From: Chloroflexota bacterium
Lineage (GTDB): Bacteria; Chloroflexota; Chloroflexia; Thermobaculales; Thermobaculaceae
Direction: 5' to 3'
DNA length: 38,769 nt
Assembly: GCA_902810765.1 (NCBI GenBank)
Contig: CADDYR010000005.1
Span: 1-38,769, forward strand
The position numbers were made by a program, and so were the translations under genes. How positions within the stretch are numbered: the stretch's first letter is position 1; every line of letters starts with the position of its first letter. Shown piece by piece: positions 1 to 38,769 of this stretch. The notes under the pieces were generated by a model. The model worked only from the letters and a program-made list of their open reading frames with translations, had not been told where the DNA came from and ran no database searches.

Positions 1-319
1 TCTGGGAGAGGGAGGTGGTGTAGGTGCCGTCGGGGTTGCGGTACGTCCTCTCGAACGCCCCCCGCCCCACCAGCACGGGCTTGTCCTGGGATGCCGCAGT
101 CTTCCAGACGCCGTGGGGCTCTTGTGGCGCTTGATACGAGTAGGAATACCGACCGACTCCGGACTGTCGGGGTGCGAGAGATGTGCTCTCGACAGACCTT
201 GCGCTCGCCGTGCCCCCTGACAGCCCGGGAAGGAGCCCTGCGAGCACCACCGCCAGGAGCACGAGCACCGTGAACAGCTTGTAGGAGTAAGCCTTCTGTA
301 GCCTTCCGTGAGCCCGCAT
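1..319 (-). CDS. N-terminal part of a secreted RHS/YD-like protein (runs off the window)
   Basis: The minus-strand frame is open from an ATG at 319 to the window edge (106 codons), so only the N terminus is visible. Residues 1 to about 42 form a signal peptide: a basic start (MRAHGRLQKAYSYK), a hydrophobic core (LFTVLVLLAVVLAGLL) and a likely cleavage after TASA. Further on, the segment TYRNPDGTYTTSLSQ resembles the NPDGTYT motif at the start of large secreted RHS-repeat proteins. A purine-rich ribosome site (GGGAGGGCGAGGGG) precedes the ATG. The gene lies downstream of the frameshifted regulator on the same strand but has its own strong promoter. The export signal is seen directly; the RHS assignment is inference from one motif, supported by an RHS C-terminal relic near 22.5 kb. 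Confidence 0.65.
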   Translation of the reverse strand, partial: MRAHGRLQKAYSYKLFTVLVLLAVVLAGLLPGLSGGTASARSVESTSLAPRQSGVGRYSYSYQAPQEPHGVWKTAASQDKPVLVGRGAFERTYRNPDGTYTTSLSQ

Positions 320-365
320 CCCCTCGCCCTCCCGTAGATGAGACAAGACGAACATAAGTGGTGCG

Positions 366-394
366 AGCATAAGACCCAGGAGCCCCGACGTCAA
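366..394 (-). promoter_or_regulatory. Sigma-70-type promoter of the secreted RHS-like gene
   Basis: On the minus strand TTGACG (389-394) and TATGCT (366-371) are separated by exactly 17 nt. Transcription would start near 359, giving a leader of about 40 nt before the ATG at 319. This is one of the best -35/-10 pairs in the window. Confidence 0.65.
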
Positions 395-418
395 TACATA
401 AACTTAACCACTTTCGAT

Positions 419-454
419 TATGAACCTACTCAATTACGAGTATGAACTCACTCA
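419..454. repeat. Two 14-bp direct repeats, 22-bp period, upstream of a promoter
   Basis: TATGAACCTACTCA (419-432) and TATGAACTCACTCA (441-454) differ at two positions and start 22 bp apart, two helical turns. They lie about 60-95 bp upstream of the predicted start of the 1-319 gene, where an activator would bind. The second copy overlaps the stop codon of the regulator pseudogene. A binding role is inference. Confidence 0.4.
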
Positions 455-1044
455 GAACCTCGTACCCAGCCCCCAGTAGTACAGCGCGAGCCCGACGTCG
501 TTGTGAAGCTCCAGCTTCGAGCGCACCCTCGAGGCCGAGTTCCTCACCGACTGCTCGCACATCCCCAGCTCCTCGGCTATCCTCCTCGCCTCCCAGCCCC
601 TCGCGATGCATCTGAGCACCGCCCGCTCGGTCGAGCTCAGCCTGCTCGTCCCGCTCAGGGTGTAGCGGTACCCCTCTCCCCTCGACAGCCTGCTCTGGAG
701 CTCGGAGAGCACCGAGCCTCGTCGCCGAGAACCGAGGAGGGGGATGAACAGCAGCGCCCCTTCCCCCAAAGCCCACAGGTCCTCCGTGTGCTCGAAGCAC
801 GGGTTTCGGGTCGCCACGATCGTCCTGTGCCTGTCGGCTTCGCCCATCCTCTCCAGCTCCCTCATCGCGTAGCTTGGGGGAAGTCCAACAACAGCTTGAC
901 CTCGGCGGAGCGGCACGCCGATATCCCCATCTCCGAGAGGGCGAGGGAGGCCAGATGGGTCACCGAGGGCTCCCCGCACAGCACCTGTACCCTCCCAAGG
1001 GGCAGGAGCTCGGGGAACGGGGCGAGGCTCGAGATGTCTTCCAT
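452..1044 (-). pseudogene. LuxR-type transcription regulator, frameshifted copy
   Basis: This is a paralogue of the intact regulator at 8583-9173, roughly half identical over its length. The N-terminal part (MEDISS... to VKLLLDF) and the C-terminal part (PPSYAMREL... to YYWGLGTRF) are in different frames. The break falls in a run of five C on the coding strand (876-880); a sixth C would restore FPPSYAM, matching IPPSHAL in the paralogue. The C-terminal 60 residues are a GerE/LuxR helix-turn-helix (STERAVLRCIARGWEARRIA...SVRNSASRVRSKL). The N-terminal domain looks like a degenerate receiver. The ATG at 1044 is chosen because AGAAGGGAG lies upstream. The remaining frame could still yield the HTH part. 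It could be a true pseudogene, a sequencing error or a slippage-expressed gene. Confidence 0.8.
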
Positions 1045-1127
1045 TAGGAAAGGCTCCCTTCTCACCAGATGTGGAAGGTATGGAAGGCTGCGGCGTCCGG
1101 TGTATCCAACGTGATGGAGTGAAGCAG

Positions 1128-1184
1128 ATCATAGCACGAACGAGACGACAGCGGGGTTGAGGAAGGGTGGAGGAAAGGTTGAGG
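1128..1184 (-). promoter_or_regulatory. Promoter and operator repeats of the frameshifted regulator
   Basis: On the minus strand there are three 8-bp repeats with 11-bp period: CCTCAACC (1177-1184), CCTCCACC (1166-1173) and CCTCAACC (1155-1162). After 21 nt comes an extended -10, TGC TATGAT (TATGAT at 1128-1133). The spacer holds GTCTCGTTCGTG, identical to the matching spacer before the intact paralogue at 8440-8485, where the distance from last repeat to -10 is also 21 nt. This conservation between otherwise diverged copies argues for a working operator. The 11-bp spacing is like that of PhoB-type direct-repeat sites, though the binding protein is unknown. Confidence 0.65.
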
Positions 1185-1315
1185 TCTCGCGCCCGCGGCC
1201 TTCCCTCCAGGGCTCGGGCTCGTAAGGCTGCGATGCCGGTTGCCGTTATCCTGCCCGGGTCCGCCGCAGCTATCGGGTTCCCATCCCGCGGCTGCCAGGG
1301 CGATCCCCTGCCGGG

Positions 1316-2161
1316 CTACTCCTCTTCCTCTTCCTCGTCGAGGTCCTCGGTGTCGGGCAGGGGGGTGGTCTCGGTCTCGCCCGCCTCCTCCACGTCCTCG
1401 TCCTCCAGCGCGGCCTCCGCCTCGGGAACGAACTCCTCCTCGAGGGCCGGTATGGCGCCGATCTCCCGCATCGCCGCGCGGGTCTCGGGCGACTGCCTCT
1501 GGACGGTCGGGAAGGGGAGCTTGCCGCGCGTGCTCGGGTTCCTGTAGGTCTCCGAGATCAGCACGTGCACGCCGTCCGGGTTCGCGTTCACCACCAGCAC
1601 CGAGTACTCGTTGCCGGCGGCCAAAAGCTCGATCACGCGCTGGGCGCGCACGGGCGGCACGATGCCGACCTGGTCCCCTCCGTCCGTCACGACCCGCAGG
1701 TAGGGCCCGTCGGGCTCGAGCCTGAGCCCGTCGCCCGGAAGGATCGTGGCGAGCACCTCGGGGCCGGCGATGTTCTCGAGGCCCACCACCGCCGAGCGGC
1801 CCGTCTCCATCACGTACTTGTCCGCGAACCCGACCTGGGTCGCGGCCGGCTGAGCCGCCTCGGAGCGCAGGCGCTCGAGCATCGCCTGCAGCCTCGCGTG
1901 GTTGCGCAGGGCGATCGCGTTCGCCGGGTCCAGGTGGATGGCTCGCCTGTAAGTCTCGAGCGCCTCGTGGAGCCTGCCGAGCTTCGTGAGCGATCGGCCC
2001 AGCCGGTTCAGCGCCGAGGTGTCGTGGGGGTCTATCTCGAGGATCGCCCGGTTCGTGGCTACCGCCCCCTCCCACTCGGCGCCCGCGCTCTGGCGCAGCG
2101 CCTGCTCGATGAGCCTGTTCTTCGTCCTTCTCTGCTCGGGGCCGAGAGTGTACTGAGTCAA
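1316..2161 (-). CDS. TPR-repeat protein with acidic C terminus
   Basis: A 281-residue protein starting with TTG at 2161, with AAGGAG about 11 nt upstream. Residues about 30-100 form tetratricopeptide repeats (SALNRLGRSLTKLGRLHEAL; ETYRRAIHLDPANAIALRNH), which mediate protein contacts. The middle domain (residues about 110-235) is not recognised; it contains VMETGRSAVVGLENIAGPEV and ends near TYRNPSTRGKLPFPT. The last 40 residues are strongly acidic and end in a run of Glu. No signal peptide is seen, so it is probably cytoplasmic. It starts 15 nt after the miaB stop and is likely cotranscribed with miaB. A link to tRNA modification is not shown by the sequence. Confidence 0.85.
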   Translation of the reverse strand: MTQYTLGPEQRRTKNRLIEQALRQSAGAEWEGAVATNRAILEIDPHDTSALNRLGRSLTKLGRLHEALETYRRAIHLDPANAIALRNHARLQAMLERLRSEAAQPAATQVGFADKYVMETGRSAVVGLENIAGPEVLATILPGDGLRLEPDGPYLRVVTDGGDQVGIVPPVRAQRVIELLAAGNEYSVLVVNANPDGVHVLISETYRNPSTRGKLPFPTVQRQSPETRAAMREIGAIPALEEEFVPEAEAALEDEDVEEAGETETTPLPDTEDLDEEEEEE

Positions 2162-2176
2162 CCTGGCAATATCTCC

Positions 2177-3481
2177 TTATACTGTCGCTAGAGGGGATCG
2201 GGCGGCGGTGGCGACGAGCTCTCCCTGCATCGCCCACGCGCTCGTCCTATCTATCCGTACCGGCAGGATCTCTCCGGCCAGGTCCTCGCGCGTGTCCACG
2301 AAGACCAGCTTGTTCGTCCGGGTCCGGCCCTTCCACTTACCGCGCTGCGTGCCCTCGAACAGCACCTCCTGCACTGTCCCCAGGAGCGCCGCGTTCAGCT
2401 CGCCCGAGATCCGCTCGTGCTGCTTCTCGAGCACCCGGAACCGTCGCTGCTTCTCCTCCAGCGGTATCGGGTCGCCCATCTCGTACGCCTTCGTGCCGGG
2501 CCTGGGGGAGTACGGCGCGATGTGCACTATATCCAGCCGAAGCTCCTCGAGCACGTCGTAGGTCCTCTGGAACTTCTCCTCTGTCTCGCCGGGAAAGCCC
2601 ACGATGATATCCGTCGAGATGCTGACGCCGGGAATGATCTCCCGCACCCGGTGGATCAGTTCGATGTACTGCTCGATCCTGTACCCGCGCCGCATCGCGC
2701 GGAGCACGTCGTTGTCTCCGGCCTGGAACGGTATGTTAATGTGCTCGCACACCTTCGGCAGGTCGGCCACCGCCTCGAGTATCTTGTCGGTCATCGTACG
2801 CGGATAGGAGGTGAGGAACCTGATTCGCTCGATGCCCTCGACCTCGTGCACGGCGTACATCAGGTCGGCCAGGTCCGGCCGGCCCGGCAGGTCGCGCCCG
2901 TAGTGGTTGATCGTCTGGCCGAGCAGGGTCACCTCCCTGACGCCGTGCGACGCCAGACGCTCGACCTCCTCGACGACCTCCGGAATGGGGATGGACCTCT
3001 CGCGTCCGCGCCTGTAAGGGACGACGCAGAACGTGCAGAACTTGTTGCACCCCATCACGACGGGCACGAAGCCCGTGACCCCGGAGGCGGTGGGCAGGTC
3101 GTACAGCTGTGTGCCCCACTCGTCCTCGACCTTCGGCACGGAGGCCATCAGTTCGTCCACGTCTCCGGCGGGGATGAAGTGGTCCACGATCGGGAACTGG
3201 CGGTGGAGCATAGCCCTGTCGGGATGCACCATGCAGCCCATCATCACGACGATGGTGTCCGGTCTGGATCTCTTGAGGCGTGCCAGCGCCCCCACCTTGC
3301 CCCAGGTACGCCGCTCGGCGCTCTCCCTCACCGAGCACGTGTTGAGTATCACCACGTCGGCGTCGGCCACGGAGAAGGTCTGGGTGTACCCCGCGCGCAT
3401 CATGGCCTCCGCTGCGCGCTGGCTGTCCGCCACGTTCATCTGACAGCCCACGGTCCAGATGTAGAAGTTGGATCCTGCCAT
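2177..3481 (-). CDS. miaB: tRNA-2-methylthio-N6-dimethylallyladenosine synthase
   Basis: MiaB adds a methylthio group to i6A at position 37 of tRNAs that read UNN codons. It uses S-adenosylmethionine and two iron-sulphur clusters. The 434-residue length is normal. The N-terminal domain begins TVGCQMNVADSQRA and carries the further conserved Cys in NTCSVRE and MMGCM. The radical-SAM motif CNKFCTFC gives the CxxxCxxC cluster, followed by VVPYRRGRERS. The C terminus (about 370-434) fits a TRAM RNA-binding domain. Start is ATG at 3481. A good promoter lies 39 nt upstream, and the TPR gene follows closely. The related enzymes MtaB and RimO are less likely given the overall sequence. Confidence 0.95.
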   Translation of the reverse strand: MAGSNFYIWTVGCQMNVADSQRAAEAMMRAGYTQTFSVADADVVILNTCSVRESAERRTWGKVGALARLKRSRPDTIVVMMGCMVHPDRAMLHRQFPIVDHFIPAGDVDELMASVPKVEDEWGTQLYDLPTASGVTGFVPVVMGCNKFCTFCVVPYRRGRERSIPIPEVVEEVERLASHGVREVTLLGQTINHYGRDLPGRPDLADLMYAVHEVEGIERIRFLTSYPRTMTDKILEAVADLPKVCEHINIPFQAGDNDVLRAMRRGYRIEQYIELIHRVREIIPGVSISTDIIVGFPGETEEKFQRTYDVLEELRLDIVHIAPYSPRPGTKAYEMGDPIPLEEKQRRFRVLEKQHERISGELNAALLGTVQEVLFEGTQRGKWKGRTRTNKLVFVDTREDLAGEILPVRIDRTSAWAMQGELVATAARSPLATV

Positions 3482-3519
3482 TCACCGATCCTGACTAAAC
3501 CATAATTCTACAGAGAACG

Positions 3520-3548
3520 ATTATACCGACGGCTCCTGCTGTCGGCAA
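3520..3548 (-). promoter_or_regulatory. Promoter of miaB
   Basis: On the minus strand TTGCCG (3543-3548) and a perfect TATAAT (3520-3525) are 17 nt apart. The start site would be near 3513, leaving a leader of about 30 nt. Confidence 0.7.
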
Positions 3549-3615
3549 ACGCGGGAATACGCGCCCCATCCGGCGCTCACGGCGAAAGCGACCGCCCGGC
3601 CGGGCGCAGGCGTGC

Positions 3616-4230
3616 TCAGGGGGCCTTCCCCCAGAGCGTCGCGAGCTCAAGGCGAAAGCCCGGCAGCTCGGGCTCCGCGGATACCTCGGCGGGGTCGTCG
3701 AGCACCTGCACCTCGGCGTCCGGCCGGTACACGTGTACCCGTCGGTCGAGGGGATCTATCAGCCAGCCGAGGCGCGCCCCGTTCCGGACGTACTCCTGCA
3801 TCTTCTCCTGCAGCGTCTCGAGGCTGTCCGAGGGCGACCTGAGCTCCGCTACGAAGTCCGGGCACAGCGGCAGGAAGCGCTGCCTCTGTTGTTGGGTAAA
3901 CTGCTCCAGCCGCCAGCGCGGTATCCAGGAGGCGTCCGGCGAGCGGACCGCGCCGTTCGGCAACATGAACCCGGTGGACGAATCGTAGGCTCTGCCCGAG
4001 CCATCCCTGAGCGCCCACAAGGTCAGCTGGGCCGTGAGTATGGCGTTCTCCCAGCCCGTTTCCTCTCCAGTTGGCGGCATTATCTGGACGTCTCCTTCGG
4101 CGGTCCGCTCGATGCGCAGCTCGTCGTTGAGCCGGCAGAACCGGAAGAACTGTTCCTCATCCATCTCGACGACCGGACGCAGGCGCAGGGTGATCATATT
4201 GGTATCGGGAGGGGATGCGATTCGGGCCAT
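3616..4230 (-). CDS. Uma2 family (DUF820) putative restriction-like endonuclease
   Basis: A 204-residue protein of the Uma2 family, which has a PD-(D/E)XK nuclease fold; cellular roles are mostly unknown and the genes are typically amplified in Cyanobacteria and Chloroflexota. Diagnostic pieces are MDEEQFFRFC near residue 23, MPPTGEETG near 50, RSPDASWIPR around 97 (the Asp is a probable metal ligand), and PDFVAELRSPSDSL with LQEKMQEYVRNGARLGWLID around 122-160 (Glu and Lys of the nuclease core). It ends in FRLELATLWG, also typical. Start is ATG at 4230, with an extended -10 promoter just upstream, so it is probably transcribed on its own. Confidence 0.88.
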   Translation of the reverse strand: MARIASPPDTNMITLRLRPVVEMDEEQFFRFCRLNDELRIERTAEGDVQIMPPTGEETGWENAILTAQLTLWALRDGSGRAYDSSTGFMLPNGAVRSPDASWIPRWRLEQFTQQQRQRFLPLCPDFVAELRSPSDSLETLQEKMQEYVRNGARLGWLIDPLDRRVHVYRPDAEVQVLDDPAEVSAEPELPGFRLELATLWGKAP

Positions 4231-4256
4231 TTCCTGTCGACCTCCACCAGGTTGTC

Positions 4257-4265
4257 ATTGTATCA
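4257..4265 (-). promoter_or_regulatory. Extended -10 promoter of the Uma2 gene
   Basis: On the minus strand TGATACAAT (TG, one base, TACAAT) lies 27 nt upstream of the ATG at 4230. No convincing -35 is seen, as expected for an extended -10 promoter. Confidence 0.5.
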
Positions 4266-4279
4266 CGCCCGCCGTGGCC

Positions 4280-5647
4280 TCATTGCTGTATAGCTGTTCG
4301 GAGGCCCGCCAGCAGGTCGGCTTCCTCTTCCGGCTGGATGGTCCGCGGGTCCAGCCAGACGCGGTCTCCCTCCACGCGCGAGACGATAGGCACCTTGCCC
4401 GTTCGGAGCCTTCGCGCTAGCTCGTCCGCCGACCATCCTAAGCGGGACGGATCGAGCACGAGGCACCAGGTGGGGATCCTGGCCTGCGGCAGCGCCCCTC
4501 CGCCCACTGCCGAGCTGGCCCGCTCCACGCTCGCTCCAGGCAGATGGAGGCGCTCCAGCCAGCTCCGCGCTTCTGCCTCCAGCTCCTCCGGACGCCTGGC
4601 GAGCATCCGCAGCGCGGGGATCTTCTCCGTCGCCTCGCCCTCGAGGTAGTGCAGGAGCGTCGCGTGCAGGCCCGCGAGCGTGACCTTGTCGCAGCGCAGC
4701 GCCCTGGCGAGGGGATGGCGACGGAGCGCCCGGACCGCGTCCTCCCGCCCCACGATCAGCCCCGCCTGCGGTCCCCCGAGCAGCTTGTCCCCGCTGAACA
4801 CGGTCAGGTCGGCCCCGGCCGCGACGCTCTCCTGCACGGTCGGCTCGTGCGGCAGACCCAGCGAGGCCGTGTCCACCAGGCAGCCGCTACCCAGGTCATT
4901 CAGCACCCGCAGCCCGTGCGGCCGCGCGACCTCCACCAGCTCCTCCACCCCGACGTCCGCCACGAAGCCCTCGAGGTGGAAGTTGCTGTGGTGAACCCGG
5001 AGCAGCAGCGCCGTCCGCTCGTTGCAGGCGGCCTCGTAGTCGCTCGCGTACGTCCGGTTGGTGGTGCCCACGTCCCGGAGCACCGCCCCACTCTGCTCCA
5101 GCACCTCCGGGATGCGGAACCGCCCGCCGATCTCCACCGCCTGGCCGCGCGAGACGATCACCTCCCGGCCGCGCGCCAGCGCCGAGAGCGCGAGCACGAG
5201 CGCTCCGGCGTTGTTGTTCACCACCGTCGCGGCCTCCGCGCCGACGAGCCGCGCGAGCAGCTCCGACACGTGCGAGTCGCGCTGTCCGCGCTCTCCGCTC
5301 TCCAGGTCGAGCTCGAGGTCGCAGTAGCTCGTGGCCTCGCGCATCGCGCGGACAGCGTCCTCCGAGAGGGGGGCCCTGCCGAGGTTCGTGTGGAGCACCA
5401 CACCCGTCGCGTTGATCGCCCTGCGGGGCCAGGGGGCGAGCGCCGCGGCCAGCTCCCGGCGCGCCGACTCGACCAGCTCGGCCCTGTGGACCACGCCCCC
5501 CTCGGCGAGCCGGGCCCTCGCCTCGGAGAGCGCGCGCCGCACGGACGCCACCAGGAGGTCGTGCGGCGCGCGCTCCTCTCCCAGCTCCTCCAGTAGCTCC
5601 GAGACCGACGGGAGCGACCTCGGTTCGGTGAGCACTTCAGGGTCCAA
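4280..5647 (-). CDS. selA: L-seryl-tRNA(Sec) selenium transferase
   Basis: SelA is a PLP enzyme that converts Ser-tRNA(Sec) to Sec-tRNA(Sec) using selenophosphate. The frame extends further upstream, but TTG at 5647 is chosen because AGGAGG sits 5 nt before it and the resulting 455 residues match the usual SelA length of about 460. The N-terminal domain starts LPSVSELLEEL. The PLP domain contains INATGVVLHTNLGRAPLS, VVNNNAGALVLAL and the Schiff-base lysine in SGDKLLGGPQAG. The C terminus reads WLDPRTIQPEEEADLLAGL. selB is often next to selA, but neither selB nor tRNA-Sec is in this window. Divergent from secA. Confidence 0.95.
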   Translation of the reverse strand: MDPEVLTEPRSLPSVSELLEELGEERAPHDLLVASVRRALSEARARLAEGGVVHRAELVESARRELAAALAPWPRRAINATGVVLHTNLGRAPLSEDAVRAMREATSYCDLELDLESGERGQRDSHVSELLARLVGAEAATVVNNNAGALVLALSALARGREVIVSRGQAVEIGGRFRIPEVLEQSGAVLRDVGTTNRTYASDYEAACNERTALLLRVHHSNFHLEGFVADVGVEELVEVARPHGLRVLNDLGSGCLVDTASLGLPHEPTVQESVAAGADLTVFSGDKLLGGPQAGLIVGREDAVRALRRHPLARALRCDKVTLAGLHATLLHYLEGEATEKIPALRMLARRPEELEAEARSWLERLHLPGASVERASSAVGGGALPQARIPTWCLVLDPSRLGWSADELARRLRTGKVPIVSRVEGDRVWLDPRTIQPEEEADLLAGLRTAIQQ

Positions 5648-5670
5648 CGACGCCTCCTGGCACGACCACG

Positions 5671-5679
5671 ATTGTACCA
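5671..5679 (-). promoter_or_regulatory. Extended -10 promoter of selA
   Basis: On the minus strand TGGTACAAT sits 23 nt upstream of the proposed TTG start at 5647, giving a leader of roughly 17 nt that contains the AGGAGG site. This supports the shorter start chosen for selA. Confidence 0.5.
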
Positions 5680-5713
5680 GCTCGGCGGGAACAGGCGGAT
5701 GGGCGTTGTGCGT

Positions 5714-5719
5714 TATAAT
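5714..5719 (+). promoter_or_regulatory. -10 element for secA
   Basis: A perfect TATAAT lies 61 nt before the GTG start of secA. There is no matching -35 at 16-18 nt, so the promoter call rests on the -10 alone. Confidence 0.45.
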
Positions 5720-5780
5720 CGTTAGGACATAAGCAGTTTGCGGTCGCGCCTCGTACGCGCGCGCCGTCTTTGGGGGAATC

Positions 5781-8339
5781 GTGCTAGGTATTTTCAACAA
5801 GATCGCGGGCACTCCCGCCGAGCGCACAGCCCGCAGGCTTAGGCCGATAGTCGAGCGGGTCAACGCGCTGGAGGACGGGGTCAAGGCGCTTTCGCGGGAG
5901 CAGATGCTCGAGCGCACCGAGGAGCTGAAGCGGAGGGCGCGCGACGGCGAGAGCCTGGACGACCTGCTGCCCGAGGCTTTCGCGCTCGTGCGCGAGGCTA
6001 CTCAGCGCACGCTCGACAAGCGCCAGTTCGACGTCCAGATCATGGGCGGGGCGGTGCTGCACCAGGGCAACATCGCCGAGATGATGACCGGCGAGGGCAA
6101 GACGTTCGTCGCGCCGCTCGCGGCCTACCTGAACGCGCTCGAGGGCGAGGGCGTGCACGTGGTCACCGTCAACGACTACCTCGCCAGGCGCGATGCCCAG
6201 TGGATGGGGCAGGTGTACCATTACCTCGGCCTCTCGGTGGGCTGCCTGCAGCACGAGTCCGCGTTCGTGTTCGATCCGGAGCACTCGGGCGAGCTGGAGA
6301 TGCTCAGGCCGGTGCCGAGGCAGGAGGCGTACCTGGCGGACGTGACCTACGGCACGAACAACGAGTTCGGCTTCGACTACCTCAGAGACAACATGGCACG
6401 CGACCTCTCCGAGAAGGTGCAGCGCGGGCTGCACTACGCGATCGTGGACGAGGTGGACAACATCCTCATAGACGAGGCGCGCACTCCCCTCATCATAAGC
6501 GGACAGGCCGAGCAGAACACGCAGGTGTACTACCAGTTCGCGCAGCTCGCCCGCCAGCTGCGGGAGGACGCCGACTACACCGTGGACCTGAAGCACAAGG
6601 TCGTCAACCTGACGGACGAGGGCATCAGCCACGCGGAGAAGCTGCTGCGCATACCCTCCGGCAGGTCGCTGTACGACCCCGAGTACAGCGAGGCCACGCA
6701 CTACCTCGACAACGCGCTCAAGGCGAAGGCGCTGTACCACCTGGACCAGGAGTACACCATCCAGGACGGCCAGGTCATCATCGTGGACGAGTTCACCGGC
6801 CGCCTGATGTACGGACGGCGGTACTCGGAGGGGCTCCACCAGGCGATCGAGGCGAAGGAGGGGCTCAAGGTCCAGCGCGAGCAGCAGACGCTCGCGACGA
6901 TCACCATCCAGAACTACTTCCGGATGTACGACAAGCTCGCGGGGATGACCGGCACCGCCGCGACCGAGGTCGAGGAGTTCCGGAAGATCTACAACATGGA
7001 CGTCGTCCAGATCCCGACCAACCGCCCGATGATCCGGACCGACTACTCCGACCGGATCTTCCAGACGGAGGAGGGCAAGTTCCGGGCGGTCGCGGACGAG
7101 GTGGAGGAGCTGCACAGGATCGGGAGGCCGGTGCTGGTCGGCACGACCTCGATCGAGAAGAGCGAGCGGCTGAGCGAGCTGCTCAAGCGCCGGGGGATCA
7201 AGCACGAGGTGCTGAACGCGCGCTACCACGAGAAGGAGGCGATGATCGTCGCCCAGGCGGGACAGCCTGGGGCGGTCACGATCGCGACGAACATGGCTGG
7301 CCGCGGCACCGACATCGTGCTGGGCGGGGGCGTGGCGGACCTCGGGGGGCTGCACATCATCGGCACCGAGCGCCACGAGGCGCGCCGCATAGACAACCAG
7401 CTCCGAGGCCGCTCGGGCCGACAGGGCGACCCCGGCAGCAGCCGGTTCTACGTCTCGCTCGAGGACGAGCTCATGCGGCGGTTCGGGATCAACCGGGTGT
7501 CCGGCATCATGGGGCGCCTGGGCGTGGACGACAGCACGCCTCTCGAGGCCGGGGTGGTATCCAAGCAGATCGAGTCGGCTCAGGCGAAGGCGGAGGGCTA
7601 CAACTTCGACGCCAGGAAGCACGTCGTGCAGTACGACGACGTGATGAACCGGCAGCGCGACGTGATCTACACGATGCGCGACCGAATCCTCGCCGACGAG
7701 GGCAACCGTGAGCGGATCCTCGAGATGGTCGAGGACGAGGTCGAGGAGCTGGTCGCCCAGTTCACCGACTCGGAGGACCCGGACGAGTGGGACCGCGAGG
7801 GGCTGCTCCGCTCCGCCGCGATGATCCTGCCCCTGCCGGGGGACGTGACGCCCGAGTCGCTCCACGGCCTCACCTCCGAGGAGATCAAGAGCTTCCTGAT
7901 GGAGCTGGCGACCGAGGCGTACGACGCGAAGGAGCGCGAGCTCGGGGAGGACATGCGCGTCCTCGAGAGGCTGGTGCTGCTGCAGATCGTCGACACGCTC
8001 TGGGCGGACTACCTGACGAACATTGACGAGCTGCGCGAGGGCATCGGGCTGAGGGCGTTCGGTCAGCGCGACCCGCTGGTCGAGTTCAAGTCCGAGGCTT
8101 ACCAGGAGTTCGAGCAGCTGATGCACAGCATCAGGCACGAGGTCGCGACGACCATCTTCAAGGTGACGATCGCACGCGAGCTCCGGCAGCCGCCGATGGA
8201 GACCACCACGAACCGTGACGGGGACGCGGGGCCGCCCGCTCCGAGGCGGAACGCGAAGAAGGTGGGCAGGAACGACCCGTGCCCGTGCGGCAGCGGCAGG
8301 AAGTACAAGAAGTGCTGCGGCCGCGCCAACGCGGCCTGA
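5781..8339 (+). CDS. secA: Preprotein translocase ATPase
   Basis: SecA drives export of unfolded preproteins through SecYEG. The 852-residue protein starts with GTG at 5781. Visible motifs in order: Walker A in MMTGEGKT (residues about 102-109), [11 protein letters not shown], the DEAD-type box [16 protein letters not shown] (about 223-238), [25 protein letters not shown], and the motif VI region [17 protein letters not shown]. The C terminus carries a zinc-binding SEC-C module, [16 protein letters not shown], which in family members contacts SecB or ribosomes. The gene is transcribed away from selA. It is intact despite several runs of five or six G, which matters when judging frameshifts elsewhere in the window. 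It is adjacent to the exported-protein cluster but is a general housekeeping factor. Confidence 0.97.
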
Positions 8340-8439
8340 GCTCCCGCCCGAACCAGCCTCCGCCTCCCTGACCCACGGGCCACGACGTCGCACCCGGCGC
8401 GCGGCCCGCCGGCCTTGCCGCCTCCGAGCTCGTCCGTGA

Positions 8440-8485
8440 CCTCAACCTTTCCTCAACCCCGTCCTGGTCTCGTTCGTGATAGCAT
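8440..8485 (+). promoter_or_regulatory. Promoter and operator repeats of the intact LuxR-type regulator
   Basis: Two CCTCAACC repeats (8440-8447 and 8451-8458) have an 11-bp period. After 21 nt comes an extended -10, TGA TAGCAT (TAGCAT at 8480-8485). The spacer includes GTCTCGTTCGTG, identical in the paralogous promoter at 1128-1184. A -35 position would overlap the end of the second repeat, as in promoters that need an activator. The leader to the GTG at 8583 is about 90 nt. Confidence 0.65.
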
Positions 8486-8582
8486 TCGCGCAATCGCTTT
8501 CGCCATACCGGACGGAGGCCCGATACCTCATCACCCAGCCCCGCGGGGCACGGCCCCCGACCGGTGGGAAGGGAGGCCGTCC

Positions 8583-9173
8583 GTGGAGAAGAACCCGAGC
8601 TCCATCTTGTTCTCTTTGGTCCCGCCACTCGACAGGTTGGAGGTGCTATGCGGCGAGCGCTCGACAGCCTACGCAGTGTCTCTCGCGCTGTCCGATCTGG
8701 GTGTGCTCGTGCAGAGGTCGGCAGAGATCAAACTGCTGCTGGACATTCCTCCGAGCCACGCTCTCAGGCTGCTGGAGGCGATGAAGATCCCGCCCGAGAA
8801 GACGATAGTGGCGACACGCAACACCTGCCCTGAGCACTCAGAGGACCTGTGGGAGCTTGGATCTCTTGCCCTAGTCTCGATAAGTATGGCTCTGGCGCGG
8901 CCGAGGGGTTCGGTACTCTCCGAGATCCGAGAAAGGATCGCTAGAGGTGAGAGGTACAGGCTCACCCCCGACACGGCAAGCAGGCTCAGGTCCACAGAGA
9001 GGATCGTGCTACGGTATCTCGCACGGGGATGGGAGCCGAAGCAGATCGCCGAGAGACTGCAGCTCGAAGATCAATCGGTGAGGAATACAGCCTGTCGGGT
9101 GCGATCCAAGCTGGGGCTCTCGAACGACGCCAGGCTCACGATGTACTACTGGGGCCTGGGCGAGACGTTCTGA
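8583..9173 (+). CDS. LuxR-type transcription regulator with pseudo-receiver-like N terminus
   Basis: A 196-residue protein starting with GTG at 8583, with GGGAGG 6 nt upstream. The frame is open further up, but that part is promoter and leader. The last 60 residues form a LuxR/GerE helix-turn-helix: STERIVLRYLARGWEPKQIA, then DQSVRNTACRVRSKLGL. Residues 1-130 look like an alpha/beta domain similar to a receiver (LEVLCGE, ALSDLGVLVQRSAEIKLLLD, KTIVATRNTCPEHSEDLWEL) but lack a clear phosphoacceptor Asp pocket. It is the intact partner of the frameshifted copy at 452-1044. It lies directly upstream of genes for exported proteins. Repeats in its own promoter suggest autoregulation or control by the paralogue; both are inference. 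Confidence 0.85.
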   Translation: MEKNPSSILFSLVPPLDRLEVLCGERSTAYAVSLALSDLGVLVQRSAEIKLLLDIPPSHALRLLEAMKIPPEKTIVATRNTCPEHSEDLWELGSLALVSISMALARPRGSVLSEIRERIARGERYRLTPDTASRLRSTERIVLRYLARGWEPKQIAERLQLEDQSVRNTACRVRSKLGLSNDARLTMYYWGLGETF

Positions 9174-9341
9174 ATGTGTGTTTGTACTCGAGACTGAGCC
9201 CAAAACGGGTACGTTCACCTCTTGTGCGGCTGGCCTCCCGGTTGTATGCTCGCGTCAATCGTTCTCGCCTTCGCTGGAAGGGGAGAGCCACAGGCTTCGG
9301 GGACCCAGCAAGCTACGTGCCCCGTCCTCCGCATCCCCGCC

Positions 9342-9350
9342 TGATATGGT
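9342..9350 (+). promoter_or_regulatory. Possible extended -10 promoter for the small secreted peptide gene
   Basis: TGATATGGT (TG, A, TATGGT) lies 28 nt before the ATG at 9379. No -35 is evident. The rest of 9174-9378 shows no coding potential. Confidence 0.4.
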
Positions 9351-9378
9351 AGCACCCTTCGGGCACGGGAGGCTTGCT

Positions 9379-9609
9379 ATGAACCGCATACGGCTACTTT
9401 CCTCGCGTTGGCTGATGGTGCTCGTGCTCGCAACCGGTCTGCTCAAAGGGGCGGCGGTGGCCGCCCGTCCGATGCTCTCCCCGCCCCAGCCTCGTCCGGT
9501 TCGGGGGCCAGATGCCACGTCCCAGGCCACCGACAACCAGCAGGGCGGGACCGGCGAGGCAGCGCCGAGCGAGTTGCCAAGTGTGGGAGCAGGCGGCACG
9601 ACGCGATGA
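9379..9609 (+). CDS. Small secreted peptide, hypothetical
   Basis: A 76-residue protein starting with ATG at 9379, preceded by GGGAGG 6 nt upstream. The first about 30 residues are a signal peptide: basic MNRIRLLSSR, then hydrophobic WLMVLVLATGLLKGAAVAA with a likely cleavage near AVA/AR. The mature part of about 46 residues is Pro, Gly, Ser and Gln rich (DNQQGGTGEAAPSELPS) and probably disordered. No known family is recognised. It opens the plus-strand exported-protein cluster and is followed by a strong hairpin, so it may be transcribed partly on its own. Confidence 0.6.
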   Translation: MNRIRLLSSRWLMVLVLATGLLKGAAVAARPMLSPPQPRPVRGPDATSQATDNQQGGTGEAAPSELPSVGAGGTTR

Positions 9610-9624
9610 GTACACTAATCGCTT

Positions 9625-9655
9625 GAGCACGGGGCGATGCAGTCGCCCCGTGCTC
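9625..9655 (+). terminator. Perfect 13-bp hairpin, terminator-like but without a T-run
   Basis: GAGCACGGGGCGA (9625-9637) pairs perfectly with TCGCCCCGTGCTC (9643-9655) around the loop TGCAG. It lies between the small secreted peptide and the Tat-exported protein. It lacks a following T-tract, so it may be a partial terminator, an mRNA stabiliser or a processing site. Confidence 0.55.
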
Positions 9656-9717
9656 GGGCCATACGTCTACGCGGCTCAGGCCGCAAGGCTGGAACGCTTA
9701 GACAAAGGAGAGCTTGC

Positions 9718-10749
9718 ATGATGTTCCGTAAGCGTAACTCAGAACAAGTACGTATTGACGCCATCAAGATGGGGGTGAAGAAAGCAAGGAGTGGCTGTGA
9801 TAGCTGTAGTAACGGCTACTTCGAGCTGGCCAAGCAGAATGGTGCCACTGAGGATGAGATCAAGCAAGTGCTTGAGGCCGCGAGCGACGAACCGGGCGAA
9901 TTGCTGATGAGCAGACGCAAGTTGCTCAAAGGCACCGTCGCAGCCGGTGCAGCCTTAGTTCTTGCCGGTACCCTTGAGGGGCTGATTCCGAAGGGTGCGG
10001 AAGCTTTCAGTCACTACTGGGGCGTCGACAGCCTTACGAACCTCTCCCACGGAGCGGGTTGGGGGGCTCCTCAGTTCTACATAGGGCGGTTTGGATCGGG
10101 CACGGCATCGAATTGGAACTACTTCAGCCCGACAGATGCAAACGCAGCGGGTGAGTGTTACACCTATGACTACTGGGACCTCGAGGGGCCGGGCGCCAAG
10201 CCCTCGGGGTCAACCGCGTATCAATGGGGGCAGAAGCAGGCGAACGCCGCGTTCAATACCTGGGTAAGCAATACGAAGGCACAACAGTACATAGGAGGTA
10301 CGACCATATTCGCCGACATAGAGAAGGGGAACTATGGCTGGAGCGGCACGTCGATATCCAGCAGTCAGGACGTGCTGAACGGCTGGCAGGACGCTATGGC
10401 TTCCAATTCAGGTTTTCCGATGGGCCTGTACTTCAACCTGGATAGTTACGATACCCTATTTGGCTCCGGATTCAACTTCCGATACGCTGCGGTTATATAC
10501 ATCGCGCGCTGCGTCAACTTGGGCTGCAGCCCCTGTGATGCGAGCTGCAACACGAAGACCAGTGCGGGCAGCGAGTTCGACAACCACGTGTCCAGTACAA
10601 CACGCGGACAGTGCCAACCAGTGGTCTGGCAGTACTGGCAGGGAAGCAGTTCCAGTTGTGGCGATTGGGACCTCGCGGTGCAGCGACCCTCGTGCGGTGC
10701 TTTCAGCGCGCGAACCGTCTCGTACGTATCAAGCACTCCTAGTTGTTGA
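9718..10749 (+). CDS. Tat-exported glycoside-hydrolase-like (DUF1906/GH25-like) protein with AhpD-like N-terminal segment
   Basis: A 343-residue protein starting with ATG at 9718; AAAGGAG lies 7 nt upstream. A twin-arginine signal (SRRKLLK, RR at 66-67, hydrophobic TVAAGAALVLAG, cleavage near AEA/F at 96) starts only at residue 65. The 64 residues before it contain GCDSCSNGY (C27, C30) followed by NGATEDEIKQVLEAA. This resembles the CxxCxxxH...GATxEEI helix of AhpD/carboxymuconolactone proteins, with Tyr34 in place of His. The mature part looks like a GH25-type or DUF1906 TIM barrel: IFADIEKG near 207, MGLYFNLDSY, then WQYWQG and DWDLA near the end. Six Cys in the last 90 residues may form disulphides. 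Tat export of an already folded protein fits this. The hydrolase substrate is unknown. Confidence 0.7.
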   Translation: MMFRKRNSEQVRIDAIKMGVKKARSGCDSCSNGYFELAKQNGATEDEIKQVLEAASDEPGELLMSRRKLLKGTVAAGAALVLAGTLEGLIPKGAEAFSHYWGVDSLTNLSHGAGWGAPQFYIGRFGSGTASNWNYFSPTDANAAGECYTYDYWDLEGPGAKPSGSTAYQWGQKQANAAFNTWVSNTKAQQYIGGTTIFADIEKGNYGWSGTSISSSQDVLNGWQDAMASNSGFPMGLYFNLDSYDTLFGSGFNFRYAAVIYIARCVNLGCSPCDASCNTKTSAGSEFDNHVSSTTRGQCQPVVWQYWQGSSSSCGDWDLAVQRPSCGAFSARTVSYVSSTPSC

Positions 10750-10789
10750 CAGCGCTGCCTAACCGGCACAGCAGGAAGGGAACATACTC

Positions 10790-11728
10790 ATGAACAATCA
10801 GATAAGCAGCAACTGGGTTCAACAGAATCCTCCCGTTCAGCCTTCACCCAGGACTATGCCTAATATGGTGTACGACGAGGGTAATCGAGTGGTGCTGCTC
10901 TTCAGCGGCGACACCAACATATATGCGGATACCTGGACGTGGAACGGACAGACCTGGATCGAGCTCAATCCCTCCCATTCACCATCTGCCAGAAGCGGTG
11001 CTGGATTTGTCTACGATACAGCCAGAGGACAAGCCGTCCTGTTCGGCGGCTTGAGCGACGGCCAAGCCCTCAATGACACCTGGATATGGGATGGTAACGA
11101 CTGGACGGAGCTCCTGCCATCTGTATCACCATCACCACGCAACGAGGTATGCATGGTGTACGACGCAGCCCACGGCAACGTAGTGCTGTTCGGGGGCTGC
11201 GTCCCTAACAAGCCGAGGGACGTCACATTGATCAACGAAACCTGGCTGTGGGACGGCGATAACTGGACGCAAGCGAACCCTGCTGACAGCCCTCAGGCGC
11301 GAATGGATGCAGCGATGGCGTACAACGCCGCGGCACAGAACGTGGTGCTGTTTGGAGGTGCCAGCACATCCTTGCCGCTCAACGATACCTGGACATGGGA
11401 TGGGGCAAACTGGACTGAGCAACAGGTCTCGGCCAGCCCAGGGGAGCGATCCTTCGCCCAAATGGTACACATCGACTCTAATCAGCCCGTGGTACTTCTC
11501 GGGGGATTGAACGTTACCACACCCTTGAGTGATATGTGGTTGTGGAACGGGAGCGACTGGATGCAATTCCTGATCACATCACCGGCCACCTATTACGACG
11601 GATTGGCGTACGATAGCGCACGTGATGCTTTGGTACTGTACGCTACAGCCGGATGGCCGGTACGCTTAAGCGGTGGATTGAGCGATAGCATTCCCGTAAG
11701 CCAGACGTGGACTTTGAGCACGTCATAA
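10790..11728 (+). CDS. Six-bladed kelch-type propeller protein without a visible signal peptide
   Basis: A 312-residue protein starting with ATG at 10790, with GGAAGGGAA upstream. It consists of six repeats of about 48 residues with the pattern MVYD...VVLFGG...LNDTWTWDG..W. The N-terminal NWVQQNPPVQPSPR would close the last blade, as in circular propellers. Such domains bind proteins or glycans. Unlike most neighbours it has no export signal, so it may be cytoplasmic, may have lost its leader, or may leave by another route. It lies 40 nt after the Tat protein gene and 10 nt before the second kelch gene, consistent with one transcript. Confidence 0.8.
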   Translation: MNNQISSNWVQQNPPVQPSPRTMPNMVYDEGNRVVLLFSGDTNIYADTWTWNGQTWIELNPSHSPSARSGAGFVYDTARGQAVLFGGLSDGQALNDTWIWDGNDWTELLPSVSPSPRNEVCMVYDAAHGNVVLFGGCVPNKPRDVTLINETWLWDGDNWTQANPADSPQARMDAAMAYNAAAQNVVLFGGASTSLPLNDTWTWDGANWTEQQVSASPGERSFAQMVHIDSNQPVVLLGGLNVTTPLSDMWLWNGSDWMQFLITSPATYYDGLAYDSARDALVLYATAGWPVRLSGGLSDSIPVSQTWTLSTS

Positions 11729-11738
11729 AGGTCCGAAG

Positions 11739-12959
11739 ATGCAAGTGATACGCATGGTGATTACCGCATTGCTTATGAGCTGGGCTTTGACCTCGCCCGC
11801 CTTCGCGCAGGGGAACAGACATCAGGCTCCAAACTCTAGCTGCGTCCCACAGGTCTCCCCGCCAAGATGGTCCACAGCTATGGCTTACGACGCGGCCACA
11901 GGGCAAGTGGTGCTGTTCGGAGGTATAGCAGCATCGCCTTACGGGCAGTTGAACGATACGTGGGTCTGGAACGGGAAGGGATGGCAGGAACTGCGCCCCA
12001 CGAACTCCCCGTCACCAAGGGATAGCACTGATATGGTCTACGACGCGGCCACGAAGCAGGTAGTGCTGTACGGAGGGCACGGAGGCAACGGTCCGTTGAA
12101 CGATACCTGGACCTGGGACGGCACGAACTGGACCGAGCTACATCCAGCTACGTCTCCACCCGCTCAACTTGGATCTCCAAGCATGGCCTACGATGCGTCT
12201 ACGGGGAAGGTGGTGCTCTTCGGCGGGGAACTGCCAAACCCGCAGAGCCAGATGGCCGAGCCCATCCCTCAGAACCGTACCTGGACCTGGAATGGCAGGA
12301 CCTGGGTCCTCCAACATCCCACGTCCCCTCCCGCGCGCTCCTCGGCGAGTATGGTGTACGACTCGGCTACCGGGCAGGTGGTGATGTTCGGAGGGGTGGG
12401 GCACACGAAGGGGGACCTGTTCGACGACACGTGGACCTGGGACGGTAGCAACTGGACGGAGCAGCGCCCGGCAACATCCCCGCCCGCGCGCACCGACGCA
12501 GGCATGGCCTACGATGCAGCGAGCAGGCAGGTGGTACTGTTCGCGGGGAATGGAGGGAGCGCAAACGCTCTCAGCGATACCTGGAGCTGGGACGGGAAGA
12601 CCTGGACCAGGCAGGAGGTGAGTGCCGGCCCGAGCGGCCCGAACGTATCCGCAGCCTACGATAGCAACCGGAGGGAGATCGTGGCTTACAACACTCCCGA
12701 GAGGAGCCGGTATGCTCCTCCCGCCCCAAGCCACACGCTACTTTGGAACGGCAGTTGGCGGGCTTTGAAGGGATGTGTCAGTAACTACTCCGCACAGGGC
12801 AAAACCTCATCTATTCCAAGCGGTGTGCCTAACACAGGAGGCGGGGGTATGAAGACCACCGACAATACCAGCATCCCCTACGGCAGCATTACGGCCATCG
12901 GGTTGCTCGCTATCGGTGGCTGCCTGCTTACATGGCTACGATACATCCGGTGCTGCTAG
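11739..12959 (+). CDS. Secreted six-bladed kelch propeller with sortase-like C-terminal anchor
   Basis: A 406-residue protein. Residues 1-23 are a signal peptide (MQVIRMVITALLMSWALTSP, likely cleaved AFA/Q). Six repeats follow with consensus MAYDAATGQVVLFGG...LNDTWTWDG..WTE, spanning about 45-340, then a short linker. The C terminus has VPNTG near residue 363, glycines, a hydrophobic stretch from about 381 to 399 (SITAIGLLAIGGCLLTWL) and a basic end (RYIRCC). This is the order of a sortase substrate (LPxTG, membrane segment, positive tail), with Val for Leu. No sortase is in the window. It could instead be a simple C-terminal membrane anchor. A very stable hairpin follows the gene. Confidence 0.8.
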   Translation: MQVIRMVITALLMSWALTSPAFAQGNRHQAPNSSCVPQVSPPRWSTAMAYDAATGQVVLFGGIAASPYGQLNDTWVWNGKGWQELRPTNSPSPRDSTDMVYDAATKQVVLYGGHGGNGPLNDTWTWDGTNWTELHPATSPPAQLGSPSMAYDASTGKVVLFGGELPNPQSQMAEPIPQNRTWTWNGRTWVLQHPTSPPARSSASMVYDSATGQVVMFGGVGHTKGDLFDDTWTWDGSNWTEQRPATSPPARTDAGMAYDAASRQVVLFAGNGGSANALSDTWSWDGKTWTRQEVSAGPSGPNVSAAYDSNRREIVAYNTPERSRYAPPAPSHTLLWNGSWRALKGCVSNYSAQGKTSSIPSGVPNTGGGGMKTTDNTSIPYGSITAIGLLAIGGCLLTWLRYIRCC

Positions 12960-12999
12960 CTCGGTTGCCTATACCCGAGCCTCTCTCTATTCCCTCGAT

Positions 13000-13035
13000 C
13001 CCAGCGGGGAGGTAGGCCTCTACCTCCCCGCTGGG
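13000..13035 (+). terminator. Perfect 16-bp hairpin after the anchored kelch gene
   Basis: CCCAGCGGGGAGGTAG (13000-13015) pairs perfectly with CTACCTCCCCGCTGGG (13020-13035) around the tetraloop GCCT. It lies 40 nt after the stop. No T-run follows. The truncated reading frame at 13046 begins right after it, so the hairpin probably marks the end of the 9.7-13.0 kb transcript. Confidence 0.6.
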
Positions 13036-13045
13036 GCAGTTACGT

Positions 13046-13446
13046 TTGAAGACCCGCGATGGGGAGGACAACAAGGGCGACCAGTATAAGGCCGTCAACG
13101 AGACGCTACTTCTCGGAAACGGCGGTCGGTATGATTACACGGTGTACTACGTAGGCAGCAGCACATGGCGAGCGCAATTCTGTAGTAGCGCAAATTGCGA
13201 TGACATTCGCGGCAAGGTCATACCTATGTTCATGAATCATTCTCTGCCCTACGTCGCCTCTGGGGGCGAGTCGAGTTGCCTAAGCTGTCCAATTGGTACT
13301 GTGCATACGGAGAGCAACGAATACAACCCCGGAGGTACAAATACCTGGAATACTGGTGCTACAACGCCATTCGCAACAACGTCGATGGCAGTATCACCAG
13401 CTGCAACACCACGTACCACAGTTGGACCGTAAAGTATCCGAAATAG
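13046..13446 (+). pseudogene. Secreted-protein relic, N-terminally truncated and frameshifted
   Basis: Protein-like sequence begins abruptly after the hairpin (in-frame TTG at 13046, no ribosome site, no signal peptide). It reads ...YDYTVYYVGSSTWRAQFC through PYVASGG, then becomes implausible. The frame shifted by one continues with LPKLSNWYCAYGEQR, YKYLEYWCYNAI and SCNTTYHSWTVKYPK to a TAG at 13444-13446. The switch lies at a run of five G (13262-13266); a sixth G would join the parts. Cys and aromatic content suggests a disulphide-bonded extracellular protein. I do not recognise the family. Both a missing start and a frameshift argue for a true pseudogene. Confidence 0.6.
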
Positions 13447-13460
13447 AAGTGAGGAATACG

Positions 13461-14012
13461 ATGAGATCGCCGCTCAAGGTGGGGGTTAGGTCGCTTGGCG
13501 TGGTGTTACCAGCAGCGCTCCTGTTCACGTTTGCTCTAACAAAGCAAGGAGGGGCGGATATGTCTACGGGACGTCCCAACGTTCATAGTACCCCAGAGGA
13601 AGTCGCGAGGATCGCGCTAGAGGACACAGAGGCCACGTACCCGACTCTGAGCGGCAAAGCCGAGGTCGTGCTTGCCCGACGCGCCACCGAGGCGGAGGCC
13701 GAGTCGACCGGCCTGGGTCACAACATCCCCATGATGCTGGTCGTGCTGCGCGGGGACTTCGACGTCAGCAGATTTGCCGGTGGAAGACACCTAGCCAACG
13801 CGGACCGTCGGCGTGCACAGTATATCACCTACCTCTTCGACCTGCGAACAGGGACGATACCGTTCATGGCCACCTCTCCCAATGAGAAGGGCTTGCAGGT
13901 CGTGTTGAACGACTTGGGTCGCGGCGGTATGTCCCTGCCTCAACCCACACCGTCGCACTCGCCCGACGAGATCGCTCCGACGAAGATTCCTCCTGACGAG
14001 CCCGGGAAGTAG
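13461..14012 (+). CDS. Secreted hypothetical protein
   Basis: A 183-residue protein starting with ATG at 13461, with GTGAGG upstream. Residues 1 to about 35 look like a signal peptide or membrane anchor (MRSPLKVGVRSLGVVLPAAL, LLFTFALTKQ). The mature part starts with STPEEVARIALEDTEATYP and contains KAEVVLARRATEAEAES, HNIPMMLVVLRGDFDVSRF and AQYITYLFDLRTGTIPFMA. This could be a PepSY-like or small alpha/beta domain. The tail is Pro-rich (PTPSHSPDEIAPTKIPPDEP). A 29-bp stretch of this gene (13596-13624) recurs just downstream. Function unknown. It belongs to the exported-protein cluster. Confidence 0.65.
   Translation: MRSPLKVGVRSLGVVLPAALLFTFALTKQGGADMSTGRPNVHSTPEEVARIALEDTEATYPTLSGKAEVVLARRATEAEAESTGLGHNIPMMLVVLRGDFDVSRFAGGRHLANADRRRAQYITYLFDLRTGTIPFMATSPNEKGLQVVLNDLGRGGMSLPQPTPSHSPDEIAPTKIPPDEPGK
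13596..13624 (+). repeat. 29-bp exact direct repeat, copy 1
   Basis: These 29 bases inside the secreted gene encode the EEVARIALE region and recur exactly at 14046-14074, 450 bp away. Recombination between the copies would delete most of the 13461-14012 gene. Confidence 0.85.
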
Positions 14013-14030
14013 TCCAAGCAGGGGGCCAAT

Positions 14031-14090
14031 ATGCCTAGTTCTCCGGAGGAAGTCGCGAGGATCGCGCTAGAGGAAGAGCCAAACCAGTAG
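14031..14090 (+). pseudogene. 19-codon relic of a second copy of the upstream secreted gene
   Basis: A tiny frame MPSSPEEVARIALEEEPNQ begins with ATG at 14031, 18 nt after the previous stop. Its middle repeats STPEEVARIALED of the 13461 gene and includes the 29-bp exact repeat (14046-14074). It is best read as what remains of a tandem duplicate after a deletion. It might still be translated as a short peptide, but nothing requires that. Confidence 0.5.
14046..14074 (+). repeat. 29-bp exact direct repeat, copy 2
   Basis: Exact copy of 13596-13624, located between two exported-protein genes. Confidence 0.85.
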
Positions 14091-14107
14091 GTGTTGGAGA
14101 TACGACG

Positions 14108-15212
14108 ATGAGATCTCTGATCCACAAGTACGGCATCATGCTTCCCATTCTCCCGGCGCCGCTGTCCCTGGGAGCGTCTCCGGCCAGCACGGCGACACCC
14201 GTGCCGCAGAGCCCCCTGATAGGAGGGTTCGTACAGCGTGCTGACAGCGAGTACGGTTACTCGATGCTGGTGCCGTCGGATTGGGATACCGCCGATTTGG
14301 GGGACGCTCGTGGGTACTATCCCGCGAACTCAGACAGCCAGACCAACCGTGTACTGATGTACGTGAGCGATCTCGAGGTCGCTGCCACAGGAAACGAGTA
14401 TCGTGGGTCTGGCGCAATTCGACCAGAGCGGATCGCTCGATGATTGGACCTCGCATCAGGAGCGGCTCTGGCAGGCAGAGGCGATTCCCCACTCCCTTCT
14501 GAGCAGCAGATCCAGTACGGCGGTTTACGCATTGGGTCCATACGGTGGCCAGATGTATCTTACGGCCTACACTGTCAATCAGGGCCAGTTACTGGTTGTG
14601 CCCCTGACTGGCTACGGCAGCTACGCCAGCAAGGCCGCTCTCGTCAAGAGCGGTCTGCTCGACGATCTCATCACGATGACGTCGAGCGCTAAGGCTCTAC
14701 AGGCTGCCGGCACGAGTGCTGATAGCACGAGCGTTGTCCCCGACTCAGACACAGGCGAGTCAGGGCCTGCCCTGTACCAGGATCCAGGGACCCTCACGAC
14801 AGATTCGTTTGCCAGGCGTGAGAGATCGGGCTACTACGGTACCTACCATTGCCACGGCAGCGTCTGCGGCTACGACTTCTGGACCGAGCAGGTAGTCAAG
14901 TGGGATCAGGGCACCCGCACGATAGGTGAGCTATACGAGTCCTTCTGGTATCGTCACAGCAACCTGCGCGGCGAGTGGCTCTTCAGCACCCACGTAAACG
15001 ACTACCCCGACTGGTGCTCGGGTGGTCATCCCGACTACATCAGCCGCGCGATCGGCAAACAGACCTCGTCCTCGCACTTCCAGGTGGGCGACGACTGGTA
15101 CCCGAACTACCGGAACAGCAAGATAGGGTCTCAGACGTATCATGGGATGATCACGGGAGATCCCGGCATCTTCGACTGTACGGCCTGGCGACCGTTCTAC
15201 CTGACTCCGTAG
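14108..15212 (+). pseudogene. Secreted hypothetical protein gene, frameshifted
   Basis: The N-terminal frame starts with ATG at 14108 (GGAG upstream), with a signal-like start MRSLIHKYGIMLPILPAP and then a PsbP-like or lipoprotein-like stretch YGYSMLVPSDWDTADLGDAR. It runs to MYVSDLEVAATG and then stops soon after 14440. The next frame continues TSIVGLAQFDQSGSLDDW and runs intact to 15212. Dropping one A from the AAA at 14392-14394 joins the two as ATGTSIVGLAQF. The combined product would be about 367 residues. The C-terminal half is rich in Tyr, Trp, His and Cys (YHCHGSVCGYDFW, DDWYPNYRNSKIG), suggesting a disulphide-containing extracellular domain. Family unknown. Real decay, sequence error or slippage cannot be told apart here. 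Confidence 0.65.
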
Positions 15213-15251
15213 TGGCGGGCTCGTGACTCTGCCGTCGGATGTGGGAAATCT

Positions 15252-15881
15252 ATGAGATCGTCCTCGGTTGCGCTCCGCCTGGCTCTGTCGTTCTGTCTTC
15301 TGGCCGTCCTGATGGGCGGATGTGGACGCCCGGGAGAGCGCGAGCGGAGCGGCACACCTCATTATTATAATGGCCAGGTGGGCCAGAAGGCGACGGCGTC
15401 GGTTGGCCCCCTGAGGCTCAGCATCTGGAGGGTGGACTACGAGGGCGGCTACGCTCGCCGGTCGCACGGCGGGCTGTATGAGTCGCAACCGGTCACCCGG
15501 ACGTACCTTAAGCTGAAGAACAATGGCGCGAGCACAGTTACCCTGTTCCGGACCGCCTGGGGGCACGGCGCGCCGCCGCAGCCACCGCCCTACTATCTGG
15601 TCGACGACCGGGGGCAGCGCTATCCCGCCACGGGTCAGGGCTGGTCGAGCCAGGCGGGCGATCCGCGTGCGATAGAGGGCAAGGCGTTGCCGGGCCAGAC
15701 GGTGGAGTTCACGCTGGAGTTCGGCGGCGTGCCGAGGAGCGCGCGCTCGCTGGCCCTCGTGATGGACTCCGTCCGGGCGGCCGACGGCCGGAGGTACAGC
15801 TTCAGGCTGCCCCTGGAGTTACCGAGGTCCGAAGGCACGCGGACTCCGCGAGCGGGAAGCAACCCCGACCCACCGAAGTGA
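15252..15881 (+). CDS. Lipoprotein with DUF4352-like beta-sandwich domain
   Basis: A 209-residue protein with a lipoprotein signal: MRSSSVALRLALSFCLLAVL followed by the lipobox MGGC (acylated Cys24). The mature part fits a DUF4352-type immunoglobulin-like fold: YLKLKNNGASTVTLFRTAWG near residue 80, YYLVDDRGQRYPATGQGW around 115, and PGQTVEFTLEFGGVPRSARS near 155. Such proteins sit on the outer face of the cytoplasmic membrane; their ligands are mostly unknown. It lies 39 nt after the frameshifted secreted gene and in the same orientation as the cluster. The C terminus is basic and Pro-rich. Confidence 0.8.
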   Translation: MRSSSVALRLALSFCLLAVLMGGCGRPGERERSGTPHYYNGQVGQKATASVGPLRLSIWRVDYEGGYARRSHGGLYESQPVTRTYLKLKNNGASTVTLFRTAWGHGAPPQPPPYYLVDDRGQRYPATGQGWSSQAGDPRAIEGKALPGQTVEFTLEFGGVPRSARSLALVMDSVRAADGRRYSFRLPLELPRSEGTRTPRAGSNPDPPK

Positions 15882-15963
15882 CACGAGCCGCCGAAGAGCC
15901 TCCCGCTGGCGCGCATCCTGCGGCTATCAAGCCTCTCACAACTGCAACTCCGAGGAGGGAGTC

Positions 15964-16287
15964 ATGTTTGCCACGTACCGAGGCGAGACGCCTAGTGAGG
16001 AGCCCGTTACCACGCCCGAGGAGCCGGAGCCGTACGACCCGGAGGTGATGGAGCCCCGTGAGATGCCGGACGTCCCCGAGCACGCGCCGGAGCTTCCGGA
16101 TCTTCCCGACCCTCCCGAGCGCAGTCCGGAGGCCGAGCCCGAGGGGGTGCCCGTGGACCCGGAGGTGGTGCCGCCCGGTCCCGATACCCCGCCCGAGCGC
16201 GGCGTCCAGCCCGAGATCCCCCAGCCGGACGCGGTTCAACCGGACTCAGGAAGCCGAGCAGGTACGGCGATCTTGAGCGTGTTATGA
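15964..16287 (+). CDS. Acidic Pro/Glu-rich protein, probably disordered
   Basis: A 107-residue protein starting with ATG at 15964; GGAGGGAG lies 4 nt upstream, a very strong site. Most of it is Pro, Glu and Asp with short repeated units (EEPEPYDPEV, DVPEHAPELPDLPDPPE, GVPVDPEVVPPGPDTPPE), so it should be unfolded and highly negatively charged. No signal peptide or membrane segment is seen. A spacer-like or charge-based role at the surface is possible but unsupported. It is the last gene of the plus-strand accessory run. Confidence 0.6.
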   Translation: MFATYRGETPSEEPVTTPEEPEPYDPEVMEPREMPDVPEHAPELPDLPDPPERSPEAEPEGVPVDPEVVPPGPDTPPERGVQPEIPQPDAVQPDSGSRAGTAILSVL

Positions 16288-16480
16288 ACTTTGGCAAAAC
16301 CATAGGCGAGATGCCGGTTTCCTGGTGCCCGCCCTGCCAGCGCTCGCGCCGCAATCCGTTGTAGGACGCGCACTTACAGAAAGTGCATAACAGGCTCTAG
16401 GCTGGCGCGGACCCTCCGGTTGATGTCATACTTGGTCTGGCTGTGTGAACAGCTTCCGGCGGCCGGGCCGCCGTCTCGTC

Positions 16481-16504
16481 AGGGGCGCTCGTCCGAGCGC
16501 CCCT
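16481..16504 (+). promoter_or_regulatory. 10-bp hairpin in the ndk leader
   Basis: AGGGGCGCTC (16481-16490) pairs perfectly with GAGCGCCCCT (16495-16504) around GTCC. It ends 16 nt before the purine-rich ribosome site of ndk. It could terminate upstream transcription or shape the ndk leader. The rest of the 250-nt gap 16288-16537 shows no gene. Confidence 0.45.
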
Positions 16505-16537
16505 CGTCCGAATCTCAGCGGGAGGAAGGGGCAGAAC

Positions 16538-16987
16538 TTGGATCGCACGCTCGTGATCGTCAAACCCGACGCCGTCCAGCGCGGCCTGATCGGCGAGGTA
16601 GTCAGGAGGCTCGAGGATCGGGGGCTCCGCGTCTCCGCGATAAAGATGATCCGGATAGATCGGGAGACCGCGCACCGCCACTACGCGGAGCACGAGGGCA
16701 AGCCGTTCTTCGAGGGGCTCGTGAGCTTCATCACCTCCGCGCCGTCCGTCGTCGCCATATTCGAGGGGCCGGACGCCGTCGCGGTCGTCCGCAAGACGAT
16801 GGGCGCGACGAATCCCGTGGACTCCCCTCCCGGCAGCATACGGGGCGACCTGGCCCTAACCCTCGGCCGCAACGTGATCCACGGCTCCGACAGCCCGGAG
16901 TCCGCGGAGCGGGAGATCGCGCTCTTCTTCGAGCCGGAGGAGATCCTGGGCTACTGCCGGGACGTCGACAAGTGGATATTGGAGTAG
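16538..16987 (+). CDS. ndk: Nucleoside diphosphate kinase
   Basis: Ndk moves the terminal phosphate from ATP to nucleoside diphosphates through a phosphohistidine, balancing NTP and dNTP pools. TTG at 16538 is chosen because GGGAGGAAGGGG lies just upstream and the product is then 149 residues, a standard Ndk length. Landmarks: RTLVIVKPDAVQRGLIGEV at the N terminus, HYAEHEGKPFF, and NPVDSPPGSIRGDLAL. The catalytic His is in GRNVIHGSDS, followed by SAEREIALFF. It converges on the GNAT gene with only 13 nt between stops. Confidence 0.95.
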   Translation: MDRTLVIVKPDAVQRGLIGEVVRRLEDRGLRVSAIKMIRIDRETAHRHYAEHEGKPFFEGLVSFITSAPSVVAIFEGPDAVAVVRKTMGATNPVDSPPGSIRGDLALTLGRNVIHGSDSPESAEREIALFFEPEEILGYCRDVDKWILE

Positions 16988-17000
16988 GGCCGCAGGAGTC

Positions 17001-17768
17001 CTACCGCGCCCTCGCCTCCAGACTGGTCCAGGCGGGCCGGTAGCCGACGGACAGCGCAAGCGACCGCGAGCGCAGGTTCGAGATCCTCGCGCAGTAGTAG
17101 GGCACCTTCCCCCGGTCGAGGACCTCGCGGGTGAGCCGGCTCACGAGCGCCTTGCCCACTCCCCGGTCTCGCTCGGTCTCCACGACGTCCACCCCGATCT
17201 GCCACATCTCCTCGCAGTCGTCCGTCGCGCCCGCGATGCCCACTATCTCTCCGCCCGAGCAGGCGACCGCCGCGGCCACGTCCCGGATCTCTCCCTCGAC
17301 GCTGTACGTGAGCGCATTCGTGAAGCCGGGGTGGCTATACAGCTCGCGCACGTCCTCCCCGCGCACGAGCGAGACCTCGACCCCGGGCGGAGGCTCGGCC
17401 GGCATCAGGGAGTCGGCGGAGCAGCCGAACGCCAGGTACGGGCCAGCCAGAACCTCGCCCTCCGACTCCACCAGTTGGGAGATCATGCCGATCACGCGCG
17501 ATGAGAAGACGGCGTCGCGCTCGAGTCCGGCGATGTAGTGGCGAATCCAGCCCTCGCACTCCTGGTGGCAGCTGATCACGACTCCCTCGCCCATCGTGAA
17601 GACCATCAGTGGTCTCGGGGGCACCGGGAACCGTCTCCGCCCCGGCAGCGTCCTCGCCTCGACGACCGTGACTCTCTTCTCGAGGAAGTCGCCCGGCTCG
17701 CAGGCGCAGTCCGCGGCGAGCACGCGCCGGATCGTCCGAAGTGCTCCCGCTCGTGTGCGATTGCTCAT
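17001..17768 (-). CDS. GNAT family N-acetyltransferase
   Basis: A 255-residue protein. The C-terminal half is a GNAT fold: IVGIAGATDDCEEMWQIGVD, then the acetyl-CoA loop VETERDRGVGKALVSRLTRE (about residues 200-220) and YYCARISNLRSRSLALSVGY. The N-terminal half (about 1-125) is less typical and contains two Cys near residues 20-22 (DCACEPG). It may be a second, degenerate GNAT-like domain. The substrate is unknown. Start is ATG at 17768, 6 nt after the mutS stop, so it is probably translated from the mutS mRNA. Confidence 0.82.
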   Translation of the reverse strand: MSNRTRAGALRTIRRVLAADCACEPGDFLEKRVTVVEARTLPGRRRFPVPPRPLMVFTMGEGVVISCHQECEGWIRHYIAGLERDAVFSSRVIGMISQLVESEGEVLAGPYLAFGCSADSLMPAEPPPGVEVSLVRGEDVRELYSHPGFTNALTYSVEGEIRDVAAAVACSGGEIVGIAGATDDCEEMWQIGVDVVETERDRGVGKALVSRLTREVLDRGKVPYYCARISNLRSRSLALSVGYRPAWTSLEARAR

Positions 17769-17774
17769 TCCCGT

Positions 17775-20384
17775 CTACCGCTCCCGTGATACCTGGCCGT
17801 CGAGCTTGCCCGCCGCCCTCGATCTGAGCTCGAACAGATGGGTGAGCGCCTCGAGCGGGGTCATCGCCTCTACCTCGAGCGAGGCGATCTCGCGCAGGAG
17901 GCCGTCGTCGGGGTTGAGGAAGGTGAGCTGGGGTTCGGGCTCCTCCCTGGGCGCGCCCCCGTTCCGGTGGCCGCCCGACTCCAGCCCCTTCAGCAGCTCC
18001 TGCGCCCGGCGCACGACTGCACGCGGCACGCCCGCGAGCCTCGCGACGTGGATGCCGTACGAGCGGTCCGCGCCCCCCGGCACGACCTTGCGCAGGAACA
18101 CCACCTCGTCACCTTCCTCGAGCACGTCCATTCGGTAGTTTCGCACCCTCGGCAGCACGTCCGCGAGCGCGTTCAGCTCGTGGTAGTGCGTCGCGAACAG
18201 CGTCTTGGCGGCCGCTCGGGGGTTGTTGTGCAGGTATTCCACCACCGCCTGCGCTATCGCGAGGCCGTCGTAGGTGCTCGTGCCGCGCCCGATCTCGTCG
18301 AGCACGACGAGCGAGCGGGGGGTGCAGTGACCGAGGATGTACGCCGTCTCGGTCATCTCGACCATGAACGTGCTCTGTCCGCTCGCGATGTCGTCCTGAG
18401 CGCCCACGCGCGTGAAGATGCGGTCCACGAGGCCGATGCGCGCGCTGTCGGCGGGCACGAAGCAGCCTATCTGGGCCATCAGCGCGATGAGCGCCACCTG
18501 CCTGAGGTAGGTGCTCTTGCCCGCCATGTTCGGCCCGGTGATTAGCAGGATCTGCTGCGAGCTCGTGTCGAGCTCGCAGTCGTTGTGGACGAACCCCTCG
18601 GGGCTGCGCTGCTCCACGACCGGATGCCGCCCGCCGAGGATGTGGATATCGTCCCCGTCGGTGAGCTCGGGGCGGACGTAGGAGTTGCGGGCGGAGGCTT
18701 CCGCGAACGAGAGCAGGCAGTCGAGCTCCGCGAGCGACGCGGCGCAGGCGGTGAGCATCGGCGCGTGGGCCGCCACCTGCCCGACTATCCGTCGGTACAG
18801 AGTGGCCTCCAGCTCCTCGGCCTGGCTCTGGGAGTTGAGGATGAGCGACTCGTACTCCTTGAGCTGGGGGGTGATGTAACGCTCGGCCCCGACGAGCGTC
18901 TGCTTGCGGATGTAGTCGTCGGGCACGAGGTCCTTCGCGGAGTTCGTGACCTCGATGTAGTACCCGAACACTTTGTTGTACCCGACCTTGAGGTTGCGGA
19001 TGCCCGTCCGCTCGCGCTCCTCCCGCTCGAGCGCCGCGATCCAGCGCCTGGCCTCGCCGGAGGCGCTCCGCAGCCGGTCGAGCTCCTGAGAGTAGCCCTC
19101 CCGGATGACCGGCTCTCCGGAGCGCGTGGTCGGGGGATCGTCCACGAGCGCGGTGAGCACGAGGTCGGCGAGGTCGGGCGCCGGCTGGATGCGTCCGGAG
19201 GGGAAGGCGGTCAGATCGGAGAGCGACCGCCTGAGCCCGGGCAGTCTGCCGAGCGTCTCGCCGAGCGCGCGCAGCTCCCGAGGGCTGATCGTGCCCTGCA
19301 CCGCGCGGTTCGTGAGCCTCTCCAGGTCCGAGACGCCTCCGAGCTCCTCGCGCAGCCTCGCGCGCAGGATCTCGTCGCGCACGAGGGCATCCACGTTGTC
19401 CAGCCTGCGCTCGAGCGCCTCTCGGTCCAGCAGGGGCCGGCTGATCCAGCGCCTGAGGAGGCGGCCGCCCATCGGCGTGAGGGTGTGGTCGAGCACGGCG
19501 AGCAGGGAGAGGGAGCGGTCGCCCCGGCTGCTCTCCATCAGCTCGAGGTTGCGGCGCGTGCGCTCATCCAGAGGCAGGTACTCGTCGAGCGCGTACGTCC
19601 GCACGTGCTGGAGGTTCTGCAGCGAGGCCGGGTGGGTGGACTCTATGTACTGGAGCAGTCCGCCGACCGCGCGGGTGGCGAGCCGCTTCCCCTCGAGGCC
19701 GAACGCCTCGAGCGAGCTCGCGCCCGTGTGTTCCAGCACGGCCTCCTGGGCGCGGTCGTACCTCCAGCGCCAGCCCTCCGTGGTCGAGACGTGAGCCTCG
19801 AACGGCTCGGGAGAGTGCAGGAAGCTCCACTCCTCGCCGGGCTCGGCGCTCGAAGGTCCCTCCGCCACGACGACCTCGGCGGGCGCTATCCGCGCCAGCT
19901 CCTCTCGCGCGCGCTCGCGGGCCTCCTGTCCGCCGAGCTGGGCCGCGGCGATCTCGCCGGTCGAGACATCGGCGTAGGCCAGGCCCGCGCCCTCGCGCCC
20001 GAGCACGAGCGCGGCGACGTAGTTGTTGCGCCTGGAGTCGAGCATCGCGGGCTCGTCCACGGTGCCGGGGGTGACGACCCTCACGACCCTACGCTCGATC
20101 ATGTCCCGACCGTTCGGCTCGGTCAGCTGCTCGCACACCGCGACCTTGTGGCCCTTCGCCACGAGCTTGGCTATGTAGCCCTCGGCCGCGTGGTAGGGCA
20201 CGCCCGCGAGCGGCACCTTCTTGCCCCTGATCTCCCGCGCGGTGAGCGCGATGTCGAGCTCGGCGGCCACGAGCCTCGCGTCGTCGTCGAACGTCTCGTA
20301 GAAGTCGCCGAGCCTGAAGAACAGGATGGTGCCGGGGTACTGCCTCTTGATGCTGAGGTACTGCTGCCGGACGGGAGTGCTCAT
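17775..20384 (-). CDS. mutS: DNA mismatch repair protein MutS
   Basis: MutS binds mismatches and small loops and recruits MutL. The 869-residue length is that of MutS1. The mismatch-binding domain starts with TPVRQQYLSIKRQYPGTIL followed by FRLGDFYETFDDDA, which carries the Phe-x-Glu wedge (FYE). The ATPase region has Walker A TGPNMAGKST, Walker B VVLDEIGRGTSTYDG and ATHYHELNAL. The ATG at 20384 follows AGGGAGCT. An extended -10 sits 10 nt upstream of the start, giving an almost leaderless mRNA. No mutL is adjacent in this window; a GNAT gene follows. The gene is intact, so mismatch-repair loss does not explain the nearby frameshifts. Confidence 0.97.
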   Translation of the reverse strand: MSTPVRQQYLSIKRQYPGTILFFRLGDFYETFDDDARLVAAELDIALTAREIRGKKVPLAGVPYHAAEGYIAKLVAKGHKVAVCEQLTEPNGRDMIERRVVRVVTPGTVDEPAMLDSRRNNYVAALVLGREGAGLAYADVSTGEIAAAQLGGQEARERAREELARIAPAEVVVAEGPSSAEPGEEWSFLHSPEPFEAHVSTTEGWRWRYDRAQEAVLEHTGASSLEAFGLEGKRLATRAVGGLLQYIESTHPASLQNLQHVRTYALDEYLPLDERTRRNLELMESSRGDRSLSLLAVLDHTLTPMGGRLLRRWISRPLLDREALERRLDNVDALVRDEILRARLREELGGVSDLERLTNRAVQGTISPRELRALGETLGRLPGLRRSLSDLTAFPSGRIQPAPDLADLVLTALVDDPPTTRSGEPVIREGYSQELDRLRSASGEARRWIAALEREERERTGIRNLKVGYNKVFGYYIEVTNSAKDLVPDDYIRKQTLVGAERYITPQLKEYESLILNSQSQAEELEATLYRRIVGQVAAHAPMLTACAASLAELDCLLSFAEASARNSYVRPELTDGDDIHILGGRHPVVEQRSPEGFVHNDCELDTSSQQILLITGPNMAGKSTYLRQVALIALMAQIGCFVPADSARIGLVDRIFTRVGAQDDIASGQSTFMVEMTETAYILGHCTPRSLVVLDEIGRGTSTYDGLAIAQAVVEYLHNNPRAAAKTLFATHYHELNALADVLPRVRNYRMDVLEEGDEVVFLRKVVPGGADRSYGIHVARLAGVPRAVVRRAQELLKGLESGGHRNGGAPREEPEPQLTFLNPDDGLLREIASLEVEAMTPLEALTHLFELRSRAAGKLDGQVSRER

Positions 20385-20393
20385 AGCTCCCTG

Positions 20394-20402
20394 AATTTAG
20401 CA
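20394..20402 (-). promoter_or_regulatory. Possible extended -10 promoter of mutS
   Basis: On the minus strand TGCTAAATT lies 9 nt upstream of the ATG. If used, the transcript would be almost leaderless, which conflicts with the visible ribosome site; another promoter may exist. Confidence 0.3.
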
Positions 20403-20448
20403 CGATTCCGGTTCGGGTCGGAAGCAGGGGGCCCGGAGGCGCGAACGG

Positions 20449-20457
20449 TGGTATAAT
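20449..20457 (+). promoter_or_regulatory. Extended -10 promoter for the membrane-anchored protein gene
   Basis: TGGTATAAT combines the TGn extension with a perfect TATAAT (20452-20457). Transcription would start near 20464 with a leader of about 80 nt before the ATG at 20546. It diverges from mutS. Confidence 0.6.
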
Positions 20458-20545
20458 CCGGACATCGGCTCCAGGCACCCCTTTGGCACCCAGGCAAGCT
20501 CTTCAGCTATCCGTCATACCTGCAGAGAGTTGGAGGTGTGGGCCG

Positions 20546-21189
20546 ATGAGCACCCAGAGACCGCGCTTGCAGCTCCCGCTGATGGGCGGGGTGACCGTTC
20601 TGGTGTGCCTGGCAGCGCTTGTGGCGATACTCGCCTCCTCCAGGCACCAGATGCCGAAGAGCGAGATAGCTGGGGTCAATGCGGCCGCGACCCGTCCCTG
20701 CGTCCCGACCTCACGCCACCTCCGATCCCGACCCTGCCGACCAAGAACCTGCCTACTATCGCGCTCACTCCCCCTCGGGGCATTCCCACCTGGACGCCTG
20801 GAGAGGCGGGGCCAGGAGACACCATCTCGTTCCGCACCCCTCCCGCCTCGATGAGGCCGCCGAAGGTGTCCGAGAGGCAGGCGATAGCCATAGCCAACCG
20901 TCTGGGCTACGTGCCATCGCACGCCCCCTGGGTGACCGCGAAGTACGTGCTGCTGACACAGCGACCTCCCCACGACTACATTAGTGATCTTCAGCGTGCT
21001 GGCCTGGCTGATGAGTATCCAGATGGGTTCGTGGACGTACCGGTGTGGATAGTCTCTTACGAGGGGGTGAGGATGCCACTGTCCGGAGGAGGGGCCGAGA
21101 ATCTGACTCCCGTGCCTCCGGACCGGGAGCTGAACGTGGTCGTGCGCGCGGAGAACGGGTACGTGTTCGGGGCGTACGACTTCCGCTGA
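20546..21189 (+). pseudogene. Membrane-anchored PepSY-like protein gene, frameshifted
   Basis: ATG at 20546 follows GGAGG. The first frame gives an N-terminal membrane anchor (LPLMGGVTVLVCLAALVAIL) up to SEIAG, then loses sense. The next frame carries the body: RPDLTPPPIPTLPTKNLP, PPKVSERQAIAIANRLGYVP, FVDVPVWIVSYEGVRMPL and ELNVVVRAENGYVFGAYDF. One missing G in the GGGG at 20672-20675 explains the break. The product would be about 213 residues, anchored with an outside domain. The gene at 37536-37973 is a paralogue of the body (PKVAAEQAVEVA, VWVVRFDKV, AEFIVDANTGQY). The fold resembles a PepSY-like domain, but this is not certain. A convergent hairpin terminator follows. Confidence 0.65.
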
Positions 21190-21300
21190 GGGCTGGTTGG
21201 GCAACGTTCCCGAATGGTGTACTGGGGGTGCACCTGCTGATATCGTGCCAGCCTGAGCGCACGACGGAAGGCTCTTCCTGGGCACATGCGCACATACAAG

Positions 21301-21336
21301 GAGGCGGTGGAAGGCTGTGACCCCCTTCACCGCCTC
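21301..21336. terminator. Hairpin terminator between convergent genes
   Basis: GAGGCGGTGGAAGG (21301-21314) pairs with CCTTCACCGCCTC (21324-21336) with one bulged G, 13 pairs. It lies between the stop at 21189 (plus) and the stop at 21369 (minus) and could serve both. No T-run is present. Confidence 0.5.
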
Positions 21337-21368
21337 GCCAATGCTCTGTCGCGGGTACCTGCACGGCC

Positions 21369-21560
21369 CTACGCCGCCGGCTCGGCCTCCGTTGCGCGTT
21401 CGGTCCGGGCCGAGCCCGGATCCCTCCTGCCATAGGTCACCCGGTAGGAGTCGTGGGGAAGTGTCGCGAGCGCCTCGACCAGCCAGCCATCGGAGGTCAT
21501 CCTCCGGACCCCGTACAGCATCTCTTGTCGGTCGGCGTATTGCACTCGCCGTATCTGCAT
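21369..21560 (-). CDS. Small hypothetical protein
   Basis: A 63-residue protein starting with ATG at 21560, preceded by the strong ribosome site AAAGGAGG at 8 nt. It begins MQIRRVQYADRQEMLYGVRR and continues SDGWLVEALATLPHDSYRVT, with a charged C terminus. It is small and soluble with no export signal. The DGWLVEAL...YRVTY pattern is reminiscent of DUF4177-like mini-proteins, but the match is weak. It is a single-gene unit between a terminator hairpin and the divergent phosphotransferase relic. Confidence 0.6.
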   Translation of the reverse strand: MQIRRVQYADRQEMLYGVRRMTSDGWLVEALATLPHDSYRVTYGRRDPGSARTERATEAEPAA

Positions 21561-21713
21561 GTGGTGCCTCCTTTCCGGCTCCGCTTGTGCGCGGCCCGAG
21601 CGTTGGCTACACTCGGCCTGTGTACATTAAACAACACGAGCGTGCCCCTGCACGATACCCCGCAGGGCGGTTCCATGCTCCTACCCTTTCGGGTGAGTCG
21701 CAAGTGCGTGTGA

Positions 21714-22486
21714 ATGGAGCTCGACGTGACCGAGACCCCGTTCGATGACGGCAACGTGACGGGCGCTGTGCGCGTGGGCGACACGGTGAGGCGTCGCACC
21801 GGCCCCTGGACGCCGGCCGTCCACTCCCTGCTGCTCCACCTCGAGCGCTCGGGCTTTCCGGGCTCGCCCAGGGTGCTCGGCACGGATGAGCGGGGCCGCG
21901 AGGTGCTCACGTACCTCGAGGGCGGGACCTCCCCGGACCCTCGCGTGAGCTTCGCCACCGACGACGCCCTCTCCGAAGTCGCGAGGCTGCTCAGGTGCTA
22001 CCACGATGCCACCGTCGGCTTCACACCGCCCGAGGGTGCCCTGTGGAGGTTCGCGGTCGGTGCCCCGCGCGAGGGCGAGGTGATTTGCCACAACGACGTC
22101 GCGCCGTACAACACGATCGTCCGGAATGGCAAGCCGGTGGCGTTCGTTGACTGGGACTTCGCCGCGCCCGGCCCCGTGTGTGGGACGTCGCGCACGCGCT
22201 CTGGAGGTTCGTGCCGCTGTACGGGGGAGAGGAGTTCGGCACGCCCTCCGAGCGTGGGCGCCGCCTGCGCGTCTTCTGTGACGCCTACGGACTTGAGGAC
22301 GTGAGCGACCCGATCGGGTGGGTCGAGCGCCGGATGCTCGTGATGTACGAGAGCCTCAGGACCTGGGCCGAGGCGGGAGATCCTGCGTTCGAGCGGATGT
22401 GGCGGGAGGGTCGCGGCAGGGGCGTGCTCGGGGACCTCGAGTACGTGCGCCGACACCGCTCCGCTATCGCTTCTGATTTCGTATGA
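21714..22486 (+). pseudogene. Aminoglycoside phosphotransferase-like kinase gene, frameshifted
   Basis: The APH/choline-kinase fold is clear: RRRTGPWTPAVHSLLLHLE, EVLTYLEGG, the catalytic loop CHNDVAPYNTIV and the metal-binding VAFVDWDFAAPG. Soon after, at CCCC (22172-22175), the frame changes. A fifth C would give APGPRVWDVAHALW, and that frame then runs to 22486 (RFVPLYGGEEFG...YVRRHRSAIASDFV). The restored protein would be about 257 residues, normal for the family. Members phosphorylate small molecules including aminoglycosides, homoserine or choline; the substrate here is unknown. The catalytic loop precedes the break, so an active product would need the frame restored. Confidence 0.75.
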
Positions 22487-22610
22487 GGGTCACGGCCGGC
22501 GCATTGAACACAAGCCCCCAGCGCTCGGGCGTCTTAGCGAACACGCCCGTGGGATCCGCAGCGTTGACCGGGTTGCAGCCGACGTAGGCGTAGCCACCTT
22601 CAGATTGCGA
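22464..22610 (-). pseudogene. C-terminal relic of an RHS-repeat protein
   Basis: A minus-strand frame reads SEGGYAYVGCNPVNAADPTG, the hallmark that ends the RHS core domain (YxYVxxNPVNxxDPxG). A short tail of about 25 residues (FAKTPERWGLVFNAPAVTL...) follows to the TAG at 22464-22466. Everything upstream of the motif is missing and replaced by the glycosyltransferase relic. In polymorphic toxin systems the variable toxin domain follows this motif; the tail here is too short to be one. The last bases overlap the end of the phosphotransferase relic on the other strand. Confidence 0.65.
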
Positions 22611-23045
22611 GCAGCAGGAGGTAGGCGAGGGCCGCTCCCACCGAGCCGAACACCGTGCTCGGGAGCCTCCAGCCGAAGGAGGTGTTGCCGAGGAGCTTTA
22701 TCCCCCCGCTATCAGCCACAGTCCCAGCGGGGGGCTCCACATGTACTGCACACTCTGCTGAGGCGGCTGAATATACCACACGAAGGCCTCGGGGTTGCCC
22801 AGTAGGTACTGCGCGGCGGTGAAGGAGTGGTACACCTCGTCGTATTCGTACCAGGAGGGCACTCCCAGATGGTACACGAAGAGCGTGAGGGAGAGGGCGA
22901 AGAGTAGCGACAACAGGACGAGGTCCAGCCTCCCCAGGGAGACGGGTTTCTGTGCCGGCTGTCGCGCGGGGGTGGTCGCCTGCCCGCCCCTGCCACGGCT
23001 CCTTCCGGCTCGACGTCCCCGCTCAGCCGATCGCTCAGTTCTCAC
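22600..23045 (-). pseudogene. Glycosyltransferase-39-type membrane mannosyltransferase relic
   Basis: The N terminus starts with GTG at 23045, inside the end of the upstream gene (11-nt overlap). It is basic (RTERSAERGRRAGRSRGRGG), then a membrane segment LVLLSLLFALSLTLFVYHLG and the family-typical SWYEYDEVYHSFTAAQYLLG with acidic residues. It reads PPLGLWLIAGG and stops. With one more G in the six-base run (22702-22707) it continues IKLLGNTSFGWRLPSTVFG and AALAYLLLLAI, then stops at 22600 where the RHS relic begins. A full enzyme has about 500 residues and 10 or more membrane spans; only about 150 remain. Both a frameshift and a rearrangement have destroyed it. Confidence 0.65.
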
Positions 23046-23358
23046 AATGCGAGCCGCCCATGTCGCGTAGGTTAAGAGCGATGGTTTCGTCAAAGCCGAT
23101 ATATGCAGCGCCATTGAAGTCGGCGAGTGGAGCTTGATCCACCTCTCCTCGACGTATGAGTATACGAGCTATGCTCTCGCCTGCGGCGCGGCTCACTAAT
23201 TCGTCTACAGGGTCCGCCTTGGCGATCTCCAGCAGTGCTTCCAAGGCTTCCTGTGTATCTTGCTCACCGAGGCGATGGGCAGCCCGCGCTCGATCGATGG
23301 GCATTGCGTTTGTGCTTAGCAGTGTCCTTATAAGCTCTGAAGGCTCCTGAGCGCTCAC
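23035..23358 (-). CDS. Small HEAT-repeat-like protein
   Basis: A 107-residue protein starting with GTG at 23358, with AAGGAG 9 nt upstream. The sequence is mostly helical and fits one to two HEAT-like repeats: IDRARAAHRLGEQDTQEAL, EALLEIAKADPVDELVSRAA, GESIARILIRRGE. It ends ...NLRDMGGSHCEN, overlapping the glycosyltransferase relic start. Small HEAT-repeat proteins occur among immunity proteins of polymorphic toxin loci. With an RHS tail relic nearby such a role is possible, but it is inference from context only. Confidence 0.6.
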   Translation of the reverse strand: MSAQEPSELIRTLLSTNAMPIDRARAAHRLGEQDTQEALEALLEIAKADPVDELVSRAAGESIARILIRRGEVDQAPLADFNGAAYIGFDETIALNLRDMGGSHCEN

Positions 23359-23424
23359 GGCCCCGTACTCCTTGTGGTATCGGCCTCAGCTCAACGTGCC
23401 CACGGGATGATCAGTCTCCGAGCC

Positions 23425-24006
23425 TCACACATCCACCTTCCATACTCCCACTATCTCGAACACTACCTGTTCGTTCTCCCACAGGCCAGGGCGGAGCTTC
23501 TGCAGCGCCATCATGCAATCCAGGCAGAACTGGGCAGTGTTGTAGTCCTCGAACAGGCCGTTCGTGTTCAGCTGCGGCTGGAAGTATCTCTTCGTCAGCC
23601 GCAGCAGGGGCTGTAGCACCCAGGGCGCATCCTTGCGACTCAGTTCCGCCGGTGGCTCGCGATCGATCTCGAGTCCCCAGCTCAGAAGCGAGTAGTTGAA
23701 GCCAGCGGAGAGATCATAGCCCAAGAACTCTCCCCCCACCTCTGGCTCGCGACTATCAGTCGTGACCTCGATGATCTCCAAGTGCTGCGGTGGATCGAGT
23801 CGGCTATAGGCTGCCACCAGCTTCCGAGCTTTCTCCAGTTCGTGCACCACGCCAAGGTCCCCGCCCTCATCACAGTACCAGCGGAACAGCTGGTTGACTT
23901 CGTGCTCTGGGCCAGCATTGTCCACATAGTGTGGAGTCGAGCGGTATGTCCCACGATAGGAAGGGGAGGAGCTATATTGAGCACGTCCTCGGATTATCAA
24001 GTCCAC
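23425..24006 (-). CDS. Hypothetical protein, possible immunity-type protein
   Basis: A 193-residue soluble protein. GTG at 24006 is chosen because GAGGAG lies 8 nt upstream; another GTG at 24015 overlaps that site. Visible stretches: HEVNQLFRWYCDEGGDLGVV, LEKARKLVAAYSRLDPP, the aromatic GEFLGYDLSAGFNYSLLSWG, and FEDYNTAQFCLDCMMALQKL, ending EIVGVWKVDV. I do not recognise a family. The composition is unlike the exported proteins and no signal is present. It lies 66 nt upstream of the HEAT-like gene on the same strand, so the two may be cotranscribed. The link to RHS toxins is contextual only. Confidence 0.6.
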   Translation of the reverse strand: MDLIIRGRAQYSSSPSYRGTYRSTPHYVDNAGPEHEVNQLFRWYCDEGGDLGVVHELEKARKLVAAYSRLDPPQHLEIIEVTTDSREPEVGGEFLGYDLSAGFNYSLLSWGLEIDREPPAELSRKDAPWVLQPLLRLTKRYFQPQLNTNGLFEDYNTAQFCLDCMMALQKLRPGLWENEQVVFEIVGVWKVDV

Positions 24007-24129
24007 TGGAGGCACTCCTCAAGGCGCTGTCATCGCTTGAATTCCCAAGTTGCCATAATGGTACCTAGGAAGGTGAAACTCATCAATCAAACTCTGTCGG
24101 CTTCTCTCCAAGGCATGGAGACTCGCAAT

Positions 24130-24310
24130 CTTGTCCGCCAGTTTCACCTACGCCATCTTGCGCCACCACGTGCTGCGTGTCCCTCTGCTCCGGCGGTGGC
24201 TCGTGCCGGGGCTGCTATGGGCAGGCTGATCATGCTCTACGCCCTGGTCGTGTACGCGCAGTACCGCCTCCTCGAGCCGCTCCCCTTCTCCCCTCCGCTT
24301 GCGCGATCGG
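24130..24310 (+). pseudogene. Relic of a membrane sensor kinase N-terminal region
   Basis: One frame reads SFTYAILRHHVLRVPLLRRW then LVPGLLWAG and a stop. The frame shifted by one continues RLIMLYALVVYAQYRLLEPL. The phrase YAILRHHVL...RR resembles the YAILRyrLldi..virR segment after the last membrane helix of histidine kinases with seven-helix sensors. No kinase core remains. The NarL-type response-regulator relic 490 nt downstream on the same strand supports this reading. The remaining part of the 24016-24449 gap shows nothing clear. Confidence 0.35.
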
Positions 24311-24449
24311 CAGGGTGGATGCACTCTGCGAGCCGGATACAAGGGGTATCTCAGCTCGACAGCGCCCTCCAAGCTGTAGCTGGCCGCGGAGTGCTCCGCG
24401 TTTAACGGCATCAAAGCTTGGGGGTATTTACAGACGATTCGGGACTTGA

Positions 24450-24731
24450 CTATGGAACGGTGAGGCGAGCGCCCCATACTATGAAGCCCACGGCTGCTGC
24501 TGCTAAGCACAGACATGCCAGGACCCGAACGCCGACTGCAAGGCAGCACCCCACATCCCTGAGCAGGCTCGCTGCAGCCCATATCAGAGTCCCACCAGAC
24601 GAAACGGCAAGCGACCACCAGAACAGAGGCGGCAGTCCACTCGGTGCTACGCCCAAAATGTTTCCAAGACTCACCCCAAGGGTCATGGCACCGGTGGCCA
24701 GCTCGATCTGGAGATCGGAGCGGCGCCTCAA
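24450..24731 (-). CDS. Small membrane protein, hypothetical
   Basis: A 93-residue protein if started at the TTG at 24731. It has three probable membrane helices: MTLGVSLGNILGVA, LFWWSLAVSSGGTLIWAAAS and VLACLCLAAAAVGFIVWGA. The frame remains open upstream. A strong AAAGGAG (24762-24768) is 6 nt before an in-frame ATC at 24755 (ILDQLWESLRRRSDLQ), so translation might begin there at a rare codon, giving about 101 residues. It lies inside the broken two-component region but on the other strand. It may itself be a relic. Confidence 0.45.
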   Translation of the reverse strand: MRRRSDLQIELATGAMTLGVSLGNILGVAPSGLPPLFWWSLAVSSGGTLIWAAASLLRDVGCCLAVGVRVLACLCLAAAAVGFIVWGARLTVP

Positions 24732-24795
24732 CGACTCCCACAGCTGATCGAGGATGAACTACTCCTTTCGGCCTTACAAACCCTAGGATGCCGAC

Positions 24796-25038
24796 ATGAT
24801 CCGGCTCCTGCTGGTCGAGACCACGCCCTTCTATGGCAGGGGACCCGCGCCCTACTCCACCGAGTCTCCCGATATCGAGATCGTCCTGGTGGCGAGAGGC
24901 GCGAGCAATAAGGACATAGCCGCTCATTTGGGCATAGGCACTCGCACGGTGGAGACTCACGTGAGCAACGCGGGAGTCCACTCGCGCACCGAGGCCATCA
25001 ACGTGGCGCTGCAGCGTGGCCTCATTGCCCAGGAATGA
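24796..25038 (+). pseudogene. NarL/FixJ response regulator with internal deletions
   Basis: The 80-residue frame joins a receiver start (MIRLLLVE...STESPDIEIV) directly to a LuxR helix-turn-helix (LVARGASNKDIAAHLGIGTR, TVETHVSN). About 110-120 residues of a normal regulator are missing between them, including the phosphoacceptor Asp and the linker. Within the HTH a further four residues or so are lost (HVSN directly followed by AGVHSRTEA, where family members have about ILxK between). The frame is still open, so a short protein could be made, but it could not be phosphorylated. Confidence 0.7.
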
Positions 25039-25330
25039 TACTAAATCCGGGCATATACTAGCAGATCATGCCGAAGATAATGCATCTGGAGAGGCATCTG
25101 AGCACACAGGAGTTGGAGAGGAGGTACCGAGTGGCGCACGGCCCTGTGGAGCGCAGCCAGTACCAGATCGTCTGGCTACTCAGCCGGTGCAAGAGATAAA
25201 GCGCTGCTTAGTCCCCAGCTCAGGCAGGAGCTGGGGGGAGGCGCTCTCGTCGCCGCCACCCGATGGGGATACGTGCCCCTCAAGGAAGGTGGCTGGGTGG
25301 ATCGAGGAGCGGATCGGCAGGATCCGAGAA
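25034..25330 (+). mobile_element. IS630-family element relic (left end and transposase fragments)
   Basis: ATG at 25068 opens a 43-codon frame, MPKIMHLERHLSTQELERRY then RVAHGPVERSQYQIVWLL, matching the N terminus of IS630-type transposases. It stops at 25197. Another frame carries the next family segment, GEALSSPPPDGD then SRKVAGWIEERIGR, ending near 25320. The catalytic DDE part is missing. The flank GATACTAAATCCGGG (25037-25051) resembles the end of the MITE at 38025-38046. The element abuts the end of the nucleotidyltransferase gene. Confidence 0.65.
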
Positions 25331-25338
25331 TCCCGCGC

Positions 25339-26160
25339 CTACAACGGCTCGTCTGGGACCTCCACCCCGCCCTGTGTCCGCACCAGGCGACACAGCTCGC
25401 CAACAAGGGATCCAAGCTCATCCAAAAGGGCGGGGTCGTCCGAGGGCAGCCGGGCCACTGCCTCCCATCGCACCCCGCAGTCGGCGGGGCGGATGGGGCA
25501 TCGCCGCACGTGCTCCAACAGCCGCTTCTCACCGGGATGGTACATCCGATTGAGGGCGAACAGCACATCGAAGAACAGCATCTGGAGCTTGTAGCGCACC
25601 TGCTGAGCGAACAGGAGGTCGCTGCGTCCCTGAGCCTGCTGCAAGAGCTTCAGGTTGAATCGCAGGAGCGGAGGCTCGCGTCGGAGCAGCGCCGTCCGTG
25701 TCGCCTCGGGGAACTCCCGGCTCAGTCGGTCCTTCGCAGAGCCGAGCTCCCCGCTGGGGTCGTGGAGGGGGAGGCCGTGTGCGATAGCATAGAGGATGGC
25801 GGTGGTGAAGCCCTGGCTAGGCAGTCCCACATCGTAGGCCCGGTCTACCTCGCCGACTATGTCGTCCCAGCGTCGGTAGATGAGCTCGAAAGGACGTCCG
25901 CCCACTGAGAAGTGGTCCTCCAAACCCCAGCTTGTGAGACCTGCGCGGACAGTGCCGGTGTCGGCGATTGCTGCGAGTTGCTCGGACCGCTCATTTGCCG
26001 GCGCGAGCGGGTCCGTCCAGTACACGTGGATGTCTATATCGGAGACCTCGTCCGCCAACCCCGACGCCATTGAGCCACCCAGCGAGACGGCGATGACTCC
26101 ACGTAGATCGCCAACCGCCTCCGCTATCCGGGCTAGGACGTCGTCTCGAACCAGGGGCAC
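25339..26160 (-). CDS. Nucleotidyltransferase-fold protein (DUF4037-like)
   Basis: A 273-residue protein starting with GTG at 26160, with AGAGG about 9 nt upstream. The catalytic pattern of the polymerase-beta fold is clear near residue 29: GGSMASGLADEVSDIDIHVY (G-S, then D-x-D). It continues with EDHFSVGGRPFELIYRRWDD, which may give the third carboxylate. The helical C-terminal half (FNLKLLQQAQGRSDLLFAQQ, FFDVLFALNRMYHPGEKRL) fits DUF4037-like nucleotidyltransferases, some relating to antibiotic modification. The substrate is unknown. It is downstream of dnaG on the same strand with a 64-nt gap. Its 3' end touches the IS630 relic, so the last residues could be altered. Confidence 0.8.
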   Translation of the reverse strand: MPLVRDDVLARIAEAVGDLRGVIAVSLGGSMASGLADEVSDIDIHVYWTDPLAPANERSEQLAAIADTGTVRAGLTSWGLEDHFSVGGRPFELIYRRWDDIVGEVDRAYDVGLPSQGFTTAILYAIAHGLPLHDPSGELGSAKDRLSREFPEATRTALLRREPPLLRFNLKLLQQAQGRSDLLFAQQVRYKLQMLFFDVLFALNRMYHPGEKRLLEHVRRCPIRPADCGVRWEAVARLPSDDPALLDELGSLVGELCRLVRTQGGVEVPDEPL

Positions 26161-26224
26161 TCCTCAGATCCTCTTGCTTAGTGACGTAAATTGTTCCACT
26201 GCTATCGCAGACCGGCTGCCCGTG

Positions 26225-28087
26225 CTAGCGCTCTCGAGAGTCCTTGAAGTAGCTGCTGAGTGGAGGGTCGAACTCGCGCTTCTCCGACGCCAGGCTCGGC
26301 ACCGCCTCGAGCAGCGCGCGCACCCCCGCCGAGTCGCCCAGGTCCATCGCCTCCTTGAGCAGGATCGAGTGGTCGTGGATCAGCTCTCTCAGCCTCCGCT
26401 GCCTGATGATCCCGAGCCTCCGCCGCAGCTCTATCGGCTGCTCGTTGCTCAGCAGCTCCGGCTGGGAGTCGGCGAGCGCCACGATCCGCGACACCTGCTG
26501 GCGCAGCGCTCCCTCGACGGCCTCCGACAGCTGCTCGGCGGTCAGCCCCTCCTGGCCCAGTCTCGCCATCACGGCGAGGATCTCGCGGTTCTGGGCGTTC
26601 TCGATGGTGTCGGGGAAGTCCTCCGGTATCTCCTCGAGCAGTCTGGGATACCGCAGCACGAGCGCGAGCACGAGCTCCTCCTGCGAGACGCTGGGCATCG
26701 AGGCGAAGGCGGGGGAGGTGTTCGGCGAGCGGCGAAGCCTCCTCGCCCGGCCGACCTCCGCGTGGACCTCGTGCTCGTCGAGCCCGACGGCCCGCGCGAG
26801 GAGGCTTTCGTAGTGGGCGCGCTCGATGGGGTTGCCGAGGTCCGCGAGCACCGGGGCCAGCTCCGCGAGAGCCTGGGCCCGGCCCTCGGGCGACCTGAGG
26901 TCTGTGCCCGCGAGCACGACGTCGAAGAAGTGGTCCACCACCGTCCGGGCGTTCTCGATCAGCTCCCGCCACCGCTCCGGGCTCTTGCGGATCAGCGTGT
27001 CGGGATCCTCGCCGCGCGGCAGGCTGGCGATCCTCACCTCCATGTCCGCGCGCCTCGTAGAGGCCACCACACGGCCGCGGGTCCTGATGGGGACGCTGCG
27101 GCTCTGTACCGCGTCACGGAGCACCTCCCAGCCGCGCATCGCGGCCGCGTCGCCCGCGGTGTCGGCGTCGAGCGCGAGGCAGACCCTGCGCGTGAGCCGC
27201 GAGAGCATCCGGACGTGGGTGGGGGTCAGCGCCGTGCCCAGAGTCGCCACCACGTTCGAGAAGCCGTGGGAGTGGGCGGCGATGGCGTCCACGTAGCCCT
27301 CGACGACCACGACCTGGCCCTCACGGCGCACGGCGTCGGCCGCGAGGTGCAGGCCGTACAACAGCTCGCCCTTCCGGAAGATCGGCGAGTCGGGGCTGTT
27401 CATGTACTTCGGCTGCTCGTCGCCGATCGCGCGCCCGCCGAACGCGACGTACCTGCCGTCGGCGTCCTGGATCGGGAACATCACCCTGCCACGAAAGCGG
27501 TCGTAGTAGCCCCCTCCCTTGCCCTCGACGACGAGGCCGGCCTCGAAGATCTCCTGCTGCGAGTAGCCGTGACGCTCGAGGAACTTCATCGTGCTGTCCC
27601 ACGAGCGCGGCGCGTAGCCGAGGAGCCAGGTCTCCCACGCGCCGCGCTCGACGCCGCGCCCGGCGAGGTAGTCGCGGGCGTGGCCGGCCTGCTCGGAGCT
27701 CAGGAGCAGGTGGTTGAAGAAGCGCGCCGCCAGACGGTTGATCTCCAGCAGCCGCTTCTCGTGCGTGTCCTCCTCCGGATCGCGGGGCTTCGGCGCCTCG
27801 AGCCTCACGCCCGCGCGCTCGGCCAGGGCCTCAAGGGCCTCGCGGAAGGCCAACCCCTCCGTCTCCATCTGGAAGGAGATCACGTCGCCGCTCTTGCCGC
27901 AGCCGAAGCAGTGATAGGACTGGCGGTCGGGGAAGACGAAGAAGCTCGGAGTCTTCTCCTGGTGGAACGGGCAGAGGCCCTTGAAGTACCGCCCCGAGCG
28001 ACGCAGCTCCACTCGCGAGGACACCACGTCCACGATGTCCAGGCGGTCCTTGATCTCTTCGATGACGGTGCGGCCCGACTGTGTCAT
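26225..28087 (-). CDS. dnaG: DNA primase
   Basis: DnaG makes RNA primers at the replication fork. Although the frame is open further upstream, ATG at 28087 is chosen: it follows GAGGGG and gives the standard start MTQSGRTVIEEIKDRLDIVD; the product is 620 residues. The CHC2 zinc finger is CPFHQEKTPSFFVFP...YHCFGCGKSGD (about residues 39-65). The TOPRIM core shows VVVVEGYVDAIAAHSHG and CLALDADTAGDAA. The C-terminal region is helical and would contact DnaB. The start lies 11 nt after the dNTPase stop, so the two form an operon. rpoD often follows dnaG in bacteria, but here a nucleotidyltransferase does. Confidence 0.96.
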   Translation of the reverse strand: MTQSGRTVIEEIKDRLDIVDVVSSRVELRRSGRYFKGLCPFHQEKTPSFFVFPDRQSYHCFGCGKSGDVISFQMETEGLAFREALEALAERAGVRLEAPKPRDPEEDTHEKRLLEINRLAARFFNHLLLSSEQAGHARDYLAGRGVERGAWETWLLGYAPRSWDSTMKFLERHGYSQQEIFEAGLVVEGKGGGYYDRFRGRVMFPIQDADGRYVAFGGRAIGDEQPKYMNSPDSPIFRKGELLYGLHLAADAVRREGQVVVVEGYVDAIAAHSHGFSNVVATLGTALTPTHVRMLSRLTRRVCLALDADTAGDAAAMRGWEVLRDAVQSRSVPIRTRGRVVASTRRADMEVRIASLPRGEDPDTLIRKSPERWRELIENARTVVDHFFDVVLAGTDLRSPEGRAQALAELAPVLADLGNPIERAHYESLLARAVGLDEHEVHAEVGRARRLRRSPNTSPAFASMPSVSQEELVLALVLRYPRLLEEIPEDFPDTIENAQNREILAVMARLGQEGLTAEQLSEAVEGALRQQVSRIVALADSQPELLSNEQPIELRRRLGIIRQRRLRELIHDHSILLKEAMDLGDSAGVRALLEAVPSLASEKREFDPPLSSYFKDSRER

Positions 28088-28098
28088 CGCGGAACCCC

Positions 28099-29154
28099 TC
28101 AGTAGGTCCAGGGCTGGGGCGTGAACAGCCTGACGAACAGGGCGTTCGCGAACCGGTCGGTCATGCCCGAGATGTAGTCGGTCACGGTCCACAGGTCCAC
28201 GCGGTCCCCGTCCTCGAGGTGGGCGCGGAGCTCGTCGGGGCGGCTCTCGAAGTAGCGGTAGAGCTGGGTCACCACGAGGCGCGCCTTCTCCGCCTCGCGG
28301 GCGACGTCCGGGTGCCTGTATACCCGCCCGAACATGAACTCGCGCAGCGCGTCCGTGGCCTCGAGCTCGCGTGCACCCATCCGCACCGCCGCGTCCGGGT
28401 CTCCCTCGGCAGCGGGCCAGCTCTCGACGACGATGCTGTTCACCATGGACTCTATGCGCTCTCCGTGCGTCCTGCCCAGGAGCTCCAGCGCCGCAGGCGG
28501 GAGCTCGTCGAGCGTGATCAGCCCCGCGCGCACGGCATCGTCGACGTCCGAGTTGAGGTATGCTACGGCATCTGAGATGCGCACCACGGCGCCCTCGAGC
28601 GTGCTCGTGGTCTCGAGCAGGGGCTGCGAGACGCTCTCCTGGTGCTTCGAGTGGTAGGCGATCCCGTCGCGAACCTCCCAGGTGAGGTTGAGCCCCTCGC
28701 CGTTCTTCTCGAGCACGTCGAGCACCCGCAGGCTCTGCTGACTGTGGACGAAGCCGCCGGGACAGATGGCGTCGAGCGCCTGCTCGCCCGCGTGGCCGAA
28801 GGGCGCGTGTCCGACGTCGTGGCCGAGCGCGATGGCCTCCGTGAGGTCCTCGTTGAGCCGCAGCGCTCGCGCGATCGTACGGGCGATCTGTGCGACCTCG
28901 AGCGTGTGGCTGAGGCGCATGCGGTAGTGGTCGCCCGCGGGCGCGAAGAACACCTGCGTCTTGTACTTCAGGCGGCGAAACGCCTTGGAGTGCAGTATGC
29001 GGTCGCGGTCACGGGCGAACTCGGTCCGCACCGGAGACTTCGGCTCGGGCCGCTGCCGGCCCTTCGACCCGGCACTCCGCGCGGCGAGCGGCGACAGCCG
29101 CTGCTGCTCCTCGAGCTCGGTTCGCTCGCGCACTGAGTCGAGACGACGCACCAA
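28099..29154 (-). CDS. dgt: dGTPase-like HD-domain deoxynucleotide triphosphohydrolase
   Basis: Dgt-type enzymes cut dNTPs to deoxynucleosides and triphosphate. The HD metal site is visible: SHTLEVAQIARTIAR (His), then EAIALGHDVGHAPFGHAGE (HD), with AYHSKHQ and ISDAVAYLNSDVDDA (second Asp) further on. The N terminus has EFARDRDRILHSKAFRRLKY, typical of the family. TTG at 29154 is proposed because GGGAGA lies 6 nt upstream and a TATACT -10 at 29196-29201 excludes the more upstream TTG at 29196; GTG at 29151 is an alternative. About 351 residues, matching the shorter bacterial type. Forms an operon with dnaG. Confidence 0.9.
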   Translation of the reverse strand: MVRRLDSVRERTELEEQQRLSPLAARSAGSKGRQRPEPKSPVRTEFARDRDRILHSKAFRRLKYKTQVFFAPAGDHYRMRLSHTLEVAQIARTIARALRLNEDLTEAIALGHDVGHAPFGHAGEQALDAICPGGFVHSQQSLRVLDVLEKNGEGLNLTWEVRDGIAYHSKHQESVSQPLLETTSTLEGAVVRISDAVAYLNSDVDDAVRAGLITLDELPPAALELLGRTHGERIESMVNSIVVESWPAAEGDPDAAVRMGARELEATDALREFMFGRVYRHPDVAREAEKARLVVTQLYRYFESRPDELRAHLEDGDRVDLWTVTDYISGMTDRFANALFVRLFTPQPWTY

Positions 29155-29195
29155 GACAGCTCTCCCGGACGTGATCCTGCCGACGCTTCCAGGCA

Positions 29196-29201
29196 AGTAT
29201 A
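29196..29201 (-). promoter_or_regulatory. -10 element of the dgt-dnaG operon
   Basis: TATACT on the minus strand lies 42 nt before the proposed start at 29154. A good -35 is not evident. Confidence 0.45.
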
Positions 29202-29276
29202 CGACGAGCAGCGTTCGCGGTATCGCCCTGCTGGGAGCGCGTTAACAAACGTTGACCGGCAGGACGGCCGCACCGA

Positions 29277-29306
29277 GCGAGCGCGCGACTCGGCCGAACG
29301 GCGCTC
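29277..29306 (-). terminator. Possible hairpin terminator after the NADH dehydrogenase gene
   Basis: GCGAGCGC (29277-29284) and GCGCTCGC (29299-29306) form an 8-bp stem with a 14-nt loop, just past the stop at 29324 on the minus strand. No T-run is seen. Confidence 0.35.
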
Positions 29307-29323
29307 GCCCAGTACTTGCTGCC

Positions 29324-30763
29324 TCATCCTCCACCCGAGCCCGTCTCGCGGGCGAGCGCGGCCTCATCCTTCCAGACCGTGTCGCGGCCGAGCCGCAGCT
29401 GCGACGTCTCACGGCCCGTGATCTCGGCGGCGAGCCAGTCGGTCAGCAGCCTCACGCGGTTGCGCCAAGCCGGGATGTGCGACACGTAGTAGCCGTGCCA
29501 CAGCGCCCACGCCGGAAGCCCGGAGAAGGTGACTCCGCCCACCTCCGCGACCCCGGTGCGCGTGCCCAGCAGCGCCAGGTGCCCCCTCGGGGCGAACCTG
29601 AACGGGGGTGCGCCGCGTCCCGTGATCTCCGCCGCGATGGCCTGTCCGACGTATCGCCCCTCGTGCTCTGCGGCCTGAGCGGTCGGCGGGATGCCCGTAC
29701 CCGTCGCGGAATCGAACGCCCACGCCGAGTCCCCCACCACGTACACCTCGGGATATCCCTTGAGCCTGAGGTGGTCGTCCACGATTAGCGCGCCGTTCTT
29801 CGCGTGCTCGACGGGCAGGTCCCTGACGAGCGGGGGCGGGGCGACTCCCGCGGCCCAGAAGATCGTGCGCGAGGGGATATCTCCCCTCGACGTCTTCACC
29901 GCCCTGTCGGTGACTCCCTCGACCGATACCCCGGTCATGACCTCGATCCCCTCGCCCTCGAGCGCGCGCTGGACCTCGCGCGACGCCCGCGGCGAGCTCA
30001 TCGGCACGAGCCTGTCCGCCCTGCCCACGACCACCACTCGTACCGACTCCGAGGCGAGCCACGGGTACTCCGCGAACAGCCCGGCCCTGATGTAGGTCAT
30101 GATCGTGGCCGCGAGCTCCACCCCGGTGTCGCCGCCTCCGCCGACGACGAACGTCAGCCACGCGGCGCGCTCCTCCGGGTCCTGGAGGCTGTGCGCGGCC
30201 TCGATCGCGTCTATCAGGTGGTTGCGCAGCTCGAGCGCGTCGGCGGGCGTGTGGAACAGGCGCGCGTGCTCCCTCAGTCCCGGGAGGCCGGGCACGACCG
30301 TGACGCTGCCGAGGGCGATCACGAGATGGTCGTATGGCCGGTCGCCTGCGCTCGTGCGCACCACCCGGTTCTCGAGGTCTATCGCCTCGACGTTCGCCTG
30401 CAGCACGTGGTACCGCCTGCCGCGCTGGAAGTTGCGGATCGGCACCACGACGTCGTTCGGGTTCGAGCGCCCGTCCGCGACCGTCCACAGGAGGGGTGTG
30501 AAGAGCATGCTGTTGTCGCGGTCCACGACGAGCACGCTCGCGTCGTCGGCGGCCGAGAGCCGGCGGTCGAGCTCCAGCGCCGCGCTCACGCCCCCGAACC
30601 CCGCGCCGAGGATCAGCACCCGGTGCCGCGCGCCGCGGTACTCCTCGGGCGTCTGGCTGACGTGCCGCGCTCGGTCGTCGCTATCTCCCCCGCTCGCGAG
30701 CCTGCGGGCCAGCACGGCGGCTCCCCCCAGGACGGCGCCGCCCACGAGTAGTCGCTTCAGCAT
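29324..30763 (-). CDS. Type II NADH dehydrogenase-like FAD oxidoreductase
   Basis: A 479-residue flavoprotein starting with ATG at 30763 after AGGAGG. It opens with a membrane segment (MLKRLLVGGAVLGGAAVLAR). The FAD-binding Rossmann motif is VLILGAGFGGVSAALEL, near residue 49. The second, NADH-binding motif is FVVGGGGDTGVELAATIM, near 220. The second FAD contact is VYVVGDSAWAFD, near 350, followed by PTAQAAEHEGRYVGQAIAAE. This is the arrangement of NDH-2, which passes electrons from NADH to quinone at the inner membrane face without pumping protons. A sulfide:quinone reductase is less likely because the usual redox Cys pair is not seen. Confidence 0.88.
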   Translation of the reverse strand: MLKRLLVGGAVLGGAAVLARRLASGGDSDDRARHVSQTPEEYRGARHRVLILGAGFGGVSAALELDRRLSAADDASVLVVDRDNSMLFTPLLWTVADGRSNPNDVVVPIRNFQRGRRYHVLQANVEAIDLENRVVRTSAGDRPYDHLVIALGSVTVVPGLPGLREHARLFHTPADALELRNHLIDAIEAAHSLQDPEERAAWLTFVVGGGGDTGVELAATIMTYIRAGLFAEYPWLASESVRVVVVGRADRLVPMSSPRASREVQRALEGEGIEVMTGVSVEGVTDRAVKTSRGDIPSRTIFWAAGVAPPPLVRDLPVEHAKNGALIVDDHLRLKGYPEVYVVGDSAWAFDSATGTGIPPTAQAAEHEGRYVGQAIAAEITGRGAPPFRFAPRGHLALLGTRTGVAEVGGVTFSGLPAWALWHGYYVSHIPAWRNRVRLLTDWLAAEITGRETSQLRLGRDTVWKDEAALARETGSGGG

Positions 30764-30847
30764 TCGGTCCTCCTTCTTCGATGCATGCCGCCAACGGACG
30801 TGACCGGGCTCGCGCACTTTCCGGGCCAGCAGCGCTCCCAGCCCGGC

Positions 30848-30856
30848 TGGTAAAAT
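30848..30856 (+). promoter_or_regulatory. Extended -10 promoter of gltX
   Basis: TGGTAAAAT (TG, G, TAAAAT) lies 37 nt before the GTG at 30894, a typical distance. No -35 is clear. Confidence 0.55.
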
Positions 30857-30893
30857 CGGCTACAGCAAGAACCGTGCTGAATCGAGGTCAAGA

Positions 30894-32372
30894 GTGAGCA
30901 AGACTACGTCTCCCGTGAGGGTGCGTTTCGCCCCCAGCCCGACCGGATACCTGCACGTCGGCAGCGTGCGCACCGTCATCTTCAACTGGCTGCTCGCGCG
31001 CCACACCGGCGGCACGTTCGTGTGGCGTATCGAGGACACCGACCGAGAGCGCCTCGTGCCCGGCGTGATCGAGACGATGCGCGAGACCGTGCGGTGGCTC
31101 GGGGTCGAGTGGGACGAGGGTCCGGAGGTGGGCGGGCCCTATGGGCCATACGTCCAGTCGGAGAGGCTGTCCATCTACCGGGAGCACGCAGACAGGCTGC
31201 TCGAGGAGGGCAGGGCCTACCGATGTTACTGCTCGCCCGAGCGGCTCGCGGAGCTGCGCGCCGAGCAGCAGAGAGCGGGACTCCCCACCGGCTACGACCG
31301 TCGCTGCCGCGACCTGAGCGACGCGGAGCGCGCCGAGCTGGAAGCCTCCGGCACGCCCAGCGCGATTCGGTTCCGCACGCCGCTCGACGGCACGACGACG
31401 ATGGTGGACGCCCTGCGGGGGCCGATCACGTACGAGAACGCGAGCCTGGACGACTTCATTATCCTCAAGAGCGACGGCTACCCCGTGTACCACTTCGGAG
31501 TGGTGGTGGACGACTACCTGATGAAGATCACCCACGTGCTGCGCGGTCAGGAGTACCTGAGCGCGGGCGCGAAGGACATCCTCCTGCACGACGCGCTCGG
31601 AATCTCGCCCCCGGTATACGTGCACCTGCCGCTCGTGCTCGCGCCCGACCGTTCCCGGCTGAGCAAGCGGCACGGCGCGGTCGCCGCGCTCGAGTTCCGC
31701 GACCTTGGCTACGTCCCCGAGGCGCTGTTCAACTACCTCGCGCTCCTGGGTGCGGCCTACAGCGGCGACCGCGAGATCTACTCACGCGAGGAGCTGATCG
31801 AGCTGTTCGACATAGACCGGCTGAACCCCGCGTCGGCCGTGTTCGACCACCGCAAGCTCGAGTGGATGAACGGCTACTACATCAACCACGCGCTGACGCT
31901 TCCGGACCTGGCCGACCGATGCCTGCCGCTCCTCCGAGACGCCGGGCTCGTGACCGACGAGACGCCGCGCGAGTACGTCGAGCAGGTGGTAGGTCTGGTG
32001 AAGGACCGGATCAAGCTGCTTCCCGAGGTGGTGGAGCTGACGAGCTTCTTCTTTACCGAGCCCTCGCCCGCGCCCGACGAGATCGCGGGCAGGAGGCTCA
32101 CTCCCGAGGAGGCGCTTCCGGCGCTCGAGCGGGCGCGCGAGAGGCTCGAGGCCGTGACCGAGTGGTCGGACGAGCCGCTCGAGAGCGCGATGCGGTCGCT
32201 CGCGGAAGAGCTGGGGATGAAGACGGGTGCGCTGTTCATGTCGCTGAGGGTGGCGATCACCGGGCGCACCGTCTCGCCCGGGCTGTTCGAGACGATGCGG
32301 GTGCTCGGCCGCGACACCACGCTCGCCCGTCTGAGCCGGGCGGTGGACGCGCTCTCGGGCGTCGCTGCCTGA
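30894..32372 (+). CDS. gltX: Glutamyl-tRNA synthetase
   Basis: GltX charges tRNA-Glu (and tRNA-Gln in organisms using the amidotransferase route). It is a 492-residue class I synthetase. The HIGH-type motif is in APSPTGYLHVGS near residue 13. The region FVWRIEDTDRERLVPG follows near 43. The KMSKS-type motif is SRLSKRHGAVAAL near residue 258. The C-terminal anticodon-binding helical domain contains LVKDRIKLLPEVVELTSFF and SLRVAITGRTVSPGLFETM, the latter a conserved signature. Start is GTG at 30894, with GAGG about 8 nt upstream. A DUF3592 gene follows after 6 nt. Confidence 0.96.
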   Translation: MSKTTSPVRVRFAPSPTGYLHVGSVRTVIFNWLLARHTGGTFVWRIEDTDRERLVPGVIETMRETVRWLGVEWDEGPEVGGPYGPYVQSERLSIYREHADRLLEEGRAYRCYCSPERLAELRAEQQRAGLPTGYDRRCRDLSDAERAELEASGTPSAIRFRTPLDGTTTMVDALRGPITYENASLDDFIILKSDGYPVYHFGVVVDDYLMKITHVLRGQEYLSAGAKDILLHDALGISPPVYVHLPLVLAPDRSRLSKRHGAVAALEFRDLGYVPEALFNYLALLGAAYSGDREIYSREELIELFDIDRLNPASAVFDHRKLEWMNGYYINHALTLPDLADRCLPLLRDAGLVTDETPREYVEQVVGLVKDRIKLLPEVVELTSFFFTEPSPAPDEIAGRRLTPEEALPALERARERLEAVTEWSDEPLESAMRSLAEELGMKTGALFMSLRVAITGRTVSPGLFETMRVLGRDTTLARLSRAVDALSGVAA

Positions 32373-32378
32373 CCTCCC

Positions 32379-32807
32379 GTGCACTACGCGGTGCCCCTGG
32401 GCGTGCTGAGCCTGGTCCTGCTGGCCTCCGGACTCGCACAGTGGAGGCTCGAGCGGCGCTGGCGCAGGGCGATGGGGAGGATCGTCGGGCTGGACAAGCC
32501 CCCGGGGGCGGGATATGTGCGCAGGCCGGTGGTCGAGTTCGAGACGTCCGACAGCAAGCCGGTGCGCGCACGCGCCCGGAACGTCGTGCTGCACGTCGAC
32601 CCCGAGCGCTATCCCCACCTGGCCGGGCTCGGCTCGCGGCTCGGCCTGTTCCCCGCGGAGGGCGAGGAGGTGGACGTCTGGTACACGCCCGACAGGCCGG
32701 GTGTATGCCGGGCGCACCCGTTCCTGATCAGGACCCGTGCGCTGTTCACGATGGGCATCGTGGGGCTCGCGGTCGCCGTGCTCTCCGCGCTGCTCCTCGA
32801 CGGCTGA
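32379..32807 (+). CDS. DUF3592-like membrane protein
   Basis: A 142-residue protein starting with GTG at 32379, 6 nt after gltX, so likely translationally coupled. An N-terminal membrane helix (AVPLGVLSLVLLASGLAQW) is followed by an outside or inside beta-rich domain (YVRRPVVEFETSDSKPVRAR, EEVDVWYTPDRPGVCRAHPF) and a C-terminal helix (LFTMGIVGLAVAVLSALLL). The two-helix layout and the PVVEFET...VDVWYTPDRP pattern are those of DUF3592 proteins. Function unknown; the link with gltX is probably only positional. Confidence 0.75.
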   Translation: MHYAVPLGVLSLVLLASGLAQWRLERRWRRAMGRIVGLDKPPGAGYVRRPVVEFETSDSKPVRARARNVVLHVDPERYPHLAGLGSRLGLFPAEGEEVDVWYTPDRPGVCRAHPFLIRTRALFTMGIVGLAVAVLSALLLDG

Positions 32808-32827
32808 GGCCGCCGCTCCCGGCGGCC
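32808..32827. terminator. Hairpin between convergent genes
   Basis: GGCCGCCG (32808-32815) pairs with CGGCGGCC (32820-32827) around CTCC. It starts right after the DUF3592 stop and ends before the stop of the minus-strand dehydrogenase. Confidence 0.5.
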
Positions 32828-32831
32828 CCGC

Positions 32832-33872
32832 TCATCGCCCCGTGCGGCTCGTGTCCACCTCGATCATCACCTTGACCGATTGGTCCTCTCCACTGCTGAG
32901 GGAGAGGAACGCACGAGGGGTGTCCTCGAAGCTCACCGTGCGCTCGACGAGCGGCCTGACGTCCATGACCCTCTCGTTGACGAGGCGGGCGGCCTCGCGG
33001 TACTCCGCGTTCGAGTAGGCGTAGGATCCGACTATCGTCCGCTCCTGCGGCACGAGGTCGTACAGCCCCAGGTCCACGGTCGGCGCACCCAGGCCCACGA
33101 TCACGATCCTGCCTCCTCGCCTGGTGGCCTCCAGCGCCTGGCGGATCGTCGCGCTAACGCCGACCGCATCCAGGCTCGCCGGGACGCCTCCTCCGGTGGC
33201 CTCCTGCACCCGCACGAGGGGGTGATCCTCGACCGGGAGCACGTGGCCCCCCAGCGCCGACGCGAGCTCCAGGCGGTGGCGCACGAGGTCCGTTACGTAC
33301 ACGGGACCGATCCCGCGGCTCCGGCACACGAGCAGGATGCACAGTCCGATGGTGCCCGCGCCGAGGAGGAACGTGGGCTCGCCATCTCGGAGTCCCGAGA
33401 GGTTCACGGCGCGCAGCCCCACGGCGAGGGGCTCGATCATCGCGCCCTCCTCGTCGGTCGTCGAGTCCGCGAGCCTCACCACGTTGCCGACCGGCACGGT
33501 GACGTACTCAGAGAACGCACCCGCCTTGCCCATGTTCACCCCGAGCACGCGCCGGTCGGGACAAATGGACTCCAGGCCCGAGCGGCAGTACTCGCACTCC
33601 CCACAGGTGGCCATCGGGTTCGCGGCCACCCGGTCGCCGGCTCTTACCTCGCCCCCGGCTCCGGGCCCCAGCTCCTCGACGACGCCCGCGAACTCGTGCC
33701 CCATCACCATTCCCGGGGTCCTGCGTCCGGTGGCGCCCGAGAAGCCGTGGACATCGCTGCCGCAGATCCCCACCTTCGAGATCCTCACGAGCACGTCGCC
33801 CGGCCCTGGCGAGGGCCGCTCTATCTCCTCGACCACCATGTCGTTCGGACCGTTCCAAACCAGAGCGCGCAT
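32832..33872 (-). CDS. Zinc-dependent medium-chain alcohol/polyol dehydrogenase
   Basis: A 346-residue MDR dehydrogenase starting with ATG at 33872 after GAGGAGGAG. Catalytic zinc ligands are Cys37 (GICGSD) and His59-Glu60 (GHEFAG). The structural zinc lobe is CGECEYCRSGLESIC. The NAD site is LLGAGTIGLCILLVCRSRGI. This matches sorbitol/L-threonine dehydrogenase-type enzymes that oxidise a secondary alcohol of a polyol or amino acid to a ketone. The exact substrate cannot be read. It is the last gene of a three-gene operon, 10 nt after the isomerase. Neither a transporter nor a kinase is in the window. Confidence 0.88.
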   Translation of the reverse strand: MRALVWNGPNDMVVEEIERPSPGPGDVLVRISKVGICGSDVHGFSGATGRRTPGMVMGHEFAGVVEELGPGAGGEVRAGDRVAANPMATCGECEYCRSGLESICPDRRVLGVNMGKAGAFSEYVTVPVGNVVRLADSTTDEEGAMIEPLAVGLRAVNLSGLRDGEPTFLLGAGTIGLCILLVCRSRGIGPVYVTDLVRHRLELASALGGHVLPVEDHPLVRVQEATGGGVPASLDAVGVSATIRQALEATRRGGRIVIVGLGAPTVDLGLYDLVPQERTIVGSYAYSNAEYREAARLVNERVMDVRPLVERTVSFEDTPRAFLSLSSGEDQSVKVMIEVDTSRTGR

Positions 33873-33882
33873 CTCTCCTCCT

Positions 33883-34752
33883 CTACCTCGTGCCGCGGTC
33901 CGCCTCGGCCCACAGCCTGCGGACGTTCTCGACCGAGCGCCTGAGCCCGTCCAGCCCCTCCGTGCCGTTGTACTCCACCGAGAGCCACCCGTCGTAGTCT
34001 ATCTCCCTGAGCAGCCGGAAGATCGCGGGGAAGTCCACGACGCCCTCGCCGCTGACCGCGTGCCGGTACTCGTTCGGGGCGACACGGTCGCTGCAGTGCA
34101 CGTGCACGACACGATCACGCACCTGTCGGAGCAACTCCACGGGATCCTCCCCCACCATCACCTGGTTCGAGCAGTCGAAGTTGACCCTGAGCGGGGTATC
34201 GTGGAGCGCGTTCAGGATCTCGAGGAACACCGCGGCGTGCTGCGAGAAGTCCGGCAGGGGCCAGAAGTAGTCCTTGTAGTGGTTCTCGTAGGCGAGCCAC
34301 ACCCCCTTGCCCTCGGCGTAATCGAGCGCGCGCCTGAACCCCTCCACCGCGTAGCGCACGCCCTCCTCGTGCGAGAGGCCGGGATGGGCCTGTCCCGCGG
34401 TGAGCCTCACGCAGGTGGCGCCGAGGGCGGAGGCCACGTCCACGTCGCGCTTCGTTCGCTCCAGCTCCGCTGCCCTCACCTCTGGGTCGGGGTTCGTCAG
34501 GTCGGCCGAGCCCACCACCTGCGAGACCTGCAGCCCCTTCTGCGCAAGCCGCTCGCCGAGCATCTCCAGGTACGAGGGGTCGTGGCTGCGCAGCGCCTTG
34601 TCGTGCAGCTCCGTGGCGTCGAGGTCGAGCCCGGAGGCGATGACGAACCAGTCGGCGATGTCCATCTTCGGCTCGAGCACGAGGTCCTTGAAGTAGATCA
34701 TCGGCACGGCGCTGAAGCCCCGAATACTGCCCGCTGTAGGGTTGTCCGCCAC
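33883..34752 (-). CDS. Sugar phosphate isomerase/epimerase family TIM-barrel protein
   Basis: A 289-residue xylose-isomerase-like TIM barrel. GTG at 34752 is chosen because GGAGG lies 5 nt upstream and only 2 nt separate it from the previous stop; the longer frame upstream is the antisense of nothing but overlaps the dehydrogenase gene. Metal-ligand positions expected for the family are visible: Glu in VWLAYENHYKD, Asp in RVNFDCSNQ, His in VVHVHCSDR and Glu in GWLSVEYNGTEG. Members interconvert ketoses or act on inositol-like polyols. Placed between two polyol dehydrogenases, it probably handles the keto product. Confidence 0.85.
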   Translation of the reverse strand: MADNPTAGSIRGFSAVPMIYFKDLVLEPKMDIADWFVIASGLDLDATELHDKALRSHDPSYLEMLGERLAQKGLQVSQVVGSADLTNPDPEVRAAELERTKRDVDVASALGATCVRLTAGQAHPGLSHEEGVRYAVEGFRRALDYAEGKGVWLAYENHYKDYFWPLPDFSQHAAVFLEILNALHDTPLRVNFDCSNQVMVGEDPVELLRQVRDRVVHVHCSDRVAPNEYRHAVSGEGVVDFPAIFRLLREIDYDGWLSVEYNGTEGLDGLRRSVENVRRLWAEADRGTR

Positions 34753-34754
34753 GT

Positions 34755-35801
34755 CTACCTCCGCCCGTCGCACGAGGGCAGGAGCACCGCCTTCGTCGCC
34801 GTCCTGTCGTCCACCGTCCGGTACGCCTCGCGCCACTCCTCGAGCGGGAACCGGTGGGTGACCATCGGCGCGAGGCGTATCTGCCCCGCGGCCATCAGCC
34901 GCAGGGAGCGCTCCCAGGTCTCCCAGGTGTGACTGAATGTTCCCTGGATGGAGGCGGCCTTGCGGACGAGGGGATCGAGGCTGTGGTTCAGGGGCTCGCG
35001 CTCCCAGGCTATCTTCGTGATCTGGCCATTCTGCCTGACGACGTCCATCGCCTGCGCCACGGCCGCCGGTGGGCCGGCTGCGTCCACGACCAGGTCGGCG
35101 CCGAGGCCGTCCCCGAGCCTCCGCACGACCTCCTCGAGGCTCTCCTGCTCCACGTTCACCGCGCGCGTGGCCCCCACCTCGAGTCCCACCTTCAGGCGGA
35201 GATCGTCGACCTCGAGCCCCGCGAGCACGATGTCCGTCGCGCCACACACCCGCGCGACCTGCACGGCCATGAGTCCAATCGGCCCCGCGCCGATCACCAC
35301 GACGACGTCGCCGGGGGCTATCCGGCTCTTGCGGACGAGCGCGTTGTACGTCACGCACACCGGCTCGGTCATCGCGGCCTCGGTGAGGTCCAGGTTGTCG
35401 GGCACGCGATGCAGGCAGCGCTCGGGCGTGACTACGAGCTCGGCGAACGCGCCGTTCGCGAGGAAGCCAAAGCCCCTGCGCTCGGGGCAAATGTTGTAGT
35501 GTCCCGAGCGGCACATCGCACAGCGGCCGCACACGTAGGCGTGGGTCTCGCTCACCACCCGGTCCCCCGGCCCGAAGCCGCGAACGCCCTCTCCGACCTC
35601 CACGACCGTGCCCGAGAACTCGTGGCCCGGGATCACCGGCACGGGGTAGTACGCCTCCGCGTGGAACGCCTCGAGGTCGCTCCCGCACACCCCCGCGGCC
35701 TCGACCGCCATGAGCACCTCTCCGGGCCCCGGCTTGGGGCTCGGGACGTCCCTCAGCTCGAGCGCGCCCGGCTCCTTCGCGTACCTCACGACCGCCCGCA
35801 T
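34755..35801 (-). CDS. Zinc-dependent polyol dehydrogenase (L-iditol/galactitol type)
   Basis: A 348-residue MDR dehydrogenase. ATG at 35801 (MRAVVRYAKEPGALELRDVP) is chosen over an upstream in-frame start because it matches the family N terminus. Catalytic zinc: Cys in GVCGSDLEAFH and His-Glu in IPGHEFSG. Structural zinc: CGRCAMCRSGHYNIC. NAD site: VVVIGAGPIGLMAVQVARVC. It shares the operon with a related dehydrogenase and an isomerase. L-iditol, galactitol and scyllo-inositol are plausible substrates, but none can be singled out. The upstream region 35802-36005 contains no clear regulator site. Confidence 0.87.
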   Translation of the reverse strand: MRAVVRYAKEPGALELRDVPSPKPGPGEVLMAVEAAGVCGSDLEAFHAEAYYPVPVIPGHEFSGTVVEVGEGVRGFGPGDRVVSETHAYVCGRCAMCRSGHYNICPERRGFGFLANGAFAELVVTPERCLHRVPDNLDLTEAAMTEPVCVTYNALVRKSRIAPGDVVVVIGAGPIGLMAVQVARVCGATDIVLAGLEVDDLRLKVGLEVGATRAVNVEQESLEEVVRRLGDGLGADLVVDAAGPPAAVAQAMDVVRQNGQITKIAWEREPLNHSLDPLVRKAASIQGTFSHTWETWERSLRLMAAGQIRLAPMVTHRFPLEEWREAYRTVDDRTATKAVLLPSCDGRR

Positions 35802-36005
35802 CTTCACCGACCTTTCCAGACTGCTCACCGATCTCAGCACCTGCCAGTTAAGCAGGTCGCGCCCCGTTTGTCCACGCCCGCGCCGACCTCAGCGGCTCTC
35901 ACGGCACAGCTCCCACAAAGGCTGTGACCTATAGCCGTTCGAGATGTTCTCCCTATAAACTTCTTGCGACGGTCCGAATGTGGAATGAGAAGGAGTCGAA
36001 GCGAG

Positions 36006-36692
36006 GTGGTTATACGCGTTTACTCACAGGAGAACGCACGCAAGGTCGCGGACGAGGCGCTTCATCAGATCCAGGAGATGTTCGGATGGCTGGACACTCC
36101 CGGTTCGGGTGAGGTGAGCCGTGACGAGTTCGAACGTCTCAAAGGCTACGTATTGAGGCTGGCGTTCAACTGGTACGAGCGCCCAACACGCTACATGCGG
36201 TACTTTACAACACCTGAGAGCGAGCTCCTAAGCGGAGAGAAGTGGAGGCGATACAGAGAGCATCTCGATCAGATAGCCGAATTCCTACCCACGGAGCTGC
36301 TGACCTTCTCGCGTGAGGCGTCGCTACACGATGGCGTCTTCCGCAGGTTCGACGTGGATGAAGCGAGCACCACGATCGACATCCAGGTCGAAGTCCCTCA
36401 GCCAGTGCCTCCCGAGGACCTTGACTGGGAGAACACCAGCGTAGTGACGGAGGATAAGATGATACGGGTTGCCCTCCACTACGAGGGGGCGTCCGTAGTT
36501 GGGGGAATCACGGACGAGCTGATCAGAATCGTGAATGCCCCGGATGTTCAGGTCCTCGCTGACGAGATCGACGTAGCAGGTGGCCCCATGTTCGAGCACC
36601 GATTGCTACTACATCCGGAGGGCGACTTTGCGATCCGCTTCTCCACGTTCTCGTTCACGCAAGAGGAGATAGCTGAGCCAGGTGTGGGGTGA
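36006..36692 (+). CDS. Hypothetical cytoplasmic protein
   Basis: A 228-residue soluble protein. GTG at 36006 is chosen over ATG at 35985 and 35964 because AAGGAG lies 11 nt upstream. It begins VVIRVYSQENARKVADEALH; a helical middle has RYMRYFTTPESELLSGEKWR, and the second half is beta-rich (STTIDIQVEVPQPVPPEDLD, MIRVALHYEGASVV). It ends RFSTFSFTQEEIAEPGVG. No family is recognised. GC and codon use look slightly less extreme than in the core genes, which may mean transfer. It converges with the methyltransferase gene. Confidence 0.65.
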   Translation: MVIRVYSQENARKVADEALHQIQEMFGWLDTPGSGEVSRDEFERLKGYVLRLAFNWYERPTRYMRYFTTPESELLSGEKWRRYREHLDQIAEFLPTELLTFSREASLHDGVFRRFDVDEASTTIDIQVEVPQPVPPEDLDWENTSVVTEDKMIRVALHYEGASVVGGITDELIRIVNAPDVQVLADEIDVAGGPMFEHRLLLHPEGDFAIRFSTFSFTQEEIAEPGVG

Positions 36693-36695
36693 CCA

Positions 36696-36724
36696 AGGCG
36701 GGCATGGGTTGCATCGGCCCGCCT
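36696..36724. terminator. Convergent hairpin
   Basis: AGGCGGGC (36696-36703) pairs with GCCCGCCT (36717-36724), an 8-bp stem with a 13-nt loop, exactly between two converging stops. Confidence 0.5.
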
Positions 36725-37423
36725 CTAGAAGCTGCGGGCGATGAGGTGGTGATAGCCGTCGCCCTCGGCCTCCTCGACGATCTCGAAGCCGGCCTCGCGG
36801 GTCCACTCGCGCACGCGGGGTATCGCGGGGTAGTAGTGGTAGCCGCCCTCGACCGGCTCCTCCTCGCGCGGGTCGAACACGAACGGGTGCTCCCCCTCGA
36901 CGAGCGGCAGGCCCATCCGCACCCCCGCCTCGTACGCCGCGGCGAGCTCCTCGTCCTCGGCCAGCTCGACCGTCAAGTACAGGTATCCTCCGGGCACGAG
37001 CGCGCGGCGAAAGTTGGAGAGCACGAGCGGCCAGTCCTCCGGAAACACGTTCTCCATCGCGTCCACGCAGATCACGGCGTCGAACTCGCCCTCGTAGTCC
37101 AGTTCCTGCAGCCCGACCTTCCTCACCGGCACGTCCGGGAGCTTCTCCGAGGCCCTGGTGAGCATACCTGCCGACTGGTCCGTGCCGAGGATCGAGCAGC
37201 CGGACCCCAGGAGCAGGGGCCAGTACTTGCCGGTGCCGCAGGCGGCATCGAGCACGCGCGGTCGCGGTGGGCAGAGCGACAGGAGCTTCACTACCATGCT
37301 CCGGTGGGTAGGATCAATAGCGGATCCCCAGTGCTCGTCATAGATCGGCGCGAAGAGCGTGTCCATGCGCTCCTCGGCCCTGCGCCTCTTCTCCCTGATC
37401 CACCGCTCGCGCTCAGCGGACAA
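36725..37423 (-). CDS. Class I SAM-dependent methyltransferase
   Basis: A 232-residue protein. TTG at 37423 is chosen since AAGGAG lies about 8 nt upstream and a TATACT -10 is just above it. A helical N terminus (LSAERERWIREKRRRAEERM) precedes the catalytic fold. Motif I is RVLDAACGTGKYWPLL (SAM-binding GxG), motif II has GTDQSAGML and motif post-I/IV is FDAVICVDAMENVFPEDW. Then RRALVPGGYLYLTVE. The C-terminal part reads FEIVEEAEGDGYHHLIARSF. The substrate cannot be predicted. It is a single-gene unit. Confidence 0.85.
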   Translation of the reverse strand: MSAERERWIREKRRRAEERMDTLFAPIYDEHWGSAIDPTHRSMVVKLLSLCPPRPRVLDAACGTGKYWPLLLGSGCSILGTDQSAGMLTRASEKLPDVPVRKVGLQELDYEGEFDAVICVDAMENVFPEDWPLVLSNFRRALVPGGYLYLTVELAEDEELAAAYEAGVRMGLPLVEGEHPFVFDPREEEPVEGGYHYYPAIPRVREWTREAGFEIVEEAEGDGYHHLIARSF

Positions 37424-37445
37424 CTGCCCTGCTCCTTCCGCCCCG

Positions 37446-37451
37446 AGTATA
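37446..37451 (-). promoter_or_regulatory. -10 element of the methyltransferase gene
   Basis: TATACT on the minus strand, with a weak TTATCC (37469-37474) 17 nt upstream. The leader would be about 16 nt. Confidence 0.45.
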
Positions 37452-37535
37452 GCTGCCGCGGCTTCTCGGGATAAAGAGGGCGTGGGTGGCCGGGACGGTT
37501 CGACCGAAGGGCCGTCCCGGCCCTCTGATGAGCAG

Positions 37536-37973
37536 TTACGTGTTGGAGCCGGGCTTTGGCGTGGGCGGGAGGGTGTACGTCGGGATCGCCGGGACCTCGT
37601 TGCGGTTCGCCATCCCCGACACCAGCTCGTACTCCGATATGTACTGGCCTGTGTTGGCGTCCACGATGAACTCGGCGCGACCCAGGGGCCAGTCGCCGTC
37701 CCCACCCGGATAGTTCGCCGCGCTCACGACCTTGTCGAACCTCACCACCCACACCGGCCGGTCGTGCATCGCCGAGGCGCTCGTGTTGTACGGCGTGGAG
37801 ATGAGTGCGTACCGTACCCTGGCGTCGCTCAGCAGGTTCTGGGCCCCTTCGCGTCTCGCGGCCACCTCCACCGCCTGCTCGGCGGCTACCTTCGGTGCGC
37901 CGGAGGTGGGCTTGAACGCCTCTGATGGGTCAAGGGGGTCGAGGTTCTCGTCATAGGTGATCATCGCTCGCAT
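37536..37973 (-). CDS. Hypothetical protein, PepSY-like, paralogue of the 20546 gene
   Basis: A 145-residue protein starting with ATG at 37973 (MRAMITYDENLDPLDPSEAF). It matches the body of the gene at 20546-21189: APKVAAEQAVEVAARR with PPKVSERQAIAIANR, PVWVVRFDKV with PVWIVSYEGV, and GRAEFIVDANTGQYISEYEL with ELNVVVRAENGYVFGAYDF. The N-terminal membrane anchor of that paralogue is absent here. A MITE-like element begins 51 nt upstream, so insertion may have removed it; otherwise this is a soluble form. The C terminus is Pro-rich (PAIPTYTLPPTPKPG). Function unknown. Confidence 0.65.
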   Translation of the reverse strand: MRAMITYDENLDPLDPSEAFKPTSGAPKVAAEQAVEVAARREGAQNLLSDARVRYALISTPYNTSASAMHDRPVWVVRFDKVVSAANYPGGDGDWPLGRAEFIVDANTGQYISEYELVSGMANRNEVPAIPTYTLPPTPKPGSNT

Positions 37974-38024
37974 CAATCCACCAGAAGAATGCATCAGTCT
38001 CGCCAGTGTACCGCATCTCAAGGA

Positions 38025-38252
38025 AGTGACACCAAATCCGGGTGAAGGCTTGAGTATGTCATTCTGAGGCCCGAAGGGCCGAAGAATCTGTAGACGCCCT
38101 TCGGGGCGGTCCCCTCACAGATCCTTCGCCTGCGGCTCAGGATGACAAAAGGGTAGAGGGCGCAGGATGACAAGGGTAGGTGGCTCAGGATGACGACGCC
38201 TGGTGGCCCCAAACAGTGGAAGGGTAAGTGTTCACCCGGAATCGGTATGAGA
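38025..38252. mobile_element. MITE-like element with IS630-like inverted ends
   Basis: AGTGACACCAAATCCGGGTGAA (split for reading as AGTGACACCAAAT and CCGGGTGAA, 38025-38046) pairs with 38231-38252 at 16 of 22 positions, the inner 10 (TCCGGGTGAA) being perfect. The left end resembles the flank of the IS630 transposase relic at 25037-25051. The 228-bp interior has no transposase. It contains a second inverted repeat and short tandem repeats. It is best read as a non-autonomous relic. Confidence 0.5.
38058..38146. repeat. REP-like inverted repeat with UUCG-type central hairpin and tandem tail
   Basis: GTCATTCTGAGG...GAAGAATCTGT (38058-38091) is inverted at 38117-38146 (ACAGATCCTTCG...CTCAGGATGAC). 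The centre has GCCC TTCG GGGC (38096-38107). CAGGATGAC recurs at 38138, 38163 and 38186. Such GTCATTCTGAG...AAGAATCTGT elements are dispersed repeats in many bacterial genomes. From 38253 to 38496 I see no gene. Confidence 0.6.
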
Positions 38253-38496
38253 TGCAGAGCTAATGAGAAGCAGCGCGTTTGGCGCCTGCCGGGGAATGAG
38301 CTGCGGCGAGGAGCCAGGCCGCTCCACGGTCGCGGTCGCGTGGTCAGTCAGCCCTGTCTGTGGCGAGTCCGCATCGGCTGCCCCGGCAATGACTACGGCT
38401 TGCGTGTATTCCGATACGGTTCAGGATCGTGCCCCGTCGTTGCAACCGAACGGTCGTTGCCACAGCATGAGGCCTTAGGATACCGGGAGGTTTCGA

Positions 38497-38769
38497 GTGT
38501 CAGCACACGAGACGGAGCCCGTTCGCGGCGTGCCCGGCAGCCCCGAACACGGCGAAGCTTATGCCCTGGGGCCCGGGCAGGGCTGGACTTACCACAACGG
38601 AATAGACTTCACCGTCAAGGCCAGCGAGCACGGGACGACCAACGGCGCGGCCCTCATCGAGTACGTCACCAGGAAGGGCGAGGAGCCCGAGGACCATACC
38701 CACCCTACGGAGGACGAGATGTTCTACGTACTCGAGGGCATCCTCACCTTCAGGTGCGGGGATCGGACC
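38497..38769 (+). CDS. Cupin-domain protein, N-terminal part (runs off the window)
   Basis: GTG at 38497 follows GGGAGG at 6 nt. The frame is open for all 91 codons to the window edge. The first cupin motif is visible: HTHPTEDEMFYVLEGILTF, with the two His and the Glu that bind metal, and the Gly after the turn. Upstream residues (YALGPGQGWTYHNGIDFTVK, TNGAALIEYVTRKGEEPEDH) form the first strands. Cupins include dioxygenases, isomerases and sensors; the class cannot be set from this half. The second motif lies beyond the window. Confidence 0.8.
   Translation, partial: MSAHETEPVRGVPGSPEHGEAYALGPGQGWTYHNGIDFTVKASEHGTTNGAALIEYVTRKGEEPEDHTHPTEDEMFYVLEGILTFRCGDRT

Follow-up and report, generated by a model that had tools for sequence, protein, structure and literature searches.

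An 11-bp direct-repeat promoter element shared by luxR-type genes and a type I-B CRISPR-Cas operon in a Chloroflexota genome

Operators of the OmpR/PhoB type, such as the Pho box, are direct repeats with an 11-bp period that replace the -35 element. The LuxR gene pimM of Streptomyces natalensis is activated by the SARP-LAL protein PimR, which binds three heptamers set 4 nt apart in the pimM promoter (PMC3367932, PMC5930380). For cas operons, the sections consulted of a review describe SmaR, RcsB-BglJ acting through LeuO, VicRK and Csa3 as regulators (PMC10013973).

The stretch of Chloroflexota DNA analysed here (38,769 nt, hereafter the window) carries two luxR-type genes whose promoters, P1 and P2, both contain the unit CTCAACC-N4 in tandem with an 11-bp period (Table 1). 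The first-pass annotation had reported three such repeats before gene 1, two before its paralogue and 12 bases common to both spacers, all of which we found to the nucleotide. P1, on the minus strand, has exact CCTCAACC twice (1155-1162 and 1177-1184) and CCTCCACC between the two (1166-1173); at P2, the two exact copies occupy 8440-8447 and 8451-8458 of the plus strand. The last repeat is separated by 21 nt from the -10 hexamer in both promoters, and each hexamer, TATGAT after TGC (P1) or TAGCAT after TGA (P2), is TGn-extended. Without mismatch, GTCTCGTTCGTG occurs in the window only within these two spacers (1135-1146, minus strand; 8467-8478, plus strand). Flanks were compared by anchored ungapped counts, as gapped alignment was too permissive. 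P1 and P2 agree at 15 of 19 positions in the repeats and 11 of 12 in the spacer, compared with 21 of 76 upstream and 23 of 75 in the leader; only repeats, spacer and -10 are thus conserved, and this, as far as sequence comparison goes, argues for selection (or recent local exchange) over simple shared age. A search of the window for known RNA elements found none.

Table 1 Features of the window and of related sites elsewhere in the genome. Positions are those of the window unless a contig (C) or locus (L) is named.
Feature	Position	Strand	Description
-10 TATGCT	366-371	-	17 nt after TTGACG; promoter of exported-protein gene behind luxR 1
Candidate LuxR operator after gene 1	389-453	-	GAGTGAGTTCATACTC 438-453, GAGTAGGTTCATAATC 416-431, weaker third copy; 22-bp period
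luxR-type gene 1	452-1044	-	pseudo-receiver and GerE HTH; frameshifted at C5 run ~876-880, premature TGA 862-864
P1 spacer and extended -10	1128-1154	-	21 nt with GTCTCGTTCGTG; TGCTATGAT, TATGAT at 1128-1133
Candidate operator P1	1155-1184	-	CCTCAACC-TTT-CCTCCACC-CTT-CCTCAACC, three repeats, 11-bp spacing
Candidate operator P2	8440-8458	+	CCTCAACC-TTT-CCTCAACC, two repeats, 11-bp spacing
P2 spacer and extended -10	8459-8485	+	21 nt with GTCTCGTTCGTG; TGATAGCAT, TAGCAT at 8480-8485
luxR-type gene 2	8583-9173	+	intact, GTG start, 196 aa; receiver-like domain and NarL/FixJ-type HTH
Weaker LuxR-operator-like sequence after gene 2	9174-9250	+	-35 TTGTGC 9222-9227, -10 TATGCT 9245-9250
Small gene behind luxR 2	9380-9610	+	76 aa, signal-peptide-like N-terminus
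CRISPR-Cas locus on C7	L029 2892-13243		complete type I-B; cas6-cas8b-cas7-cas5-cas3-(cas4)-cas1-cas2 and array
C7 copy	C7:13214-13243		~300 nt upstream of cas6
C283 copy	C283:4490-4519		near-identical to P1 over promoter, leader and luxR start; unrelated DNA then cuts the coding sequence short (L031 4200-4520)
C52 copy	C52:2354-2383		before DUF3592 protein gene
C274 copy	C274:1094-1152		before small membrane-protein gene
C68 copy			before third luxR paralogue, intact

The two regulators are about half identical, as first described (54% over 164 aligned residues). Gene 1 is not a single open frame but contains an apparent -1 frameshift. Both of its frames match the paralogue, so the frameshift is either recent or a sequencing error. 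Both proteins have a C-terminal GerE helix-turn-helix (PF00196, 29.4 and 41.6 bits against a cut-off of 23.5). An AlphaFold model (mean pLDDT 89) has full-length RcsB, LiaR, EvgA and DesR as its top PDB matches, with TM-scores of ~0.35-0.55; these modest values probably reflect a different relative placement of the two domains, and the model assigns a receiver fold to the N-terminus. At the positions that we infer to correspond to the usual phosphorylation set, only D54 and T78 are invariant across 11 homologues, the acidic pair and Lys positions being unconserved; the gene 2 product itself lacks the usual acidic pair and Lys. Members of this family are rare. Among the 400 genomes sampled from the phylum, 8 gave a match, some over part of the protein only, and a scan of named genomes yielded one MAG of the Rubrobacteraceae and, from a single Herpetosiphonaceae MAG, two loci. 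A genome scan with one protein returned no match, while an alignment returned three distant homologues. One homologue in another genome (L027, G045:C2) has an internal stop codon, indicating that decaying copies of the family are found there too.

Using patterns derived from the window alone, we searched the genome to which it belongs (3.98 Mb, 384 contigs) and recovered further copies of the element on contigs C7, C283 and C52. The pattern CAAC-N12-TnGTTCGTGnTAnnnT matched four places genome-wide at zero or one mismatch, and its reversed control none. The copy on C68, in the promoter of a third luxR paralogue, was reached through a protein search. A sequence-only model built from these six sites (all but C274) recovered each of them at E<1e-14 and added C274 at E=2e-4, bringing the total to seven: P1, P2, C7, C283, C52, C68 and C274. 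Selection on the promoter and a small regulon had been suggested in the first-pass annotation together with a genome scan, and the five additional copies, three of them before genes other than luxR, support both suggestions. Two or three repeats are present at P1, P2, C7, C283 and C52 and two at C274; at C68 they are degenerate. The -10 motif TGnTAnnnT is found at all seven sites. The distance from repeat to -10, first given as exactly 21 nt, holds for P1 and P2 and for four sites in all, but is 20 nt at C7, C68 and C274. The last repeat therefore ends 20-21 nt before the -10 hexamer, at about -41 to -33 relative to start sites predicted from sequence. C274 keeps its repeats and TGnTATGAT but has lost TCGTTCG and lacks the CGTTCGTG stretch. 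Phased repeats, conserved spacer and extended -10 together form a core of ~42 bp.

Downstream of the C68 luxR gene (L018, downstream of 2055), two genes in tandem encode short proteins in which CGNTC..CDNTCGGSCGYT is repeated. Neither matched a Pfam family above cut-off; both are likely precursor peptides, the product being modified or rich in disulfides. No close plasmid copy of this locus was found.

In the CRISPR-Cas locus on C7, cas6 was identified by TIGR01877, cas8b by PADLOC (658 bits) and cas1 by TIGR03641, while the cas4-like frame and cas2 were named by inspection. The array comprises 16 repeats and a degenerate terminal repeat. When P2 is compared with the cas6 promoter by the same counts, the repeats agree at 16 of 19 positions and the spacer at 11 of 12, with 19 of 76 upstream and 23 of 75 in the leader. 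The leader at the cas6 site contains a stretch resembling the luxR ribosome-binding site, and a possible second promoter, TTGACG-N17-TACGAT, lies between the repeat site and cas6. We also considered crRNA-guided control of the promoters and rejected it, as spacers of the C7 array match them no clearly better than shuffled spacers do.

BLAST of the site regions showed P1 to be 95% identical to C283 over 231 bp and 90% identical to C52 over 78 bp, with weaker homology reaching into the leader at C68, C274 and C7. The sites therefore derive, at least partly, from duplicated luxR promoter-leader segments; the seven are kin through such duplication and not independent occurrences. Copies of the luxR promoter and leader, some of them (C7, C52, C274) left before other genes, might simply have kept the core as a working promoter, as the leader homology at several sites, including the ribosome-binding-site-like stretch at cas6, and the luxR copy broken off early in its reading frame at C283 would lead one to expect. 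We regard this as rather doubtful: the flanks of P1, P2 and C7 have decayed to background while repeats and spacer have stayed, so descent alone is no explanation, and a promoter depending on its extended -10 only would not retain two or three phased repeats.

Outside this genome, the repeat promoter was sought in six other genomes of the same family, 158 of the class and 400 sampled from the phylum, and no site was found; the class and phylum scans used stricter filters, by which weak matches can be lost. In a pattern search of 100 relatives, matches outside the window's genome were isolated and did not form a conserved promoter, and the only triple repeat (G014) resembles a hairpin at the end of a gene. 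Viral contigs gave four exact matches to a short form; each lacked a second repeat and three had one and the same sequence, and we took them as chance. The element is also absent upstream of the family members C109, C193, G003, G045, G075, G085 and L091-L093. Homologues elsewhere would be expected to keep the repeats if LuxR proteins bound them, and since none does, the repeats are probably read by something other than the LuxR proteins themselves.

Sequences behind the luxR genes point in the same direction. After gene 1, copies of a 16-mer related to the palindromes described below end at the -35 TTGACG (389-394, minus strand), and luxR 2 is followed by only a weak version and TTGTGC-N17-TATGCT before the next gene; TTGnnn-N17-TATGCT recurs behind luxR in the window genes and C68. 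Palindromes are found behind luxR at C68 (GAGTACGTCCGTACTC, overlapping the stop codon), G003 (GAGTACGTGCGTACTC) and C109 (GGTTACGGACGTAACC). Those behind luxR in L077, L078, L092 and L093 differ from this type, and CTCAACC repeats are absent there; L077 and L092 have long GGGAA/TTCCC palindromes directly before a TTGT -35, with a weaker version in L093. Such a second promoter, with palindromes or 22-bp-spaced repeats, is shared behind luxR genes (window 366-453 and 9174-9250; L033 5504-5519; L079; L020), begins at or near the stop codon and faces a gene for an exported or Cys-rich protein. On sequence evidence, the palindrome behind luxR appears a better candidate for the LuxR operator than the 11-bp repeats. 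As the mark of a wide LuxR regulon, the exact GAGTACG palindrome was rejected: C68 was its sole exact site, and two-mismatch matches were about twice those of the reversed control.

Behind luxR 2, the protein encoded at 9637-10749 opens with a CMD-like segment, carries a twin-arginine signal and has a C-terminal half that is exported and without an assigned family. Window positions 10790-12959 encode two tandem Kelch-repeat proteins. In another genome (L026 downstream, G045:C3), the protein behind the luxR homologue begins in a DCC-like manner, and its end, very rich in Cys, by eye resembles halocin C8-like domains.

The palindromes bear directly on the first-pass suggestion of auto- or cross-regulation. 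Extended to the cas operon, it would have the LuxR-type proteins occupy the 11-bp repeats, or alternatively the conserved spacer 12-mer, both there and in front of their own genes. Some NarL-type regulators use tandem half-sites, the spacer CGTTCG is loosely like the half-sites of the downstream palindromes (GGTTACGAACG at C109), and it is the three closest paralogues (both window genes and C68), not the two distant ones, that carry the element. We nevertheless consider this reading unlikely. The repeats are missing at the distant paralogues C109 and C193 as well as at homologues in other genomes, C274 keeps the repeats yet loses TCGTTCG, and several family members have a palindrome after the luxR stop codon and before the next gene's promoter: of NarL-dimer type right behind luxR in C68, C109 and G003, and of other types, without CTCAACC repeats, in L077, L078, L092 and L093. 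Tandem 11-bp direct repeats are moreover typical of SARP/OmpR winged-helix activators, which fit them better than NarL/LuxR dimers do.

We therefore favour, with about an even chance of its being right, a reading in which an activator of SARP/OmpR winged-helix type binds in tandem to the repeats as its operator and turns on luxR, the LuxR protein in turn activating the gene behind. That the binder is an activator, that it is of this type and that a cascade follows are the parts we infer. The activator would bind the two or three CTCAACC-N4 repeats in head-to-tail order along a single face of the DNA, and the last of them borders, on its upstream side, the -35 position in a putative sigma-A promoter that has the extended -10 TGnTAnnnT and no good -35; given this arrangement, the activator would take over the -35 function. 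This would amount to class II activation, with the LuxR proteins one step below. Each LuxR protein would most likely activate the gene directly behind it, encoding an exported or Cys-rich peptide, through the palindrome near its own stop codon. The regulon would be small and lineage-specific, comprising the luxR-type pseudo-response-regulator genes, the DUF3592 gene, the small membrane-protein gene and the type I-B operon, which would have been drawn into the same regulon as the luxR genes.

Two features of a SARP/OmpR-type tandem operator, 11-bp direct repeats in at least two copies and a position abutting -35, are found here. Proteins with strong BTAD (SARP) domains, above the family cut-off, are encoded on C36 and C179, without a link to the repeat sites; beside those sites we found neither a SARP nor an OmpR gene. 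Some observations count against the activator: the spacer 12-mer is conserved as strongly as the repeats, although plain class II activation needs no such spacer; the sites are related by duplication and so are not independent; and the possible second promoter lies between the C7 site and cas6. The strongly conserved 12-mer could also be explained by an ECF-type alternative sigma factor that reads CAACC near -35 and CGTG/CGTT near -10, the repeats being incidental. The spacing CAACC-N15/16-CGTG is close to that of ECF promoters. We think this highly improbable, as the ordinary extended -10 TGnTAnnnT is present at every one of the seven sites, C274 is without CGTTCGTG, and a sigma factor would leave the two or three repeats and their 11-bp period unexplained.

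More tentatively, we suggest a lineage-specific regulon for competition and defence, in which one activator acts through the ~42-bp core on both a type I-B CRISPR-Cas system and pseudo-response regulators controlling exported or Cys-rich bacteriocin-like peptides, a combination not described before in the literature searched; we hold this possible but doubtful. If the proposed activator exists, CRISPR-Cas expression in a little-studied lineage would be tied to the control of exported, possibly antimicrobial peptides, a short and testable operator sequence would be at hand for fishing out its regulator, and the real operator of this LuxR-type family would probably lie behind, not before, its own gene.

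Among known systems, the NarL/FixJ regulators DesR, RcsB and EvgA resemble the window proteins over both receiver and HTH, by profile and by fold. Compared with a normal NarL/FixJ receiver, the window proteins lack the acidic pair and conserved Lys, with the invariant D54 and T78 at the usual strand ends. The OmpR/PhoB operators differ in repeat sequence from CTCAACC; no adjacent two-component pair was identified at the sites here, and none of the seven lies at a phosphate gene. Control of CRISPR-Cas by LuxR-family or two-component regulators has precedents; in the review sections that describe them, no cas operon has a promoter of 11-bp repeats in common with luxR-type genes, and the review makes no mention of Chloroflexota (PMC10013973). 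PimR-PimM provides a direct precedent, in that a winged-helix activator controls a luxR gene and the product of this gene acts on further targets. In both cases a luxR-type gene is preceded by heptamers that are directly repeated two or three times at 4-nt intervals, hence with an 11-bp period, and the luxR-type product is proposed here, too, to act on further promoters. The heptamer is CTCAACC here and CGGCAAG there; our repeats abut the -35 position of a promoter with an extended -10, whereas those of pimM lie 55 nt upstream of -35; and the LuxR protein has a receiver-like domain in place of the PAS domain of PimM. Unlike in PimR-PimM, the same element here also stands before a CRISPR-Cas operon.
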